64,000 nucleotides of DNA from the NCBI RefSeq assembly GCF_033344935.1, contig NZ_JAWPMM010000001.1:2094001-2158000 (forward strand). The letters are read 5' to 3'. Numbering within the stretch: position 1 is the first letter of the stretch; every line of letters begins with the position of its first letter. The notes under the pieces are model-generated. The model was not told the DNA's origin. It was given only the letters and a program-made list of their open reading frames with translations, and made no database searches. Position numbers and translations under genes: made by a program. This DNA is from Reichenbachiella sp. Its GTDB lineage: Bacteria > Bacteroidota > Bacteroidia > Cytophagales > Cyclobacteriaceae. Positions 1 through 64,000 of the stretch are shown here, piece by piece.

Positions 1-257
1 AAAGTGGTGATAGGATCAAGCGTGTTGGCTACCATAAAGACATTCATTGGTTTGATGCTATCTCTGAATATGGTATGGTGAAAGATATCGTACGGAGCGG
101 TCAGTTCAGTATTGAAAGTGCCGTCCATAATTAAGAAGGCCACATTGTAGCGACCTTCTTTTATATTTTCATATCGATCAGTTGCGCTTTCAGAATCTAC
201 CCTTATTGTGCATGAAGTACAGATCAATAGACACCAAAAAGCAATAGACTTAATCAC
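1..257 (-). CDS. DJ-1/PfpI family lipoprotein, 3' end cut by window
   Basis: Reading the minus strand from a GTG at 257-255 gives 85 codons running off the left edge. The start is a lipoprotein signal ending LLICTSC (Cys at about 17), then a segment around residues 37-55 (YNVAFLIMDGTFNTELTAPYD) typical of the first strand and helix of DJ-1/PfpI glutamine-amidotransferase-like proteins. The nucleophile-elbow Cys lies beyond the window, so activity cannot be judged. The GTG overlaps the last base of the bioB stop (TAGTG), so it is probably translationally coupled to bioB. No ATG or GTG precedes it before the in-frame upstream stop. Family is fairly sure; function is unknown. Confidence 0.7.
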   Translation of the reverse strand, partial: MIKSIAFWCLLICTSCTIRVDSESATDRYENIKEGRYNVAFLIMDGTFNTELTAPYDIFHHTIFRDSIKPMNVFMVANTLDPITT

Positions 258-1252
258 TACTGAGGAATAGTTTGGAATTCAACAGGTGCCTCGTTGTCTT
301 TGAACGATGCTCTAGGTTTCAAATTCAAGGTCTGGAACATTTGTTTGTCCATGTCTTCTTCTGGATTTGGAGTAGTCAACAGCTTGTCACCAGCGAATAT
401 AGAATTGGCTCCAGCCAAGAAGCATAGTGCTTGCTCTTCGATGTTCATTCTTACTCTACCTGCTGACAGTCTCACCATAGCATTTGGCATGATGATTCTA
501 GCGGTGGCGATCATTCTGATCATTTCCCAGATTGATACTCTTGGCTGATCTTCTAGTGGAGTGCCTTCTACAGGAACCAATGCATTCACTGGCACAGACT
601 CAGGATGTTCTTCCAGTGTGGCTAAAGTGTGAAGCATACCCACTCGATCGTTGTGGCTTTCTCCCATACCGATGATACCACCAGAGCATACGGAGATTTT
701 AGCTTTTCTTACGTTGTTGAGCGTGTCGAGACGGTCGTCGTACGTTCTGGTAGAGATGATTTCGTCGTAGTGCTCTTCGCTGGTATCGAGGTTGTGGTTG
801 TAGGCATACAAACCTGCGTTTTTTAGTTTTTCGGCTTGCTCTTCGGATAGCATGCCAAGCGTACAGCATACTTCCATGCCCATGCCATTCACTCCTTTCA
901 CCATTTCAAGCACTTTGTCGAAGTCGCGATTGTCTCTAACTTCTCTCCAGGCCGCACCCATGCAGAATCGTGTGCTGCCGTTTTCTTTGGCTTGTTTGGC
1001 AGAATCCAACACCACATCCACATCCATGAGCTTTTCTACTTTCACATCCGTGTGATACCTCGCTGCTTGAGGACAGTATGCACAGTCTTCAGGACAACCG
1101 CCGGTTTTTACAGAAAGCAAAGTACAAACCTGTACTTCATTTGGGTCGTGGTAGGCGCGGTGCACCGTAGCAGCGCGATAGACCAAGTCCATGATTGGGG
1201 TGTTGTATATCTCTGTAATTTCTTCTCTGGTCCAGTCGTTTCGAATGATCAT
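257..1252 (-). CDS. bioB: Biotin synthase
   Basis: Radical-SAM enzyme that inserts sulfur into dethiobiotin, the last step of biotin synthesis, in the cytosol. The 4Fe-4S radical-SAM motif [10 protein letters not shown] is present (Cys at about 53, 57 and 60 from the ATG), followed by PQAARY. The 2Fe-2S region and the later segment RLSAGRVRM also fit BioB, and 331 residues is a normal length. The frame opens with a TTG at 1258, but an ATG two codons later (1252) gives MIIRNDW and is preferred. The downstream DJ-1 lipoprotein start overlaps the stop codon. Other bio genes are not in the window. The 5' side faces the KDG kinase gene across a 150-bp divergent gap. Confidence 0.95.
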
Positions 1253-1403
1253 GCTCAAAAAATCTTTTATAAGGATTAATATAATGGAAGCGCTAAATTA
1301 GGATATTTTGATTATTTCATGTCCTAATTCAAAAGGTTTCATTTATAACATTTGTTTCGTTTTGATATTCATCTAATTCTTTCAAAATCCATAAATTACG
1401 ATC

Positions 1404-2423
1404 ATGATAGCAACGTTTGGAGAAATTCTTTTGAGACTGACCCCACCTGATAATGGCATGATTCAGCAGATGGGTTCTTATGATGCAAATTTTGGTGGTT
1501 CGGAGGCCAATGTGGCCATTTCCTTAGCCAACTTTAAAATTCCCACTCGATTTATCTCTGCCTTGCCGGACAATGAGTTGGGTAAAGCTGCAGAATTCGA
1601 ACTGTCTAAATACAAAGTAGATACGAACCATGTCAAGATCAAAGGGCAGAAAATGGGACTGTATTTTGTTGAGAAAGGGTCGTCGATTCGAGGCAGTAAG
1701 GTGATTTATGATCGCGAGAATTCTTCCTTTGCCAAAATGGTTTCTGCAGACCTGGATTGGGATAAGGTATTTGAAGGCGTTGAGAGGTTCCACTGGTCAG
1801 GCATAGCGCCTGCCGTTTCTGAAAACTGTGCAGCAGTAACCTTGGAAGCTGTAAGGCAAGCCGCAAGTAAGGGTATCGAAATATCGACTGATCTCAACTT
1901 TAGATCTTCGCTCTGGAGCTATGGTAAACATGCGGGAGAGGTGATGCCGGAGTTGCTGGAGCATACCGCGCTGATGCTGGGCGACCCGAAATCTATGGAG
2001 ATTATGACTGGAATCAAAAATCCGTTCGAAGGGGACATCAAACAGCAACTGGATCAATTACCAGCTTATTATGATACGGTGTATGCCAAATTTCCAAAAC
2101 TTAAGTGGATTGCTACATCGCTTCGTACGATAGTGAATGATACTCATCATCGCTGGATGGGCGTGATCTATGATGGTAGTACTTTGTTTCAGTCAGTAGA
2201 GTATGATTTGTATCCATTGATAGATCGAGTAGGAGGAGGCGATGCCTTCATGGCCGGACTGATCTACGGCCGAGCCAAATATAATGACCCCCAAAAAACG
2301 ATTGATTTCGCTACAGCTGCCTCAGGTATCAAACATACGATTTCTGGTGATTTCAATTTAGTTTCTGTAGACGATATTAATGATCTTCTGAAAAGAGGAG
2401 GTGCTGGCAATATTAGTAGGTAG
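1404..2423 (+). CDS. kdgK: 2-keto-3-deoxygluconate kinase (PfkB family)
   Basis: Cytosolic sugar kinase of the ribokinase/PfkB family, predicted to phosphorylate 2-keto-3-deoxygluconate to KDPG for uronate and Entner-Doudoroff metabolism. N-terminal MIATFGEILLRLTP and FGGSEANVA (about 30-38) are family signatures; the catalytic-base motif GGGDAF lies at about 277-282 with Asp280. Length 339 fits. The usual partner, KDPG aldolase, is not next to it: bioB lies divergently upstream, and a repeat cluster starts 19 bp after the stop. The KDG assignment over fructokinase or another PfkB sugar rests on resemblance to KdgK proteins and is likely, not certain. Confidence 0.8.
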   Translation: MIATFGEILLRLTPPDNGMIQQMGSYDANFGGSEANVAISLANFKIPTRFISALPDNELGKAAEFELSKYKVDTNHVKIKGQKMGLYFVEKGSSIRGSKVIYDRENSSFAKMVSADLDWDKVFEGVERFHWSGIAPAVSENCAAVTLEAVRQAASKGIEISTDLNFRSSLWSYGKHAGEVMPELLEHTALMLGDPKSMEIMTGIKNPFEGDIKQQLDQLPAYYDTVYAKFPKLKWIATSLRTIVNDTHHRWMGVIYDGSTLFQSVEYDLYPLIDRVGGGDAFMAGLIYGRAKYNDPQKTIDFATAASGIKHTISGDFNLVSVDDINDLLKRGGAGNISR

Positions 2424-2441
2424 GAGCTCTTAGCGTTATTC

Positions 2442-2566
2442 CATCAGAGTTACTCTTCGGAGAACTCTGATGTGGACACTGGTTTACTCAGAGTCCCTTG
2501 CAGGTGACTCTGAGTGGGTGCTGGCATTCTATTCTGGCCTAGTCTTAGACAGTCGCTAAGACTGGG
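2442..2566. repeat. Twin-hairpin intergenic repeat, copy 1, plus third hairpin
   Basis: Three dyads follow the kdgK stop. Hairpin 1 (2442-2472) pairs CATCAGAGTT with AACTCTGATG and closes with CTC-TTCG-GAG, a UUCG-type tetraloop. Hairpin 2 (2486-2515) pairs ACTCAGAGTC with GACTCTGAGT around CCT-TGC-AGG. Hairpin 3 (2538-2566) pairs CCTAGTCTTAG with CTAAGACTGGG. Hairpins 1 and 2 recur with identical spacing at 3762-3835. No U-tract follows, so a simple terminator reading is weak. A REP-like dispersed element placed at gene 3' ends is the likelier reading. Confidence 0.75.
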
Positions 2567-2641
2567 TACACCTTCACCCACCATGCCCGTTGCTCCTGTT
2601 AATATAATTTTGAGGTTCCTCTCCATTAAGCTAAAGATACA

Positions 2642-3544
2642 TCATTCACAGCCTTCGCTAAGTTGTTGGTTATCATTTTTAGTCACAGTGGGTATATCTT
2701 GATCTTCACCAACCTTAACACAGCTCAGATCGGGATTATTGTGGATTGTGAGATGTATCAGTGATGGAAGACCACTCACGTCTAGGTTGGTGAGCGAATT
2801 ACTTGATATCCATAAGTATTCTATGAGTTGGTTTTCTGCCAGACTTAAGGATTGTAGTTTGTTGTCTGATAATACTAAGGTTTCAACCAAAGGATTAGTA
2901 GATAAATCGATACTTTCCAGATCATTGGTCTTCAAGAAAATATTTTTCAAGTCACTTGCCCCGCTAAGATCAATGGCCGTGATGTCGTTGTCACTAGCAA
3001 AAAGGCGCTGCACTGCAGAATTGCTGACATCTAAAGCCTCTAAATAATTAAATGAAAGCTGCACATTTTTCAGTTTTGGTTTGTCAGACAATCCATCAAT
3101 CTTGGTAAGTTCATTCGATTCTAGTTGGATATAAACCAGGTTCTCATTTTGAGTGAAGTCAATTTCAGTGAGCAAATTGGCGATCATAGATACAGAATCG
3201 AGAAGCACGTTGTTTGATAAGTCAATGGTGGTGAAATCGTTAAACGAAGCCGATAAAAAAGTCAGATTGGTGAAGCCTTCGATTCCAGACAGATCAACAA
3301 TCACCGTGTCTTGGCTGGCATCAAGAATCAACCTTGAAACTGACTCAGCATCTGATTTTAAGATTCGCTGGTTGATGGTGGTGTCCGAATCTATGCCTTG
3401 AGTGATCAACTGCGCTTCAAAGCTTTTATCTGGGATTTGAGTGTAAAGATCGGATTCATCTAAAGTATTGTCTTCTTGATCACAAGAGATTAAGCTCATC
3501 ACTAAGCCTAGAGTAGTGAAGGCCAAATAGAAACTTTTTGACAT
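2642..3544 (-). CDS. Leucine-rich-repeat lipoprotein
   Basis: 300-residue surface or periplasmic lipoprotein. The signal peptide ends LISC with Cys21 as the lipidated residue. A short 'IPDKSFEAQLITQGIDSD' opening, common in Bacteroidota LRR proteins, covers about 37-54. About eight irregular leucine-rich repeats of roughly 20-22 residues (L..LDVS.., L..IDLS..) fill about 80-275, and the end NPDLSCVKV is the family's usual cap. LRR proteins of this kind bind proteins or glycans; no ligand is evident. The gene sits alone between two direct copies of a twin-hairpin repeat. Start ATG is clear. Confidence 0.85.
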   Translation of the reverse strand: MSKSFYLAFTTLGLVMSLISCDQEDNTLDESDLYTQIPDKSFEAQLITQGIDSDTTINQRILKSDAESVSRLILDASQDTVIVDLSGIEGFTNLTFLSASFNDFTTIDLSNNVLLDSVSMIANLLTEIDFTQNENLVYIQLESNELTKIDGLSDKPKLKNVQLSFNYLEALDVSNSAVQRLFASDNDITAIDLSGASDLKNIFLKTNDLESIDLSTNPLVETLVLSDNKLQSLSLAENQLIEYLWISSNSLTNLDVSGLPSLIHLTIHNNPDLSCVKVGEDQDIPTVTKNDNQQLSEGCE

Positions 3545-3761
3545 TATGAGTGAGTGTATTTGAGTTTTTGAATCGTTGAATTATGGCAAACGAGCAGTAA
3601 AGGAAAAGGATTGGCTAAACGATATTTTATTTGAAAAATAGATCGATCTTATATCTGTGAGAATTGGTTTTCAATTCATCACTCGAAGAATATAGGAGAG
3701 AGATCAAAGAAGCAAGTATTTGAAATGAAGTTATGTTTGAATTCAGTTTTACTTTCAATTC

Positions 3762-3835
3762 CATCAGAGTTACTCTTTCGAGAACTCTGATGCGCCTAAC
3801 TGTTTATTCAGAGTCCCTTTCAGGTGACTCTGAGT
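3762..3835. repeat. Twin-hairpin intergenic repeat, copy 2
   Basis: Same orientation and same internal spacing as the copy at 2442-2515, offset by exactly 1320 bp. Hairpin 1 (3762-3792) keeps both arms CATCAGAGTT/AACTCTGATG but has TTTC instead of TTCG in the loop. Hairpin 2 (3806-3835) has one C-to-T change that turns a pair into G-T, and TTC replaces TGC in the loop. The spacer between the hairpins is less conserved than the arms. This copy lies downstream of sppA. Confidence 0.75.
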
Positions 3836-3850
3836 AGTGTGGGCTTTCGG

Positions 3851-3883
3851 ATTAACCAGATTACACAAAGTAATCTGGTTAAT
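3851..3883 (-). terminator. Strong hairpin after sppA
   Basis: A perfect 14-bp inverted repeat (ATTAACCAGATTAC / GTAATCTGGTTAAT) with a 5-base loop, starting 6 bp past the sppA stop on the minus strand. There is no clear T-run behind it, so it may be a 3' stabiliser more than an intrinsic terminator. Confidence 0.6.
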
Positions 3884-3888
3884 GAAAT

Positions 3889-5646
3889 TTATCTAATCTC
3901 CACCTCAAATGGCATTCTTGCTTGTACGCCTTGATACTTCTCTAGCTCCTTGATAGCGTCGATATATTTAGCCATTTCTCCGTAGTTGGCATGGAAGATT
4001 CTGGTTTCAGTTTCTTCCAGTACGGAACTGAAAATTTCCTCCCATTTGGATTTCAATGTGGGGTAGTATTTTACCGCATAGTCATCAGAAATTCCAGCCT
4101 TGGATGCTGCTAGTTGAACAGCATCGTTGTAAGTGCCCAGGATGTCTACCAGCCCCCTTTCCTTAGCCTGACTACCCGTCCATACACGGCCAGAAGCTAT
4201 TTCCTTGATAGCGTCTTGTGTCATGCCCCGACCTTCTGCCGCTTTGCTGGTAAAGGTTTCATAGCCTCTTTCTACTGAAGTCTGAATAATGGCTTTTTCT
4301 TGTGGGTTCAAAGCACTAGATACTCTGTATAAGTCGGAGAACTGCCCCGTACTCACGCCATCGTTGGTGATGCCGAGTTTGTTTTCAAGAAAGCCACCCA
4401 AGTTAGGAATCATACCGAAGATCCCAATTGAGCCTGTGATTGTCATTGGCTGTGCTACGATGGTGTCGCATGGCATGGCCATGTAGTACCCACCGGAAGC
4501 CGCCATATTCGACATGGAAGCAATCACGGGTTTTTCTTTCTTGGTCAACATGATTTCATTCCACATCACATCAGAGGCTACCATAGAACCACCTGGAGAA
4601 TTAATTCGGATGACTACCGCCTTTACTCTTTTGCTTTCACGAGCTGCTCTAATGGCTTTCATAAATTTCTCAGAACCTACTGTTTCCAAGTCGCCATTTC
4701 CAGATACGATCTCACCGTCAGCCACGATTACAGCTACTTTGTTGGAAGAGTAGTCGGCGTCTACAGTCTTCATGTAGTTTCTCAAGTTGATGAATTTGAT
4801 TTTATCATCTTGCGCTAGATCCATGCGCGTTTTGATCATGTCTTTCACTTGGTTTTCGTAAGCTACCTTGGTGATTAAGCCGAACTCTGCAGCATCCTCT
4901 GTCTTTCTCACAAGCATCTGATCCGAAATGTCACGCAGTCGATTCAGGTCAATATTTCGAGAGGCGCTGATATTTTTTAGAATGTTGTCATAAATGTCGT
5001 TGACAAATGAGGTCATTTGCTCCTTGTTGGCCTCACTCATGTCTTTTCTGAAATATGGCTCCACGGCGCTTTTGTAAGTACCCACTCGAAAGATTTGAGC
5101 TTCAATATCCAGTTTTTCGAAAAGTCCTTTAAAAAATGTCACGTTGGCATTGAGCCCATTGAATTCTAGAGTTCCAATCGGATTCAAAACAATCTCATCA
5201 GCGACTGAGGCTACATAGTAGTTGCCTTCTGATATAAATTCACCATAACTGTAAACGAATTTTCCCGAAGATTTGAAATCTTCCAAAGCTAATCTAATCT
5301 CATCCAATGCTGCATATCCACCGCTGATGTAGCCGTGCTCCATGTAAATGCCTTCAATGTTGCTGTCGTACTTGGCCGCTTCGATAGAAGCAAGCGTTTT
5401 TAATAGTGGCAACTGGGTATCTCCTTCATCTGGAAATAGTTCTGCAAATGGGTCTTCTGCCACACGTTCCGACACCATGCCGCTAAGGTTGATGTAAAGC
5501 ACAGAATTTTCATCTACCACCGGCATCTCCTCAGAACCCAGCGCAGCAATCACGCCAATCATCGCAGGGATAAAAACTATAAAGAAGAGGAGACAAAAAA
5601 TGAATAAGGCTGTGATTGTCGAAAGGACAGATTTAAAGAAGGACAT
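3889..5646 (-). CDS. sppA: Signal peptide peptidase SppA, 67 kDa type
   Basis: Membrane-bound serine-lysine protease that degrades cleaved signal peptides at the outer face of the inner membrane. One transmembrane segment spans about 8-37, then two tandem S49 domains. The general-base lysine is in VGTYKSAVEP (K192) and the nucleophile serine in MAASGGYYM (S384), the inter-domain arrangement known from the long E. coli form. Length 585 is normal. Upstream, CAAAACTA at 5678-5685 reads TAGTTTTG on the minus strand, a match to the Bacteroidota -7 box about 30 bp before the ATG; no clear -33 box was seen. A hairpin follows the stop. Confidence 0.93.
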   Translation of the reverse strand: MSFFKSVLSTITALFIFCLLFFIVFIPAMIGVIAALGSEEMPVVDENSVLYINLSGMVSERVAEDPFAELFPDEGDTQLPLLKTLASIEAAKYDSNIEGIYMEHGYISGGYAALDEIRLALEDFKSSGKFVYSYGEFISEGNYYVASVADEIVLNPIGTLEFNGLNANVTFFKGLFEKLDIEAQIFRVGTYKSAVEPYFRKDMSEANKEQMTSFVNDIYDNILKNISASRNIDLNRLRDISDQMLVRKTEDAAEFGLITKVAYENQVKDMIKTRMDLAQDDKIKFINLRNYMKTVDADYSSNKVAVIVADGEIVSGNGDLETVGSEKFMKAIRAARESKRVKAVVIRINSPGGSMVASDVMWNEIMLTKKEKPVIASMSNMAASGGYYMAMPCDTIVAQPMTITGSIGIFGMIPNLGGFLENKLGITNDGVSTGQFSDLYRVSSALNPQEKAIIQTSVERGYETFTSKAAEGRGMTQDAIKEIASGRVWTGSQAKERGLVDILGTYNDAVQLAASKAGISDDYAVKYYPTLKSKWEEIFSSVLEETETRIFHANYGEMAKYIDAIKELEKYQGVQARMPFEVEIR

Positions 5647-5726
5647 AAACTTAGATTTCTTTTATTTTCTATTATTGCAAAACTATTAAATTCAGTTGTA
5701 GGCTGATTCAGTTTCAAATATAATAT

Positions 5727-6209
5727 ATGAGCCAATGCTACTTGCTATTGGGTACCAACATAGGTGACAAAAAGCAAAATTTATTACAAGCAAGGGAATC
5801 GATAATTGAACGCATTGGAGAAATTATAAATCCATCTGCCATTTATCAGACCTCGGCCTGGGGCAAAGAGGATCAAGATGATTTTTTGAATCAAGTGCTG
5901 GCCGTAGAAACTACGCTAAATCCTGAGCGCCTGCTTGCCATGTGTTTAGATATAGAAAAAGATTTAGGAAGAGTGAGATTTGAACACTGGGGCGAGCGAC
6001 TGATTGATATTGACATTCTGTACTATGAGGATCAGGTAATTACTAGCCAAAGATTGACTTTGCCACATCCTGAAATTCAAAATCGAAAATTTACCTTGGT
6101 GCCGCTCGTAGAGTTAGCACCAGACTATATACACCCAAAATTGAACCAGACCAATAAAGACTTGTTGGCGCTTTGTACTGATCCACTTGAGGTGGTTAAA
6201 ATTGATTAA
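5727..6209 (+). CDS. folK: HPPK, 6-hydroxymethyl-dihydropterin diphosphokinase
   Basis: Cytosolic folate-pathway kinase transferring pyrophosphate from ATP to 6-hydroxymethyl-7,8-dihydropterin. LLLGTNIGDK opens the protein (about 6-15), the metal-binding acidic motif RLIDIDILYY covers about 91-100 with the two Asp ligands, and LPHPEIQNRKFTLVPL follows. Length 160 is typical. It is divergent from sppA, and the following exporter starts 2 bp after its stop, so the two are probably co-transcribed despite unrelated functions. Confidence 0.95.
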   Translation: MSQCYLLLGTNIGDKKQNLLQARESIIERIGEIINPSAIYQTSAWGKEDQDDFLNQVLAVETTLNPERLLAMCLDIEKDLGRVRFEHWGERLIDIDILYYEDQVITSQRLTLPHPEIQNRKFTLVPLVELAPDYIHPKLNQTNKDLLALCTDPLEVVKID

Positions 6210-6211
6210 TT

Positions 6212-6961
6212 ATGGAGTATTATGAATACCTATTGATCTTTGGTTCTGGGTTGATCGCCGGTTTTATCAATGTCGTGGCAGGCGGAGGCTCACTACTCAC
6301 TTTGCCCATTTTAATATTCTTAGGGCTGCCTCCGGCTATGGCCAATGGCACCAATCGGGTGGGTATTTTCCTTCAAAATATATTTGCGGTTTCTGGTTTT
6401 AAGAGCAAAGGCGTCTCGTCCTTTAGATTCTCAATATGGTTGTCTATATCGGCTTTGATTGGCGCTATTCTGGGTGCAAAAATCGCTGTGGATATTAGCG
6501 GTGAATTATTCAATCGGATATTGGCCATTGTGATGATGGGGGTGATTGCACTTACGGTTTTTAAACGAAAAAATAAAAATGAGGCTGGCGTAGAACTGAT
6601 GAGCAAAGGACGCCAAACGGCTAGTATCATAGCCTTTTTCTTTGTAGGTATATATGGTGGTTTTATACAGGCTGGTGTAGGCTTTATCATTATTGCTGCC
6701 TTGACGGGTATCAACCATTTGTCATTGGTAAAAACCAATAGCATCAAAGTCTTCGTGGCACTGATCTATACCTTTTTTGCCTTAGCCGTATTTACCTGGG
6801 AAGGACAGGTGGATTGGGTACTTGGTTTGACGCTGGCTGCCGGGACTTCTATCGGAGGTTGGTTTGCCAGCCGTTGGTCGGTGGACAAGGGCGATCAGTG
6901 GATTCGTTATTTCCTGATTGTGACGGTGTCGATTATGGCGGTTAAACTCTGGTTCTTCTAA
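6212..6961 (+). CDS. TauE/SafE family sulfite/organic anion exporter
   Basis: Inner-membrane permease of 249 residues with about eight hydrophobic segments in two halves. FINVVAGGGSLLTLPIL near the N-terminus and GGFIQAGVGFIIIAALTG in the middle are the duplicated glycine-rich signatures of the family. Members move sulfite, sulfoacetate or similar anions; the substrate cannot be told here. It starts 2 bp after folK. Its stop overlaps the stop of the convergent next gene by four bases. Confidence 0.88.
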   Translation: MEYYEYLLIFGSGLIAGFINVVAGGGSLLTLPILIFLGLPPAMANGTNRVGIFLQNIFAVSGFKSKGVSSFRFSIWLSISALIGAILGAKIAVDISGELFNRILAIVMMGVIALTVFKRKNKNEAGVELMSKGRQTASIIAFFFVGIYGGFIQAGVGFIIIAALTGINHLSLVKTNSIKVFVALIYTFFALAVFTWEGQVDWVLGLTLAAGTSIGGWFASRWSVDKGDQWIRYFLIVTVSIMAVKLWFF

Positions 6962-7506
6962 TCACCCAAAAGCTGTTTGATTACAATCGGGTCTTCATCC
7001 ACTAGCATAGGGGCTGTACCTGTGCCTTTGATTTCCCAAAGGTGCTCATACACCGAAGAATATCTAATGACCACTGTGGCTTCTTCTGTGCGGAATAGCT
7101 CTGCAATGGGGTGCCTGCGAACTGAGTCATCTGAAATATTGATGGGATACACTTTCATGCCAGGCTCAATGACTCTGCCTTCCTTTAGCGATGAAGTGCC
7201 CAGCGGCCATCTAGTTTTAAGTGTGTCTTTGTAACTATGAGCGAAGCTGGCAGGGTCTATGTCATAGATCGAATCATTGTAGATCACCTGAATACCTTCC
7301 AAAATGGCTGGCCCCATGCCTGTGTTGCTCAGTTGCAGCTGATATCGGGTATCGCCATTGTTGTGCCATAGCTCCAGTTTAGGGAATGAACTTTTCTCCT
7401 GATGCTCTCTCATGATTTTTGACTGATACATGAGTGTCACCAGCGTGGCTACACTAATAATGAAAGCTGATACACTAAATATCTTATCGCCGTCCCATTT
7501 TGGCAT
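6958..7506 (-). CDS. Hypothetical membrane-anchored protein
   Basis: Not recognised. 182 residues: a short cytosolic start, one transmembrane segment at about 10-27, then an outer domain beginning KLELWHNNGDTRYQLQLSNTGMGPAILEG, which resembles small beta-sandwich domains seen in single-pass Bacteroidota proteins of unknown role. The stop overlaps that of the TauE/SafE gene (shared CTAA). It lies about 60 bp from the MobA-like gene in the same direction, so read-through from the xdhC group is possible. Confidence 0.6.
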   Translation of the reverse strand: MPKWDGDKIFSVSAFIISVATLVTLMYQSKIMREHQEKSSFPKLELWHNNGDTRYQLQLSNTGMGPAILEGIQVIYNDSIYDIDPASFAHSYKDTLKTRWPLGTSSLKEGRVIEPGMKVYPINISDDSVRRHPIAELFRTEEATVVIRYSSVYEHLWEIKGTGTAPMLVDEDPIVIKQLLGD

Positions 7507-7563
7507 AAGTCGAAGGTTTAATTTTTTTGTGAAAATAGGAAATTCTTTGAATAACGATTGTCA

Positions 7564-8214
7564 TTATCTTAACAACGCCAAATCCTTCGGCGTGTCAATA
7601 TCAACTTCAGCTTCAGGGTAGGAGATGACTTGTGTGTTTTTGAAATGCTTTTGAATAACTTTTTTTGCGCCTTGCTCACCGCTCAAGTTGAGTAAATCCA
7701 AAAATGTCTTTCTATTGAAAATGGCGGGTGCGCCATAGGATTTATCATATCCACAAGCGGTAATCAGATGATCAGACTCCTGATGAAAGAAGGACAATTC
7801 GGTAAGCATTTGCTGGGTCACATGCAGTTGATCACAAAGAAGAATGAGCACTTCCTTGGTATATCGGTCTTTATTCAAAATTTGCTGGACGCCAAAAGAA
7901 ACGGTGCTACCCATACCTTGTTGCCATTCTTCAAAGTAGGTGACAGTGGCATCAGCATGTGAAATAGTAGGTGCAATTTGATCGTAATGGCTGCCCAAAA
8001 TGACAAACACTTTATCCGAAATGGTCACAGCGGTTTCAATTACATTTTCAATCAAGGTTTTCCCTTTGAAATGTAATAATTGTTTGGGCTGTCCTAATCT
8101 ACTAGAACTACCTGCGGCAAGAATCAATATGGTAGGTGAAGAGCTAATCTGCTTTTCTTTTAGGGAAGAAATTTTTGAGATACACTTGTCGGAATACCTG
8201 ATCTTCTTTGCCAT
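7564..8214 (-). CDS. MobA-like NTP transferase (MocA/CoxD-type)
   Basis: Nucleotidyltransferase of the MobA/MocA superfamily, predicted to add CMP or GMP to molybdopterin for a xanthine-dehydrogenase-type enzyme. The nucleotide-binding motif TILILAAGSSSRLGQPKQLL is intact. ILLCDQLHVTQQ supplies the metal-binding Asp, and GYDKSYGAPAIF is typical of the MocA branch. The start is uncertain. The frame is open up to 8289 inside xdhC; the ATG at 8214 gives MAKKIRYSDK and a 71-bp overlap with xdhC, while a TTG at 8127 would cut into the first beta strand. Coupling to xdhC translation is likely. Third gene of the cytochrome c / xdhC group. Confidence 0.82.
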   Translation of the reverse strand: MAKKIRYSDKCISKISSLKEKQISSSPTILILAAGSSSRLGQPKQLLHFKGKTLIENVIETAVTISDKVFVILGSHYDQIAPTISHADATVTYFEEWQQGMGSTVSFGVQQILNKDRYTKEVLILLCDQLHVTQQMLTELSFFHQESDHLITACGYDKSYGAPAIFNRKTFLDLLNLSGEQGAKKVIQKHFKNTQVISYPEAEVDIDTPKDLALLR

Positions 8215-9328
8215 CTCTATGATGGATGGGACCGGTTCGGTATTTGATGAATCCGCCAGAACGGTTGGAGAACTTGGCTTGTATTTCACTGATGATGGAT
8301 ACTGCTATTTCATCCGGCGTCTCTGCCCCAATATCGAGTCCAATGGGCGCATGGATTTTATCCATTTGCTCAGTACTGATTTCGATTTGGTATTTCTCTT
8401 TTAAAGTCTTGAATATTTTATCCGCACGTTTCTTTGGTCCTAAAATTCCTATATAAGCAGCATCACTGCCAATAATCTGTCGCATCACTTCTTCGTCGTA
8501 TTTCAGGTTATGAGACATCAATACCACTGCCGTAAATGGGGTGATCTTGATTTCCTGATCTACAAATTCTCTTTTGCAGGATTGTAATTCATTGGCAAGA
8601 GGGAAGTTGATGGGTACTAAATGAGCTACACATTCGTCAGTTACCCGGACATTCCAACCGAGTACATGCGCCAGTTCGGTTACAGGCTTGGCATCAAAGC
8701 CTCCTCCAAATATCAACAGATCGATGCCAGGTTGGATGAGTTCCATAAATACCTTGATTCGGCCTTGTGACGTTGCGTATTCTTTGATGATCGGTTTTTG
8801 ATTTTGTACTACCTGATTGAGATCAGAAGTAAATAGGTTTTTCAATGTCGTAGCGCATTGGATTTCACCTTTGTCATCTAATGCTACTTTTGACCCGACA
8901 AGGATTTGATCAGACTCAGACTCAAAAACGATCGCATGTGCTCCGGTGTTTTCATATTTTAAAAAAGCCTCTAGCTGACTGATAGGGTTATTTGAACTAT
9001 CAGGTGATATGGGTTCGATCAGAATATCAATGATGCCATTGCAACCTAGACCAATACCTAGCTGATTGTCATCGTCGTTGGTGGTATCGTAGGTAACTGT
9101 TCTGGATTCTCCACTCATGATTACTTGTCGAGCTTTCCGGAGCGCATCACCTTCAAGACAACCACCGCTAATAGATCCTACCCAGCGGCCATTGTCCAAC
9201 ATGAGCATTCGAGCTCCTGGGCTACGATAGGAAGAACCTTTTACTTGTACTACTGTCGCTAGTGCGGCTTTTCGTTCGCTGAAATCCACTTTATGGTAAG
9301 CTTCTATTATGGTTTTAAATTCTTTCAT
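8144..9328 (-). CDS. XdhC/CoxI family molybdoenzyme maturation factor
   Basis: Chaperone that binds molybdenum cofactor and helps sulfurate and insert it into xanthine-dehydrogenase or CO-dehydrogenase-like hydroxylases. The N-terminal XdhC/CoxI domain shows GSSYRSPGARMLML and GSISGGCLEGD (Cys at about 57), then GLGCNG (Cys at about 96); both cysteines are conserved in the family. A Rossmann-type C-terminal domain opens with LLIFGGGFDAKPV at about 208. Length 394. The ATG overlaps the stop of the upstream cytochrome c gene (ATGA), so they form one operon. No hydroxylase subunit gene is adjacent. Confidence 0.88.
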   Translation of the reverse strand: MKEFKTIIEAYHKVDFSERKAALATVVQVKGSSYRSPGARMLMLDNGRWVGSISGGCLEGDALRKARQVIMSGESRTVTYDTTNDDDNQLGIGLGCNGIIDILIEPISPDSSNNPISQLEAFLKYENTGAHAIVFESESDQILVGSKVALDDKGEIQCATTLKNLFTSDLNQVVQNQKPIIKEYATSQGRIKVFMELIQPGIDLLIFGGGFDAKPVTELAHVLGWNVRVTDECVAHLVPINFPLANELQSCKREFVDQEIKITPFTAVVLMSHNLKYDEEVMRQIIGSDAAYIGILGPKKRADKIFKTLKEKYQIEISTEQMDKIHAPIGLDIGAETPDEIAVSIISEIQAKFSNRSGGFIKYRTGPIHHRDGKEDQVFRQVYLKNFFPKRKAD

Positions 9329-9735
9329 TTCATTTTTTGAATATCAACTAAGGTCAATTCCTTCTCTTTTCCTCCCCAACTATTCCTAATATAATTCAAT
9401 ACATCTGCCACTTCTTGATCGGACAACGGGACAGGGTCCATCACACCGAAATAGGTTACTCCGTTCACTACCACTTCACCTTCCAAACCATTTAAGATCA
9501 CATCCACGGCTTTGGATATGTCCTCTTTGAAATAGTCTGAGTTAGCCAATGGAGGAAATGCGCCTGTGAGGCCTTCTCCATTTTCCATATGGCAAGCGAT
9601 ACATTCATTCTTGTAAATTTGTTTACCTCTTGCCATGCTTTCTTTCAAAGACTGGCCAGAGGTTGTAATGCCCATCAAGCAGAATAAGATAGTGACGAAA
9701 CAAAGTTTTACTTCTTTTTTAATTCTAATGTCCAA
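9325..9735 (-). CDS. Secreted monohaem cytochrome c
   Basis: Periplasmic electron carrier of 136 residues. A signal peptide covers about 1-28 (KKEVKLCFVTILFCLMGI). The single haem motif is CIACH (Cys45, Cys48, His49), and Met99 in FGVMDPVPLSDQEVADVLNYIRN is the likely sixth ligand. The only usable start is a TTG directly after an in-frame TAA; the next ATG would remove the signal peptide. In related genomes such a cytochrome accepts electrons from an isoquinoline-oxidoreductase-like hydroxylase; here only maturation genes follow. It is divergent from the aminotransferase. Confidence 0.85.
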   Translation of the reverse strand: MDIRIKKEVKLCFVTILFCLMGITTSGQSLKESMARGKQIYKNECIACHMENGEGLTGAFPPLANSDYFKEDISKAVDVILNGLEGEVVVNGVTYFGVMDPVPLSDQEVADVLNYIRNSWGGKEKELTLVDIQKMK

Positions 9736-9865
9736 TTATATTGATCTTGATGATGAATAATTATCCATATAAATATAAGTAAAAGAGGAGGTATATTTAT
9801 TTCTTCGTGACGAACAACCATCAAGTCCATATCAACGGTTATAACACACTATTAAATCACAGGTC

Positions 9866-10960
9866 ATGTCTATAGACTGGAATCAAATCAGGAGTAGGTA
9901 TCAATTACCGAATCAACGAATATATTTTAATACAGCTTCATTCGGAGCTATGTCAAATCAGACAGTTCAAGTACAAAAGGAATGTTTGGAGCTTTGGCAG
10001 AGTGAGGGCAACCGCTTGAATAAAAGGACCACTGAAGCAGCAAAAAAGATTCGTAAAGAAGTTCTAGACTTGACCAATGCGAAGAATCATGGTGTTGCGA
10101 TTGTTCCAGATGTGAGCACAGCAATGAATCAGTTGGCGGAAGTGCTGAAAGACAAGAAAAAAGTGGCGCTTTTGAAAACGGACTATCCAGCGACTAGTAC
10201 CCCTTGGATGGCCAGAGGTTTTGAGATAGAATGGGTTGAAAGAAGGGGATTCGGCTTTGAATTGGAAGATATTGAAGAAGCCATAACCAATGGGTCGGAA
10301 ATATTAGTGCTGAGTTGGGTGATGTATAACTCTGGCTTACGTCTAGACTTAAAAGCAATCGGAGAATTGTGCAAAAAACATGAGGTTGTATTTATTGTGG
10401 ATGCCACTCAGGGCTTGGTGGCTAACCCGCTGGATTTGAGCGAAATTCATGTAGATATGGTATTAGCTTCGGCCTTCAAATGGATGTTAGGAGGTTACGG
10501 CATTTCTGTTGCCATTGCCTCTGATGAATTTGTTTCAAATCACAACATCCCTTTTGCCGGTCAGAATACAATTATTGATAATGAAAAGGATGTTGAAGCG
10601 ATAGACAATTATAGACAAGGCATAGAGCGTTTGGAGTTGGGACATTTTAAGATTCAGCAGGTACTCGCTTTAGAAAGTTCTTTGTTGGAATTAAAGCATA
10701 TTGGGTTCGAGAATATTCATAATCGGACCATTCATTTGAGGGATTGTTTGATAGGCTCGCTAAGGGCTATTGAAGTCGATGTGATTACTCCTGAGCCCTT
10801 AAGTAGTAATATTTTAATGATCAAAGGGAGCCCTGAAAGAGTGGCAAGCCTTGAGGAGGCCAACGTTGATTTTACTTTTCGTCATGGTTTGATACGTTTA
10901 GGGGTTTACTTTTATAATAATGAAGTGGATATCCAGCGATTAATTCAAGCCTTGAAATAG
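9866..10960 (+). CDS. Class V aminotransferase (cysteine desulfurase-like)
   Basis: PLP enzyme of the NifS/CsdA fold, 364 residues. The start QRIYFNTASFGAMS matches the family's 'YLDNAA' entry. VFIVDATQG (Asp179) contacts the pyridine nitrogen, and Lys205 in ASAFKWMLGG should form the Schiff base. The active-site Cys loop of true cysteine desulfurases is not evident, so it is more likely a desulfurase-like lyase or aminotransferase of unknown substrate. Its position beside xdhC, which works with a desulfurase to sulfurate the cofactor, is suggestive, but the genes are divergent. Confidence 0.8.
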   Translation: MSIDWNQIRSRYQLPNQRIYFNTASFGAMSNQTVQVQKECLELWQSEGNRLNKRTTEAAKKIRKEVLDLTNAKNHGVAIVPDVSTAMNQLAEVLKDKKKVALLKTDYPATSTPWMARGFEIEWVERRGFGFELEDIEEAITNGSEILVLSWVMYNSGLRLDLKAIGELCKKHEVVFIVDATQGLVANPLDLSEIHVDMVLASAFKWMLGGYGISVAIASDEFVSNHNIPFAGQNTIIDNEKDVEAIDNYRQGIERLELGHFKIQQVLALESSLLELKHIGFENIHNRTIHLRDCLIGSLRAIEVDVITPEPLSSNILMIKGSPERVASLEEANVDFTFRHGLIRLGVYFYNNEVDIQRLIQALK

Positions 10961-11026
10961 GATTTAATTTGATTTGAGCTAATATTACCTTCAGTTTATT
11001 CAATAACCCAGCACTTCACCAGATTT

Positions 11027-13474
11027 ATGCTAAATCTCAATTTCAAGAAAGACATTTTGCCGCACGCCATTGCGGTATTCATATTTCTAATCATCACTTT
11101 AGTTTTCTTCGCACCGGTTGTTTTTGAAGACAAGGAACTTCCACAGCATGATATCACGCAATGGAGAGGCGGAGCTCAAGAGCTCATTGATTACCGTGAA
11201 AAAACAGGAGAGGAGGGACTCTGGACTAATTCAATGTTTGGTGGAATGCCCGCTTACTTAGTTAGTATTAAGTTTTCAGGGGAATTGCTGAATTATCCAT
11301 ATAAAATCTACAAGCTTGGATTACCCAATCCTTTGTATTTGGTCTTTACAGCATTGCTTTCTTTTTATATCACGATGCGATGTTTTAGGGTTAGAGCTGG
11401 ATTGGCTATAGCTGCGGCTTTGGCTTTTGGTTTTACTGGTTTTATTATCATTAGTGTAGGAGCAGGTCATAATATGAAAGTAGCTGCCGTTGCTTTCATG
11501 CCACTAGTGCTTGGTGGAATTCATTTAGCTATCGACAGAAACAGAATTTGGGGTGCTATACTCACTGCGTTGGGCTTGGCAATGCAACTCAAGTTTAATC
11601 ACCTGCAGATCACCTACTATCTACTTATTTTAACGGTGCTCTATGGAATATTCGCATTGATTACTTCAATCAAACAGAATACACAAAAGGAATTTTTTAA
11701 GACAATTGGCCTATTAGTTATTGCAGCATTGCTCGCTGTGGGGGCAAATTTTGGAAAATTATGGACAGTCATTGAGTATAGTCCATATTCAATTCGAGGA
11801 AAAACAGAACTTTCCGCTGATGCCAATGACCGATCATCAGGTTTGGATAAAAGTTATGCCTTTCAATATAGCAATGGGATATTTGAACCGATTGTATTGT
11901 TTATCCCCAATTTCTTTGGTGGATCATCTCGACAGGATTTAGGAAATAATTCCAACCTTGAAGAAGCCTTGCGTAAAAATGGGTTGGACAGAAGACAAAT
12001 TGCGGGGCAGGTGGAAAATGCTCCTGCTTATTGGGGTGACCAACCATTAACCGCTCCTTATTATGCTGGAGCTATTGTGGTATTCCTTTTTGTGTTGAGT
12101 ATGTTAGTATTGGACGGGAGATTGAAATATTGGTTGTTGACGGGCGCCGTTGTTGGTATTTTGCTGAGCTGGGGTAGCAATTTTGCATCCCTCAACTATC
12201 TACTGTTCGATTACTTGCCTGGGTATAATAAATTCAGGTCCGTCACATTCACCATAATTATGACCATATGCTGTTTGATTACTGGGGGCTTCTTAGGGTT
12301 AGAAAAAGTTTTCTCAATGAGTTGGTCAAAACAGTTGCAGCGAAAATTGCTGATTGCATTTGCAGCTACAGGAGGATTTGCATTATTGTCAGCACTATTT
12401 GCTGGGATGGGTGGATACTCCGGTGCGGTAGATCAGCAGCTCGCAGCTTATCCTGAATGGTTTCTTAGCGCTTTGAAAGAAGATCGACAAAGTTTGCTTC
12501 AAGCAGATGCTTGGCGAACATTCTTTTTTGTTACAGCGACCGCCGTATTAATTTGGTTGAGTCTCAAGGAGAAATTGAAAAGTCAAATTGCTGTGATTGC
12601 CATTGTATGCCTGGTTGGTTTGGACATGTTTACGGTAAGTAAGCGATTCATTTCTAATGATTCTTTTGAAAGGAAATCGAAAAATCATGGGTTTGCGCCT
12701 TCTGAAGCTGACCAGAGAATTTTAAAGGACAGTGATGTAAGTTATAGAGTATACAATTTGATTAATGGATTCAACGATGCCAAAACCTCTTACTTCCATC
12801 AGTCAATAGGAGGCTACCATGGAGCAAAAATGAGAAGGTATCAGGACCTCATCGAATATGCGATTTCACCCGAAACTTCAGAGTTAATCAATGGATTACA
12901 AAATGGTAATCCGAGATTTGATCAGATTGGAGTCTTAAATATGCTGAATGCAAAATATTTTCTCGCTGGCAATACCGCCAATGCGGTTATTCCCAATCCT
13001 TCAGCTAATGGTAATGCCTGGTTTGTTAGTGATGTGATTGAAGTAGGAAGTGCTGATGAGGAAATTAATGAAGTCGTTCAGATTGATACTAAAACGACTG
13101 CGGTATTTGACGAATCAAAATTTGAAGTCTCAGATTTTGTGCCGTCTACTGAGGGTGAAATTACACTTGAAGAGTACCGCCCCAATTACCTCAAATACAA
13201 GTCAACAAACACTGGTAGTGGCTTGGCGGTCTTTTCTGAAATATACTATCCAAAAGGCTGGATAGCCACTATCGATGGTAAAGAGGCTGAAATTCTAAGA
13301 GCCAATTATGTTCTTCGTGCATTGGAAATTCCCGAGGGAGAGCATGATATCATTTTCGAGTATAAACCTCAATCTTATTATTTGGGGAATGTGATTTCTG
13401 GAGCCTCAAGTGCGGTTTTAATTTTGCTATTTTTTGGAGCTATTGGGATTTCGTATAGAAAAGGCGGTCTTTAG
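11027..13474 (+). CDS. YfhO family polytopic membrane protein
   Basis: Large inner-membrane protein, 815 residues, with about 12 hydrophobic segments across 10-560, a soluble region to about 780 and a last helix near 785-805. QHDITQWRGGAQELIDYREKTG and NSMFGGMPAYLVS are hallmarks of the Bacteroidota YfhO group. YfhO proteins resemble GT-C glycosyltransferases and in Firmicutes take part in lipoteichoic acid glycosylation; here the product is unknown. The stop overlaps that of the convergent GT4 gene by four bases. Neighbours suggest surface glycan work. Confidence 0.85.
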   Translation: MLNLNFKKDILPHAIAVFIFLIITLVFFAPVVFEDKELPQHDITQWRGGAQELIDYREKTGEEGLWTNSMFGGMPAYLVSIKFSGELLNYPYKIYKLGLPNPLYLVFTALLSFYITMRCFRVRAGLAIAAALAFGFTGFIIISVGAGHNMKVAAVAFMPLVLGGIHLAIDRNRIWGAILTALGLAMQLKFNHLQITYYLLILTVLYGIFALITSIKQNTQKEFFKTIGLLVIAALLAVGANFGKLWTVIEYSPYSIRGKTELSADANDRSSGLDKSYAFQYSNGIFEPIVLFIPNFFGGSSRQDLGNNSNLEEALRKNGLDRRQIAGQVENAPAYWGDQPLTAPYYAGAIVVFLFVLSMLVLDGRLKYWLLTGAVVGILLSWGSNFASLNYLLFDYLPGYNKFRSVTFTIIMTICCLITGGFLGLEKVFSMSWSKQLQRKLLIAFAATGGFALLSALFAGMGGYSGAVDQQLAAYPEWFLSALKEDRQSLLQADAWRTFFFVTATAVLIWLSLKEKLKSQIAVIAIVCLVGLDMFTVSKRFISNDSFERKSKNHGFAPSEADQRILKDSDVSYRVYNLINGFNDAKTSYFHQSIGGYHGAKMRRYQDLIEYAISPETSELINGLQNGNPRFDQIGVLNMLNAKYFLAGNTANAVIPNPSANGNAWFVSDVIEVGSADEEINEVVQIDTKTTAVFDESKFEVSDFVPSTEGEITLEEYRPNYLKYKSTNTGSGLAVFSEIYYPKGWIATIDGKEAEILRANYVLRALEIPEGEHDIIFEYKPQSYYLGNVISGASSAVLILLFFGAIGISYRKGGL

Positions 13475-14667
13475 TTAATTAGTTTCTGGTAGTAGGCTAT
13501 ACCAAATTCGCTGGAAGGGTAGTTGTATTTATTGGCAATAGCCTTGGCTCCATTTTTACCAAACTCAATTCGCGACGAGTTATCGTTGTAGAGTTGAATG
13601 AATTGATTGGCAAAGTCTATCGAGTTGTCTGATTCATGGATGAGTCCCCACTTCTCGCTTTCAATAAGATTTTTTTGAGCTGTGCAGTCACTAGCTAAAA
13701 TAGGTTTTCCGAGCATGGCATACTGGAATAATTTATTTGCATAGGTTGTGTCGTGATGAGTATTTCTGAGCAACGGGCAGATACCTATATCGGAAAGGTA
13801 GATGTAATCCGAGAGTAGGCTTTCCGGTTGCCATCCTTCAAACGAGATGTGCCTATCTACTTTCAATTGATTAGCTAATTCGTGAAGAGCCTTATCATTA
13901 TTGCTCGCACCGACAACGATTAGATGGAAATTAGGAATCTTTTTGAGTATTGCTGGAATAGCTTTTATTACAGATTCTAATCCTCTTCTCTTACCGGTAT
14001 CTCCTATGTAAATAGCATTGAAATTGCCTTTAAACTTTTGGATAAGCTTAGTGCTGTATTCCTTCTTTATGAACGATGGGTCAGTAAAATTTGGGAGCAC
14101 TAATGTTTTGTTGTCATCGACTCCTGTTCTTTGTTCCAGTTCGTTTTTTGCATCACTAGTAACTACAATAATACCATCAGACTTTAAGATGAATTCTTCT
14201 TCTTTTTTCTTCCAAACTGATGGTTTGATCAATGCTTTACCAAATCCACTTTGAAGGTGGGGGTAGAATTTCATGATTTCAGGAATATTCTCATGTAAAT
14301 CCAGAATGATGGGCAGGTTCGTCGACTTGTTGATGTCAAAAATAGGTTGGGCCAAATTCATATTGTGAAGATGTAGGGCTTGTGCTTTGCTATTTCTGAT
14401 AAATCGCTGTAGATGCGAGCGCATCAATCTGTGATAGAGCGGAAATGTGTAGGCAAGTGCAGATAATTTGTACATCCAGCTGGGTAAAAAAGTTCGATGT
14501 ACTTTGATACCTTTATGTTCCTCTATTCCAGCCTTTTCTTTCTGATATGTGACACAAAAGAGGTGGATTTCAGCACTCTCTGAAATCAGATGCAGGGCTT
14601 GGTTTTCTATCCTGGGGTGAGTCGGATACTCGCCATGAAAAATCATTCCAATGATTGTGTTTTGCAT
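13471..14667 (-). CDS. Glycosyltransferase, GT4-like
   Basis: GT-B fold sugar transferase, about 398 residues. The N-terminal half opens IIGMIFHGEYPTHPRIENQA; the C-terminal half has NAIYIGDTGKRRGLE and the donor-site region YANKLFQYAMLGKPILASDC followed by ESEKWGLI, in the place of the EX7E motif. The frame extends to a TTG at 14682, but the ATG at 14667 puts the start at the first beta strand. It follows the TagB-like gene by about 20 bp on the same strand, so the pair probably acts on one cell-surface polymer. Substrate unknown. Confidence 0.82.
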   Translation of the reverse strand: MQNTIIGMIFHGEYPTHPRIENQALHLISESAEIHLFCVTYQKEKAGIEEHKGIKVHRTFLPSWMYKLSALAYTFPLYHRLMRSHLQRFIRNSKAQALHLHNMNLAQPIFDINKSTNLPIILDLHENIPEIMKFYPHLQSGFGKALIKPSVWKKKEEEFILKSDGIIVVTSDAKNELEQRTGVDDNKTLVLPNFTDPSFIKKEYSTKLIQKFKGNFNAIYIGDTGKRRGLESVIKAIPAILKKIPNFHLIVVGASNNDKALHELANQLKVDRHISFEGWQPESLLSDYIYLSDIGICPLLRNTHHDTTYANKLFQYAMLGKPILASDCTAQKNLIESEKWGLIHESDNSIDFANQFIQLYNDNSSRIEFGKNGAKAIANKYNYPSSEFGIAYYQKLIN

Positions 14668-14688
14668 ATCGAAGTTGCTCAATACTCC

Positions 14689-15885
14689 CTAATTGAATTT
14701 TTTGTGAGATTGGATGTAATCTAATATTCTTTGAGAGGACTTACCATCCTGATAGCGGTGAAACTCATCTTTTACAGATTTACGCTGAGTGTCATACTTA
14801 TCAACACCGTTGAATAAATCCGATAGCTCTGCTTTAAATTCTGCTGTGTTTTTCACTTTGACGCCAGGTGTATTTTGATCGTAATCAAACAAAAATCCGG
14901 GTCTCTTCCCAAAACTATCTATGTCGTATGGGGCAAAGATCATAGGTCTATCCAGCAGAAGAAAATCAAAGTAAATGCCAGAGTAATCAGTCATCAGTAT
15001 GTCGATGTGTGGTAGCAGTTCTTGTACTTCTGGATATTCGCTTTGTCCAGCTTTGAATATATTTTTGCATTCTGTCAATTCATCATAGCCCAAAGCTTTT
15101 TGATAATACCATTCCCGATGATGTTTCCTGACCAATAGATTGGTGTGATTAGCCCCTAAAAAAGCATCCAACTCATTCAAATCAAAATCATTGAATGGTA
15201 GTAAGTTAGTGATGCCGTTGTTTCGGAAAGTCGGACAATAGAGAATTGTACGTTTGGTTAATTCAGGATTTTTATTCGCTAATACTTGATTGGGTTGTTC
15301 ATTAAGCAAATAATCATTTCTCGGGGTTCCAGAAATCAGTATTTTATCTGATTTCAGTCCAAAGCAGTCATCGAGTGAGTCTGCCTCTTTCTTCGAGCTA
15401 GCCACAAAGGCATCTATTAATTCCATTTCTTTTTTTAGCTTGAGCGCATGGATTTTGTTCATGCCAGCCGCTAGTCCCAGCTTTTTAATAGAAATGCTAT
15501 GCCAGAGATTGATAACCAGCTTATCTCTGCTCACCTGAAAGGGATGAAAATCCCAATCGGCATAAGCGTAAACCAGGCACTTAGATTTCACAAATAGGAT
15601 AAAGGCCCGAAAAGAATAGGCATATATAATTTGCGGACCATAGGTCTTTGATAGGTGGATGAAATCTTCCTTTCGGTTGACCATGTAATAGCATTTGACT
15701 TTTTTTAGGTGAAGATATCTGAACAAAAAACTTGAATTGTCAGCAAACCGAAAACCTTGAGGAGCTGCAATGAAAATGGTGTCTGATTTTTTAATAAAAA
15801 TACCGGATGCTTTTTGCAGAGTAAACATGAAAGTCCTCAATAAATAACCGATGATGGGCTTTCTAAACCAACTGACTGGACTCAT
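14689..15885 (-). CDS. CDP-glycerol/ribitol glycerophosphotransferase family (TagB/TagF-like)
   Basis: Membrane-associated GT-B enzyme that transfers polyol phosphate from a CDP-polyol, known from teichoic acids and also used in Gram-negative capsules and O-antigens. NLWHSISIKKLG, ISGTPRNDYLL, ILYCPTFRNNG, HIDILMTDYSGIYFDFLLLDRPMIF and GKRPGFLFDYDQNTPG are the ordered family motifs; the TDYSG site is intact. Length 398. First gene of a two-gene operon with the GT4. The acceptor cannot be inferred. Confidence 0.87.
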   Translation of the reverse strand: MSPVSWFRKPIIGYLLRTFMFTLQKASGIFIKKSDTIFIAAPQGFRFADNSSFLFRYLHLKKVKCYYMVNRKEDFIHLSKTYGPQIIYAYSFRAFILFVKSKCLVYAYADWDFHPFQVSRDKLVINLWHSISIKKLGLAAGMNKIHALKLKKEMELIDAFVASSKKEADSLDDCFGLKSDKILISGTPRNDYLLNEQPNQVLANKNPELTKRTILYCPTFRNNGITNLLPFNDFDLNELDAFLGANHTNLLVRKHHREWYYQKALGYDELTECKNIFKAGQSEYPEVQELLPHIDILMTDYSGIYFDFLLLDRPMIFAPYDIDSFGKRPGFLFDYDQNTPGVKVKNTAEFKAELSDLFNGVDKYDTQRKSVKDEFHRYQDGKSSQRILDYIQSHKKFN

Positions 15886-16004
15886 ATTTAAGAGGTGAAA
15901 TGAAGGTAGTGACTGATATCTTTTGATTTATAGGCGTCAAAGATAGAAATTGACTTATGTAATAACTAATAGATTGATATCTTCGCCACTTGAAACGTAA
16001 ATCT

Positions 16005-16619
16005 ATGAGTGATAAAGAATTTTGGGAAGACTTTTATTCGAAGAAAAAAGGCATTTTGGAGCCTTCTCCCTTTGCACAATATGTAATTAAAGAGCATCAC
16101 CTGTCTGGATCTCTTGTTGAACTTGGGTGTGGAAATGGTCGAGATAGCATATATTTCATCAAAAACAAGTTGGAAGTTTTTGGGACGGATCAATGTCAGA
16201 CTACTATTGGTAGATTGAAAGATTTAAAGCTCGAAGGTGGAAAATTTGAGGTAAAAGATTTTACGACTCTAGGTGAACTCGGAAAGTTTGACAATATCTA
16301 TTCTCGATTCACTTTGCATTCCGTATCCGAAAAGCAGGCTTCACAAACATTAACTTGGGCATTTGATTCACTGAACGTTGGAGGCAAACTTTGCATTGAA
16401 GTTCGTAGTATTCATGACGAATTATATGGTGAGGGAACAGAAGTGGAAAGAGATGCTTTTGTTACAGATCATTATAGAAGATTTGTGAGAATTGATGAAC
16501 TTACTAAAGAGCTGGAAACACTTGGTTTTAAAATTGAATACTCAGAAGAATCGAAGGGGTTTGCTGTATATAAAAATGAAGACCCAGCAGTGATTAGAGT
16601 GGTAGCAACAAGAAGCTAG
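16005..16619 (+). CDS. Class I SAM-dependent methyltransferase
   Basis: 204-residue Rossmann methyltransferase. Motif I is LVELGCGNGRDSIYF (about 37-51), and FGTDQC supplies the acidic ribose contact at the end of strand 2. The C-terminal part lacks a large insert, as in small-molecule methyltransferases. A TTG at 15990 extends the frame by five codons, but the ATG at 16005 is preferred. The asparagine-synthase-like gene begins 27 bp after the stop on the same strand. A role in surface glycan modification is inferred only from neighbours. Confidence 0.78.
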   Translation: MSDKEFWEDFYSKKKGILEPSPFAQYVIKEHHLSGSLVELGCGNGRDSIYFIKNKLEVFGTDQCQTTIGRLKDLKLEGGKFEVKDFTTLGELGKFDNIYSRFTLHSVSEKQASQTLTWAFDSLNVGGKLCIEVRSIHDELYGEGTEVERDAFVTDHYRRFVRIDELTKELETLGFKIEYSEESKGFAVYKNEDPAVIRVVATRS

Positions 16620-16646
16620 TATTGGGGTTTGTAGTTCTTATATATT

Positions 16647-18143
16647 GTGACTTCCGATTATTCTTATAGCGCTATGGATGAACTTCACTTTAATAGACAA
16701 TACTTGTTGTGTGATGAGCCTGTAAGTATTTTAATGGGTTGGAATCAAAAAGTTGTAGGACATAGCTTAACTCTTTATGTACATCCCAACCTTGACTTAA
16801 ATCAGGTCATCATGGAAGATCGAAAATTGACCTTAGTAGGAGATTTTTTTGATCCTCACCATCCTAATAAGTCAAACAAAGAAATACTTCAAGGTCTTTC
16901 AAATGAAACTTCTTTTGATGAAGTATTGAAAGCTACTTTTGAACTCGCAGGAAAATTTGTACTGATTTATGATGATAGTGATGACTTCAAGCTGTTTCAT
17001 GATGCTGTAGGGTTGAGAGAAGTGTTTTATTGGAAAGGACAACCAAATACACCATGTGCTTCCCAACCGACATTATTTGACCAATACAAGAAGCTTGAGC
17101 CAACTTCGGATGTCTTAGGGTCAGCGTTTTATTCTTCTCCATTATTCGCAGAAAGGAAAGAGCGAATTTCGAATACTACACAATATGAAGGATTGGAACA
17201 TTTGCAACCCAATCACTACCTCGATTTACGAAGTGGCAGAGCGGTACGATATTTCCCTAATGAACCCTTGGATAAAGTTGAGATTGAGGCAGCTGTTAAT
17301 AAATCTGCATTTTACTTAAGGGGTTTTTTTAAGGCTATGGTTAGGAGATATCCATTGATGATTGCTGTAACGGCAGGAATGGATAGTAGAATAATGTTGG
17401 CAGCAAGTAGAGAGGTTTCTCAAGATGTATTTTATTTCATTTTCCAATCTGAAGATATGGAATCAAATGACTTAGATATTTCTACTCCTACAAGATTGAT
17501 GGAAAAACTTGGACTTCCATTTCATGTCATAAGTGATGGGCGAGAAGCATCTAAGGAGGAAAAGGAAATTATGCTTAAAAATGTGGAATTGATGTATGCA
17601 CGTCATTCAGAGTTTAGGTATGAAACATTAGTAAATCGAAGTAATCATTTAAATATAACTTCAGTGAGTGAGTTTTCTCGTAACTACTATCACTATGAAG
17701 CTGATCCTAAGAATCTTTCAGGAAATAAACTGGCAACGTTAAGTAAATTCAAGAGTAACCCATTTGTATCAAAAGTTTATGCCCAATGGTTGGCCGAAAG
17801 CCGTGAGTTTTTTGATCAAAATGGATACAATACCTTGGACATGTTCTATTGGGAAGAAAAAATGGGTAACTGGCTGGCCAATGGACGCTCCTCTTTGGGT
17901 AATGTGATTGAGGATTTTTCTCCTTTCAACTGCAGAAATTTAATGATAAACTTTCTAGCAGTGGATGAAAAATATCGGGGGAGATTCAATTCGACATTTC
18001 ATAGAAAATTGATAGAAAAACTATGCCCAGAGGCTCTTCAAGAACCCATAAATGGCAGCAGGAAATATCAAATAATTAATGCGTTAGTCAAACTGGGTAT
18101 ATACCCGATTTACAAAAAAATTCAGCTTTTGCTAAAGTCCTAA
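16647..18143 (+). CDS. Asparagine-synthase-like amidotransferase homolog lacking the glutaminase Cys
   Basis: 498-residue protein resembling the asparagine synthetase B fold. The C-terminal ATP-pyrophosphatase loop is present as AVTAGMDSRIML (about 244-255), matching SGGxDS with Ala for the first Gly. The N-terminal half resembles the glutaminase domain in layout (FELAGKFVLIYDD, DAVGLREVFYWKG), but no Cys follows the start, so it should not hydrolyse glutamine. Such proteins are common in polysaccharide clusters, where they amidate uronic acids or act on peptides. Start is GTG 16647 or ATG 16674. It abuts the convergent permease with no gap. The base composition looks AT-rich relative to neighbours by eye. 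Confidence 0.72.
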   Translation: MTSDYSYSAMDELHFNRQYLLCDEPVSILMGWNQKVVGHSLTLYVHPNLDLNQVIMEDRKLTLVGDFFDPHHPNKSNKEILQGLSNETSFDEVLKATFELAGKFVLIYDDSDDFKLFHDAVGLREVFYWKGQPNTPCASQPTLFDQYKKLEPTSDVLGSAFYSSPLFAERKERISNTTQYEGLEHLQPNHYLDLRSGRAVRYFPNEPLDKVEIEAAVNKSAFYLRGFFKAMVRRYPLMIAVTAGMDSRIMLAASREVSQDVFYFIFQSEDMESNDLDISTPTRLMEKLGLPFHVISDGREASKEEKEIMLKNVELMYARHSEFRYETLVNRSNHLNITSVSEFSRNYYHYEADPKNLSGNKLATLSKFKSNPFVSKVYAQWLAESREFFDQNGYNTLDMFYWEEKMGNWLANGRSSLGNVIEDFSPFNCRNLMINFLAVDEKYRGRFNSTFHRKLIEKLCPEALQEPINGSRKYQIINALVKLGIYPIYKKIQLLLKS

Positions 18144-20534
18144 TTATTCACTCCTTATTGCATCTGCTGGATTTGCTGTAGCGGCTTTGTAACTGTGATA
18201 AAATACTGTAATGAAACCAATTGCCATTGCGCAGAAACCAGTGATTACGAAAATATCCCAACCGATTGAAATGGTATAGGCATAGTTATCCAGCCAGCTA
18301 TTTAGCGCGATGAAGGCAATAGGAGTGACGATGATATTAGCAATAAGTATCAGGCTGATAAATCGCCAGGATAGGTTCTTCACAATTTGAGTAATACTGG
18401 CTCCCATAATTTTTCGGATACCGATCTCCTTGTTTTTTTTCTCCACAAGAAAAGCAGTTAATCCAAGTAGACCGAGACATCCAATGAAGATGCTCAATCC
18501 AGTGAATAGAATTAATAGATAGGCAGTTCTTTTTTCGCTTTGGTAAAGTTCGTCTAACTCACTGACCAAAAAGCTCGGTTCGATAGGGCTATCAGGAACG
18601 ATATCGTTGAATGTAATAAAAATGTGGTCCATGGCAGCTTGCGACTGGTTTGGAGTTGTTCGTACATACAGATTACTTATTTCATGATCTATATAGGTTA
18701 GCACCACAGGTCCAATTTTTTCGTGAAGCGAAGCAAAGTGAAAGTCTTCAACCACCCCAATCAATTTACCAAAAGGCAAAGGAGTCATTCTAAAGTCTTT
18801 GCCAATGGCTTCTTCCGGTGTCCATCCAATGTCATTAATCAATTGGCGATTAACTATGTAATGCCAGACGGAATCATTCTCAGAAGTACGTGTGAAATCT
18901 GATCCCGCAATAAGATTCAGTCCCATGGTTTTGAGACCATTTCGGTCTACCGAAAATCCTGTACAATTATTGTTTTCTTTGCTGATTAAACCTTCGGCAT
19001 CAAAACCGTAGCCAGCTCTGATATTTCCCAAGACTTCGGAGACTTTAGCGGTGCTTTGTATCGCGGGGTGACTATTCAAACTGGCCTCAATTGCCTCAAG
19101 TTTGTCAAATGATGCCTGGTCTGCCAACGGTACTACTATGATTTGTTCCTGGTCAAAACCTAGCTGCTTTTGGCTGCCATACATGACTTGCTTGTAGATT
19201 ACTATCGTGCCAATAATTAAAAAAATGGAGATGGAGAATTGAAAGACCACGAGAATTTTTCTAAACTTATCTCCTGACCTGGCCGATAGAAACGTGCCTT
19301 TCAATACCGAAACGGGTTGAAAAGATGATAAGAATAAGGCAGGGTAACTACCGGCTAGTGCCGTTATGATTACAAAAAGAGTAAACAAAAATGTAGGCCA
19401 AAACCAGCCATTGGTAATGTCAAATGGAATCTCAGTACCAATCACCTGATTGATATATGGTAAAGCAAGTTCCGCAAATGCTATAGCTAGTAATATGGAA
19501 AGAAACGTCAGAATTGCAGTCTCTCCCAAATACCGTTTGACAAGTGATTGCCTGCTGCTGCCAAGTACCTTGCGTATCCCAACTTCTTTAGCTTTTTTCT
19601 CACTTTGTGCCGTGGTCAGATTGATGTAATTGATACAGGCAATAGCCAGAATGAAGGCTCCAATGAATAAAAAGGCTATGGTATTTTTACTATTGCCTCG
19701 CTTTCCTATGTCAGCAGCCATTCCTTTCTGCATGTGTATATCGGATAATGATTGCAAACTAAAATTGATTCCAGCTGCATCTGCCGCCATGTCGCCAGTC
19801 ATGTCTTTCTGAGCTTTAGCAAGAAAGAAGTCAGCAATTTTATCTGTATCCGTTTGATCTTGTAATTGAATAAAGGTCATGAAGTTCATAGGAAACCATC
19901 CAATCCCATATCGACCCTCCAGCCTTTTAAATGAAGCAATAGCGCCGATAAGAAGAGAAGAATTTTTAGGTGGATTGGACAGAATGCCTGTAATAAGCAT
20001 TTCGGTGTCGCCATTGACTGAGATTGTTTTTCCCATTGGATCTGTCGATCCAAAGTACTTATTAGCTATTTGCTCAGTGAGAATAATTGAGTTTGGCTCG
20101 TTGAGGGCTGTGTTAGGATCACCGGATTTTAGATTGAAATCAAATATTTTCAAGAATGACGGATCAGCATAAGCAAAATTTGATTCCTGAAACACTTTGT
20201 CTTCAACTTTTAGTGAATAGGGTACTCTGGAACCAACAGGGAAGAATTTGGCTGTTTCCACCACTTCAGGAATTTCATTGGTTGCTATGTTAGAGATTTT
20301 GGTTCCTGTAACAGACAATTTTTCCGTTCGGTTTCCTGATGTCCAGTGTGTGAGTACACGGTATATATTGTCCTTTTTGGTATGAAATTGATCGAAACTA
20401 TATTCAAACGTAACAAATGATAAAATGACAACAGTAGTGGCAATACCTAACGATAATCCGAGAACATTCAATAAAGTGAAGAACTTATCTTTTTTAAATC
20501 GTCTAAGACTGATGAGTAGGAAGTGGTAGAACAT
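18144..20534 (-). CDS. MacB/FtsX-type ABC transporter permease
   Basis: 796-residue permease with the two-repeat MacB-FtsX architecture seen in Bacteroidota: TM1 at about 20-42, a MacB periplasmic core, three TMs in about 285-400 (FLFIGAFILAIACINYINLTTAQSEKKAKEVGIRKVLG), a TM near 425-445, a second periplasmic core, then three TMs at the end with FLVEKKNKEIGIRKIMGAS. Proteins of this type couple a cytosolic ATPase to periplasmic events such as lipoprotein or peptide export. No ATPase gene is adjacent; a LolD-like ATPase lies at 35978. Substrate unknown. Confidence 0.85.
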   Translation of the reverse strand: MFYHFLLISLRRFKKDKFFTLLNVLGLSLGIATTVVILSFVTFEYSFDQFHTKKDNIYRVLTHWTSGNRTEKLSVTGTKISNIATNEIPEVVETAKFFPVGSRVPYSLKVEDKVFQESNFAYADPSFLKIFDFNLKSGDPNTALNEPNSIILTEQIANKYFGSTDPMGKTISVNGDTEMLITGILSNPPKNSSLLIGAIASFKRLEGRYGIGWFPMNFMTFIQLQDQTDTDKIADFFLAKAQKDMTGDMAADAAGINFSLQSLSDIHMQKGMAADIGKRGNSKNTIAFLFIGAFILAIACINYINLTTAQSEKKAKEVGIRKVLGSSRQSLVKRYLGETAILTFLSILLAIAFAELALPYINQVIGTEIPFDITNGWFWPTFLFTLFVIITALAGSYPALFLSSFQPVSVLKGTFLSARSGDKFRKILVVFQFSISIFLIIGTIVIYKQVMYGSQKQLGFDQEQIIVVPLADQASFDKLEAIEASLNSHPAIQSTAKVSEVLGNIRAGYGFDAEGLISKENNNCTGFSVDRNGLKTMGLNLIAGSDFTRTSENDSVWHYIVNRQLINDIGWTPEEAIGKDFRMTPLPFGKLIGVVEDFHFASLHEKIGPVVLTYIDHEISNLYVRTTPNQSQAAMDHIFITFNDIVPDSPIEPSFLVSELDELYQSEKRTAYLLILFTGLSIFIGCLGLLGLTAFLVEKKNKEIGIRKIMGASITQIVKNLSWRFISLILIANIIVTPIAFIALNSWLDNYAYTISIGWDIFVITGFCAMAIGFITVFYHSYKAATANPADAIRSE

Positions 20535-20700
20535 GACTTTGAGTTTTTGATTTTTGACCTAGTTAATTTCGTAAAGTTTATGTTCAATTCAAAATAGTGG
20601 GGACAAGCAAGAATACGCATTTCCTTAGTTCAGGAGTGATTGAAACTGAAACCCATAGTGTGATGGAGAACAAATGGACCTCATGTTTTATCTTTAACTT

Positions 20701-21411
20701 ATGGACATTAGTATCATCATCCCCACGCTCAACGAGGCTAATTACGTCAGTAAAACAATTGATAGACTGCATGCGAATAAATCTGGCAAATTAGAATTAG
20801 AAGTGATAGTAGTTGACGCTGGGAGTCGGGATGAAACGGTGAATACGATCAAGGAAAGAACCAATCAGCTGGTAGTAGACTCCACTTTGGCAGGAACCAA
20901 GTATAAATCGCTGAACAGAGGTGTAGAACTGGCCAAAGGGGAGATGCTGCTTTTTCTTGACGCCGATACTTTTTTGCCGTATCACTTTGACTTGCAGATA
21001 AAAGAAGCACTTAGCAAAATAGATGTAGTGGGAGGAGCTTTTGAGTTTGGTTTCAATAGAGATGGCGTAGTTTACCGCATCATTGAGTGGATCAACAGGA
21101 TTCGCTATCGAATAGATAATCGCTACTTTGGGGATCAGGCAATATTTTGTAGCACGGAAGCTTTTGATCGAGTGGATGGTTATCCTCACGAGCCAATTAT
21201 GGAAGCAGCCTATTTTTGCAAGGCACTAAGAGCTATTGGCAAATTGGCATTGATAAAATCTCCAATACTCACTTCTGCCAGAAGGTTTGAGCAAGGCCAT
21301 GTATTCATAGTGTTTTTGAAAGACACGTGGATTTGGATACAGTTTACCCTGGGTTTAAGTGTTAAAAGATATGCGTACGCCTATTGGCAAGAAAATCAAA
21401 GTTCAGAATAA
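20701..21411 (+). CDS. Family 2 glycosyltransferase
   Basis: GT-A fold transferase of 236 residues. Motifs in order: ISIIIPTLNEANYV (about 3-16), EVIVVDAGSRDET (about 33-45), and the metal-binding LLFLDADTFLP (about 80-90). It resembles the small cytosolic group related to rSAM/selenodomain-associated transferases, with a hydrophobic tail near 200-220 that may sit at the membrane. Substrate unknown. The long gap from the divergent permease contains no other gene. The kinase downstream begins about 115 bp later. Confidence 0.83.
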   Translation: MDISIIIPTLNEANYVSKTIDRLHANKSGKLELEVIVVDAGSRDETVNTIKERTNQLVVDSTLAGTKYKSLNRGVELAKGEMLLFLDADTFLPYHFDLQIKEALSKIDVVGGAFEFGFNRDGVVYRIIEWINRIRYRIDNRYFGDQAIFCSTEAFDRVDGYPHEPIMEAAYFCKALRAIGKLALIKSPILTSARRFEQGHVFIVFLKDTWIWIQFTLGLSVKRYAYAYWQENQSSE

Positions 21412-21525
21412 CTTCTGTCTATTTATTTTTGAAAGCATTTGAAAATTGTAGTACTTGTGGCTGCAAAATTTTACTGTCCACCTGTCCCAATATGGAAGTA
21501 AATTTTCAATCAACTATGCAAACGA

Positions 21526-22812
21526 ATGAGTGAGGAGACGATCAAAGAAGTATTTGATATCATCGTCAACATGGAAGTGGTAAGGGCGCAGAGCGAACTG
21601 CCCGAATTTGATGAAAGTGATGCCAGTTCGTCTATTGTAGATGCTCTGAATATTGTCACCGTCGCACTTGAAGACAGACAATCAGAAATTGATAATCTAA
21701 AGGAGACTAACAAGGAATTATTAATTTCCCTTCAGGAAGTAAGTCGTTATCAGTCCGCATTGGATATTTCTTCTATCGTCAGTATTGGAGACCAAAACGG
21801 AAATATCACCTACGTGAATGATATGTTTTGTCAAATATCAGGTTATGAGAAGGACGAACTAATTGGTAAAAATCATAGCATTCTTAAATCCGATCAGCAC
21901 AAACGCATATTTTGGGATGGTATGTGGCAAATCATTAGCCAGGGAAACATCTGGCACAACGAGATTATGAACCTCAATAAGGAGGGGATAGGCTATTGGG
22001 TGGATACGACCATTGTTCCATTTTTCAATAGTCAAGGCGAAATCGTGAGTTACCTATCCATGGGACACGATATAACCAAGAGGAAGTTGCAGGAAGAGGA
22101 AGCCAGAGAATATCACTTGCAACTCGAAAGTATCAACAAAAACTTAGAAGATTTTGCGCATACGGTTTCGCACGATTTGAAATCTCCACTCAACAATGCC
22201 AAAGGATTGGTTTCGATTATTGAGGCTTCTTTGAGCGAAGACCAACCGGCTGAGGTAAGAGAATACCTTTCTTTGCTGAATGAAACTAACGATAAAATGC
22301 GTTCATTGATTGATGGAATATTACAGTATTCTAAGGCGACCGGTAGAGACGCCAAACTGGATCGAATACTTTTAGAGCCATTTATTCAAGAAGTAGCGAA
22401 TACTTTAACAGCCAAAGGCAAAGCCAAACTCATTTTCAAAAACACCCTGCCAGAAATCAGCTACAACGAAACAGTGCTGAAGCAAGTGATTTCAAATCTG
22501 ATGAGCAATGCCATCAAGTTTAACGACAAAGACCAATGTATTATTGAGTTTTCGAGTAGAATGGATGACCATTATTATCATATATCTATTGCCGATAATG
22601 GACCTGGAGTGGCCAAAGAATATCAGGAGGATATGTTTAAGCTGTTTAATAAGGTGAACAAGGATCCAACTAAGGATAGCTCAGGCGTAGGGCTGGCTAC
22701 AGTCAAGAAAATCATTAACGAAGCAGGAGGAAATATATGGGTGGACTCAACCCTAGGTCACGGAACGAAGTTTACTTTTACTGTCAGAATCAAACCAAAG
22801 GTTCATTGGTAG
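21526..22812 (+). CDS. PAS-domain sensor histidine kinase, soluble
   Basis: 428 residues, no transmembrane segment, so a cytosolic sensor. A coiled-coil-like start (about 40-75) leads to a PAS domain with PAC (about 78-185, GNITYVNDMFCQISGYEKDELIG). The phosphoacceptor is His216 in HTVSHDLKSPLNN, and the ATPase has the N box VISNLMSNAIKF, G1 DNGPGV and G2 GVGLATVKKI. No response regulator is adjacent, so it is an orphan kinase. TATTTTTG at 21424-21431 matches the Bacteroidota -7 box but without a clear -33. The 3' end overlaps the convergent lipoprotein by 10 bp. Confidence 0.88.
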   Translation: MSEETIKEVFDIIVNMEVVRAQSELPEFDESDASSSIVDALNIVTVALEDRQSEIDNLKETNKELLISLQEVSRYQSALDISSIVSIGDQNGNITYVNDMFCQISGYEKDELIGKNHSILKSDQHKRIFWDGMWQIISQGNIWHNEIMNLNKEGIGYWVDTTIVPFFNSQGEIVSYLSMGHDITKRKLQEEEAREYHLQLESINKNLEDFAHTVSHDLKSPLNNAKGLVSIIEASLSEDQPAEVREYLSLLNETNDKMRSLIDGILQYSKATGRDAKLDRILLEPFIQEVANTLTAKGKAKLIFKNTLPEISYNETVLKQVISNLMSNAIKFNDKDQCIIEFSSRMDDHYYHISIADNGPGVAKEYQEDMFKLFNKVNKDPTKDSSGVGLATVKKIINEAGGNIWVDSTLGHGTKFTFTVRIKPKVHW

Positions 22813-23561
22813 AATTTCACATCGTCGATCCAGAATCGGCGTGTGCCACCTCCAGTTTGGTAATCGACCCACCCGATCATCAACTCTTCGAATACTGGGA
22901 ATACCCATTGACCATCAAGATCTTCTGATACGCAACCCTGGCCTTGCCCTTGTACGGTTAAGTCTTCTATCAAAATGTTATTGAGCCAAAACTTCATGGT
23001 TTGATTTCGACCATCGAATTGCCAGCCAATTTTGGACCATTGCTTTTCAGGAATGGTAGTGGCCGAGTGATGCCAACAATCCGTCTTTTTGCCCTTTGTG
23101 TCGTAGTTGGCCATAAAACGCTGATTGTGCTGACCTCCATATCTCACCTCACTTTTATAATTAGCGTCTTTCACCGGACCCGTGGCTTGTACCATGGTCC
23201 AGTGAATGCCGTCTGGAGAAGCTTCATCCAACCAGATATAAAAAGAGCCAGTGATTCGATTATACATAAATGGGAAAAGTGGTGTGCCTTCTAATCGTAA
23301 AAATGCCCGATTGGAATATCCTTCTCCTGATTCAAAATAGACAGACTGATTCCCGGTGTGGCTTTTGGTAGTGTCTATTTTTACGATCCCTTTACCAGAT
23401 GTGCTCCATGGGCCGAGTGGTGCCGTACCAACTTCGTGATATTCGAAGTCGTCGTTAAAAATAAGATCACCATCAGATTTGCAAGATGTCATTAACAAAA
23501 CTAGAAGGATTCTAAAAGCAATTTTGAATGTCAACTTTTGAATTTGGAATAGACCCCTCAT
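22803..23561 (-). CDS. Jelly-roll (Cip1/concanavalin-like) lipoprotein
   Basis: 252-residue lipoprotein; the signal ends LLMTSC with Cys27. The body looks like an all-beta concanavalin-like domain: FNDDFEYHEVGTAPLGPW at the start, HTGNQSVYFESG, then IGWQFDGRNQTMKFWLNN and FWIDDVKFYQ at the end, the usual pattern of glycan-binding or lyase beta-sandwiches. A polysaccharide lyase or binding role is possible; no catalytic residue can be assigned. Its ATG overlaps the rhomboid stop (ATGA), so it is translated together with that protease. Confidence 0.7.
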   Translation of the reverse strand: MRGLFQIQKLTFKIAFRILLVLLMTSCKSDGDLIFNDDFEYHEVGTAPLGPWSTSGKGIVKIDTTKSHTGNQSVYFESGEGYSNRAFLRLEGTPLFPFMYNRITGSFYIWLDEASPDGIHWTMVQATGPVKDANYKSEVRYGGQHNQRFMANYDTKGKKTDCWHHSATTIPEKQWSKIGWQFDGRNQTMKFWLNNILIEDLTVQGQGQGCVSEDLDGQWVFPVFEELMIGWVDYQTGGGTRRFWIDDVKFYQ

Positions 23562-24481
23562 CCTTTCTTACTTGCATTAAAAAGCTTCTGCTTTTCTTCC
23601 TTGCTGAGACTCTCGTATCCGGATTGTGAAATCTTGTCCAATATCTTATCAATTTCTGCCTGATCTGCAATGTTGCTAGCGGTAGACGATGATTTGGTAC
23701 TTGCTGTAGAATAGCTTTTAGTTTTTTTCTGATTGCTGCTTACTTTCATTTTGGGTTGTGATACAAAAAAACTCTTGAAGAATCTCATGACTCCTCCAAT
23801 CCACGCACCCCAGTCAGTACCGCCTTGCAATTGTTTGATGTAAACGAATCCCATAAGGGCACCTCCAAGATGAGCCACATTACCACCAGCATTACCTCCA
23901 ACAGAACCAAGAAAGGAAATGATAATGTAGAACCCTGCTATGTATTTGATTTTAACAGGGCCAAAGAAAAGTAAAAAGAAAGTATAATTTGGAACTAAGG
24001 TAGCTGCAGCTACAGTGATGGCATAGACGGCTGCAGATGCGCCTACCATGCCGTGGAAATTTGAATTCTCAGCATAGAAAGGGACGAAATTATATACAAA
24101 CAGATACAGTAGTCCACCCGCTAATGCCCCTAATACATACAGGTTGATCAGTTTTTGATTTCCAAGATATTCAACGATGAGCTTGCCAAACCAATACAAC
24201 ACCAGCATGTTGAATAAAATGTGAAAGATGCTGTGCAGACTATGCGCAAATGCATAGGTGATTAATGTCCATGGTCTTAGAATAAAGTCTGCGAATAACG
24301 GTGGTATGGAAAATTGATCATATACAAAATCTGAGATTGCAGAAAAACCAAAAATCTTACCGAAGACATTAAGAACAGCCAACACAAGAAACACAATCAC
24401 ATTAATAATTATAATCTGCGGTAGGGCATTATTCGGCCTTCTCCAGGCATCTTTAAATTCATGTAAAAAATTGTCCATCAT
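23558..24481 (-). CDS. Rhomboid intramembrane serine protease (first)
   Basis: 307 residues with about six transmembrane helices. The nucleophile is Ser149 in MVGASAAVYA and the general base His204 in GGNVAHLGGALMG. The HSIFHILFNMLVLYWFG segment is the family's loop-1/TM2 region. The C-terminal cytosolic tail is Ser/Thr/Lys-rich and ends with a short helix (EIDKILDKISQSGYESLSKEEK) common in Bacteroidota rhomboids. Substrate unknown. It overlaps the downstream lipoprotein by four bases and is separated from the second rhomboid gene by a toxin-antitoxin pair. Confidence 0.9.
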   Translation of the reverse strand: MMDNFLHEFKDAWRRPNNALPQIIIINVIVFLVLAVLNVFGKIFGFSAISDFVYDQFSIPPLFADFILRPWTLITYAFAHSLHSIFHILFNMLVLYWFGKLIVEYLGNQKLINLYVLGALAGGLLYLFVYNFVPFYAENSNFHGMVGASAAVYAITVAAATLVPNYTFFLLFFGPVKIKYIAGFYIIISFLGSVGGNAGGNVAHLGGALMGFVYIKQLQGGTDWGAWIGGVMRFFKSFFVSQPKMKVSSNQKKTKSYSTASTKSSSTASNIADQAEIDKILDKISQSGYESLSKEEKQKLFNASKKG

Positions 24482-24523
24482 TTATTTGCTCACTAATTCT
24501 TTTTAGAATTCATTTTTCATAAG

Positions 24524-24571
24524 AAGATAAGAAAAAATAATCTCTGATTAGGATCCTTAGATTCTTATCTT
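24524..24571. terminator. Inverted repeat after hepT
   Basis: Perfect 10-bp arms AAGATAAGAA (24524-24533) and TTCTTATCTT (24562-24571), with an inner AGGATCCT palindrome. It lies a few bases after the hepT stop, between the toxin-antitoxin pair and the first rhomboid. It could terminate the pair's transcript or mark the edge of the inserted segment. Confidence 0.45.
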
Positions 24572-24576
24572 AGATA

Positions 24577-24918
24577 TTATTCATCCCTTAGGATTTCTTC
24601 AATCTGAAATTGTAATACCTCGATATCATTTTCAATAATCGACCACACTATTTCAATATCCACACCAAAATATTCATGCACAATACGATTTCTAAAACCT
24701 ATAAGTTTTCGCCAAGGGATGTGGTTGTGTTCAGATTTGAACTCTGCTCCTAGGTGATTGGCAGCTTCGCCAATAATTTCAAAATTTCTGACGACAGCAT
24801 CTATTGTTTTGTCATCTGATTGAAAGGTGGTTAAGTTCAGATCAGTAGTGTACTTTATAATCTTGTTAGATGCCTCTTTGATATCAAGAAGAAGCAATCT
24901 ATGATCTCTTTTAGACAT
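24577..24918 (-). CDS. hepT: HepT-like HEPN ribonuclease toxin (DUF86)
   Basis: 113-residue, mostly helical HEPN protein. The active-site motif RX4HXY is intact as R76-NRIV-H81-E-Y83 in FRNRIVHEYFGVD. In characterised MntA/HepT pairs the toxin cleaves RNA and is silenced when MntA adds AMP to that tyrosine; the same chemistry is inferred here. The ATG overlaps the mntA stop by eight bases, with antitoxin first. Known family, no sign of damage. Confidence 0.88.
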   Translation of the reverse strand: MSKRDHRLLLLDIKEASNKIIKYTTDLNLTTFQSDDKTIDAVVRNFEIIGEAANHLGAEFKSEHNHIPWRKLIGFRNRIVHEYFGVDIEIVWSIIENDIEVLQFQIEEILRDE

Positions 24919-25201
24919 AAATCAATTCATCTTTGATGGATTGAAAGTAACGATCTTTGATGCCGTTCTTTGAAACCAAATCTACCTTGAAACCTATGAA
25001 TTCCTCAATTTCGTCCGCCAGATCAATGAATTGAGAACCTATTTTGTCATTGAATTCAACGCATAAATCAAGGTCACTCTCCTTGGTCTGTTCATTTCGA
25101 GCATAAGATCCAAAAATGGCTAGAGACTTGATCGGATACTTTGCAGAAAGTGCTGTCATCTGTGAACCCAGGCTTTGTTTTATTTCCGCTAGAGATTTCA
25201 T
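24911..25201 (-). CDS. mntA: MntA-like nucleotidyltransferase antitoxin
   Basis: 96-residue minimal nucleotidyltransferase. The catalytic signature GSYARNEQTKESDLDL (about 31-46) keeps GS, the ARxE turn and both acidic residues of SDxD. It should AMPylate HepT. Upstream, 25209-25216 reads TAAATTTG on the minus strand, a perfect Bacteroidota -7 box only about 8 bp from the ATG; if real, the transcript would be nearly leaderless. The pair sits between two rhomboid genes that are often adjacent in related genomes. Confidence 0.87.
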   Translation of the reverse strand: MKSLAEIKQSLGSQMTALSAKYPIKSLAIFGSYARNEQTKESDLDLCVEFNDKIGSQFIDLADEIEEFIGFKVDLVSKNGIKDRYFQSIKDELIYV

Positions 25202-25257
25202 CCTAAATCAAATTTAAATGATTTGCACTACATATCATGAGTATAAAACCAATGGAT

Positions 25258-26043
25258 TTAATAAAAATTACCGCGCTGACGCTGCCAATACTTAAGAATA
25301 AGAAAGGCAATTAACATACCACTCAAGTGAGTGAAATGCGCGACGTTATCAGCGCCAGTGCGATTAATTTCTGAATAAAGTTCGTAAGCGCCATAGAAAA
25401 ACACCAAATATTTTGCCTTTATCGGTATGGGAGGAAAGAGCAGCATCAATTCTGTATTTGGAAAGAGCATCGCAAAAGCAAGAAGCACACCGAATACAGC
25501 TCCAGATGCTCCGATCATAGGTATGTTGGTGATGTCATTGTAAATCGTATTCACTACCTCAACAGCTTGACTGGTATACCCTGGGTTTTCATAATACTTG
25601 TCGTTGAATTCTTCAATTCTGAGCATGTCAAACCTTCTGGATTTATAGGTGTGAGTATAAATATAGAAATCATCCGGATTTGGATCAGCAATAAAAGCTT
25701 CAGTATCTCCACTCAAATCGCCTTTACCGATTGTATCTACCACACCATACAATACACCTGCACCAATACCGGTAATTAAATAAAAGGTTAAAAATCGTTT
25801 TGATCCCCATACACGTTCGAGCATTGGCCCGAAAATCAGTACAGCAAACATATTGCTAAACAAGTGCCATATGCCTCCATGTAACCACATATAAGTGATA
25901 TACTGAAAGATGTAGAAGTTGTCTGAGAAAATATAGTGAACACCAAAAATGGGTGCCAAACTTATTCTTAGAATATATTCTAAGAATAAGATGATGCCAT
26001 TGATGATAAGAATATTCTTGACGATAGGTGTCAGCTGAAACAT
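25258..26043 (-). CDS. Rhomboid intramembrane serine protease (second)
   Basis: 261 residues, about six transmembrane helices. Ser180 in MIGASGAVFG is the nucleophile and His236 in DNVAHFTHLSG the base; TYMWLHGGIWHLFSNMFAV is the TM2 signature. A long hydrophilic insert at about 103-172, between TM3 and TM4, is unusual in size and could form a periplasmic lid or substrate-recognition loop. It begins 3 bp after the mutL stop, so it is co-transcribed with mutL. Confidence 0.9.
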   Translation of the reverse strand: MFQLTPIVKNILIINGIILFLEYILRISLAPIFGVHYIFSDNFYIFQYITYMWLHGGIWHLFSNMFAVLIFGPMLERVWGSKRFLTFYLITGIGAGVLYGVVDTIGKGDLSGDTEAFIADPNPDDFYIYTHTYKSRRFDMLRIEEFNDKYYENPGYTSQAVEVVNTIYNDITNIPMIGASGAVFGVLLAFAMLFPNTELMLLFPPIPIKAKYLVFFYGAYELYSEINRTGADNVAHFTHLSGMLIAFLILKYWQRQRGNFY

Positions 26044-26046
26044 GCG

Positions 26047-27894
26047 CTATTGATTAAAAAACTCTGCAATTTTTTCAAGCCCCAATATAATGAATGTTGG
26101 GGTGCCGTTAGGCGTATAGTTGGGTTGGTGACAAGCAAATAGTCGATCGATTAAAGTTCTTAACTCTATACTGTCATTTGAGATTTTTGTTTTGCTGGCG
26201 GATCTTTTTGCGATAGATCGAGCCATATTTTCTCGTGTGCTGAGCGAAAGTTCTGATTTATTGAATTTAAACTGCTCCAGCAATCCTTCAAACAACTCTT
26301 TCTCATTGATGTTTTTGATGTCGGCTGGTACACCATTAATAGCAACGGTGTTTTTGCCAAACTCTTCAAATTCGAATCCCAAAGCACTAATTTCCTCTTT
26401 GAGTTCCATGACCAATGAAAAGTCTGCCGGGTTCATTTCGAAAGTGACGGGAAAGAGGCTCCGTTGTGAGCTTCCGGATTTTTTATGTAAGGTCTCCAGG
26501 TACTTTTCGTACAAGATGCGCTCGTGGGCTAGAATCACATCTACCACCATGACGCCAGTTTTTACTTGCTTAAGTACCAACTTCTCGTGCATTAAGATGG
26601 GTTTTGCACTAGACTCTTCCTCTTCCAATTCTACCGATTGTTGTACGTTGGCCTCACTTTGGAAAATCATTTGTGGGGTTTCCAAACCAGCTAATTCTTC
26701 TCTTCTGATCTCAGCAGGAGAGGGTCTGGACTCATCAATGGCTTGTTCGTACATTTCATCCCAACGGGTGCTTTTGCCTTGTTTGTCCAGAGACTTAAAA
26801 CTACCGTAGTTTCCTTCGGATTTGCTAGGCGCATTGAAGTGTGAGTTGTCAATAGCCAAATTCTTGAAATTGACATCAGAGCCAAAGTCCAGACTAGGTG
26901 TCACGTTGTGTGTGCCTAGCGCTTGTTTGACGGCTGCTTTGATTATGCCATAAACACTACGCTCATCGTCAAACTTTACCTCTGTTTTGGTTGGGTGTAC
27001 ATTGATGTCGATATGTACAGGGTCCATTTCTATGAATAAGGCATAAAATGGAAATTGACCTTCCTGAATCATACCTTCATAAGCTCCTTGTACGGCATGA
27101 TTGAGGTAACTGCTTTTGATAAAGCGGTTGTTGATGAAAAAGAATTGCTCGCCTCTGGTTTTTTTACAAAATTCCGGGGTGCCAATGTATCCTTGTACTT
27201 TCAACCAATGGGTTTCTTCCTGACAAGTGATCAGTTGTTTCTGATAGTTTTTACCAAAAAGAGAGACTATCCGCTGACTCAGTTTTCCAGCCGGCAGTTG
27301 GTAAATTTCTTTGTCGTTTTGTGTAAGCGTAAAGCTGATGGCTGGGTTGGATAAAGCTACCCGATGAAATTCATCCAAAATATGTCGCATTTCCACCGGA
27401 TTGCTTTTGAGAAAATTTCGTCTGGCAGGTACGTTGTAAAACAAATTCTTAACCGCAATGGATGTCCCTTGATTGGCGGAAACAGGTTCTTGTTTTTTGA
27501 TCTCTGAAGCTTCGATATGGATGAAAGTCGCTAGTTCTGCCTGAGCAGTTTTTGACTTGAGTTCCACCCGAGCTACCGCAGCTATAGACGCTAGTGCCTC
27601 GCCGCGAAATCCCATGGTTTTGATTTTGAACAAATCCTCTGAAGTTGAAATTTTAGATGTAGCGTGTCTTTCGAAGCACATTCGGGCGTCGGTTTCAGAC
27701 ATGCCCAGCCCATTGTCTATGACTTGAATTAAAACTTTCCCAGCCTCATTGATGATTAATTGGATGTTTGTGGCTCCTGCATCCACGCTGTTTTCAAGTA
27801 GTTCTTTGACTACCGAAGCGGGTCTTTGTACTACTTCGCCTGCTGCTATTTGGTTGGCGATAGCATCTGGTAGTAGATTAATGATGTCTGGCAT
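26047..27894 (-). CDS. mutL: DNA mismatch repair protein MutL
   Basis: 615 residues. The N-terminal GHKL ATPase is complete: ELLENSVDAG (about 31-40), DNGLGM (about 60-65), TMGFRGEALASI (about 93-104) and GTSIAVKNLFYNVPARRNFL. An acidic linker spans about 345-430, and the C-terminal dimerisation domain follows. The endonuclease motif DQHAxxE is replaced by DVILAHE (452-458), and the C-terminal CPHGRP-type motif is replaced by TPNGTP (about 594-599). This MutL therefore probably lacks nicking activity. The ATG overlaps the stop of the preceding small membrane-protein gene. Confidence 0.95.
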   Translation of the reverse strand: MPDIINLLPDAIANQIAAGEVVQRPASVVKELLENSVDAGATNIQLIINEAGKVLIQVIDNGLGMSETDARMCFERHATSKISTSEDLFKIKTMGFRGEALASIAAVARVELKSKTAQAELATFIHIEASEIKKQEPVSANQGTSIAVKNLFYNVPARRNFLKSNPVEMRHILDEFHRVALSNPAISFTLTQNDKEIYQLPAGKLSQRIVSLFGKNYQKQLITCQEETHWLKVQGYIGTPEFCKKTRGEQFFFINNRFIKSSYLNHAVQGAYEGMIQEGQFPFYALFIEMDPVHIDINVHPTKTEVKFDDERSVYGIIKAAVKQALGTHNVTPSLDFGSDVNFKNLAIDNSHFNAPSKSEGNYGSFKSLDKQGKSTRWDEMYEQAIDESRPSPAEIRREELAGLETPQMIFQSEANVQQSVELEEEESSAKPILMHEKLVLKQVKTGVMVVDVILAHERILYEKYLETLHKKSGSSQRSLFPVTFEMNPADFSLVMELKEEISALGFEFEEFGKNTVAINGVPADIKNINEKELFEGLLEQFKFNKSELSLSTRENMARSIAKRSASKTKISNDSIELRTLIDRLFACHQPNYTPNGTPTFIILGLEKIAEFFNQ

Positions 27895-28244
27895 TAATCT
27901 TTGGATTTATTTCTTCCCTTTAATCTGAAATAGAAATAGAGTGGGGATAGTAACAAGTAGATATAAAAGACATCATTGCCATAAAATACCCAACCCACAA
28001 ATGTGACTAACATAGCGGCTGCAATGAGCATTTGAACTACTGAAGTTTGACTTGATTTCCGCTCTCTTTTCCTAAATGCGGCGCTGATGCTGGAAGCATG
28101 TCCGGTATTCAAATTTTCTTTGCCTTGGTTGGCTCTGGCTGCCTTCAATTTGCCTTCGATTTCCTCTTTGATGGGATCATAATACCGCGGTTCGTAGTGA
28201 AACTGGCTGAATTTGTTCGTACGGATCAATGAGGGAAATTTCAT
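27894..28244 (-). CDS. Small membrane protein upstream of mutL
   Basis: 116 residues, function not recognised. The N-terminal half is soluble and basic (FHYEPRYYDPIKEEIEGKL), ending in an RKRERKSS stretch, and two hydrophobic segments close together (about 70-86 and 89-105) follow with a basic tail. Such proteins commonly precede mutL in Bacteroidota. The stop overlaps the mutL start (TAATG), so translation is coupled. Divergent from the GH3-like fusion. Confidence 0.75.
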   Translation of the reverse strand: MKFPSLIRTNKFSQFHYEPRYYDPIKEEIEGKLKAARANQGKENLNTGHASSISAAFRKRERKSSQTSVVQMLIAAAMLVTFVGWVFYGNDVFYIYLLLSPLYFYFRLKGRNKSKD

Positions 28245-28403
28245 AAAGTATTCTTCTTTATTCTCAACAAATCAAATCATAAATTACCATTGATGAAAAA
28301 AAATGGCACTCTTTATGCAAGGTATGCGTTGGTTAATTATTATATGAATAATTTTCAGTCTAACTACTTCCATCCACCTGTAGTAATACTTTGATTATTC
28401 GGT

Positions 28404-31109
28404 ATGCAAACTTACTTAGTTTCTATTTTATTACGGACAAATACAGGTAGAGTTGGTCTTCTTTTTTACCTGCTGTTGATAGGGCTATCGGTATCACCTT
28501 CGCTTGCTAGTGTGCCAAACCCGATTGAAAAGGATACTTTGTTCACTCAATGGGCAAAGACAAAATCTACATTGCCCACCATATTCTATGAACTAACTGA
28601 TTTCAATGACTTTTCTGATCGTGTTGAGGCGGAAAGTTTGATTCGCATGTATGGAATCGGGGGCGTCATCATTCCTAATGGTGATTTGACGGATGTCAAA
28701 CAGTGGATGATAGAAAATGAGAAGTGGCGAAAGGAGCCGTTGATTCATATCGCTTCTATTGATCAAATATTTGAATTGCCATTTCAAGGATTACCTGCAT
28801 TTCCAAATCATCTTTCCGTTTCTTGTTATACTGACGACAGCTTGGTTTACCAACTGGCACGAGGCCATGCCCAAGTCTTAAAATCATTGGGTATTGGAAT
28901 GATCCAAATTTCAAATATTCCGGCTTACTATTCAGACCACGAATGGCGTAAAGTGCAGTTATATTTACATGGTTTGACTGATGCTAAAATCTCTTTTTAT
29001 TTCAGTGAACTAATTGATGGGAATACTTTACCATATGTTTCGAGCAAGGGTTTGAAGAGTATTTTGATTAGCGCGATGAATATAGAACCAAGCGGAGTCT
29101 TGGAAAAGAAGTCAGTCAAAAAATATCAAAAAAAGACCGGAGATCAACGGATCGTATTTCACCGTACCATCGATCACCAAGCTACGCTTAAACAAATCGA
29201 AAATGGGGTCGGGTTTACAATCGTATCTAGACAAGACAAACCCCAGTCTTTGGGAAGCTATTTGCTTACTGAAGGTGTGCCGAACAAGGGTTTTTACAGA
29301 AATCTGGTGAAAGATTACATTCAACTGTATCATAAAGTAGAAAAAGGAGTAGCCAATACGGATTCTCTTTTGGATTGGGAGAATTTCTTGCAGCGCTTTG
29401 AATTAAGGGATATTACATTGACGAAAGACCTTAATAACCTTCTACCTTTTGGTGATTTGAGAGAGATTGAATTTGTGACTATTTCAAACAAATCCTCTTT
29501 CGAATTAAGCGTAGCTAAATATAAATCGGCAAAACATTTTTCTCCTTCCATGCTTCAAATCCCTATTGATTCATTGACCCGATTGTTGCCGAAAAATGCC
29601 GTTGTTTTGGTGGATTTAACTGCATGGGAGAAAGAAAATCAGGAAGAGATCATGAATTTATGTGATTCACTTAGCGGAACGATTCCTGTTTTGGTGTTCA
29701 TTGAGGAAAATCCTGAAATCCTTAAAAATTCGAATAGAAAGGCTGCTGTGATTTGGAATCCTGAAGACTCTCAATCAAGGTTGAAGGTCATGGTGGAAAT
29801 GGTATTTGGTGGAAGAGCCATTTATGGAGCATTATCGGGTTATTTTCAAGAAGATGAAACCAGAAAAGGTATAATTACAAAGGCTACCGGTAGACTGATT
29901 TACTCTAATAAGAATACCTCTGACGTCAATCAAAAAGTACTAGATCAAATTGATACTTTGGTTGCCCATGCTATTAGAGAAAAAATGATGCCTGGATGTC
30001 AAATCATGATGGTCAAAGATGGTCAGGTGGTGTATGATAAAACCTTTGGGCATTTGACCTATGACAGCCTCACTTCAGTTAGATGGGACCACGTATATGA
30101 TATAGCCTCAGTGACCAAAACAGTCGCCACTGTACCGGCCTTGATGCAGAGAATGGACAAAGGTAAAGTGAAATTAGATGGATACTTGGGAGATTACCTG
30201 TCTGACATCGATACCACCAAGTCGAAGTTGTTGGTTGATGATATATTGACTCATCAGTCTGGATTAAAGTCATACATACCCTTTTGGCGTAATGCTAAAT
30301 ACTTTTCGGACAGTGCCAATTTCTTATACAAGAAACGCAAATGGCGAAGAAAATACTCTTATCATTCAATCAATTGGAATGATTCTATTCAATCCTGGAT
30401 TACCAGTTCTTCGTACAATAGTTTATCAAACAACGATGGCACTTATCGTTATCTATATAGCGACTTGGGGTTTATGCTGATGAAAGACTTGGTGGAAGAA
30501 AATTGCCAATGTGCCTTTGACCAATCTATGGATCGACTATTATATCAACCTATGGGGATGAATTTCACAACTTTCAATCCATTGAACAGGTTTCCCAAAG
30601 AACAAATAGCACCAACGGAGGAGGACAAGTATTTCCGTTCGGAGTTGCTACAAGGAATCGTGCATGATAAGAATGCAGCTCTTCTGGGAGGAGTGAGTGG
30701 GCATGCGGGATTGTTTTCTAATGCCAATGATTTAGCCAAGTACATGCAAATGCTACTGCAGGGTGGTTCCTACGGAGGAGTGAGATACTTTTCTGATTCT
30801 ACTGTTCAAATATTTACTACTAAAAAGAATGAAAATGATAGGAGGGCGATGGGATGGGACAAGCCCTATCCATCTGTTGGTAATGCATCAAAATATGCAT
30901 CAGACGAATCTTTTGGTCATTCGGGATTTACAGGTACACTCGTTTGGGCTGATCCCAAATACAATTTGGTATATATTTTCCTTTCAAACCGAATATATCC
31001 CGATCCTCAGAATTATAAACTTATAGAAAGCAATACTCGTACTAAAATTCACAACCTGATGTATGAATCGTTTTTGAATGTCAGAAAGGAAACACGTTCG
31101 GGAAGTTGA
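28404..31109 (+). CDS. Degenerate GH3-like domain fused to a class C serine hydrolase
   Basis: 901 residues, exported (hydrophobic signal at about 16-36). Residues about 55-300 follow the layout of a GH3 N-terminal barrel and about 340-500 the partner domain, as in Bacteroidota GH3/beta-lactamase fusions, but the hexosaminidase KHFPGHGD motif is missing. From about 510 a serine hydrolase is complete: SVTK (S569-K572), YSD (Y685), HQSGLKSY and a C-terminal HSGFTG in the KTG position. The hydrolase half should be active on a peptide, ester or amide bond, perhaps in peptidoglycan; the glycosidase half is probably non-catalytic. Confidence 0.8.
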   Translation: MQTYLVSILLRTNTGRVGLLFYLLLIGLSVSPSLASVPNPIEKDTLFTQWAKTKSTLPTIFYELTDFNDFSDRVEAESLIRMYGIGGVIIPNGDLTDVKQWMIENEKWRKEPLIHIASIDQIFELPFQGLPAFPNHLSVSCYTDDSLVYQLARGHAQVLKSLGIGMIQISNIPAYYSDHEWRKVQLYLHGLTDAKISFYFSELIDGNTLPYVSSKGLKSILISAMNIEPSGVLEKKSVKKYQKKTGDQRIVFHRTIDHQATLKQIENGVGFTIVSRQDKPQSLGSYLLTEGVPNKGFYRNLVKDYIQLYHKVEKGVANTDSLLDWENFLQRFELRDITLTKDLNNLLPFGDLREIEFVTISNKSSFELSVAKYKSAKHFSPSMLQIPIDSLTRLLPKNAVVLVDLTAWEKENQEEIMNLCDSLSGTIPVLVFIEENPEILKNSNRKAAVIWNPEDSQSRLKVMVEMVFGGRAIYGALSGYFQEDETRKGIITKATGRLIYSNKNTSDVNQKVLDQIDTLVAHAIREKMMPGCQIMMVKDGQVVYDKTFGHLTYDSLTSVRWDHVYDIASVTKTVATVPALMQRMDKGKVKLDGYLGDYLSDIDTTKSKLLVDDILTHQSGLKSYIPFWRNAKYFSDSANFLYKKRKWRRKYSYHSINWNDSIQSWITSSSYNSLSNNDGTYRYLYSDLGFMLMKDLVEENCQCAFDQSMDRLLYQPMGMNFTTFNPLNRFPKEQIAPTEEDKYFRSELLQGIVHDKNAALLGGVSGHAGLFSNANDLAKYMQMLLQGGSYGGVRYFSDSTVQIFTTKKNENDRRAMGWDKPYPSVGNASKYASDESFGHSGFTGTLVWADPKYNLVYIFLSNRIYPDPQNYKLIESNTRTKIHNLMYESFLNVRKETRSGS

Positions 31110-31124
31110 TATATTGTTGCTGAT

Positions 31125-31157
31125 TTTGGGTTGGTAATCTTTAGAAACCTAATTTCG
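31125..31157 (+). promoter_or_regulatory. Possible bshA promoter
   Basis: TTTG at 31125-31128 and TAATTTCG at 31150-31157, separated by 21 bases; the -7 box differs from TAnnTTTG at one position. It lies about 40 bp before the bshA ATG. Confidence 0.35.
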
Positions 31158-31197
31158 CGACAGCCGAGCCTAAGCATAAACAATAGAAAGAGCATAC

Positions 31198-32343
31198 ATG
31201 AATATAGGAGTTGTTTGTTATCCAACCTACGGGGGGTCTGGCGTGGTGGCCACGGAACTTGGAAAAGCTATGGCGGCGGAAGGACATAAAGTTCATTTTA
31301 TTACTTACTCCCAACCCACTCGCTTAGATTTTTTTAATGAAAATCTGTTTTATCACGAAGTAGATATCAAACCCTATCCGCTCTTTCAGTATCCACCCTA
31401 TGAGATTGCATTGGCCAGTAAGATGGTGGAGGTGGCCAAAAAAGAAAAGCTCGATATATTTCATGTTCATTATGCAGTGCCTCATGCCTCTGCCGCATAC
31501 ATGGCCAGAGAAATATTGAAAATGGAAGAAGTACATGTTCCATTTATTACTACCCTTCATGGTACTGATATTACAATCGTAGGAAAAGATGCCTCGCTTG
31601 AGCCGGTGGTTACTTTTTCTATTAATCAGTCTGATGGGATTACAGCCGTGTCAAGTGATTTGAGTAAGGATACTTACGATCATTTTAAAGTAACTAAGGA
31701 CATTAAGGTTATTCCTAATTTTATTGACCTGGATAGATTTAAAAAACAAAAAAAGGATCACTTCAAAAAAGCTATTTGCCCAAATGGAGAAATGCTGATC
31801 GTTCATACTTCTAACTTTAGAAAAGTAAAAAGAGTTCAGGACGTAGTTAAGGTATTCAATGAAATAAGAAAAACTGTTCCTGCTAAATTGTTGTTGGTAG
31901 GGGACGGACCTGAGCGGTCTGGAATAGAGAAATTAGCAGAACAGAGTTGCAGTATCGATGATGTTCGGTTTTTAGGTAAATTGGAAGCAGTGGAAGAGGT
32001 GCTAAGTGTTTCTGATTTGTTTCTAATGACTTCTGAAAAAGAAAGCTTTGGATTGGCAGCACTTGAAGCTATGGCGTGCGAAGTGCCATTGATCTCAACC
32101 AACGCTGGAGGATTGCCGGAGTTGAATGTAGATGGTGTTACTGGATTCTTGTGCGATGTGGGAGATATTGATTCCATGTCAGCCAAAGCCCTTCAGATAC
32201 TGGATAAGGATAATCTGCCAAAGTTTAAAGCAGCCGCTTTAAAGAGAGCTAAGGAGTTTGAGCTATCAAACATTCTGCCTATGTATGAAGGTTATTACAA
32301 CCAGGTTATCGAAGAATTCAAAGAGAAAATTGTTGTTAAATAG
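31198..32343 (+). CDS. bshA: N-acetyl-alpha-D-glucosaminyl L-malate synthase
   Basis: GT4 enzyme for the first step of bacillithiol synthesis, joining GlcNAc from UDP-GlcNAc to L-malate. The N-terminus MNIGVVCYPTYGGSGVVATELG is characteristic, followed by IFHVHYAVPHASAAYMAREIL and TTLHGTDITIVG. The donor-site ESFGLAALEAMACEVPLISTNAGGLPE keeps the EX7E pattern. Length 381 matches the family. bshB and bshC are not in the window. Bacillithiol is the usual low-molecular-weight thiol of Bacteroidota, which supports the taxonomic reading. Confidence 0.93.
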   Translation: MNIGVVCYPTYGGSGVVATELGKAMAAEGHKVHFITYSQPTRLDFFNENLFYHEVDIKPYPLFQYPPYEIALASKMVEVAKKEKLDIFHVHYAVPHASAAYMAREILKMEEVHVPFITTLHGTDITIVGKDASLEPVVTFSINQSDGITAVSSDLSKDTYDHFKVTKDIKVIPNFIDLDRFKKQKKDHFKKAICPNGEMLIVHTSNFRKVKRVQDVVKVFNEIRKTVPAKLLLVGDGPERSGIEKLAEQSCSIDDVRFLGKLEAVEEVLSVSDLFLMTSEKESFGLAALEAMACEVPLISTNAGGLPELNVDGVTGFLCDVGDIDSMSAKALQILDKDNLPKFKAAALKRAKEFELSNILPMYEGYYNQVIEEFKEKIVVK

Positions 32344-32382
32344 CCTAATGATAAATGTCATATTAAAAATGAATTGCTCGAT

Positions 32383-32415
32383 TTTGCATTTGTTTTAGGT
32401 TTATCGATATGTTTG
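32383..32415 (+). promoter_or_regulatory. Bacteroidota-type promoter before the hydroxylase
   Basis: TTTG at 32383-32386 (within TTTTG) and TATGTTTG at 32408-32415, spacing 21 bases: a full match to the -33/-7 pattern, about 40 bp before the ATG at 32456. Confidence 0.5.
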
Positions 32416-32455
32416 CAGTTCAAAACTTGATTTAAATTGTTATTCTACCTGTTTC

Positions 32456-33064
32456 ATGGAAAACAAAGCCAAAAACTCCGGTACTGGACAAATTTTTAAG
32501 AATCCAATCTTAGAAAAACTAACCAGAACTCATATTTCAATGCCGTTGATCGCTTTTTCTGCGGTTTCCTCCTATTTGATATATACAGGAGCTACTGAAT
32601 ATGGTTTGAACGCAATTTCATTGATTCTGCTTTTCTTGGCGGGAACATTTGCTTTTACCTTTGTCGAGTACCTGATGCACAGGTTTTTGTTTCATATGCC
32701 AGAAACAACACCTGCAAGAAAAAAGGTGGTATACACTATGCATGGCGTACATCATGATCATCCGAAAGACAAGGATCGATTGGCCATGCCAGTACCGTTA
32801 AGTTTGACTATTTCATTTTTATTCTTCTGGTTTTTTAGAATGATCATGGGTGAACTAGTTTGGGGCTTCCTTCCTGGTTTTTTGATGGGTTATGCAGGAT
32901 ATCTTTGGATTCATTTCATGATTCATGCTTTCCAGCCACCAAAAAACTTCTTCAAGTTTTTCTGGGTACACCACGGTATTCATCATTATAAGCAGCCACA
33001 ACGAGCTTTTGGTGTGACTACACCGATATGGGATTTGGTATTCCGAACTATGCCTACCAAATAA
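32456..33064 (+). CDS. Fatty acid hydroxylase / sterol desaturase superfamily protein
   Basis: 202-residue inner-membrane di-iron enzyme with four hydrophobic segments. Histidine clusters are intact: EYLMHRFLFH, MHGVHHDHPKDKDRLAMP, HFMIHAF and FWVHHGIHHYKQPQRAFGV. The order and the DRLAMP segment fit fatty acid 2-hydroxylases, so alpha-hydroxylation of sphingolipid or ornithine-lipid acyl chains is a reasonable guess. Its own promoter is visible just upstream. A second family member starts at 63401. Confidence 0.85.
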   Translation: MENKAKNSGTGQIFKNPILEKLTRTHISMPLIAFSAVSSYLIYTGATEYGLNAISLILLFLAGTFAFTFVEYLMHRFLFHMPETTPARKKVVYTMHGVHHDHPKDKDRLAMPVPLSLTISFLFFWFFRMIMGELVWGFLPGFLMGYAGYLWIHFMIHAFQPPKNFFKFFWVHHGIHHYKQPQRAFGVTTPIWDLVFRTMPTK

Positions 33065-33067
33065 GTA

Positions 33068-33193
33068 TTAAGATTTCTTTTCCTTTTTAGGCTTTTTGGG
33101 TTTAGGCTCGAGAATCATTTTGAACGTAGTATCTCTGATGAAGAGGATCATGTCCTGTACTAACGTGGCAAATATGGGTCTACGTCCTGCCAT
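33068..33193 (-). CDS. Putative small basic protein, 41 aa
   Basis: A 41-codon frame with ATG, starting MAGRRPIFATLVQDMILFIRD and ending in a Pro/Lys-rich tail (EPKPKKPKKEKKS). The composition is protein-like: an amphipathic helix followed by a cationic tail. It fills the gap between the hydroxylase and the VWA gene on the opposite strand. No family recognised; coding status rests on frame composition and fit to the gap. Confidence 0.4.
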   Translation of the reverse strand: MAGRRPIFATLVQDMILFIRDTTFKMILEPKPKKPKKEKKS

Positions 33194-33251
33194 TTGTATT
33201 TGCTAATTTTTACTTAGTAGCGAGCCTCATTAAATTTATTAAAATTATACC

Positions 33252-33281
33252 AACATTAAGTGGTTAATCCAGTTTAATGTT
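33252..33281. promoter_or_regulatory. Dyad upstream of VWA/AAA operon
   Basis: AACATTAA (33252-33259) and TTAATGTT (33274-33281) flank an inner TGG-TTAAT-CCA. The 30-bp dyad sits 26 bp before the VWA start and about 60 bp before the divergent small gene. An operator is the simplest reading; the regulator is unknown. Confidence 0.35.
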
Positions 33282-33307
33282 ACGAGTTTTAATAAGACAA
33301 GAAGCAA

Positions 33308-34405
33308 ATGATAGGCTACAGATTTACCGAATATATTCCTGAAAAAAAGGAGTCAGGCGACACCTTTGATAATCTATGGAATATTTTCAGAGAGTTGTTG
33401 CTGATTACTTCTGGAGATCCGAATGAGGCATTAAGTTGGTTGACTAATCTCGATAAGCAATACAACATTACCAACGAGAATTATGGAATCGGAGATTTCA
33501 TTGAAGAGTTAAGAGAAAAGGGCTACCTGGATGAAGAGCGCAAAACCGGGAAACTAAAAATCACTGCCAAGACTGAAAATGATTTCAGGAAAAATGCGCT
33601 TGAAGAGATATTTGGTAAACTCAGAAAATCTGGAAAAGGAGACCATAATACCTTCATATCTGGGAGAGGAGAGGAGAAGGGAGTGGATATTCGAGATTTT
33701 CAATTTGGGGATTCTCCAGATAATATCTCAATAACTGACAGTTTACGTAATGCGCAGATCAATCATGGTTTTGGTGAGTTTATGCTCACTGAAGATGATC
33801 TGGAAGTAGTGGATAATGAATACAAGACACAAACTTCTACGGTGTTGATGATTGATATCAGTCATTCCATGATTTTGTATGGAGAGGACAGAATCACCCC
33901 AGCCAAGAAAGTAGCCATGGCACTTTCGGAGTTGATTCTAAGTAAATACAAAAAGGATACTCTAGATGTGATTGTGTTTGGGAATGATGCCTGGCAGATC
34001 AGTATTAAGGATTTGCCTTATTTGAGTGTAGGGCCATATCACACAAATACGGTTGCAGGTTTGGAACTGGCCATGGATATTTTGCGCAAACGTAAAAACC
34101 AAAACAAGCAGATTTTTATGATTACTGACGGTAAGCCGACTTGTATGAAAGTAGGTATCAAGTATTATAAAAACAGTTTTGGACTGGACCCGAAAATACT
34201 CAAGAAAACGATGAACCTGGGAGCTGCTTGTCGTCGACTGAATATCCCTATTACTACTTTCATGATTGCGTCAGATCCTTACTTGAAGCAGTTTGTGAAG
34301 GAATTTACAGCAGTAAATAATGGTAATGCTTATTACAGTGATTTACAGGGGCTTGGGCATTTGGTTTTTGAAGATTTTAAGAAAAATAGAAGAAAGAATT
34401 TATAA
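33308..34405 (+). CDS. VWA domain protein (magnesium-chelatase ChlD-like)
   Basis: 365 residues. A helical N-terminal part (about 1-160) is followed by a von Willebrand A domain with the MIDAS motif DISHS (D183, S185, S187), a downstream Thr in HTNTVAGLELAM, and the acidic MITDGKPT. It probably works with the AAA+ ATPase encoded immediately downstream (stop TAA directly followed by ATG), as ChlD/ChlI and MoxR/VWA pairs do in remodelling a client protein. There is no sign of chlorophyll or cobalamin genes, so metal chelation is unlikely; the client is unknown. Confidence 0.85.
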   Translation: MIGYRFTEYIPEKKESGDTFDNLWNIFRELLLITSGDPNEALSWLTNLDKQYNITNENYGIGDFIEELREKGYLDEERKTGKLKITAKTENDFRKNALEEIFGKLRKSGKGDHNTFISGRGEEKGVDIRDFQFGDSPDNISITDSLRNAQINHGFGEFMLTEDDLEVVDNEYKTQTSTVLMIDISHSMILYGEDRITPAKKVAMALSELILSKYKKDTLDVIVFGNDAWQISIKDLPYLSVGPYHTNTVAGLELAMDILRKRKNQNKQIFMITDGKPTCMKVGIKYYKNSFGLDPKILKKTMNLGAACRRLNIPITTFMIASDPYLKQFVKEFTAVNNGNAYYSDLQGLGHLVFEDFKKNRRKNL

Positions 34406-35938
34406 ATGGCGAAAGGATATATAGACTTAACTGTCAATGAAAAATTGGCAATTACTACATTAGGTCAACTTAAAGCAGCAGGTTACGAGCCGCAGTCCAT
34501 TAAAGACGAATTGAGAGCAAATTTAATCTCTGCGATACAATCAGGTAAGAATGTATTTGAAGGCATTTGGGGCTACGAAGACACGGTGGTTCCAGATATT
34601 GAACGCGCCATCTTATCACGACACAATATCAATTTGCTGGGGCTTCGTGGTCAGGCCAAAACACGGATTGCAAGGATGATGGTGGGACTATTAGATGAAT
34701 GGGTGCCTTTTGTCAAAGGCAGTGATTTGAACGATGACCCACTTCAGCCGTTGGCGAGATATGCCATCGACTTGATTGCGGAGAAAGGAGATGACACACC
34801 AGTCAGCTGGTTGAATCGTGAGGATCGATTCACTGAAAAATTGGCTACTCCAGACGTGTCAATTGCCGATTTGATCGGTGATGTGGATCCGATCAAAGCG
34901 GCTACTTTGAAATTGCCCTATTCAGATGAACGTGTGATTCATTATGGACTAGTACCTCGTTCTCATCGCGGCATTTTTGTGATTAATGAATTGCCTGATT
35001 TACAACCAAGAATCCAAGTGGCCTTGTTCAATATTCTGCAAGAAGGTGATATCCAGATTCGAGGTTTCAAATTGAGGCTGCCGTTGGATATTCAATTCGT
35101 GTTTACAGCCAATCCCGAGGACTACACCAATAGGGGAAGTATTGTTACCCCATTAAAGGATCGTTTGGGAAGTCAGATCATTACTCATTATCCAAAGACG
35201 GTGGAGACAGGCTTGAAAATTACGCAGCAAGAGGCCGCTGTGGCTAAAAATACTTCTGGTGATATTGTAATAAATGAATTGGCCAAGCTACTCATAGAGC
35301 AAATTGCGATAGAGGCCAGAAGTAGTGAGTATGTAGATGTGAAGAGCGGGGTTTCAGCTCGACTTACCATCTCGAGTTATGAAAACCTGGTGAGTGCAGT
35401 GGAGCGTCGCCTCTTGAAGAATAAAGAAAAAGAAGGGCATGTTCGTATTGCCGATTTTATCGGAATTATTCCATCTATTACTGGTAAGATCGAGCTGGTG
35501 TATGAAGGAGAGCAGGAGGGAGCTGGTATTGTAGCTCAAAACCTAATAGGAAAAGCGATTCGAACTTTGTTTGTGGATTATTTTACTGATCCGGATCAGG
35601 TGAGGAAAAATCGTGAGATGAAAGACCCTTACAAGCCAATTGCAGATTGGTTTGGTAATAGCAATATGATTGACCTGTTGCATGACTACTCGCAAAAGGA
35701 GTATAGAAAAGAGTTAAATAAAATCCCTGGTTTGGCGGATTTAGTAAAGAACCAGATCAAGGATAATAAGGATGAGAATTTTAAATATTTTTTAATGGAG
35801 TTTGTCTTGTTCGGGTTAGTGGAATACAGCTATCTCAGCAAACACCCATTGGAAAATGGAATGAGAATAGACGATTTATTAGGAAGTATGATTTCGGGTT
35901 TTACTGATCCGGGGGAAGATATTGATGACCAGCCGTAA
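34406..35938 (+). CDS. AAA+ ATPase (magnesium-chelatase ChlI/MoxR-like)
   Basis: 510-residue cytosolic AAA+ protein. Walker A reads GLRGQAKT (about 79-86), Walker B FVINELPD with Asn in place of Asp, and sensor-1 VFTANPEDYTNRGSIVTPLKDR. The C-terminal lid and a long helical tail follow. The Walker B Glu is kept, so hydrolysis should be possible; NEL instead of DE appears to be usual for this subgroup. It starts on the base after the VWA stop, implying a stoichiometric partner. Followed by the ABC ATPase after 39 bp. Confidence 0.85.
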   Translation: MAKGYIDLTVNEKLAITTLGQLKAAGYEPQSIKDELRANLISAIQSGKNVFEGIWGYEDTVVPDIERAILSRHNINLLGLRGQAKTRIARMMVGLLDEWVPFVKGSDLNDDPLQPLARYAIDLIAEKGDDTPVSWLNREDRFTEKLATPDVSIADLIGDVDPIKAATLKLPYSDERVIHYGLVPRSHRGIFVINELPDLQPRIQVALFNILQEGDIQIRGFKLRLPLDIQFVFTANPEDYTNRGSIVTPLKDRLGSQIITHYPKTVETGLKITQQEAAVAKNTSGDIVINELAKLLIEQIAIEARSSEYVDVKSGVSARLTISSYENLVSAVERRLLKNKEKEGHVRIADFIGIIPSITGKIELVYEGEQEGAGIVAQNLIGKAIRTLFVDYFTDPDQVRKNREMKDPYKPIADWFGNSNMIDLLHDYSQKEYRKELNKIPGLADLVKNQIKDNKDENFKYFLMEFVLFGLVEYSYLSKHPLENGMRIDDLLGSMISGFTDPGEDIDDQP

Positions 35939-35977
35939 CGGAATGATTGGTAAACCGTCCTAACAGAAATAAAGCAT

Positions 35978-36700
35978 ATGTCTGAAATAATTAAGACCAC
36001 TGAAATAGGCAGAAAATACGTGATGGGTGCGGAAACGATTCATGCGCTCAAGACGATAAGTATTTCAATCAAAAAAGGCGAATATGTCGCGTTTATGGGA
36101 CCATCGGGTTCTGGTAAGTCTACTTTGATGAATATCATTGGGTGCCTGGATACGCCAAGTGCTGGTACATACATCTTAAACAATCATGACGTCTCTGACC
36201 TGGATGAAAACGAATTGGCTGAGATAAGAAACAAAGAGATTGGCTTTGTATTTCAAACATTCAATTTGTTACCGAGATCAACTGCCTTAGAAAATGTGGC
36301 ACTGCCATTGGTCTATGCCGGCATGGGTAAATCCGATCGGGAGGAGCGCGCGCTTGAGGTACTAGAAGGTGTAGGGTTAGCAGATCGTGCTTTGCATAGA
36401 CCAAATGAGCTCTCCGGTGGTCAAAGGCAGCGAGTAGCCATCGCCAGAGCATTGGTAAACAACCCGAGTATCATTCTGGCAGATGAGCCTACCGGGAATT
36501 TGGATACCAAAACTTCCTATGATATCATGGAATTGTTTGAACAGCTTCACTCGCAAGGCAATACCATCATTATGGTAACCCACGAAGAGGATATCGCACA
36601 GTATGCCCATCGTATTATTCGTTTGAGAGATGGGGTGATCGAAAGCGACGAGAGGAATATAGATATTAGAAAAGTAGCTCCAGTCGAGGAAGTAGAATAG
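35978..36700 (+). CDS. ABC transporter ATP-binding protein, LolD/MacB family
   Basis: 240 residues. Walker [10 protein letters not shown] (41-49), Q-loop [11 protein letters not shown], signature [15 protein letters not shown], Walker [13 protein letters not shown] and the H-loop VTHE are all intact. The family pairs with MacB/FtsX permeases for lipoprotein or peptide export. No permease gene is adjacent; one of the right type lies 15 kb away (18144-20534). Convergent with the SRPBCC gene after 33 bp. Confidence 0.92.
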
Positions 36701-36733
36701 TTTATTAACTCGACTAAAGCTTATCTCAGTAGC

Positions 36734-37192
36734 TTACCTGGCTACTACAAAATCTGCTAACCTGTTGAATACAGATCCCCAGCCATTGTAGAAGCCCATT
36801 TCCTCTTGCTGTTTGCAATATTCTTCTGTGGCATGTACACATTTGAAGGTGAATTTGGTTTGTTCGCCATCGGCTTCAAAGTAGGCTTGTATTTCCACTC
36901 CTTCAGTCATGGGTTTGAAGTCTGCGGTTGAGCAGATCTTCTCCATTTCAACGATTGCAGTATAGATTCCTTCAGCGATAAATACATTGCCATCAGGCAT
37001 GGTCATGGCGTATTCCCATTCGCCTCCCACTCGAAAGTCGTGTTTGTTCACTTTGGTTTCCATACCTTCTGGGCCCCACCACTGAGCGATATGCTCTGGT
37101 TTGGTCCAGGCTTCCCAGACCAAAGAGATCGGGGCGTTAAATGTACGTTCAAGGGTTAGTGTGCGGTTGGCAGCATCGTTTGATTCACTCAT
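36734..37192 (-). CDS. SRPBCC (AHSA1-like) domain protein
   Basis: 152 residues of the START/Bet v1-like fold: RTLTLERTFNAPISLVWEAWTKPEHIAQWWGPEG, then FRVGGEWEYAMTMPDG and FYNGWGSVFNRLADFV at the end. AHSA1-type proteins paired with ArsR regulators are widespread; they are thought to bind hydrophobic ligands, with physiological roles mostly unknown. The ATG overlaps the ArsR stop (ATGA), so this is the second gene of a two-gene operon controlled from the promoter at about 37540. Confidence 0.88.
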   Translation of the reverse strand: MSESNDAANRTLTLERTFNAPISLVWEAWTKPEHIAQWWGPEGMETKVNKHDFRVGGEWEYAMTMPDGNVFIAEGIYTAIVEMEKICSTADFKPMTEGVEIQAYFEADGEQTKFTFKCVHATEEYCKQQEEMGFYNGWGSVFNRLADFVVAR

Positions 37193-37515
37193 GGTTTAGA
37201 TTTTTCTGTTTGAAGTTTATTTAAGTACTTTTCAAAAGAGTCAAGTTTATTCTCCCACAATTCGCGGTACTGTTCCATCCATACAAAAGCAGGAATTAAC
37301 GTTTTCGGTTGGATGATACAGTATCGCTCTCGTCCTTTTTGTTTGATATCAATAACATCGCATTCCTTTAGAATTTTCAAATGTTTGGAAATCGCTGGTC
37401 TGCTCACATCGAATTGTTCAGCCACTGCATTTACAGTTAGAGCGTTCTCTGCAAGTAGCTCTATGATGTCTCTTCTTACCGGATCGGCTATGGCCTGAAA
37501 TATGTCTCGTCGCAT
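37189..37515 (-). CDS. ArsR-family transcriptional regulator
   Basis: 108-residue winged-helix repressor: FQAIADPVRRDIIELLAENALTVNAVAEQFDVSRPAISKHLKIL carries the helix-turn-helix at about 28-50. No metal-binding Cys pair is present, so it belongs to the metal-independent branch typical of SRPBCC partners. Two GTAAC-N6-GTTAC-type palindromes lie in its promoter, one between the -33 and -7 boxes and the other abutting the -7 box, which argues for autorepression. Confidence 0.9.
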   Translation of the reverse strand: MRRDIFQAIADPVRRDIIELLAENALTVNAVAEQFDVSRPAISKHLKILKECDVIDIKQKGRERYCIIQPKTLIPAFVWMEQYRELWENKLDSFEKYLNKLQTEKSKP

Positions 37516-37522
37516 TCTAAAA

Positions 37523-37564
37523 GTAACCGTTTGGTTACAAATATAAATGTAACTAATTGGTTAC
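37523..37564. promoter_or_regulatory. Two palindromic operators, probably for ArsR
   Basis: GTAACCGTTTGGTTAC at 37523-37538 and GTAACTAATTGGTTAC at 37549-37564. Arms are nearly identical, the centres differ, and the sites are 26 bp apart, so they face about 2.5 helical turns. They overlap the arsR promoter and precede the divergent EamA gene. Confidence 0.65.
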
Positions 37565-37569
37565 GCAAA
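37538..37569 (-). promoter_or_regulatory. arsR promoter (-33 TTTG / -7 TATATTTG)
   Basis: On the minus strand TTTG (37569-37566) and TATATTTG (37545-37538) are separated by 20 bases, matching the Bacteroidota sigma-factor pattern, about 22 bp before the arsR ATG. Confidence 0.6.
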
Positions 37570-37591
37570 TAATTTTCTCCAAATCACAAAA

Positions 37592-37608
37592 TTGCTATAT
37601 CATAGCAA
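37592..37608. promoter_or_regulatory. Small hairpin abutting the EamA start
   Basis: TTGCTAT-ATC-ATAGCAA, a perfect 7-bp stem with a 3-base loop, ending one base before the ATG at 37610. It could hide the start in RNA or be a DNA operator. Confidence 0.35.
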
Positions 37609-37609
37609 A

Positions 37610-38500
37610 ATGAATCGTTCGATTACGCTCTTGCTGCTTATTTTGACCATGCTCTTTTGGGCAGTCAATTTTCACGTGACTAAGATTGCTTTAGCTCACT
37701 ACTCTCCAATGGCAGTGGCCTTCTGGCGATTCTTGTTTGGGGTAATTATCCTGATAGGGGTGATGGCCATACAATACGGCAAGGGTTTGATGAAAGTCAG
37801 AATATCTCTTCGATCTTTTGGCTTGATCTGTCTAGTGTCTTTTTTCGGAATCTTCCTGACCATTTACTTCTTTAATAAAGGGCTGCAAACGGCCAGTGCG
37901 GTGAGTGGGTCATTGATTTTGGCAACCAGTCCGATCATGACGGCCATTCTGGCTTATTTTTTCCTTAATCGAAAATTCTCATCCATTCAATTAGGCGCTA
38001 TGGCCATTAGCATCATAGGTGTGGTCATTCTTTTGGTGAAAGGAGACTTTTCTAAGCTTTTGGAAATGGAACTGGAAACCGGGGATCTATATATACTAGG
38101 TATGGCGCTGGTGTTTTCACTTTCTCAAATTATTGTGGACAAATATCTGTCAGGTGTCAATTCGATCTTGATGACTACCATTAGCGTTATTATCGGGTTG
38201 TTAATGTTTACAGCAGTATCCACACCAGAACTCATGACTACTCCATTACCGATGGAATGGTCTTTTTGGATAAGTGTCAGTTTTATGGGGATACTCGGCA
38301 CAGGCGTAGGATACGTAGCTTTTTATTATGCCGTGGTCAAATTAGGAGCTACTACCACAGCTCTTTATGGCAATTTGATTCCTTTCTTTACGGTGATGCT
38401 GGCTATTCCTTTTGGTGAAGAAGTTTTCACCTCGCAGCTGATCGGAGGATTAGTGATTATCAGTGGCCTGTTGTTATTTGGGCAAAGTAAAAAAGGATGA
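37610..38500 (+). CDS. EamA/DMT family transporter
   Basis: 296-residue inner-membrane protein with ten hydrophobic segments in two EamA repeats (FWAVNFHVTKIALAHYSPMAVAFWRF early, GVGYVAFYYAVVKLGATTTALYGNLIPFF late). Family members export amino acids, nucleosides or other metabolites; substrate unknown. A TTG at 37592 would extend it by six codons through a hairpin, but the ATG fits the first helix better. Divergent from arsR across a 94-bp region with two operators, so it may share that control. Confidence 0.85.
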   Translation: MNRSITLLLLILTMLFWAVNFHVTKIALAHYSPMAVAFWRFLFGVIILIGVMAIQYGKGLMKVRISLRSFGLICLVSFFGIFLTIYFFNKGLQTASAVSGSLILATSPIMTAILAYFFLNRKFSSIQLGAMAISIIGVVILLVKGDFSKLLEMELETGDLYILGMALVFSLSQIIVDKYLSGVNSILMTTISVIIGLLMFTAVSTPELMTTPLPMEWSFWISVSFMGILGTGVGYVAFYYAVVKLGATTTALYGNLIPFFTVMLAIPFGEEVFTSQLIGGLVIISGLLLFGQSKKG

Positions 38501-38719
38501 TATCTCAATAAATACTTCAGTTGCCAGTTTGTACGCTTGTACGCTCTTTTCTCGAAGAACTGTTTGACTTAGGGTGGCTAGCTATTTATATAAAAGTTAG
38601 TGGTATTTGATGCATTAATATTTTCATAGCTAAACTTTTACGCCATTAATTTCAGATAGTTGATTTTAACTTCAATAGCGTTTATTTAGTGTTATAGCTT
38701 TGTATTCATGAGTGACGGT

Positions 38720-39310
38720 TTATTGTCCAAGAGGTCTCGTGACAATAATCCCAGGGCTTGATGGGGTTTGACCAACAACTTGTTTTGATAATCCAATTCT
38801 TAGCCTTTGATTATCAGTTAGCGGTTGTTTATCATTATTTCTATGGGCAATGCTAATATTGGTGTGTGGTATTATTCCTGTATATGTCCAAACATTCGGA
38901 TTATTTGGCTGAGGCTGTTGAAATAATGCCGGATTTAACCCATTACTTTGTATTCTTAATAATCTATCTGCAGTACCTGAAACCGCATTGGTACTGTTAC
39001 TTGATAACCAAACAACACCTCCAGACCCCTGTAATCCATCAGTTTTAATTCTTTCAAGACCCTCATGATGTAAAGCATGAAATAAAAATCGTGGAACAAC
39101 AGTTTGTTGTGGAGCTACTTTAGGAGCTAGTTGAATGATATGTTTTGGTTTACCATTCGCCAATTCCTGAAGCTTTCTTTGTGCAATAACTTCAGGCCGA
39201 TTATCTTCAATCTGAAAAGTAGGCTTATTACTGTTCTGTTTTTTTTGAGAAATCTCAGTCGCAACCGATTGACTTTTGTTTTCTTGTGTTTTGTCAATGA
39301 AACTGTTCAT
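38720..39310 (-). CDS. Putative toxin with eCIS-type N-terminal leader; ART-like C-terminus
   Basis: 196 residues. Residues about 31-52 (TFQIEDNRPEVIAQRKLQELAN) match the leader of the DUF4157 protein encoded at 41087 (FQFVDKRPETHQLKKIQELAN), a segment typical of Bacteroidota contractile-injection cargo. The DUF4157 domain itself is missing. The C-terminal domain starts RFLFHALHHEGLERIKTDGLQ, then VVWLSSNS, resembling the opening of KptA/ADP-ribosyltransferase folds (His near strand 1, helix, 'GL', hydrophobic 'xWLS'). An ADP-ribosylating effector is an inference; no catalytic Glu is assigned. Last gene of the minus-strand group. Confidence 0.6.
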   Translation of the reverse strand: MNSFIDKTQENKSQSVATEISQKKQNSNKPTFQIEDNRPEVIAQRKLQELANGKPKHIIQLAPKVAPQQTVVPRFLFHALHHEGLERIKTDGLQGSGGVVWLSSNSTNAVSGTADRLLRIQSNGLNPALFQQPQPNNPNVWTYTGIIPHTNISIAHRNNDKQPLTDNQRLRIGLSKQVVGQTPSSPGIIVTRPLGQ

Positions 39311-39443
39311 GATTTATTCTTTTCAGTTTTTGGTGAATTGCTATAATGGCTTGAATTAACGTTCGCCTTAATGGCATTCAATGTATCAATGGTTGTCAAA
39401 GGCTATAACAATATCAGATGTGCTTTGAATCCACATTGAGTAT

Positions 39444-41057
39444 TTATAGCAGGTCCAGTTGCTTTGTTAAAATTGATTCAATCTGAGAAACCCAACCTCT
39501 TGCCAAAATATGGTCTGGATTCAATTTCAAACACAATTCAAATTTTGGAATTGCCTCATCAAACTTGTTTAAAAAGTATTTACATAGCCCCATGTTATAG
39601 AAGGTAATGTCGATTTCTCCAAAGTGATTGATTGATTTTTGATAATAACTTAGTGCTTGCTCGTATTCTTTTATTTCCTGAAGGTAAAGAGCAATATCTG
39701 TAAACGTATCTATTGCCTTTGGAAGTTGATAGAAGTTTGCTTCAATTTCCGGTAACTTTTCTTTTAGGTTTTCAATATCACATTTTGGTGCACCTTCCAT
39801 ACGAATTTGCTGAATAATTGTATCTCTGCAACTGTTAAAAACCCAAGTGTCCCATTTCGTAGCTTCCAAAATAGGTATGATAGCGTTCAAGCTTGTTAAC
39901 CCTCTTGAAAAATCGTTATTCAGAAAGACACTATTTATGGTTGCATGCCCAAAAGAATTGAGATTTGTTTCTAGAGCTAATGATGTTTCTGGCAACTTAT
40001 TAAAATGGGTATTACTGACAAATGAACATGTAGTAAGTGATTGTTCGGTAAACTGAGAAAAACCATCGCCACCGATACATTTAAAGAACCTATCAATGGC
40101 ATTGAAATTCACGGAAAGAGAAAAGCAATTATCATGAAAAACAAGTTGAGGTTCTTCAGACTGGAAAACATCAAGATGCTTAGAAAAACCTTTGTCGGAG
40201 CTCAAAAGGAAGATATTGTTATTTGATATATTTAAAAACGTTTGAATGCACATTAAACTGCCAACAGGAAAAAGAAGGTATTGATTGTCAATTTCATCGG
40301 TATACTGATACAAGACATCATTCAAGACATTATTCTTATAATAAGGCAATTCCACCTTTTCAAAATCATATGTAAGATGCAATTGATCCAACTTGCTAAT
40401 TTTTTCATCTATAAAATTATCGCTGCTATTAGTGATTTTACATAAACCTTGAAAAAGTTGGGAATCCTTTACTTTAAAGACATCTTGCCGTAGGGAGTCA
40501 AAACAATAATTGGAAATTAATACCAAGGGGTTAACAGGCTTCAAGTGGCTGTTCACATCGATTGTAATTTTTGATTCAGTCAATACTAGCCCTTCAGATA
40601 TTTCAGCATCAAAAAAGGAGAAATCAAGGTATCCAGCGTCCAAAAAGAGTTTAAAAGCCTTCTGTTTTTGCCAAAACTGAATATTTTCCTCAATAATATC
40701 AGTCATCACATATACTGGCTTTATTGGTATCGAGAGCTTTTCTTTTAATTCAATAAATTTATTTAGGAAGTGAAAACTAAAAGTTCCTGAACCTGCACCA
40801 AGTTCAACTATATAAAGGGGGTTATTACTATTGATATTCCCATTGTTCAACCCATCTATTATGTACCTTGCTATAATATTTGCATAAGAATTGGCAATAT
40901 ATGGGTTACTGGTTACATAAAATGGAACTTTATCAACCCAGGCATTAATGTTTTGTTCCTGGTAATAATTTCTTTGGTAATCCCACAAATGCGTTTGCGA
41001 GAGGGGTACACCTTCATTGATGAGTGTGTCTTCGGTTTTGTATTGTAAATTGTTCAT
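39444..41057 (-). CDS. SAM-methyltransferase-like protein with C-terminal TPRs
   Basis: 537 residues. The N-terminal half has LYIVELGAGSGTFSFHFLNKF (about 81-101), a good SAM-binding motif I, and PVYVMTDIIEENIQFWQ as strand 2, resembling the MidA/NDUFAF7-like protein methyltransferase group. Residues about 455-530 form two TPR-like hairpins (YEQALSYYQKSINHFG, FDEAIPKFELCLKLNPDH). The start WDYQRNYYQEQNINAWVDKVPFYVTSNPYIANSYA looks like a substrate-side region. It lies between two genes that share a toxin leader, 29 bp after the DUF4157 gene, so it may modify or load those proteins. Substrate unknown. Confidence 0.65.
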   Translation of the reverse strand: MNNLQYKTEDTLINEGVPLSQTHLWDYQRNYYQEQNINAWVDKVPFYVTSNPYIANSYANIIARYIIDGLNNGNINSNNPLYIVELGAGSGTFSFHFLNKFIELKEKLSIPIKPVYVMTDIIEENIQFWQKQKAFKLFLDAGYLDFSFFDAEISEGLVLTESKITIDVNSHLKPVNPLVLISNYCFDSLRQDVFKVKDSQLFQGLCKITNSSDNFIDEKISKLDQLHLTYDFEKVELPYYKNNVLNDVLYQYTDEIDNQYLLFPVGSLMCIQTFLNISNNNIFLLSSDKGFSKHLDVFQSEEPQLVFHDNCFSLSVNFNAIDRFFKCIGGDGFSQFTEQSLTTCSFVSNTHFNKLPETSLALETNLNSFGHATINSVFLNNDFSRGLTSLNAIIPILEATKWDTWVFNSCRDTIIQQIRMEGAPKCDIENLKEKLPEIEANFYQLPKAIDTFTDIALYLQEIKEYEQALSYYQKSINHFGEIDITFYNMGLCKYFLNKFDEAIPKFELCLKLNPDHILARGWVSQIESILTKQLDLL

Positions 41058-41086
41058 CTTGACGTTTACTATTTTAATAATTCACC

Positions 41087-42784
41087 CTATCCAGTTATTT
41101 CTTTTCCAGCAATGGCGGGAATAGGGTAATGAGTAATTAACTGCCAGCCTGTAGCGGGGGGGAGAGCCGTAACATCCATTATTCCAGGTCTTCTAACAGT
41201 TAATGTTGCCTGAGGTTGGGCAGCAGCTTGTGCAGGAAGTTCACCTCCTCTGGTATGCCACAGAGGATCAAGTGGTTTTCCTGCTGCTTTTGCTGCAGCC
41301 TTAGCAGCCGCGAGAGCTGCTTTTGCATTTGCAGTTAATTCAAAGGCTCTTCCAAATGGAGCTTTTTGAGGATTCTTAATTGCATATCCTCTCTGCGTTG
41401 ATTTTACCAAATTATTTACGGCAGTTGGTATTCCTAAAGGAGCGGCATTCATTGCTGCAAAGTTCAACTCATTGTAAAGTTTGATAGGAATTCTAGTTCC
41501 TCCTCCAGCAGCAGTAGCCAAATGATTATTATTCGTTTTTTCAGCTTTCAAATTTTTATATGTTGTGTTAACTACCTTTTTTGCTGCATTAAAACCAGGT
41601 GTTCCTCCAGTAGGAATTAGAGCATTCCAGCTAGCTGTATGAGCTGCAATCAAAGGTGTAAAGGCAGCATCAGTTGCTAATCGGGCATTATTTAATTCCG
41701 TTGTAGCATCAGTCATTGAATCGTTCATTTGCACGTCATTATCGAATCGTGAGCTGGTATCAGATGTTGCATTGTCATCTGCTCGATCTTGTTGTCGAAT
41801 TAAACGGTCAATTAACGCTAGATCTGATAAGTCAGCTCCATGCCTAACTTGTGGATGACCTCCTGTTTGAGCATCGCGTGATTGTGCAATTTGAGCACGT
41901 TCTTCGGCAATCATGCGCTCTAATGTGCCCAAGTGGGCCATTACCTTCATTACTACACTTCCGGGTTCAATTTGGTTAACAGGGTGGTTTCTTCGAAAGT
42001 TATTTATTTCACCTTCTACGATATTTAGTTTTACTGTTCTTTCATCTAGGTTAGCATCTGTTCGAATACTGGCGTAGGCCTCTAAACTTTCTTTTAACTG
42101 TTTGGCAGGGTTTTTAATATACCCACTTGGTGCGCTCCATTCTTTATTTACCCTCAATGAACTTGGAGTTCTTTGGACAACTGAATTTGAATTATTCAAT
42201 GTATTTGAGTTTTGGTGCCAATCAACTTTTCTTTGAACAACACCGTTTGCAACTATTTTTTCTTTAACTGGATTAATAAAATTCATCTGTATTGCCTTCG
42301 CCCCCATCACATCCGCTTCTTTCTCCAATCCGACATCATCATTTACATTTACTTTCCCTTTCATTTGCAGGGTAGGTTTAACCCGCCCTTGCTTCTGCTG
42401 CACCACATGCCATGCTTCATGAGGTAAATGTTTTTCTTGTCCTGAGGCTAAATGAATCTCCGTTCCTTGAGCATAAGCATGAGCATTGAGTTGAGCAGGC
42501 TTAGCAGAATTGTAATTGACTTTTACATCATTCATAGAGTAACCCGACAGACTTTCAATACCAGATTTGAGATTATCAGGCAGGCCTGTGTTGTTTCTCT
42601 TTTTTTGGATAGGGTAGGTGGGAGATGGATTATTGTTAGCTAGTTCTTGAATTTTTTTCAATTGGTGCGTTTCAGGACGCTTGTCCACAAATTGAAATGT
42701 CCCCCTTGCTATTTTCTTCGATTTGGTGACAGACTCAGCAATTGTTTTTTTGCCCTCTTGATTTTTTATAGCATGTGTTTTCAC
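41087..42784 (-). CDS. DUF4157 (eCIS core domain) protein with variable C-terminus
   Basis: 565 residues from a GTG. The leader FQFVDKRPETHQLKKIQELAN (about 30-50) is followed by the DUF4157 domain at about 64-135 with the metallopeptidase-like HEAWH (122-126), and LEKEADVMGAKA just after. DUF4157 is a marker of proteins associated with extracellular contractile injection systems. Residues about 200-565 are unrelated: a helical region, then an Ala-rich stretch (LAAAKAAAKAAG) and a segment ending LWHTRGGELPAQ. No toxin motif is recognised there. No sheath, tube or baseplate gene is in the window. First gene of a three-gene set in the same direction. Confidence 0.8.
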   Translation of the reverse strand: MKTHAIKNQEGKKTIAESVTKSKKIARGTFQFVDKRPETHQLKKIQELANNNPSPTYPIQKKRNNTGLPDNLKSGIESLSGYSMNDVKVNYNSAKPAQLNAHAYAQGTEIHLASGQEKHLPHEAWHVVQQKQGRVKPTLQMKGKVNVNDDVGLEKEADVMGAKAIQMNFINPVKEKIVANGVVQRKVDWHQNSNTLNNSNSVVQRTPSSLRVNKEWSAPSGYIKNPAKQLKESLEAYASIRTDANLDERTVKLNIVEGEINNFRRNHPVNQIEPGSVVMKVMAHLGTLERMIAEERAQIAQSRDAQTGGHPQVRHGADLSDLALIDRLIRQQDRADDNATSDTSSRFDNDVQMNDSMTDATTELNNARLATDAAFTPLIAAHTASWNALIPTGGTPGFNAAKKVVNTTYKNLKAEKTNNNHLATAAGGGTRIPIKLYNELNFAAMNAAPLGIPTAVNNLVKSTQRGYAIKNPQKAPFGRAFELTANAKAALAAAKAAAKAAGKPLDPLWHTRGGELPAQAAAQPQATLTVRRPGIMDVTALPPATGWQLITHYPIPAIAGKEITG

Positions 42785-42849
42785 CTATACTTATACCAAA
42801 AAGATAAAAAGGTTACCCACCTCATTCATTCATAGAAAATGTTAGGGTT

Positions 42850-43281
42850 TTAGTCGTATTGGTAATCTGCTAGTTTGAATTTGGTTTCTCCAATTATACC
42901 GTACATCTTTTTTGTTAGTCCGCTCCGATAGTGGGAGTATTCGTATCCGTATTCTGTGATTTCAGTTGTTGCTTTCTGAATATCAACTTCTCGCTTATAA
43001 ATAACTTGATTCACTGAGTTAAACACCAATGAAATATTATATGAATATGTATCAATGTTCCCTGCATTAGGTCGATAATAAAATTCTCTTTTTGAGTAGT
43101 TGAGAGTATCACCTTTAATGTCGACTAAGTTAAAAACTATTGAATCTTTACGGTTTGAATATGTCTGTTTTTGTCTCTTTATCGTCTCGTTAGAGTTATA
43201 CTCATATGCAGTGAAGGTCGAATCAATTCTTGAAGGGTTATTAATGTCTAAGGTTTGAACGCAAAGTATTTCATCGTTCAT
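42850..43281 (-). CDS. Hypothetical; probable distal part of an interrupted secreted protein
   Basis: 143 residues, no signal peptide and no recognised family. The sequence has short beta-strand-like segments rich in Tyr, Asn and Ser (YEYNSNETIKRQKQTY, VFNSVNQVIYKREVDIQK), typical of exported Bacteroidota proteins. The ATG immediately follows, in the same frame, the TAA of the upstream 78-codon frame that does carry a signal peptide. The simplest reading is one gene split by a nonsense codon; two tandem genes are possible. Not expected to be exported by itself. Confidence 0.5.
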   Translation of the reverse strand: MNDEILCVQTLDINNPSRIDSTFTAYEYNSNETIKRQKQTYSNRKDSIVFNLVDIKGDTLNYSKREFYYRPNAGNIDTYSYNISLVFNSVNQVIYKREVDIQKATTEITEYGYEYSHYRSGLTKKMYGIIGETKFKLADYQYD

Positions 43282-43518
43282 TTAATTGTATCGATATACT
43301 TTTTTAGCGAGCAATTCCTTTCTTCGATGGTATTCTTTTGAAATCGTTCGTCCTAGTTCATTGAGTTCCTCCAATGTCCAGTAGCCTCCGCCACCAGAAC
43401 CACTAAAACTTCTTGTAGTAATCGAACTAATCCCTTTCATGGCCTCTTCTTTTTTTAAGAGTTGAGATTGAGCCATTAATGTGTTCAGAAGTAGAAGGAG
43501 GACTGTGAAGGTTCTCAT
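43282..43518 (-). CDS. Small secreted protein; probable proximal part of an interrupted gene
   Basis: 78 residues from the ATG at 43518: signal peptide MRTFTVLLLLLNTLMAQSQ, then LLKKEEAMKGISSITTRSFSG and a Gly-rich turn. The frame is open further upstream to 43575, but that part overlaps the attC-like element, so the later ATG is chosen; it starts 7 bp from the element's end. The TAA at 43284-43282 is followed directly by an in-frame ATG and 143 more codons (see 42850-43281). Confidence 0.5.
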   Translation of the reverse strand: MRTFTVLLLLLNTLMAQSQLLKKEEAMKGISSITTRSFSGSGGGGYWTLEELNELGRTISKEYHRRKELLAKKVYRYN

Positions 43519-43524
43519 AATTCC

Positions 43525-43757
43525 TGCTAACGTACAGCTATCGGGCGTATGTCCGCAGCTAGTGAAAAGCAGCAATGTAGTGAAATCTGCCGAAGCTCAC
43601 AACGGTTCCAAATGGCACTGCGTTCCGAAAATCAAAAATCTTGCGAGCAAAAGATGGTAGAAAGCACTGCCGATTCTCAGCGGCAGATTCACGGTCGAAT
43701 TGCACTGCAACCAGCCAGAAAGCACTAAGACATATGCCCGATCAGCGTCTGTTATCA
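43525..43757. repeat. attC-like inverted element (233 bp)
   Basis: On the minus strand it opens with TGATAAC (43757-43751) and closes with GTTAGCA (43531-43525), which pair at 6 of 7 positions. Inside, ATCGGGC/GCCCGAT and the following CATATGTC/GACATACG continue the stem, with one unpaired G on one arm, like the extrahelical bases of attC sites. Further in, GTGAAATCTGCCG (about 43580) pairs with CGGCAGATTCAC (43681-43692). It separates two same-strand genes, ends 7 bp before the next ATG and begins 3 bp after the previous stop, as cassette recombination sites do. Longer than most attC sites. Confidence 0.55.
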
Positions 43758-43760
43758 GCT

Positions 43761-44246
43761 TTATTCCGGTTCTGGTTTGTCAGTTAAGACCCATGGAATT
43801 TTGCACTCAAATTCGATTTGCACCAGTTCTTTCGTTTCCGAAAAAGCTGTTAAGGCGTTCCCATACCGAAAGCCAATGCTGAAGTTCTCAGATATAGGAG
43901 TTAGTTCAAGGGTATATCCGTTCCCGTCATGTCCAGTTGGGACTTCACAGTTCGGTCCTTCGAAGTTTCCCTTGAAATGAAACCAACCACCGTAATAATG
44001 TTGTTCGGGTGCAGTTCGTGCGTAATGACTTACTTCTGTTTCCTTCATCCAATTGATACCGAGTTTGTTAAAAAGTTCCTTGATTTCAGTTGGGTAGATG
44101 TTCGTTCGTTGAGCTGCAAAGTTCAGGCAGTTGTCACACCCACAAGACTCAACTCCTGGTGTTTCAATCCGTTCGTAAGTTTCCGAAATTGTTTGTTTGT
44201 CGACTGAAAAGTTCCAGTTCTTGAAGTTCAGGTTAACTCTGCTCAT
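43761..44246 (-). CDS. Hypothetical cassette-like protein, 161 aa
   Basis: Not recognised. No signal peptide. ESCGCDNCLNFAAQR (about 33-47) has a CxCxxC cluster that might bind metal, followed by YPTEIKELFNKLGINW, EVSHYARTAPEQHYYGGWFHFKG, and a beta-rich second half ending in acidic PEPE. Promoterless-looking, it fits tightly between the recombinase-proximal site (44261-44292) and the attC-like element that begins 3 bp after its stop, the layout expected of an integron gene cassette. Confidence 0.6.
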   Translation of the reverse strand: MSRVNLNFKNWNFSVDKQTISETYERIETPGVESCGCDNCLNFAAQRTNIYPTEIKELFNKLGINWMKETEVSHYARTAPEQHYYGGWFHFKGNFEGPNCEVPTGHDGNGYTLELTPISENFSIGFRYGNALTAFSETKELVQIEFECKIPWVLTDKPEPE

Positions 44247-44260
44247 GGAAGTGGATTGCT

Positions 44261-44292
44261 GATAACAAATGGCTAACGTAATGTGTGTTATC
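44261..44292. other. Recombination-site-like inverted cores after the recombinase gene
   Basis: On the minus strand, GGATAAC (44293-44287), nine bases, then GTTAGCC (44277-44271), a pair of inverted 7-mers matching at 6 of 7 positions with the same mismatch as in the attC-like element; a further TGTTATC lies at 44267-44261. It starts next to the recombinase stop codon. Candidate attI-equivalent joining the recombinase gene to the first cassette. Confidence 0.45.
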
Positions 44293-44294
44293 CA

Positions 44295-45446
44295 CTATAT
44301 GTTTTTTCCCAAATCTAATGGATTAATAATTTGTTTGAAACTCGTATTGGCAACGTGAGTATAGATTTCTGTGGTTTGCGTAGAATTATGACCCAGCAGC
44401 GTCTGGATATATCGAATATCGGTTCCATTCTCTAGAAAATGTGTAGCAAAAGAATGTCGGAGCATATGAGGGGTGACTCGCTTCCTGATGCCTGCCTTTT
44501 TTGCCGCTTTGCTCACTATTTTACCAACGCTCGTTCCGCTGTAGGGCTCTTTTTTCGCACTTTCAAATAAGAATTTAGTTGGTCGATATTCCTTAAAATA
44601 TTGACGCAATTCATTCAGCATACTTTCATTGAGCAATGTATATCGATCTTTGCCTCGTTTTCCGTCTCGCACTTTGATCATCATTCTGTTGCTTTCAATG
44701 TCCGTTGGAATGAGGTTGAGCAATTCTCCACGGCGCAATCCTGCAGAATAAAGTAAACTTATGATGCATCGATGTTTGATATTCTGTGTAACGCCAATCA
44801 TCTTCATCACTTCTTTATGACTAAGCACCTCAGGTAACTTCTCCTTTTTTTGTGGTCGATCCACTTCATAAAATCGATTGGGCATTCCCATCACTACTTC
44901 GTAATAAAACTTGATAGCATTGATGGATTGATTGATATAGGCATCAGAACGCTTCTCGCCAATTAGAAATTTTAAATAGGCATTAATCTGTATTTCTGAA
45001 AGCTCATTGATTGGCTCATTTTCATAGTAATTGATAAATTTTTCAAATAGCGTAATGTAAGCCCGTGCAGTACTTGTAGCGTATTTTTTTAATTCCAGTT
45101 TCTGATAAAACTCCTCCGGACAATATCTCCAGCCTTCTTTGGGTAGTCGCTGACGGTAGCTGTCTACAGATAGCTCCTCATGTCCGTTTCTGACGGGTCT
45201 ATTTGGAAAGAAATGCGAGCAGTTAATCCAGCATACTCCTTTGAATTTTGAAAAAATAAGATTCAAGTTTTCAGAATGGTTGGGTAGATACACCATGCCA
45301 AATTTTTCACTCCATCTAACTTCAGGCAAATCTTTCACAAGTGCCTGAATTACCTTGTCAGGATAAAATTTAAGACCAATCATCTTTTTGTTGTTGATAA
45401 AAAGATGTTTTAACGTGATATGTTTGGGTGTTTGAGTCGAATTCAT
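44295..45446 (-). CDS. Tyrosine recombinase (XerC/D- or integron-integrase-like)
   Basis: 383 residues from the ATG at 45446 (a GTG adds four codons). It has an extra N-terminal part (about 1-100), a SAM-like core-binding domain (about 115-190), and a catalytic domain with Arg238 (SAGLRRGELLNL), HMLRHSFATH (His327, Arg330), His353 (LLGHNST) and nucleophile Tyr362 (TEIYTHV). The end QIINPLDL resembles integron integrases, but the IntI-specific insertion before the second catalytic half is absent. It is transcribed toward the cassette-like genes, unlike classical integrons. Complete and probably active. Confidence 0.88.
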   Translation of the reverse strand: MNSTQTPKHITLKHLFINNKKMIGLKFYPDKVIQALVKDLPEVRWSEKFGMVYLPNHSENLNLIFSKFKGVCWINCSHFFPNRPVRNGHEELSVDSYRQRLPKEGWRYCPEEFYQKLELKKYATSTARAYITLFEKFINYYENEPINELSEIQINAYLKFLIGEKRSDAYINQSINAIKFYYEVVMGMPNRFYEVDRPQKKEKLPEVLSHKEVMKMIGVTQNIKHRCIISLLYSAGLRRGELLNLIPTDIESNRMMIKVRDGKRGKDRYTLLNESMLNELRQYFKEYRPTKFLFESAKKEPYSGTSVGKIVSKAAKKAGIRKRVTPHMLRHSFATHFLENGTDIRYIQTLLGHNSTQTTEIYTHVANTSFKQIINPLDLGKNI

Positions 45447-45490
45447 GAGGCAAACCACGAAAAAAATAAAACAATAAGGTTATTTTTAAA

Positions 45491-45524
45491 CGTGTAGTTA
45501 CGTTTATAAACGTTTAATAACACG
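45491..45524. promoter_or_regulatory. Extended palindrome between recombinase and zinc-finger gene
   Basis: A perfect 14-bp palindrome ACGTTTATAAACGT (45500-45513) nested in outer arms CGTGT (45491-45495) and ACACG (45520-45524). It sits in the 100-bp divergent gap, so it could control both genes. Confidence 0.5.
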
Positions 45525-45547
45525 CTTATTTCACCAACCGAATCTGT

Positions 45548-45961
45548 ATGGAAACTTCAAAATGCCTGCATTGCAATAAATCGATAACAGGTCGACAAGA
45601 CAAGAGATTTTGTGATGCACAGTGCCGCTCTAATTTTCACAATCAAAACAAAAGAAAACATGAACGAGTGATGGGCGCCATCAACCGTCAGATTCGAAAA
45701 AACCGAACCATATTAAAAACACTTTGTCCTGAGGGCAAGGCTACTGTTCGAAAAGAAAGATTGTTGGACATGGGTTTTTCATTTCAATATTTCTCTTCTC
45801 AGTATATAGAAGGAAAGTTGCGCTATTATTTTTCTTACGAATATGGATTTGCTCCCATTATTCAGCACTCTCGTACAGAAGGTGCTCCTGTTCGCAAAGT
45901 GATTATTATACAATATCAAGAAAGTATGAAAGGGGCATTTGACCCTTGGCAGGGTCTCTGA
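45548..45961 (+). CDS. Zinc-ribbon protein of unknown function
   Basis: 137 residues. CLHCNKSITGRQDKRFCDAQCRSNFHNQ (about 6-33) is a four-Cys zinc-binding element with the RQDKRFCxAxCR signature seen in small Bacteroidota proteins. A basic helix (RKHERVMGAINRQIRKNRTILKTL) and a small beta-rich tail follow. DNA or RNA binding is plausible. Divergent from the recombinase across a strong palindrome; convergent with the serine hydrolase 17 bp away. Confidence 0.75.
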   Translation: METSKCLHCNKSITGRQDKRFCDAQCRSNFHNQNKRKHERVMGAINRQIRKNRTILKTLCPEGKATVRKERLLDMGFSFQYFSSQYIEGKLRYYFSYEYGFAPIIQHSRTEGAPVRKVIIIQYQESMKGAFDPWQGL

Positions 45962-45977
45962 CTATATTTAAATACTA

Positions 45978-47003
45978 TTATCGCTTGCCCAATATTTTTC
46001 TCAACCGATTATTAATTATCTCTGAGAGGTTCCAGAGTAGTAAGTCTTTATCAGTAGTGTTGTAGAATTGAATGACTACTGTGTCTATATCTTTATAGTA
46101 ATTGGCAAAACTTTGATAGCCTGGTACCCAGCCAGAATGCTCATATTTGTAAATAGAAGTATAGATTTCTTGCTCATCGTTTTCGAACACTGATCCGTCA
46201 TTCAATGCTCTTAAGAAGAGGCCGACATCTTCAGCTGTTGCTACCATTCCAAGATCGTCAGGCTTTAAATCGTACGGATGTCCAACATGGTAACCACTCA
46301 TTACATCGTCCATATTTGTTTCTTTCAGTGATTCATAGGTATTGGTCAGATTGAGAGGCTCCAGGATTTCATTTTGCACAAATCGGAAGGTGTCGTGCCC
46401 TAGCTCATTACTCATGATCCTTCCAAGCAGTAGGTAGTTGGTGTTGCAATATTCATAGTCTTCTCCTGGATCAAAGTTTGCCGGTAGGTCCAGAATCAAG
46501 GAAAGATTTTCCTCATAAGTTCGAGAAGGAGCTGCCCAGAAGTTTGGTGCATTTGTATAATTGACAATCCCGCTTCGATGCTGAATCATGTTTCGCAATG
46601 TGATCTTCTCAGCATTTTCTATTCTGTCTGCCAATTCTGGCAGGTAATCAGCGAGTGTTTTGTCCAATGACAATCGCCCGGCACTTACCAATTTGGTTAC
46701 GGCTACGGCATCATATAGCTTGCTGATACTCGCAATTTTGAACAGCGCGTGAGGATCTGCGGGTATGCGTTTTTCTCTATCATGCCATCCCGCTGCATAA
46801 TAGGAAGGGGCTTCGCCTGCCTGATCTACATAGACGATCATGCCCTCATAGCCATATCCGATGGCTTCTTCCATTTGCGCTGGCAGCGTATCGGGCAGCG
46901 GCCGTATCCACGCCCAGACCAAAGTCCAGGGCACGAAGAACAAAGAGATTACGGTTCCTGTGAATAATAGAAATCTGGTAATGTTTCTGGTTTTATTGGT
47001 CAT
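45978..47003 (-). CDS. Membrane-anchored serine hydrolase (beta-lactamase family)
   Basis: 341 residues: an N-terminal helix at about 10-32 and a class C beta-lactamase/DD-peptidase-like domain. SISK (S92-K95) is the nucleophile motif, EYCNTNYLLLG carries the YxN, and EHSGWVPGY stands where KTG would be. Family members act on D-amino-acid peptides or esters. It is paralogous to the next gene (same IPADP.ALFKIASISKLY core), and they probably arose by tandem duplication. The anchor differs: a membrane helix here, a lipid in the paralog. Confidence 0.85.
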   Translation of the reverse strand: MTNKTRNITRFLLFTGTVISLFFVPWTLVWAWIRPLPDTLPAQMEEAIGYGYEGMIVYVDQAGEAPSYYAAGWHDREKRIPADPHALFKIASISKLYDAVAVTKLVSAGRLSLDKTLADYLPELADRIENAEKITLRNMIQHRSGIVNYTNAPNFWAAPSRTYEENLSLILDLPANFDPGEDYEYCNTNYLLLGRIMSNELGHDTFRFVQNEILEPLNLTNTYESLKETNMDDVMSGYHVGHPYDLKPDDLGMVATAEDVGLFLRALNDGSVFENDEQEIYTSIYKYEHSGWVPGYQSFANYYKDIDTVVIQFYNTTDKDLLLWNLSEIINNRLRKILGKR

Positions 47004-47101
47004 AAGATTAAATTCTTTAGGTTATTTATTATTTCGCCTGAACGAACCTTCTTACTAATCTAACTTGATATAAATGATCTTCAAAATCATGATTTATGCA
47101 T

Positions 47102-48139
47102 TCAAATTTCGGTCTTGTTTTTAAGGATTCGAATTGTGCGCTTATAGACACTTTTGAGTCTGAGCCAATATATTTCTTTGCCACTAGTACTTACGAACTG
47201 CACTACTACTGCATCCATTTCGCTATGGTAACGTGCGATGCTCGTATAGCCTGGTAACCAACCTGTATGTTCGTAAGGATATACCGATGTATAAATGGCC
47301 TGCTCATCAGGTGAGAATAAGGTGCCATCAATGAGCGCCCTCAAAAAGATACTCACATCCTCCGCAGTGGCAATCATGGATCCTCCAGGCAAAGGAAATT
47401 CCAAATCTCTTAAGTCAGATCCCCCACTTTTTAGGTAGCCACTCATGACTTTTTGCATATCTACCTCGCTTGGAACATTGTAGGTGTTTTTTAAACCAAG
47501 TGGCTCTAATATTTCTTCACGAATGTACTTATGATGGGAGTAACCTAATGTCCGATCCAAGATTTCACCGATTAATAAATAGTTGCTGTTAGAGTAGCCA
47601 TATTTCTTGTTAGGTTTAAAAACCGCCGGTTTATCATAAATTCTTGCGGCAAATGAGAGGTGATCGACAAATGATTCTCCTGCAACCTCTGGCTCAAAAC
47701 TATAATCTAGCAACCCACTTCTATGTTGAATCATCATTTTGAGTGTGATTTCATTAGCGTATTCAATCTTGCCTTCAACTTCAGGGATCAGTTCGCCAAG
47801 TGTCTGATCCAGTGACAGTTTTTCCTCAGATATCAACAAGATAGTAGCTGCAGCTATATATAGCTTACTGATACTAGCGATTTTGAACAATGCATTTGGA
47901 TCGGCGGGAATTTGGTCTTCTCTGTTTTTCCATCCTGCTGCATACAATTGAATTTCACCCGGTCGATTCACACAAACGATGACACCATCCATACCATGAT
48001 CTACCGCATCTTTTAATTGTTCCTCAACTGTGTTTGGCAGAGGCCGTAGTCCCAAAGCACAACCCGACAAAAGAACCATGACATAAGCTAATGCTATCGA
48101 TGGAATGGTTGGAAGAGATATTGATATGCTCTTTTTCAT
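47102..48139 (-). CDS. Serine hydrolase lipoprotein (beta-lactamase family)
   Basis: 345 residues with a lipoprotein signal ending LLSGC (Cys27). S89-I-S-K92 is the nucleophile motif, YSNSNYLLIG the YxN, and EHTGWLPGY the third motif. Clearly paralogous to the protein encoded at 45978. About 100 bp separate them on the same strand, so they may be one transcript. Substrate unknown. Confidence 0.85.
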   Translation of the reverse strand: MKKSISISLPTIPSIALAYVMVLLSGCALGLRPLPNTVEEQLKDAVDHGMDGVIVCVNRPGEIQLYAAGWKNREDQIPADPNALFKIASISKLYIAAATILLISEEKLSLDQTLGELIPEVEGKIEYANEITLKMMIQHRSGLLDYSFEPEVAGESFVDHLSFAARIYDKPAVFKPNKKYGYSNSNYLLIGEILDRTLGYSHHKYIREEILEPLGLKNTYNVPSEVDMQKVMSGYLKSGGSDLRDLEFPLPGGSMIATAEDVSIFLRALIDGTLFSPDEQAIYTSVYPYEHTGWLPGYTSIARYHSEMDAVVVQFVSTSGKEIYWLRLKSVYKRTIRILKNKTEI

Positions 48140-48202
48140 TTTTGAATTGTACTTATAATCTGATATCCAAAGAATTGGAATTCTGACTTATCGGAAAATG
48201 GT

Positions 48203-48862
48203 TTAAAAATTAAACCCTACATATATATTGGGTTCAAAAAGAAAGTAGTTTACCCATTTATCGTCCAACTCTTTAAATCCATCCGGAGCATTGTTATCGA
48301 ACATCCAGTGTTGACAATGAACCTGAGGTTCTATGAACCATCGTTTTTTCTTACCCAATGCGATATGGTAGCCCAAGTGATAGGAATTATAAAGTTTAAA
48401 ACCATTTCCAAGTTTATTACCGTCTAGGTCGATATAGGTTTGAAATTGTGGTAGAACTTCCACAGTTGCAAATAGACCCTTCCATAGCATTCGTTGATAT
48501 GTTATGCCTATTCCTGATTCTCGTACATGTCCTGGATAGAATTCACTTTCTGTCTCTAGCTTATCCAAAAGACCATCCCACCACTGGATCCCCATAGGTT
48601 GAAACAATCGCCAAGTGGCCAACTTCAAGCCTATGATATTCTTATTATCCAGATTCCGCTTTACATGAAGCTCTATCATTTGTGTACTTGTCCGAGCGTC
48701 CCAGTCCCCAAAGTTCTTTCCTATGCGATCTGTTATGATAAAATAAGGTAAGCTTACCCTCCACTTATGGGCTACTTCAGTTTTTTCACTATCAGGAGAG
48801 TTAGTTTGAGCAAAAGCACTTAGTGTGCAAAAAAGTAAAAGAATTGTAAATTGGCTTTTCAT
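48203..48862 (-). CDS. Predicted outer-membrane beta-barrel protein
   Basis: 219 residues with a signal peptide (MKSQFTILLLFCTLSAFAQ) and alternating amphipathic strands ending NIYVGFNF with a terminal Phe, as in barrels handled by BamA. Aromatic girdle residues are frequent (QPMGIQWWDGL, HCQHWMF). No named family recognised. Same strand as the two serine hydrolases, 63 bp upstream, so they may be expressed together. Confidence 0.65.
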   Translation of the reverse strand: MKSQFTILLLFCTLSAFAQTNSPDSEKTEVAHKWRVSLPYFIITDRIGKNFGDWDARTSTQMIELHVKRNLDNKNIIGLKLATWRLFQPMGIQWWDGLLDKLETESEFYPGHVRESGIGITYQRMLWKGLFATVEVLPQFQTYIDLDGNKLGNGFKLYNSYHLGYHIALGKKKRWFIEPQVHCQHWMFDNNAPDGFKELDDKWVNYFLFEPNIYVGFNF

Positions 48863-49197
48863 GACCTCAATATTTTAATGTTCTATGTGATTAATTATTT
48901 TTCACAAAGATCAGAAAGGAGTGAAAGTGAGACCTATCAGCTATGCATCAAACTCCATAAAGTATGTTGAAGTCATAAAAACTATGAAGCAGGGATATAA
49001 ATTATGAAGCAAACAACTGAATTCTTCCTGGTATTATGGGAAATATTAGTAGTGTTAGTTAGCTATAGACAGTACCAATTTAAACCACCTAAAAACCGTA
49101 TCAGACGTATCATTCAACACTAAGAACTTTGTAGATTTAGTAAAATCCATCATCCGTGAATACGTCCCCATTGAACAATTTGGTAAAAGTTATAAAC
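48863..49197. other. 335-bp gap; one possible 39-codon frame
   Basis: No clear gene. On the plus strand ATG at 49004 to TAA at 49123 encodes 39 residues with a hydrophobic stretch (FFLVLWEILVVLV) and a basic tail, possibly a tiny membrane peptide. The ATGAAGCA word occurs twice, at 48984 and 49004. The left end should hold the promoter of the barrel gene. No terminator or RNA element seen. Confidence 0.25.
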
Positions 49198-49941
49198 CTA
49201 CCACCCCAACAACTCCTTCAACTTGGCATATCCAGAAGCACTTACCACCACTTCGTCACCATTTTTGAGTTGAGCCAAGTGGGTCTCTTTACCGTATTTT
49301 TCAATTTTTTCTATTTGTGAAACCTGCACAATGGACGAACGATGCACACGAGCAAACTTCTTGGGATCAAGCACCTGTTCCAGATGCTTCATGGTTTGCT
49401 TTTTCAGGTGTTTGCCTTTGGCGGTGATGATTTCAGAATAGTCGTCTTGTGCGGCGATGCGGATTACTTCTTCTGTAGGGATGATGTCGATTTTGGTGCC
49501 GTCTTTTACTACCAGTCGATGCGTAGGTTCTTGTAAGTAGTCCTGTACCAGCGCTTCAGTAGCAACTGGTGTTGCTGACTTGTTCATAAGCGTTAGCGCT
49601 TTTGCAAGACCGTCTTCAAACCGTTCTCGGTTGTAGGGTTTGAGTAAATAATCTGCTGCGTGCTGTTCGAATGCTTTCAAGGCATATTGGTCGTAGGCCG
49701 TGGAAAAGATAATGGTGGGAGGGTTGTCGATCAGCTCTAGCAGTTCGAAGCCCGTCAGTTTTGGCATTTGTATATCGAGGAAAATCAGGTCGGGATTCTG
49801 AGACTGGATCAATTTGAGTCCGTCAAAGCCATTTTCGGCTTCACCTACCAATTCAAATGCTGGATGATCCTTGAGAAAGTGTTTGATTACTTCTCTGGCT
49901 GGTGGTTCGTCGTCGATGATGATTACTTTATGAACACTCAT
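49198..49941 (-). CDS. LytTR-family response regulator
   Basis: 247 residues. The receiver domain (1-120) has the acidic pocket DDEP, phosphoacceptor Asp56 (DLIFLDIQMP), Thr/Ser at SFSTAYD-like position IFSTAYDQ and Lys in LLKPY. The LytTR DNA-binding domain (about 145-245) shows KIDIIPTEEVIRIAAQDDYSEI and KFARVHRSSIVQVSQI. It starts 6 bp after its cognate kinase gene. Target genes are probably the LiaF-like genes upstream in the same operon. Confidence 0.93.
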   Translation of the reverse strand: MSVHKVIIIDDEPPAREVIKHFLKDHPAFELVGEAENGFDGLKLIQSQNPDLIFLDIQMPKLTGFELLELIDNPPTIIFSTAYDQYALKAFEQHAADYLLKPYNRERFEDGLAKALTLMNKSATPVATEALVQDYLQEPTHRLVVKDGTKIDIIPTEEVIRIAAQDDYSEIITAKGKHLKKQTMKHLEQVLDPKKFARVHRSSIVQVSQIEKIEKYGKETHLAQLKNGDEVVVSASGYAKLKELLGW

Positions 49942-49947
49942 AGTTTA

Positions 49948-51006
49948 TTATTGGTCTTGTTGAGGAATGGTCAGTTGAACTTTGTATTGGCTCTTTTCTT
50001 TGTGCGTTTTCAATAAATCAGCACTTTCATAGATCAGCTGTAGCCTGCCTCTCACATTTTTTAGGCCTATGCCTTTTCCTTTGTGAGCCACAGCGTCATC
50101 TTCTATACTGTTGGTGATTTCTATTTGCAAATGCTTATCACTGTACGAAATTTGAACCGATATGGTACTGGCAGCTGTGCTTTCGTATACGCCGTATTTT
50201 ATCGCATTTTCAATCAATGGCTGAAGAATGAGATTGGGTAATTTGGCCGATTCTGGAATCGATTCAGCGCCTTCGAAATTAACTTCTAGTTTTTTGCCAA
50301 ATCTAAGTTTTTCAATTTCCAGGTATAGCTGGATAGTTTCTATTTCCTGTCGGAGTGAAACCAATTCAGTTTCAGAATGGCCTATGGTATATCGGAGGAA
50401 GGAAGAGAGCTTGACGATCATCTCGTGTGCATCTTCAGGTCTGGTGAGCGTAAGTGAGCTAATGGAATTGAGGCTATTGAAAATGAAATGAGGGTTGATC
50501 TGGGCTTTGAGCATACTAAGCTCAGTTTCTTTTAGGGTTGATTGCATTTCAATCTCTCTGATCTGTTTCTCCTTATAATTTTCATAGAAGATCAGCAGGT
50601 AATAAACCAAAGAGACCAAAAGGTAATAGATGGTACCCAAAGCTATTCTCCACCAAAGGTCCACAATAGAAGCTTGGCGAATAGAGGAATCATAGCCTAA
50701 TAAATACCCGGTAATAAAATAACTAGTGGCCAGCCATAAAAAGATAAGTAATGCTCCAGCTGCGAGATGGCTCATCAGCGCATTCCACAAACTACCATCT
50801 GTAAGTCCTGTAAATCGAACAATAAACCAAATGCTTAATCCAACCGATGCGAAACCTATACCGTAGATGGTAGCTTCAATAAGAGCCAGCGACCAGACGA
50901 TTTGCTGCCCCCAATGAAGGAGCATGGTATGGATGATAATCAATAGAAGCCAAAATAGCCCGTAAACCAACAGATGGTCTCTGCTTTTTAGAATGGGGTT
51001 GATCAT
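49948..51006 (-). CDS. LytS/YehU-type sensor histidine kinase
   Basis: 352 residues with four transmembrane helices in the first 140, a coiled linker (NYKEKQIREIEMQSTLKETELSMLK), then the His_kinase domain with His173 in QINPHFIFNSLNS and a GHKL ATPase ending GIGLKNVRGRL. No extracytoplasmic sensor domain is present, so it may sense membrane state. Operon with the response regulator and, 9 bp upstream, a LiaF-like protein. Confidence 0.92.
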   Translation of the reverse strand: MINPILKSRDHLLVYGLFWLLLIIIHTMLLHWGQQIVWSLALIEATIYGIGFASVGLSIWFIVRFTGLTDGSLWNALMSHLAAGALLIFLWLATSYFITGYLLGYDSSIRQASIVDLWWRIALGTIYYLLVSLVYYLLIFYENYKEKQIREIEMQSTLKETELSMLKAQINPHFIFNSLNSISSLTLTRPEDAHEMIVKLSSFLRYTIGHSETELVSLRQEIETIQLYLEIEKLRFGKKLEVNFEGAESIPESAKLPNLILQPLIENAIKYGVYESTAASTISVQISYSDKHLQIEITNSIEDDAVAHKGKGIGLKNVRGRLQLIYESADLLKTHKEKSQYKVQLTIPQQDQ

Positions 51007-51015
51007 GGCTTTAGG

Positions 51016-51726
51016 TTAGTAGTTCTTTATTTCCCCGCCTCCGAATAAAACAAATCCTTTGATTCGAAGTATCTTTTTAGGTCCAGTTTCTGCAGGCTTT
51101 ACAAACTTTCGTTTGTCCACCAAAGCACCAAATATGGCAGTTACTTCCATTTGGACTTCCCAGTCCGACGGAACGATGAAGGTAAATCCACCAAAGACAG
51201 CCAAAACTTCCAGGGTGTGATTGCCTTCGGCGAGTTTTGATCCGGTCATATCGTAGCTCGCGCCACCAAATACAGCACTGGTTTGGCCTCCTTTGAATTG
51301 ATCAGACCGAACTTTTACTTCACCGCCTCCCATGATATTAGAGTCGTTTAGATAATCGAATGATTCGCCAGATACTTTTCGTTTGAACTCAATTTTTCTC
51401 TTATTTAAGAGAAGGAAACCCGCAGCTATCATTAGTCCAGGCCAAAAAACTCTACTCATGCCAATATTGATATGATACTCTTGCCAAACAAAGGTGGCTA
51501 GGATGAAGTAACAGGCAACACCCACCATCAAGAAGCCGGGCAGCTTATTGGGTTTGGTAGCGATGATAATCAATCCAATAATTAACACAATCCCTTTCCA
51601 GTTGAAAGCTAAATTTTCAATTACACCAGGTAGGAGGTTGAAATTAACGAGTAAGAAAACTGCGCCTAAACACACCAGGATAATGCCTATGGTATTTGAT
51701 CTACTTTCTATTTTGTGATGTCTCAT
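51016..51726 (-). CDS. LiaF-like membrane protein (DUF5668 + LiaF C-terminal)
   Basis: 236 residues: about four transmembrane helices to about 105, then a small beta-solenoid domain with repeated FGG motifs (AVFGGASYDM, AVFGGFTFIVPSDW, VLFGGGEIKNY). LiaF-type proteins inhibit LytS/LiaS-like kinases until cell-envelope stress. Only 9 bp from the kinase gene, so a kinase regulator is the natural role. Paralog of the gene at 51841. Confidence 0.85.
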   Translation of the reverse strand: MRHHKIESRSNTIGIILVCLGAVFLLVNFNLLPGVIENLAFNWKGIVLIIGLIIIATKPNKLPGFLMVGVACYFILATFVWQEYHINIGMSRVFWPGLMIAAGFLLLNKRKIEFKRKVSGESFDYLNDSNIMGGGEVKVRSDQFKGGQTSAVFGGASYDMTGSKLAEGNHTLEVLAVFGGFTFIVPSDWEVQMEVTAIFGALVDKRKFVKPAETGPKKILRIKGFVLFGGGEIKNY

Positions 51727-51779
51727 TTCTATAAGGATTCTGATCTACAAGATACGGCGAGTTGTTTGATTTTTAAAAA

Positions 51780-51810
51780 TCACCCAGGTTCCAATAGGAG
51801 CGCTGGGTGA
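51780..51810 (-). terminator. Intrinsic terminator between the two LiaF-like genes
   Basis: On the minus strand TCACCCAG and CTGGGTGA form an 8-bp stem, followed directly by a run TTTTTAAAAA. It lies about 30 bp after the stop of the gene at 51841. Confidence 0.65.
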
Positions 51811-51840
51811 CTGAGTGTTGGGTTATTCTGAGTTTATTTC

Positions 51841-52629
51841 TTAGACGTAGTTTTTTACTTCTCCACCACCGAATAATACTGTGCCTTTGATTAGCAATTC
51901 TTTGGTAGCATCTGTTTTGTCTTCACTAGAAAATTTTCTACAGTCGCTAAATCCACCAAAGATAGAGGTGACTTCCAAGCGTACATTCCAATCTGAGGGA
52001 ACAATGAAGTTGGCACCTCCCATCAGTATCAAAACATCTATTTCTTGAGTGCCTTCAGCCAAATTACACTTGCTGAGGTCGTAAGTGCCTCCGCCCATCA
52101 GTGTGGTTACTTTTCCTCCTTGAAAGTTGTCGGAAGTGATAGACATATCTCCACCACCAAGCATGGCTGTGACGTTTATATGGTCGGCATCATTGGGAGG
52201 AGTTTTCTTCCCTATTTCATCGGCAACCTGATCAGCTGCATTTGTAAAAACATGAGCGGATACTATCGGACTTTTGCTTTTTCTGCTAAGTATGACCAAT
52301 CCAATCACTATCAAAAGAACGGGCCAAAAAAGCTTACGTGTATCGTACCAATGCCAGTCGAATTCATAAGACAAGACATCGGACATGATAAAGAAACCGC
52401 CTACTGCCATCAGTATGATGCCAGGGCTTTTATTTTCTTTGGATGAAAGGAATATTGCTCCGATAATAATCATGATTCCTTTCCAATTGAATAGGTAGTA
52501 AGAGATTTCGTAAGGAATCAAGTCCAAATTGTCAAGTAGAAATAGTGTGCCTAATGCGATGAGTATGAGGCCTACTGCTCCTGATCGAGAACCAGATGAT
52601 GGTGTTTTTTGTGATGTACGTTTTGACAT
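51841..52629 (-). CDS. LiaF-like membrane protein (second paralog)
   Basis: 262 residues, about four transmembrane helices to about 125, and a C-terminal beta-solenoid with TLMGGGTYDLS, LILMGGANFIVPSDW and VLFGGGEVKNYV. It has a longer charged linker than its neighbour. It is followed by an intrinsic terminator, so it can be expressed in excess of the downstream LiaF-like/LytS/LytTR genes. Envelope-stress control is inferred from the family and neighbours. Confidence 0.85.
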   Translation of the reverse strand: MSKRTSQKTPSSGSRSGAVGLILIALGTLFLLDNLDLIPYEISYYLFNWKGIMIIIGAIFLSSKENKSPGIILMAVGGFFIMSDVLSYEFDWHWYDTRKLFWPVLLIVIGLVILSRKSKSPIVSAHVFTNAADQVADEIGKKTPPNDADHINVTAMLGGGDMSITSDNFQGGKVTTLMGGGTYDLSKCNLAEGTQEIDVLILMGGANFIVPSDWNVRLEVTSIFGGFSDCRKFSSEDKTDATKELLIKGTVLFGGGEVKNYV

Positions 52630-52824
52630 GGTTTTATGAGTTATTGATTACGATACAATATTACGCCTTCGTCTATGGCTGGGGCATATTGAATCGGCCA
52701 ACCCGGTGATAAAATAGGTAAAACCGGAGCTACACTGTGTTAATATATTATTCTTCCAGGGTTAGACTACCTTAAGGGAAATAGCTATACAGGCTGTTTC
52801 CATCAAAACCAAAAACTCAAAAGC

Positions 52825-53349
52825 ATGAAACGAATTTATTTATTGACGCTGGCCATAAGTTTGGCAGTGACGAACCTTCAAGCACAAAACGAGGGACTAA
52901 AAAAGTTAGATTTTTTTATTGGAGAATGGGAGCTGACTACAAAAGCGAGTCGTCCAGATGGATCTGTGATGATGGGTAAGGCCCGGACAAAGGCCTATTA
53001 CATATTAGATCAAACGGCGATTCAAGATGATTTTTTTGCTTTGGATCCAAATGATAATATTGTTTTCAGAGGAACCAGTATTCGCAGCTATAATCGACAG
53101 TCAGGTAAGTATCAAATCGTTTGGGTAATGCCGGGTGTCAATGGTATTACTGATATTTCTGGTGTGATGTCCAATGGGAAGCTCGTGACCACGGGAAAGG
53201 GCTATGATGGTAACGGTGAATTTCTTGAACGATTCGAATATTACAATATCAAGCCGGATAGCTACTCATTTAAGATGGACCGGTCGTATGATGGAGGAAA
53301 GACCTGGCTAGTCAATTTCTCGAGTTTTGACGCAAAAAAAGTGAAGTAG
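52825..53349 (+). CDS. Secreted DUF1579-like/lipocalin-type protein
   Basis: 174 residues with a signal peptide (KRIYLLTLAISLAVTNLQAQ). LDFFIGEWELTTKA is the typical first strand of small calycin-like domains such as DUF1579, followed by regular beta strands (TSIRSYNRQSGKYQIVWV, FERFEYYNIKPDSYSFKMDRS). A ligand-binding role is expected, ligand unknown. Single gene; its stop lies inside a hairpin terminator. Confidence 0.75.
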   Translation: MKRIYLLTLAISLAVTNLQAQNEGLKKLDFFIGEWELTTKASRPDGSVMMGKARTKAYYILDQTAIQDDFFALDPNDNIVFRGTSIRSYNRQSGKYQIVWVMPGVNGITDISGVMSNGKLVTTGKGYDGNGEFLERFEYYNIKPDSYSFKMDRSYDGGKTWLVNFSSFDAKKVK

Positions 53350-53375
53350 TCGAAACCACTTCACTTATACCTTTT
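53339..53375. terminator. Bidirectional terminator
   Basis: AAGTGAAGT (53339-53347) pairs with ACTTCACTT (53358-53366); a T-run follows at 53371-53375 and an A-run precedes it, so it can stop transcription on both strands. It contains the stop codon of the plus-strand gene and lies 30 bp after the minus-strand YfiR gene. Confidence 0.7.
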
Positions 53376-53395
53376 TCTATTTGCTATTTGTCTTC

Positions 53396-53881
53396 TTAGA
53401 GTGATTCGCCTAGAGAAGCCAATCTTTTGCTTGGAATCATTCCTTTGATAGAGATGGACTGCTCATTCATAACGTATTTAAGCTTTCCTTCTGAGATGTA
53501 GATCACGGCGTTAGCACCTTTTTGGATGTGATCTTTGTCTTCACTGACCAGTAAGACACTTTTTTCGTACAAACTAGCGTACAGTGGTTTTATCAAACCA
53601 CCCTGTGCTTTAGATAGATAGACCAAATGACATTTTTCAGCATCGCTGGTGTTGTTCAATTTGACTACCTCCAAGTTGTCTTTGCGTGAAGCAAATCGAA
53701 CCAATTCTGCGTAAATAGGGGAATTTCCCATTACACCAACCTTAATCACAGAAGGGTTGTTAGGCCATACGATGTATTCCGTGAATTTGTAAACAAGCAA
53801 AGCCTTGAATTTATCCGATTCATCCGAAAATGCGGAGAAGCTCAAAGTCATGCATAGTGCTGCTACTACAAATGATCTCAT
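53396..53881 (-). CDS. YfiR family protein (DUF4154), second copy
   Basis: 161 residues with a signal peptide (SFVVAALCMTLSFSAFS). SDKFKALLVYKFTEYIVWPN opens the YfiR domain; GVMGNSPIYAEL and the C-terminal LKYVMNEQSISIKGMIPSKRLASLG match the sibling encoded at 57160. YfiR in Pseudomonas binds the periplasmic domain of the cyclase YfiN. Here it could bind the methyl-accepting protein encoded at 57688. It lies outside the TonB-receptor operon, past a GNAT gene and a terminator. Confidence 0.85.
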   Translation of the reverse strand: MRSFVVAALCMTLSFSAFSDESDKFKALLVYKFTEYIVWPNNPSVIKVGVMGNSPIYAELVRFASRKDNLEVVKLNNTSDAEKCHLVYLSKAQGGLIKPLYASLYEKSVLLVSEDKDHIQKGANAVIYISEGKLKYVMNEQSISIKGMIPSKRLASLGESL

Positions 53882-54005
53882 TTTTAAGTTTTTAAGTGGA
53901 TGTAAGCCATCGATTTATTTACCAATTCCTACAATGCAAAGGTGACTATAAGTGGAATCCCTATCAATAGAGTATTCTCTGAATTTTGTAGGGTATATGC
54001 GTAAT

Positions 54006-54587
54006 TTACTTACTACGCATAAACCAAAGCGTAATACCCTCACTTGTGTAATCCCAGGTGTGGTAGACCTCAAACCCAAACCTTTCATACACCCTCTTGT
54101 TCTTGGCTATGGAGGTTTCTAGATAAATGGGAAGATTCTGTTTCTCTGCCTCATCAAATACCGCTTTTTGTAGCTCGTAGGCGGCTCCTTTTCCTTTGCC
54201 TTCATCGCTCACCCCAAAAAACCAGAAATACATGAAATCACCCGATTGCGGTCGTTGTTTTTTTACGTAGCTATCTCTTTTTAGTACTTTGAATATTCTT
54301 TCTATTCCAATAGCTGTAAATGCCAACACCAATTGGTTCCAGTAGTCTTTCAGGTTTTCCTTATGACTATTGAATCTATAGCAGACGGCTACACCCGTTC
54401 GGTCTGAGGATAAAAAAATAGCGTTTCTTCTGAGGGCCGTTCTAAAAACATACCGTGCCAGCCATCTCATCCGCTGTGGTTCTTTCTTGTCGTTTTTAAT
54501 AACGGAAAGAACACTGGGATTGTAGGGGAAGGATTCCGCGATGATATCAATGACTAATCCTTCGTCGGCTTTGGTGGCTTTTTGCAT
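54006..54587 (-). CDS. GNAT family N-acetyltransferase
   Basis: 193 residues from the ATG at 54587 (a TTG adds five codons). The acetyl-CoA loop is GVSDEGKGKGAAYELQKAVF, matching Q/RxxGxG/A as GKGKGA; strand 5 and the end PIYLETSIAKNKRVYERFGFEVYHTW are typical. Related proteins act on small amines; the substrate is unknown. Independent of its neighbours: a terminator precedes it. Confidence 0.83.
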   Translation of the reverse strand: MQKATKADEGLVIDIIAESFPYNPSVLSVIKNDKKEPQRMRWLARYVFRTALRRNAIFLSSDRTGVAVCYRFNSHKENLKDYWNQLVLAFTAIGIERIFKVLKRDSYVKKQRPQSGDFMYFWFFGVSDEGKGKGAAYELQKAVFDEAEKQNLPIYLETSIAKNKRVYERFGFEVYHTWDYTSEGITLWFMRSK

Positions 54588-54639
54588 AGGTGATCTGATC
54601 AAAGCGCTAAAATAGTAGTAAGTGTTGGAATGAAAAATA

Positions 54640-54671
54640 AAAAGCCATTCCTATAAACTGGAATGGCTTTT
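54640..54671 (-). terminator. Intrinsic terminator after the TonB receptor gene
   Basis: Perfect 12-bp arms AAAAGCCATTCC / GGAATGGCTTTT with an 8-base loop, followed on the minus strand by TTTTTATTTTT. It ends the MCP-YfiR-receptor transcript. Confidence 0.85.
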
Positions 54672-54713
54672 ACCCCTCAATTCTTCCCACAATATTTTAC
54701 ATCGGGTGGAGGA

Positions 54714-57080
54714 TTAAAACTTATAGTTGAGTCCTACTCCGAACATTCTTCCGATTCGTGAACGTGTCACATTAAACACTGGTCTCGCATTGGCTTCAAT
54801 GCCTTCATTGAAAATGTCATTTCCAAATACATAGCCCGTGAGATCACCATCCAACCATTTCTTTTCCACTCTTACATTGATGATGGTACGGTCATTGTCT
54901 GGCGCTACCGCTACTGTGTTTGCTTCTGGAAGCGCAATATTTTCAAATCGCTCTTGAGCCGTTAAATAGTTGCCCTGAGTATTGAATGTAGTGCCATATA
55001 TCATACTCATGCTGAAGTTGATTTGCCTTGGCAGATCAAAATCCCCTTTGAATCTGAAAACATGTGATGGAACTTTTGAAACCTCGGGCGTCATATCCTT
55101 GTCAGTTACAATGGCTGGATCGTTGACATCGAAATCTGGATTCTCTTGAAGCTCCCATGTTGATTTTAAATAGGAGTGGGTTAACTCAAAACTAACACCA
55201 TGAACGGGGATAATTTTCACAGTACTTTCTGTTCCTAAAGTAGTTCCTTGCACATAGTTTCCGTATAGATAATAGGTGGCCAATCGTCCTGGCTGAGTAG
55301 CTGATTCGCTATTCTGCTCAGCTGCTGCCTCCGGAGAAATACCTATTCCATCCTGAATACTCGTATAATAAAAGTTGGACTCAAATGTTAGCTGATTGTC
55401 AATATTAGCTCGAAACCCTGCTTCCCAAGTTCTGAAACGAGTAGGTACTGTGCTAGAGCCGTTTTTAACAGCTACGCTAGGATTGCTAGATATCAACCCT
55501 TGGGCAGTAGCATCAATAGTAGCTTGACCCGTCGGAGAGGCTATAAAGGCATCAGCTTGAGCCTGAGCAGTGGCATCATCTGCTCCGCCTGCAATTGTCG
55601 CATCGTATGCATTTTGGTAAACACCCTGAGTGGCTGCCTGTGTCCATGCTGCTTCTGACGGAGTTTGGAACAAAAACAAATCAATATTTGTGTTGTTGAA
55701 ACCTGGTGTACTGAAGGACTGAGTGAAACCTCCCCATAGCGTGAGGTTTTCTGTAGGAATATAACTCACTTTGGCCATTGGAGACAAATAAAAGTCGTCG
55801 TTCACCAAAGAGTAGTTTTCAGCTTTGATACCTACCAAGAAATTAAGTTTACCATCAGCCAATTTGATCTTGTCCTGGATGAAAGCTCCTTTCAAAGATT
55901 CGGTACTCTGAGGGTCTACATAATTGATAGCGCTAGTCGCATTGATGTCATGTACGTCGATTTTGTTGATTCTATAATTAAAACCTACACTCAAATCGTT
56001 CTTATCACCTAATGATAAGTTGTCCTGAACTTCTAAGTCATACGTGGAGTTGGAAATTTCGAAACCTCCGGAAAGTCTGTTGAAATCATTTTCCATGTTG
56101 GAAGATACTCTCACGAATAAACTGTGATTATCATTGAAACTATGGTCATATCTCAAGTTGCCTACAAAACGATTGGCACTTACATCCTTTTCAACTAAAA
56201 CATCATTGCCAGAGAAAGCAAAGTCATCACCGTAATAACTGCTGTAGTCAATTGTTTTGAGGGTGTTGTAATGTGTATTCAATGAAATGGCACCTTGTTC
56301 ACTCACCTTATACTTAGCTTTCATACCCAGACTAAACATGTCTATTTTCTCAAAATCTTCTGTGAATCGGCTATTGGCAACGACTTGATCTCCATTTTCA
56401 TCTTGACCGGCCAATGATTCCCATCCTTTGAAGAGTCTCATTTTCCCATAACCTGAGATGGAAAAATTGTCACTTAATGCGCCGCCAGCTCTCAAGCTAG
56501 TAGCAACATATCCAGCAGACCCACCTTCAGCCCTTGCATTGATTCCATCATAGTTGTCCGGAGTTTTAGTGAAAATATTCACAACGCCAGTAGCGGAATT
56601 GGCACCGTAGACAGTTCCTCCAGATCCGCGAATCACTTCGATTCTGTCAATTTCATCCAGAGGGATATCGAAGTTTCGGAATGAAAAGGATGAAGACATC
56701 AAATCCTGAATAGGAGTGCCATCTAGTAGATAAAGAACGGTTCCTGTTAATCCATTAGTTACTTGTGAGTATCTGACGTTAGATTCAGCATTTGAATATT
56801 CGTCTTGCACGCCCCAGTAACCTGGAACTAATCTTAATACTTCGTGTAGGGTAGTGGCACCTGAGTGCTCAATATCCTTGGAAGTCACCACATAAATAGA
56901 AGAAGAAACGTCTTGTAGTCTTTCAGCTTTCTTAGAAACCGAAGTAATCTCAAGATTCATTAAATCTTCCAACGACATGTCAAACATGTTTTCGTCAATG
57001 TCCTGAGCAAAAAGGCTCGGGCTCATTATCATACACATACATAGTGTGTAGTAGGATAAAATGATTTTAAAATGCTTCAT
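54714..57080 (-). CDS. TonB-dependent receptor
   Basis: 788-residue outer-membrane gated channel. Signal peptide at about 1-25; then MSLEDLMNLEITSVSKKAERLQDVSSSIYVVTSKDI, the plug entry used by receptors that pair with YfiR genes; plug domain to about 170 (IDRIEVIRGSGGTVYGANSATGVVNIFTK), and the barrel ending GVGLNYKF. There is no carboxypeptidase-like N-terminal domain, so it is not a SusC type. Residues about 475-540 form an Ala/Thr-rich extracellular stretch with little structure. It is the last gene before a strong terminator, in line with MCP and YfiR genes. Substrate unknown. Confidence 0.92.
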   Translation of the reverse strand: MKHFKIILSYYTLCMCMIMSPSLFAQDIDENMFDMSLEDLMNLEITSVSKKAERLQDVSSSIYVVTSKDIEHSGATTLHEVLRLVPGYWGVQDEYSNAESNVRYSQVTNGLTGTVLYLLDGTPIQDLMSSSFSFRNFDIPLDEIDRIEVIRGSGGTVYGANSATGVVNIFTKTPDNYDGINARAEGGSAGYVATSLRAGGALSDNFSISGYGKMRLFKGWESLAGQDENGDQVVANSRFTEDFEKIDMFSLGMKAKYKVSEQGAISLNTHYNTLKTIDYSSYYGDDFAFSGNDVLVEKDVSANRFVGNLRYDHSFNDNHSLFVRVSSNMENDFNRLSGGFEISNSTYDLEVQDNLSLGDKNDLSVGFNYRINKIDVHDINATSAINYVDPQSTESLKGAFIQDKIKLADGKLNFLVGIKAENYSLVNDDFYLSPMAKVSYIPTENLTLWGGFTQSFSTPGFNNTNIDLFLFQTPSEAAWTQAATQGVYQNAYDATIAGGADDATAQAQADAFIASPTGQATIDATAQGLISSNPSVAVKNGSSTVPTRFRTWEAGFRANIDNQLTFESNFYYTSIQDGIGISPEAAAEQNSESATQPGRLATYYLYGNYVQGTTLGTESTVKIIPVHGVSFELTHSYLKSTWELQENPDFDVNDPAIVTDKDMTPEVSKVPSHVFRFKGDFDLPRQINFSMSMIYGTTFNTQGNYLTAQERFENIALPEANTVAVAPDNDRTIINVRVEKKWLDGDLTGYVFGNDIFNEGIEANARPVFNVTRSRIGRMFGVGLNYKF

Positions 57081-57159
57081 ATTGTTTTGTTTAGGGCGTA
57101 TTCTCTCGTGCCATCTTCCGATGGCCTGAAATTCGCCTGAATTAAAGGTTTTTCTTGAG

Positions 57160-57657
57160 TTAGATTGGTTTGCCTAGTGCCAGTAATTTGGAACTAGGGA
57201 TCATTTTTTTGTTTCTGATACTTTTCTCGTCTATGAGAAACCTGAGTTTACCACTTTCAAGATAGAACCCTATGTCAGAGCCCTTTCCTGTAAGATCACT
57301 GTTTTCCGATACGACTAAAACGCTCCTGCTTCCAATGGCCGAATTGTATGCGCTTAATTCGGAATTTTCGGAATTTGGAAGAAAAATAATGTCGCATTTC
57401 CCAGCGTCATTTGGGCCGGTAATATCTAATACCGTCATGTTGCCTTTGGATGCGGCAAAATTGGATAGCTCTTTTGATACTCCAGATTTGCCTGCAACAC
57501 CGACTGTCACATTCTTTTTGCCTGATGGCCATTCTATGTATTCGGCAAACTTGTAAATGAAAAGTGCTTTGAATTTACTTTCCTGAGCTTGACTTTGATG
57601 GGAGAGTCCCAACGTCAGGAATAGTGCTAATCCAAATATGATTTTATTTTGCTTCAT
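57160..57657 (-). CDS. YfiR family protein (DUF4154), first copy
   Basis: 165 residues with a clear signal peptide (MKQNKIIFGLALFLTLGLSHQSQAQ). SKFKALFIYKFAEYIEWPSGKK, GVAGKSGVSKEL and LRFLIDEKSIRNKKMIPSSKLLALGKPI define the family. It lies 30 bp after the MCP gene and 79 bp before the TonB receptor gene, so the three are co-transcribed. It is probably a periplasmic signal partner of the MCP and perhaps of the receptor. Confidence 0.88.
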   Translation of the reverse strand: MKQNKIIFGLALFLTLGLSHQSQAQESKFKALFIYKFAEYIEWPSGKKNVTVGVAGKSGVSKELSNFAASKGNMTVLDITGPNDAGKCDIIFLPNSENSELSAYNSAIGSRSVLVVSENSDLTGKGSDIGFYLESGKLRFLIDEKSIRNKKMIPSSKLLALGKPI

Positions 57658-57687
57658 AAAGTTTTGATTTGAGTCAGTTCTTTTTGA

Positions 57688-59847
57688 TTAGTTATTTTCT
57701 TTTTTCGCCAATTTGAATTTACTCATGCTGTCTTTCAGTCCGGTCGCTACATGAGTCAATTGTTCAGATTTTTGGCTGTAATTTTCCATTCCGGAAGATA
57801 ATTCCGTTGCCGAACTTGCCACTTCTTCCGTACCTGCTGCTGTTTGTTCTGCAATTACCACGACTGATTCGGTGATGGAAACCACCTTGCCAATATCTGT
57901 TTGTTGTGTTTGAGTTGCATTTACAATTTCCTCTGAATAGGATAAGGTTCGGGTGGTAGAGTCTGCAATTTCTTTAAATACTTCAGAGGCTTCTGTTGAT
58001 GCTCGACCACCCACTTTAACACTCTGATTCATCGTTTCCATCACTTGTGCTGCTTGCTCAGTATCCTTCTGTACATCTGCTACCAAGGTTTCAATTTCTC
58101 TTGCTGAGCTCCGAGAATCTTCAGCTAGTTTTCTAATTTCTTCTGCTACTACAGCAAATCCTCTTCCAGCATCACCGGCCTGAGCCGCTTCTATCGCCGC
58201 GTTCAGAGCCAAAAGGTTTGTTTGAGAAGCGATTTCTGTAATTACCCCAAGTACTCTTGTGATCTCTTCAGATCGTTGAGTAAGCACTTTGATAGAGTCA
58301 TTAGTTTTTACGGAGTAGACCGCTATTTCTTCCATACTGGTAGCCACGTTGTCCACCATTTCTTTACCTTTTTTGCTACTGTCAACACCGGATTTAGCTG
58401 CCTCATTAATATTGGCGGCTTTGCTACCCATTTCATTGGATGAATTTCTAATACCTTCTACCAAGTTGGAAGCTTCATCCACTTTCACTACTTGATTCTG
58501 TGCGCCAGTGCTCATTTGTCCAATAGCGGAAGCTATTTCTCCTGTGTTGGCTGACATTTCTTCACTAGCATTGAGCATTTCAGTAGAGGCTTCTTCTACT
58601 ACAATCGCACTATCCGTAATTTGAACCAAGAGATCGTTCAGGTTAGAAGTGGCCTTGTTCAAGTTGCTAACCAAAGTGTAAATGTCTCCTTTAGAATCTA
58701 ACTGGTACTTATGAGTCAAGTCTCCATCGGCCAGAGCAGTAACAATTTTATTTACTTCGAGAATTGGGGTAGCAATAGAATGAAGCAAATGGTTGATGGC
58801 ATCGCTTAGTTGTAACCAGGCACCTGCTTTAGCGTCGGTAGAAATGCGAGTATCCAGTCTGCCTTCTTCTCCAGCTGCTTTCACTACTTCATTGGTCTCG
58901 TTAATTACCTCCTTAAGATTGGATCGCATGGATAACAAGGCATGTCCCAATACATCATTTTCACTAAGCGCCTGGAAATCTGCTTCTAAATTGCCTTTAC
59001 CAACTTCGCTGGCAAACTCAGATGAGGATCTAAATCCTTGAATAAGTGAATTAATACCGTGACTCATTTCGCCTATTTCATCATTGTTCATCACCGTAAT
59101 AGACTCTGGAATCACACCAAGACGTATTTGAGCGATTTTTTCTTGCAGGGCTTTAACAGGTTTTGTAATGTTTCTCGATAGCCATCCGGAAATAACCAAT
59201 CCAAATATGGCCCCGACTAACCCTAAGATGAATATGGCGAGACTTAAGTCGGAAAATGAATTTTCCATTTCAAGACTGATACTATTGGTTTCTGCTGATT
59301 TGGCTGCCATGGTAGCATCCAGCCTTTCTATTAATTCATCACAGATGGGGATAATATTGCCCTCTACTAGATCCTCACAAACAAAGAGCGTCATAGCATC
59401 CTCATAGGCCAATGCAGAATTAAGACTTTCCATGATGGTTTTCTGATCACTCAATATTGATTCAAAGGTTTCCAGAATTGATCCCATCACTTCCGCTTCT
59501 TCTGGGTGAGTAGTGGTAATGATAGTTTGTAATTTCTCTTTTAGTTCAGGATAAGTTTCTTGATGGATAACTCTCAGCTTTTCTTTATCCTTTTCATACC
59601 GGCTCACATATACCCAATTGGTCGAATATGCCTTACTGTCTTTGATAAGATTTCTGAAATCGCCGTAGGTATCTAGTGTTGGATAAACATCTTTAAAAAC
59701 TTTGTTCAGTAGATCAATACTGTTGTTTAGTGTACTATAAGTATATAGTCCATTCAAAGTGATCACTCCTATGAGGATATAAAAACTAAGTCGGATTTTT
59801 CTTCCGATAGTAAAATTGAATTTTATCAGATGCCTTAGCTCCATCAT
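57688..59847 (-). CDS. Methyl-accepting chemotaxis-type protein with HAMP domains
   Basis: 719 residues. TM1 at about 17-38, a periplasmic four-helix-bundle region to about 200, TM2 at about 203-222, HAMP (about 223-275), a second HAMP-like unit (about 355-410), and the long signalling coiled coil with the conserved tip [33 protein letters not shown]. No CheA, CheW or CheY gene is in the window. First gene of the operon with YfiR and the TonB receptor. On the minus strand TACTTTTG (59963-59956) matches the -7 box, with a weak TTG 21 bp upstream. Confidence 0.9.
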
Positions 59848-60204
59848 TATGTTGATTCTGTTATGTTCTGACTTTAATTTAATAAAATCAAAGCAAACTG
59901 AGTTTATAAATGTTAATTCTATTGGTCAAGAAATATTATCAGAATTAACTTTCTACAAAAGTACAGTGGTGAAGTTGTTTAAGACAATAAGCGGAACTAC
60001 TCAATTTTCGATTAGGAGAATATACGGATAGTTGTATGTTGGTACATATAGGTAAAATATTTGAATCTTTCAGAATAGCAGAGATAGGGGCGTATTTGGC
60101 CTAACTTCATGAAGTAGGGTTTGTAGTTATCCAATAATACCTTATAAAGGCTGAATTTCTAATGCTTGCGCATCGTGTATTAAAATAATGATTTCAATCA
60201 TGTC
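59848..60204. other. 357-bp gap between MCP and aldehyde dehydrogenase genes
   Basis: AT-rich, holding the likely MCP promoter near 59956-59987 and the 3' flank of the aldehyde dehydrogenase gene. No convincing gene, repeat or terminator seen. Confidence 0.4.
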
Positions 60205-61596
60205 TCACAAAACATGGCTTTTAATCACCATTAGTTTTTCTCTTGTCATGTCGTGCATCGAATGCGGGATGCTGCCTAATCCAAGACCAGAAGAGTCGCG
60301 TCCCCCAAATGGCATCCAATCCACCCTAAAGGCTGTATGATCGTTGACCATCACAGCCGTGGAATTGAGTTTTTTTACAGTGTCAAGGGCAATGTTGATA
60401 TCTTTGGTGAATACGGAAGATTGAAATGCAAATTCTAATGAGTTGGCTCTATCGATAGCTTCTTGTCGGTCAGTATAAGAATAGATACATACCACGGGGC
60501 CAAAGATTTCCTGCGAAGAAACCTTGCAGTCTTCCGAGGGATTAAGAATAATAGTCGGTTCGTAAAAGGTATCTGAAAGCTTTTGTCCGCCACAAATTAT
60601 TTTAGCTCCTTTGTCTTTAGCTTCAGTTACCCATTCGTGAACTCGGTCAACTTCTTTCGGTAGAATAAGAGGACCTACCTCGGTTTCTTTATCAAGTGGG
60701 TTGCCAGACACTAGCGCCCTCACCTGGGAGTCCATTTCTTCTACGATTTCATCTATAATAGATTCATGGGCATATATACGCTGTACTGATACACACACTT
60801 GTCCAGCGTGGTAGAAGCCTCCTTTGACTAAGGCAGGTATCATAGTTTTGATATCAGCATCTGGCTCTATGATGACAGGAGCCGCTCCGCCATGTTCGAG
60901 TGCGCAGCGGGTACCAGGAGCCAATTTAGATCTTAAGTACCAGCCAACTTTTGCAGATCCGATGAAAGAAAAGAAATTGACTTTTGGACTTGTAACTAAT
61001 TGTTCTGCCACCTCATTTTCACATGGCATGCAAGTACACCACCCTTTTGGGAGTCCGGCAGATTCAAATATTTCAACCAGCAGCAAGCAAGTCAGTGGAG
61101 TGGTTGGAGCTGGTTTGATTATGACAGGACTTCCCACTGCTATGGCCGGAATGGTCTGATGTATGATCAAATTAATCGGATGATTGAAGGCGCTAACTGA
61201 AGCCACTACACCAATGGGTTCCCGCATGGTATAGGCGATACGATTGGCTGATGAAGCCGTGTGTCCCATCGCAATTTCTTCTCCCTTCAGATGTCCCATG
61301 TTTTCGATGGCCAGTTTTACTCCATTGATGGCACGTTTCATTTCTACTTCAGTATCCATCCATGGCTTGCCACCTTCCATGGCGGAAACTTGAATGATTT
61401 CTTCTGAACGCTCTTCCATCAAGAAGGCAATGTTTTCAAGAATTTCAACTCTTTGATGTTTTGGAATCCATTGGGTCTGGTCTGAGAATAGCGCATGGGC
61501 TCGATCTATGGCTCCACTCATTTCTTTGCTTGTGGCTAGCGGTATTTCTTTAATCAATGATTGATCGAAAGGTGCGTAAACAGATAGTTTTGACAT
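60205..61596 (-). CDS. NAD(P)-dependent aldehyde dehydrogenase
   Basis: 463 residues of the ALDH superfamily. FNHP (Asn138), ALEHGGAAP (general-base Glu234; the common ELGG is EHGG here) and GQVCVSVQRIYAH (nucleophile Cys268) are in order, and EIFGPVVCIYSY follows near the C-terminus. The non-phosphorylating type is expected. It begins 23 bp after the acetolactate-synthase-like gene on the same strand, so the two probably serve one route that makes and then oxidises an aldehyde. Substrate unknown. Confidence 0.9.
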   Translation of the reverse strand: MSKLSVYAPFDQSLIKEIPLATSKEMSGAIDRAHALFSDQTQWIPKHQRVEILENIAFLMEERSEEIIQVSAMEGGKPWMDTEVEMKRAINGVKLAIENMGHLKGEEIAMGHTASSANRIAYTMREPIGVVASVSAFNHPINLIIHQTIPAIAVGSPVIIKPAPTTPLTCLLLVEIFESAGLPKGWCTCMPCENEVAEQLVTSPKVNFFSFIGSAKVGWYLRSKLAPGTRCALEHGGAAPVIIEPDADIKTMIPALVKGGFYHAGQVCVSVQRIYAHESIIDEIVEEMDSQVRALVSGNPLDKETEVGPLILPKEVDRVHEWVTEAKDKGAKIICGGQKLSDTFYEPTIILNPSEDCKVSSQEIFGPVVCIYSYTDRQEAIDRANSLEFAFQSSVFTKDINIALDTVKKLNSTAVMVNDHTAFRVDWMPFGGRDSSGLGLGSIPHSMHDMTREKLMVIKSHVL

Positions 61597-61619
61597 AGCA
61601 GTAATAAAGTTAATTAGGG

Positions 61620-63263
61620 TTAGAGTGCTTTGGCTTTTTCTTTGATTTTAACATTCAAAATGGCATGATTGAGAGAGTAGTCCACCGGGCAATCGATAAG
61701 ATGGACGCCATCAGTATTCAGACAGTGATTGAGCGTTTCGCTAAAGTCTGCATCACTCTTTATACGATGTCCTATTGCACCATAACTCTCTGCATACTTC
61801 ACAAAATCAGGGTTGTTATAATCCAGTCCGAAATTGTCAAATCCCATACCTTCCTGTTTCCATTTGATCATGCCGTAGGCGTTGTCATTTAATATGATGA
61901 CTACCACATGAAGGTTTTCTCTTACGGCGGTTTCCAGTTCTTGAGAATTCATCATAAACCCACCGTCTCCGCAAACTGCAATAACTTTTTTGTCTGGGTG
62001 AATCAGTTTGGCCGCCATGGCAGAAGGTAAACCGGCGCCCATCGTGGCTAGTGCATTGTCAAGTAGCAAGGTATTAGGCTCATAGCATTTATAATTTCGA
62101 GCAAACCAAATTTTGTATACCCCATTGTCGAGTGTGACAATCCCATCTGATGGCATGAGCTTTCTAATTTCATTTACGATACGCTGTGGGAGCATCGGAT
62201 ATCTGTCGTCTTGGAAATATTTTGATATATGTGATTCTACTTCTTCATCTACTTTTTTGAAAAAACTAAAATCCCAGTGCTTTTGTTTGGTGATGCCCTC
62301 CATAATTTCCCAAACAGATGCGGCGATGTCTCCAAGGACATCCAAATCGGGGAAATAAACCTGATCTACTTCAGCTGAGAAGAAGTTGATGTGAATGACT
62401 TTTTTACCACCATGCTCCATGAAAAATGGGGGCTTCTCTATGACATCATGTCCTACGTTAATAATTAAATCGGCTTTGTCAATGGCATAGTGTAGATAAT
62501 CATTGGATGAAAGGGCTGCAGTGCCAATGTGCTGATCGTGTCGATTGTCGACTACTCCTTTTCCCATTTGGGTATCGAAGAAATAGATCCCTGTTTTTTC
62601 TATGAGTTTGAGTAGAGCGTTTCCGGTTCTTTTTCTATTAGCACCAGCACCAATTAGTATGAGCGGCATTTTTGATGCCTCAATCATGTTGATGGCTTCT
62701 TTGATGGCCTTTGGGTCAGGGGCAGGTCTGCGAACTGCAGGAACACTAAATAGTGGTTCGTCTGCTGATTCGGCTGCTACGTCTTCAGGCAATTCAATAT
62801 GTGCAGCTCCTGGGCGTTCCTCAGAGGCCAATCGAAAGGCTTCTCTTATGATGGATGGGATATTGTTGGCGCTGACCACTTGTTTGGTATACTTGGTGAT
62901 GGGACGCATCATGTCTACCACATCAAGAATCTGGAATCTACCTTGCTTACTTTTTTTAATAGGCTTTTGTCCTGTGATCATTAGCATGGGCATAGCGCCC
63001 AACTGGGCATAAGCAGCAGGAGTAACCAAATTGGTTGCACCAGGTCCTAGTGTCGACAGGCAAACTCCCGGTTTCCCAGTAAGGCGTCCATAGGTGGCAG
63101 CCATAAAGCCAGCACCTTGTTCATGTCGGGTGAGTATCAGTCGGATAGTAGAGTCTTTTAGAGAATTGAGGAGGTCCAGGTTTTCTTCTCCTGGAATTCC
63201 AAAAATGTATTCTACACCTTCATTCTCCAGTGCTTGGACAAATAAATCAGAAGCTTTGGTCAT
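61620..63263 (-). CDS. ThDP-dependent enzyme, acetolactate synthase large-subunit type
   Basis: 547 residues. N-terminal FGIPGEENLDLL and the ThDP-activating Glu48 in TRHEQGAGFMAATYGRLTG; STLGPGATNLVTPAAYAQ; a central FAD/NAD-like domain; and the C-terminal ThDP site GDGGFMMNSQELETAVRENLHVVVIILNDN. No small-subunit gene or ilv genes are adjacent, so it is unlikely to be the biosynthetic enzyme; the catabolic or carboligase type is more probable. Operon with the aldehyde dehydrogenase. Confidence 0.88.
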   Translation of the reverse strand: MTKASDLFVQALENEGVEYIFGIPGEENLDLLNSLKDSTIRLILTRHEQGAGFMAATYGRLTGKPGVCLSTLGPGATNLVTPAAYAQLGAMPMLMITGQKPIKKSKQGRFQILDVVDMMRPITKYTKQVVSANNIPSIIREAFRLASEERPGAAHIELPEDVAAESADEPLFSVPAVRRPAPDPKAIKEAINMIEASKMPLILIGAGANRKRTGNALLKLIEKTGIYFFDTQMGKGVVDNRHDQHIGTAALSSNDYLHYAIDKADLIINVGHDVIEKPPFFMEHGGKKVIHINFFSAEVDQVYFPDLDVLGDIAASVWEIMEGITKQKHWDFSFFKKVDEEVESHISKYFQDDRYPMLPQRIVNEIRKLMPSDGIVTLDNGVYKIWFARNYKCYEPNTLLLDNALATMGAGLPSAMAAKLIHPDKKVIAVCGDGGFMMNSQELETAVRENLHVVVIILNDNAYGMIKWKQEGMGFDNFGLDYNNPDFVKYAESYGAIGHRIKSDADFSETLNHCLNTDGVHLIDCPVDYSLNHAILNVKIKEKAKAL

Positions 63264-63400
63264 GTCGTTTTCGTTTGGCTTGATCTACTTTGAATTTACG
63301 GCTTTAGCATGGACGTGCCAAGTGTCTGGATGATTTTATACCCTTAAAGGGCTAATGATCGGTATTTTTACTTACCTTAATATTTAAATAATGACGTGAA

Positions 63401-64000
63401 ATGGAAGAATTGATTGATTTTTTTACAGAAGTCCCCAGGTGGTTTAGAGCTACTGTGATTATTGGCGGATTGCTTGGATTCTGGATTCTGGAAGGTATTG
63501 TGCCCTTGTATCAATTTCAATATAATAAGCTCAAGCATGCTGGTGTTAATTTACTTTTTACATTGAGTACAGTGGTAATTGCTTTTGCTATGGCAGGCTT
63601 GCTGCTTCTAGCCTCGGATACCGTAGCTCAAAATCAATTTGGGTTGCTCTATCTGATTGACATGCCCTTGTGGCTGCAGGTCGTGATTGGTGTATTGTTG
63701 ATGGATTTAATAGGCGCTTATCTCATTCATTTAGTTGAGCACAAGGTGAAGTGGTTATGGAAATTTCATTTGGTACATCATTCGGATACGAATATCGATG
63801 TCACTAGCGGGCTACGTCATCATCCAGGTGAAGCGGTGTTTAGAATGATATTTACTATTTGTGCAGTAATCTTAATTGGCGCTCCAATGGGCATTATTAT
63901 GTTGTATCAAACGCTTTCTGGTCTTTTTGCACACCTGACACATACGAACACTTCACCGTTAGGAAAGTGGGATAAGACTTTTTCTTACTTGTTCGTCACA
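63401..64000 (+). CDS. Sterol desaturase family protein, 3' end cut by window
   Basis: 200 codons from ATG MEELIDFFTEVPRWFRATV to the right edge. About four hydrophobic segments and the first histidine boxes of the di-iron fold: HLVEH, HLVHHSDTN and RHHPGE; the last box lies beyond the edge. Members hydroxylate or desaturate membrane lipids. Divergent from the acetolactate-synthase-like gene across 137 bp. Related only distantly to the hydroxylase at 32456. Confidence 0.88.
   Translation, partial: MEELIDFFTEVPRWFRATVIIGGLLGFWILEGIVPLYQFQYNKLKHAGVNLLFTLSTVVIAFAMAGLLLLASDTVAQNQFGLLYLIDMPLWLQVVIGVLLMDLIGAYLIHLVEHKVKWLWKFHLVHHSDTNIDVTSGLRHHPGEAVFRMIFTICAVILIGAPMGIIMLYQTLSGLFAHLTHTNTSPLGKWDKTFSYLFVT

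What the first reader, a model, noticed from the sequence alone, without database searches (positions are those of the whole stretch)
43525..45446. Integron-like platform in a Bacteroidota chromosome with same-direction recombinase
A complete tyrosine recombinase is followed, on the same strand, by a short site of two inverted 7-mers (GGATAAC, GTTAGCC), a tightly packed gene, and a 233-bp element whose ends (TGATAAC, GTTAGCA) pair with the same single mismatch and whose stem has a bulged base, as attC sites do. GTTAGC closes both sites, so GTTAGC would be the exchange point. The recombinase lacks the IntI insertion and points toward the cassettes, unlike classical integrons. If real, this is a distinct cassette-capture system.
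Basis: partly seen in the sequence, partly recalled or inferred. Interest (0 to 1): 0.8.

Follow-up and report, generated by a model that had tools for sequence, protein, structure and literature searches.

The report
Hidden integron type in Bacteroidia
A bacterial chromosome carries a gene-capture platform that looks and behaves on paper like an integron, but its recombinase lacks the protein part thought to make integrons possible, and related platforms recur across the Bacteroidia genomes sampled here.

Summary
The minus-strand recombinase (44295-45446) is followed by an attI-like site, a one-gene cassette (43531-44265) and a 233-bp attC-like site (43525-43757). Exchange is placed at G^TTATCA (44260-44266), not GTTAGC. 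Similar sites form one-direction arrays elsewhere in this chromosome and in relatives. In 22 of 30 consecutive site pairs the end of one site is the exact reverse complement of the start of the next (81 of 2550 over all site pairs), as integron cassettes require. Three cassettes occur twice, 99.9-100% identical from end to end. The recombinases lack the roughly 42-residue IntI insertion (I2) and form a clade beside IntI. Stem irregularities are G.T wobbles on the bottom strand in 98 cases against 5 on the top, near the two places where IntI sites carry extrahelical bases. IntI was found in 1 of 247 Bacteroidia genomes, relatives of this recombinase in 125 of 247. This reads as an I2-less integron variant. 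Recombination itself is inferred. My searches of the held papers did not turn up a description.

The parts
44295..45446 (-). I2-less integron-like tyrosine recombinase, 383 aa from ATG at 45446 (searches used 44295-45440, without the first two residues)
   Evidence: Pfam Phage_integrase 133 bits and Phage_int_SAM_4; NCBIfam XerA_Arch 225 bits over cutoff 220, IntI model TIGR02249 196 bits under cutoff 265; insertion absent; tree
44271..44293 (-). attI-like palindrome, degenerate copy of one found whole at G000:1908.8 kb (L063)
   Evidence: in the window alone not better than shuffles (27 of 30)
44260..44266 (-). attI exchange heptamer G^TTATCA
   Evidence: exact complement of the first attC's R'' TGATAAC; same relation in relatives
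43531..44265 (-). gene cassette 1, 735 bp, from TTATCA to the G of the next GTT
43761..44246 (-). cassette gene, 161 aa, no Pfam or NCBIfam family; homologues in 4 of 294 other family genomes, none in the 7 congeners searched
43525..43757 (-). attC-like site, 233 bp: R'' TGATAAC at 43751-43757, R' GTTAGCA at 43525-43531, an extra base on the R'' arm
42850..43518 (-). two small ORFs (43282-43518 and 42850-43281), probable second cassette
   Evidence: ORFs; they follow the GTTAGCA junction; inference
42810..42847 (-). probable decayed, truncated attC of the second cassette (CCCTAAC...CTATGAATGAATG, like the 162-bp attC class)
   Evidence: read by eye against sites; inference
45548..45961 (+). 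divergent zinc-ribbon protein gene, 137 aa, a frequent neighbour of such recombinases; function unknown, perhaps regulator or accessory factor
   Evidence: found in 44 of 71 recombinase loci, opposite strand in 43 of 43 read; alignment; family also elsewhere; AlphaFold2 model pLDDT 88 without PDB match at E<=0.001

Best explanation
This is the recombinase end of an integron-like cassette system. The recombinase joins incoming circular cassettes at G^TTATCA next to its own 3' end and can cut cassettes out again at G^TT of their attC sites. Each cassette carries one gene (sometimes several) and an attC that folds, most probably as the bottom strand, into a hairpin: R boxes, an unpaired spacer, an L stem and a variable tip. 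Shown by sequence: site architecture, the complementarity rule, arrays, end-to-end cassette duplications, different cassettes in congeners, absence of the IntI insertion (I2), strand asymmetry of stem irregularities. Inferred: that this recombinase is the enzyme, that it acts on the folded bottom strand, that polarity is read from G.T wobbles or an extra base in place of the extrahelical bases that I2 binds in IntI, and that cassettes are co-transcribed from upstream of the recombinase because they lie in its direction.
For: Successive-site rule: 22 of 30 consecutive pairs exact over 4 nt, against 81 of 2550 over all ordered site pairs (the consecutive ones included) and 3 of 51 within one site (23 of 32 if two pairs with irregular ends are put back; by my count of its rows 16 of 21 where both sites are covariance-model hits). 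The cluster at 1.411-1.416 Mb, whose three sites came from the model, obeys it in 2 of 2. Junction beside the recombinase complementary to an attC downstream in 30 of 60 distinct recombinase loci with at least 700 nt downstream held, the window among them. Chained cassettes: 9 behind the second own recombinase; 9, 7 and 12 in congeners G002, G004 and G003. Duplicated cassettes: 848 bp 100%, 756 bp 99.9%, 707 bp 100%, identity running only 1-3 nt beyond the cassette ends, the G and TT of the junction included. Among 47 cassettes of four congeneric genomes no blastn match over 250 bp links two species. A homologue of the window's cassette gene in another genus lies between two attC sites that obey the rule (L230). 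Stems: 98 bottom-strand against 5 top-strand wobbles in 68 sites, p 2e-23; 67 against 4 in 48 representatives; bottom-strand arms more stable in 53 of 68. C before GTT in 65 of 68 (the walk slightly favours this), an attC trait in PMC2727003 (passages). Tree: this clade (94/95) beside IntI; insertion absent.
Against: No recombination was observed. Half of the recombinase loci examined (30 of 60) showed no junction plus attC in the DNA held, often only 1.5 kb, so many relatives may do something else or have lost their cassettes; a few of the 30 hits may be chance, for example L051 and L180, where 10 of 20 random starts also hit. The window's own attI palindrome is degenerate and its array is short, so this copy may be decaying. 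Some cassettes hold several ORFs (up to five in the first of the own array). PMC7790495 (passages) presents I2 as what allows single-strand attC recombination. For the window's own attC, full-length folding favours the top strand (-37.4 against -33.0 kcal/mol) and the arms alone tie. Scanner, covariance model and walk all look for stems, so stem covariation is partly circular. Eight sites have an extra base on the other arm only.
Confidence: 0.85

Rival explanations
1. The cassettes are real, but the recombinase treats attC as ordinary double-stranded DNA, like Xer at dif; hairpins are a by-product.
For: The catalytic core is Xer-like with no I2; attI palindromes resemble double-stranded binding sites.
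Against: R'' and R' bound elements of 68-281 bp with variable middles; the rule that R' of one site complements R'' of the next makes sense if R'' and R' pair in the cassette; stem imperfections favour one strand 98 to 5.
Confidence: 0.1
2. Ordinary integron cassettes moved by a classical IntI, the local recombinase being irrelevant.
For: The attC-like sites share R boxes, spacer and the C before GTT with classical attC (PMC2727003 passages); true IntI exists in other classes of the phylum.
Against: No IntI match in this genome and 1 of 247 genomes in the class; the junction lies behind the 3' end of the I2-less gene in 30 of 60 distinct loci; nine IntI sites of the same phylum (seven from one genus, kept from 12 candidates) show extra bases on the R'' arm in 9 of 9, whereas 58 of 68 sites here show a wobble at the second mark.
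Confidence: 0.03
3. Dispersed hairpin repeats (MITE- or REP-like) with chance resemblance to attC.
For: The elements recur across the genome with 69-86% identity over parts (six best matches elsewhere).
Against: Repeats do not predict complementarity between neighbours, one orientation per array, or duplicated units bounded at G^TT.
Confidence: 0.01

Closest known systems
Chromosomal integron with IntI (TIGR02249), e.g. IntI4 of PDB 2a3v bound to attC
   Same: Recombinase, attI with G^TT exchange, attC with R/L boxes, unpaired spacer, variable tip, cassettes in arrays, cassette duplication and replacement; nearest solved fold by Foldseek
   Different: No I2 insertion (60-66 residues between catalytic lysine region and HxLRH motif against 103 in two IntI); second polarity mark is a G.T wobble in 58 of 68 sites; frequent divergent zinc-ribbon neighbour; N-terminal extension of about 100 residues in the window's closest relatives (absent from the second own recombinase); palindromic attI
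Inverted integrons (recombinase in the direction of the cassettes)
   Same: Same-direction recombinase
   Different: Mentioned in PMC8352920 as a sub-clade of IntI (passages); the proteins here lie outside the IntI sampled
Archaeal XerA / XerC-like recombinases (NF040815; PDB 4a8e, 5hxy)
   Same: Best curated family by score (over its cutoff for the window; under it for two of five relatives scanned) and similar core without I2
   Different: The PDB entries are named as Xer recombinases; here the gene heads cassette arrays. Archaeal XerA is not in the tree
'Integron-like' subgroup of simple tyrosine recombinases in PMC8138268
   Same: That paper says the insertion is not fully conserved in its subgroup (passages), so such proteins may have been grouped there
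   Different: The passages seen do not tie I2-less members to attC arrays and call the insertion essential for integron function; its data sets were not seen

Membership tests
Integron (as a system) | Site-specific tyrosine recombinase gene next to a recombination site (attI) | tested here: met
Integron (as a system) | Array of cassettes, gene plus attC, sites in one orientation | tested here: met
   one cassette holds a large ORF on the other strand (L059 6548-8761)
Integron (as a system) | Exchange at G^TT, with R' of each site complementary to R'' of the next | tested here: met
Integron (as a system) | attC hairpin with unpaired spacer, extrahelical bases on the R''-L'' arm, variable tip | tested here: inconclusive
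   hairpin, spacer and tip present; extra base only on the R'' arm in 32 of 68, only on the other arm in 8; second mark a wobble in 58 of 68
Integron (as a system) | Cassette mobility | tested here: met
   duplications and species-specific arrays, comparative only
Integron (as a system) | Recombination of the folded single strand by the recombinase | not testable with these tools
   strand asymmetry only
IntI integron integrase (TIGR02249) | IntI-specific additional domain (I2) | tested here: not met
IntI integron integrase (TIGR02249) | Score over the curated cutoff of 265 bits | tested here: not met
   196 bits window, 209 bits second own recombinase, 188-205 bits four named relatives
IntI integron integrase (TIGR02249) | Falls inside the IntI clade | tested here: not met
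   sister clade in a 61-row tree, support 94/95, just under the starred level
Chromosomal XerC/XerD | Groups with the XerC/D-like proteins of the same and related genomes | tested here: not met

The most novel reading that the evidence does not exclude
A second kind of integron, spread through the class Bacteroidia where IntI is nearly absent, that recombines folded bottom-strand attC sites without the I2 helix. Its attC sites mark polarity with an extra base or a G.T wobble at the first mark and a G.T wobble at the second, in place of two extrahelical bases. Being a sister clade to IntI, it may preserve the state before I2 was gained.
Probability: 0.5. Interest if true: 0.93.

Novelty: new variant of a known kind. 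Interest (0 to 1): 0.86.

Why it matters
Integrons have been recognised through IntI and its additional domain (PMC2426708 and PMC9668308, passages), and PMC9024848 (passages) names one complete integron in Bacteroidetes proper, Salinibacter ruber M1. A parallel type in Bacteroidia with an I2-less recombinase could escape such searches. It would open a pool of mobile cassettes (one here encodes a type IIG restriction enzyme) and give a natural test of the claim that I2 made single-strand recombination possible. It also offers a testable code for strand choice: wobble pairs instead of extrahelical bases.

Tried and rejected
GTTAGC as a common exchange sequence: rejected, because junctions vary and match the next site instead. 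attC as a known Rfam family: no match in window, L058 and L059. The zinc-ribbon gene as an integron-specific marker: rejected, since the family is in 158 of 247 Bacteroidia genomes; this genome has three, two beside the recombinases. Function of the zinc-ribbon from its fold: no PDB match at E<=0.001. Conserved chromosomal location: of 17 window genes, only the recombinase, the zinc-ribbon gene and weak (30-31%) hits of one response-regulator-like gene were found in the 20-kb regions of five congeners. Extra base as a universal mark: not supported, 32 of 68. Rows dropped: two pairs with irregular ends (one match, one miss); rows XerC_L085 and XerC_L096, wrong reading frame; 3 of the 12 IntI-locus candidates (L220, L227, L228), set aside by eye because their ends or arms did not look like attC, which favours the extra-base result (two of the three had no extra base, one had an extra base and a wobble). 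The random-start control (0-10 of 20 starts per locus) often overlaps the real site and is not a clean control. The chain walk uses the complementarity rule and is not counted as evidence for it.

Full report
WHAT IS THERE. The window is G000:C1:2094001-2158000 of a 4.88-Mb single-contig chromosome, unnamed. Among named organisms the closest recombinase met was that of Marinoscillum sp. MHG1-6 (63%). Reading the minus strand: recombinase (ATG 45446, stop 44295), a 23-bp imperfect palindrome (44293-44271), four bases, GTTATCA (44266-44260), a gene (44246-43761), a 233-bp hairpin element (43757-43525), two small ORFs and a probable attC remnant near 42847-42810. A zinc-ribbon gene lies divergently at 45548-45961.

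MORE COPIES. Blastn with the element found further copies in the same chromosome. Scanning for paired arms showed further sites that differ in sequence but share the design NNNNAAC - spacer - stem - variable tip - stem - spacer - C - GTTNNNN. A covariance model from 20 sites found 13 sites in this genome at E<=10 (12 at 0.01) and 4 to 13 in each of the 8 genomes of the genus searched, this one included. The largest own array follows a second recombinase (G000:1024212-1025129, 45% identical to the first); all its sites point one way.

THE TEST THAT DECIDES. In integrons, exchange between G and TT leaves each site's last bases belonging to the next cassette, so R' of site n must complement R'' of site n+1 (established knowledge of integrons). 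That relation was not used by the scanner or the model that found the sites tested, although I had seen it in some of the 16 stem-scan sites before I listed them. It holds exactly over four bases in 22 of 30 consecutive pairs (23 of 32 with two irregular pairs), against 81 of 2550 over all ordered pairs of sites, the consecutive ones included, and 3 of 51 within a site. Where both sites are covariance-model hits it is 16 of 21, my count from the same rows. Several misses have room for an undetected site. A third region, 1.411-1.416 Mb, obeys it in 2 of 2. The junction behind the recombinase predicts an attC downstream in 34 of 66 loci, or 30 of 60 distinct loci when a C before GTT is also required; a few of these may be chance.

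CASSETTES MOVE, BY COMPARISON. Walking the rule gives 9 linked cassettes from the own second attI, and 9, 12 and 7 beside the recombinases of congeners G002, G003 and G004. Three cassettes occur twice in their arrays, 99.9-100% identical over 848, 756 and 707 bp, and the identity runs only 1-3 nt beyond the cassette ends. A fourth pair, within G004, is 78% alike over 385 bp. No cassette pair from different species matched over more than 250 bp among 47 cassettes of four genomes; shorter matches, such as attC pieces, were not listed. The window's cassette gene has homologues in 4 of 294 other genomes of the family and none in the 7 congeners searched. In one of them (L230) it lies between two attC sites obeying the rule; in two more (L231, L232) an attC-like end precedes it by eye; in the fourth (L233) nothing was seen. 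Cargo of the own array includes a type IIG restriction-modification protein in a 4.5-kb cassette, an OsmC-like protein, a TrmO-like domain, a trypsin-like protease and a PIN-like protein (9 and 8 proteins scanned). The first cassette of that array holds five ORFs and one cassette holds a large ORF on the other strand.

THE RECOMBINASE. It scores best with the XerA_Arch model and below cutoff with the IntI model. Five relatives scanned score 188-209 bits with the IntI model, under its cutoff of 265; three Xer-like proteins score 131-151. Between the catalytic lysine region and the HxLRH motif the window protein has 61 residues; the second own recombinase and 29 relatives aligned have 60-66, while IntI1 and a Bacteroidia IntI have 103. 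IntI4 in the PDB shows the same gap. In a 61-row tree the I2-less set (30 rows, support 94/95, not starred) and IntI (17 rows, 13 of them from one family, 100/100) are sisters against 14 Xer rows. Three I2-less rows are on long branches and archaeal XerA was not included, so the sister relation is provisional; gain of I2 on the IntI branch or loss on the other cannot be told apart. AlphaFold2 (pLDDT 81, pTM 0.49) gives IntI4 bound to attC as top Foldseek match (E 3e-17, TM-scores 0.49 and 0.57), closely followed by XerA (7e-17).

THE SITES. In 68 distinct sites found by the walk, A follows AAC in 67 and C precedes GTT in 65; the walk gives a small bonus for that C. The C is reported for classical attC in PMC2727003 (passages). 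Stem irregularities are one-sided: 98 would be G.T wobbles in the bottom strand and A.C-type mismatches in the top, 5 the reverse; with one representative per 70% cluster, 67 against 4 in 48. My scanner had slightly favoured the opposite kind. They gather 10-11 bases (25 of 98) and 15-16 bases (55 of 98) after AAC. At the first place a site has either an extra base or a wobble (33 extra base only, 20 wobble only, both in 3, neither in 12; Fisher p 2e-6), and a wobble is present at the second place in 58 of 68. Nine attC-like sites beside true IntI genes, kept by eye from 12 candidates and seven of them from one genus, show extra bases on the R'' arm in 9 of 9 and 3 wobbles in all; by eye their extra bases fall about 6-10 and 13-16 bases after AAC. 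Bottom-strand arms fold better in 53 of 68, full sites in 42 of 68; for the window's own site the arms tie and the whole site favours the top strand. The suggestion that wobbles replace the bases that I2 docks is mine; that I2 docks extrahelical bases is from PMC7790495 (passages).

THE ATTI. An inverted repeat of 14-37 bp ends within 2-7 bases of the junction in 20 of 30 platforms, and in 17 of 30 the best repeat beats nearly all shuffles (0-1 of 30 as good); its sequence varies between species. The window's copy is degenerate; an intact one, with a cassette, lies at 1908.8 kb where one search reported no recombinase (L063).

THE NEIGHBOUR. A zinc-ribbon gene was found in 44 of 71 recombinase loci, many of which hold only 1.5 kb of flank. 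It lies on the opposite strand, upstream of the recombinase, in 43 of 43 that could be read (by my count 35 distinct; two of the 43 gave only a four-residue fragment). The family is also common elsewhere (158 of 247 Bacteroidia genomes).

DISTRIBUTION. A profile of the recombinase matches 125 of 247 Bacteroidia genomes at E<=1e-70; only some of these were tested for sites. IntI over cutoff occurs in 1 of 247 Bacteroidia genomes and in 105 of 395 genomes sampled across the phylum, 104 of them listed as outside the class. Relatives at lower identity were seen in plasmid and phage collections and in 11 viral contigs, not followed.

LITERATURE. Ten searches of the held library listed no paper whose title or abstract start describes this system; one search showed 15 of 354 papers and 15 of 27, the others their full lists. 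Passages only were read in PMC9668308, PMC2426708, PMC8618304, PMC9024848, PMC8138268, PMC2727003, PMC8352920, PMC7790495 and PMC3414803. Integrons in Bacteroidota are in print (PMC8618304, PMC9024848), in line with the IntI found here in other classes. PMC8138268 says the insertion is not fully conserved in its integron-like subgroup, so I2-less relatives may have been noticed as proteins. Subscription papers and preprints are not held, so prior description cannot be excluded.

VERDICT. It works like an integron on the sequence evidence I could test, but the recombinase is not a member of the IntI family. I file it as a new variant of a known kind.

Noticed in passing
window 38720-39310 and 41087-42784, minus: Two ORFs with related N-terminal segments (QLKKIQELAN / QRKLQELANG); the longer has an HEAWH stretch recalling DUF4157 proteins (recalled, not searched). 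They lie just beyond the array end.
   Followed up: no
window 45978-47003 and 47102-48139, minus: Two adjacent paralogous ORFs that look like beta-lactamase-fold serine hydrolases by eye.
   Followed up: no
L063 (G000:1898000-1916000), near 1908.8 kb: An intact attI palindrome followed by a cassette and attC, with no recombinase reported there: a solo platform.
   Followed up: partly
L058 8014-11724: A 4.5-kb cassette carrying a type IIG restriction-modification protein next to a helix-turn-helix gene, so a defence gene travels in this array.
   Followed up: partly
L119 (G000:1411443-1416139): A cluster of three attC sites far from any recombinase listed, like the integrase-free attC clusters of classical integrons.
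   Followed up: yes
G001, G006, G007: Three congeners show only partial or interrupted matches to the recombinase among the matches listed yet keep attC sites: the platform seems to decay.
   Followed up: partly
L234-L237: Relatives of the recombinase (41-47% identity) in viral contigs of 39-132 kb.
   Followed up: no
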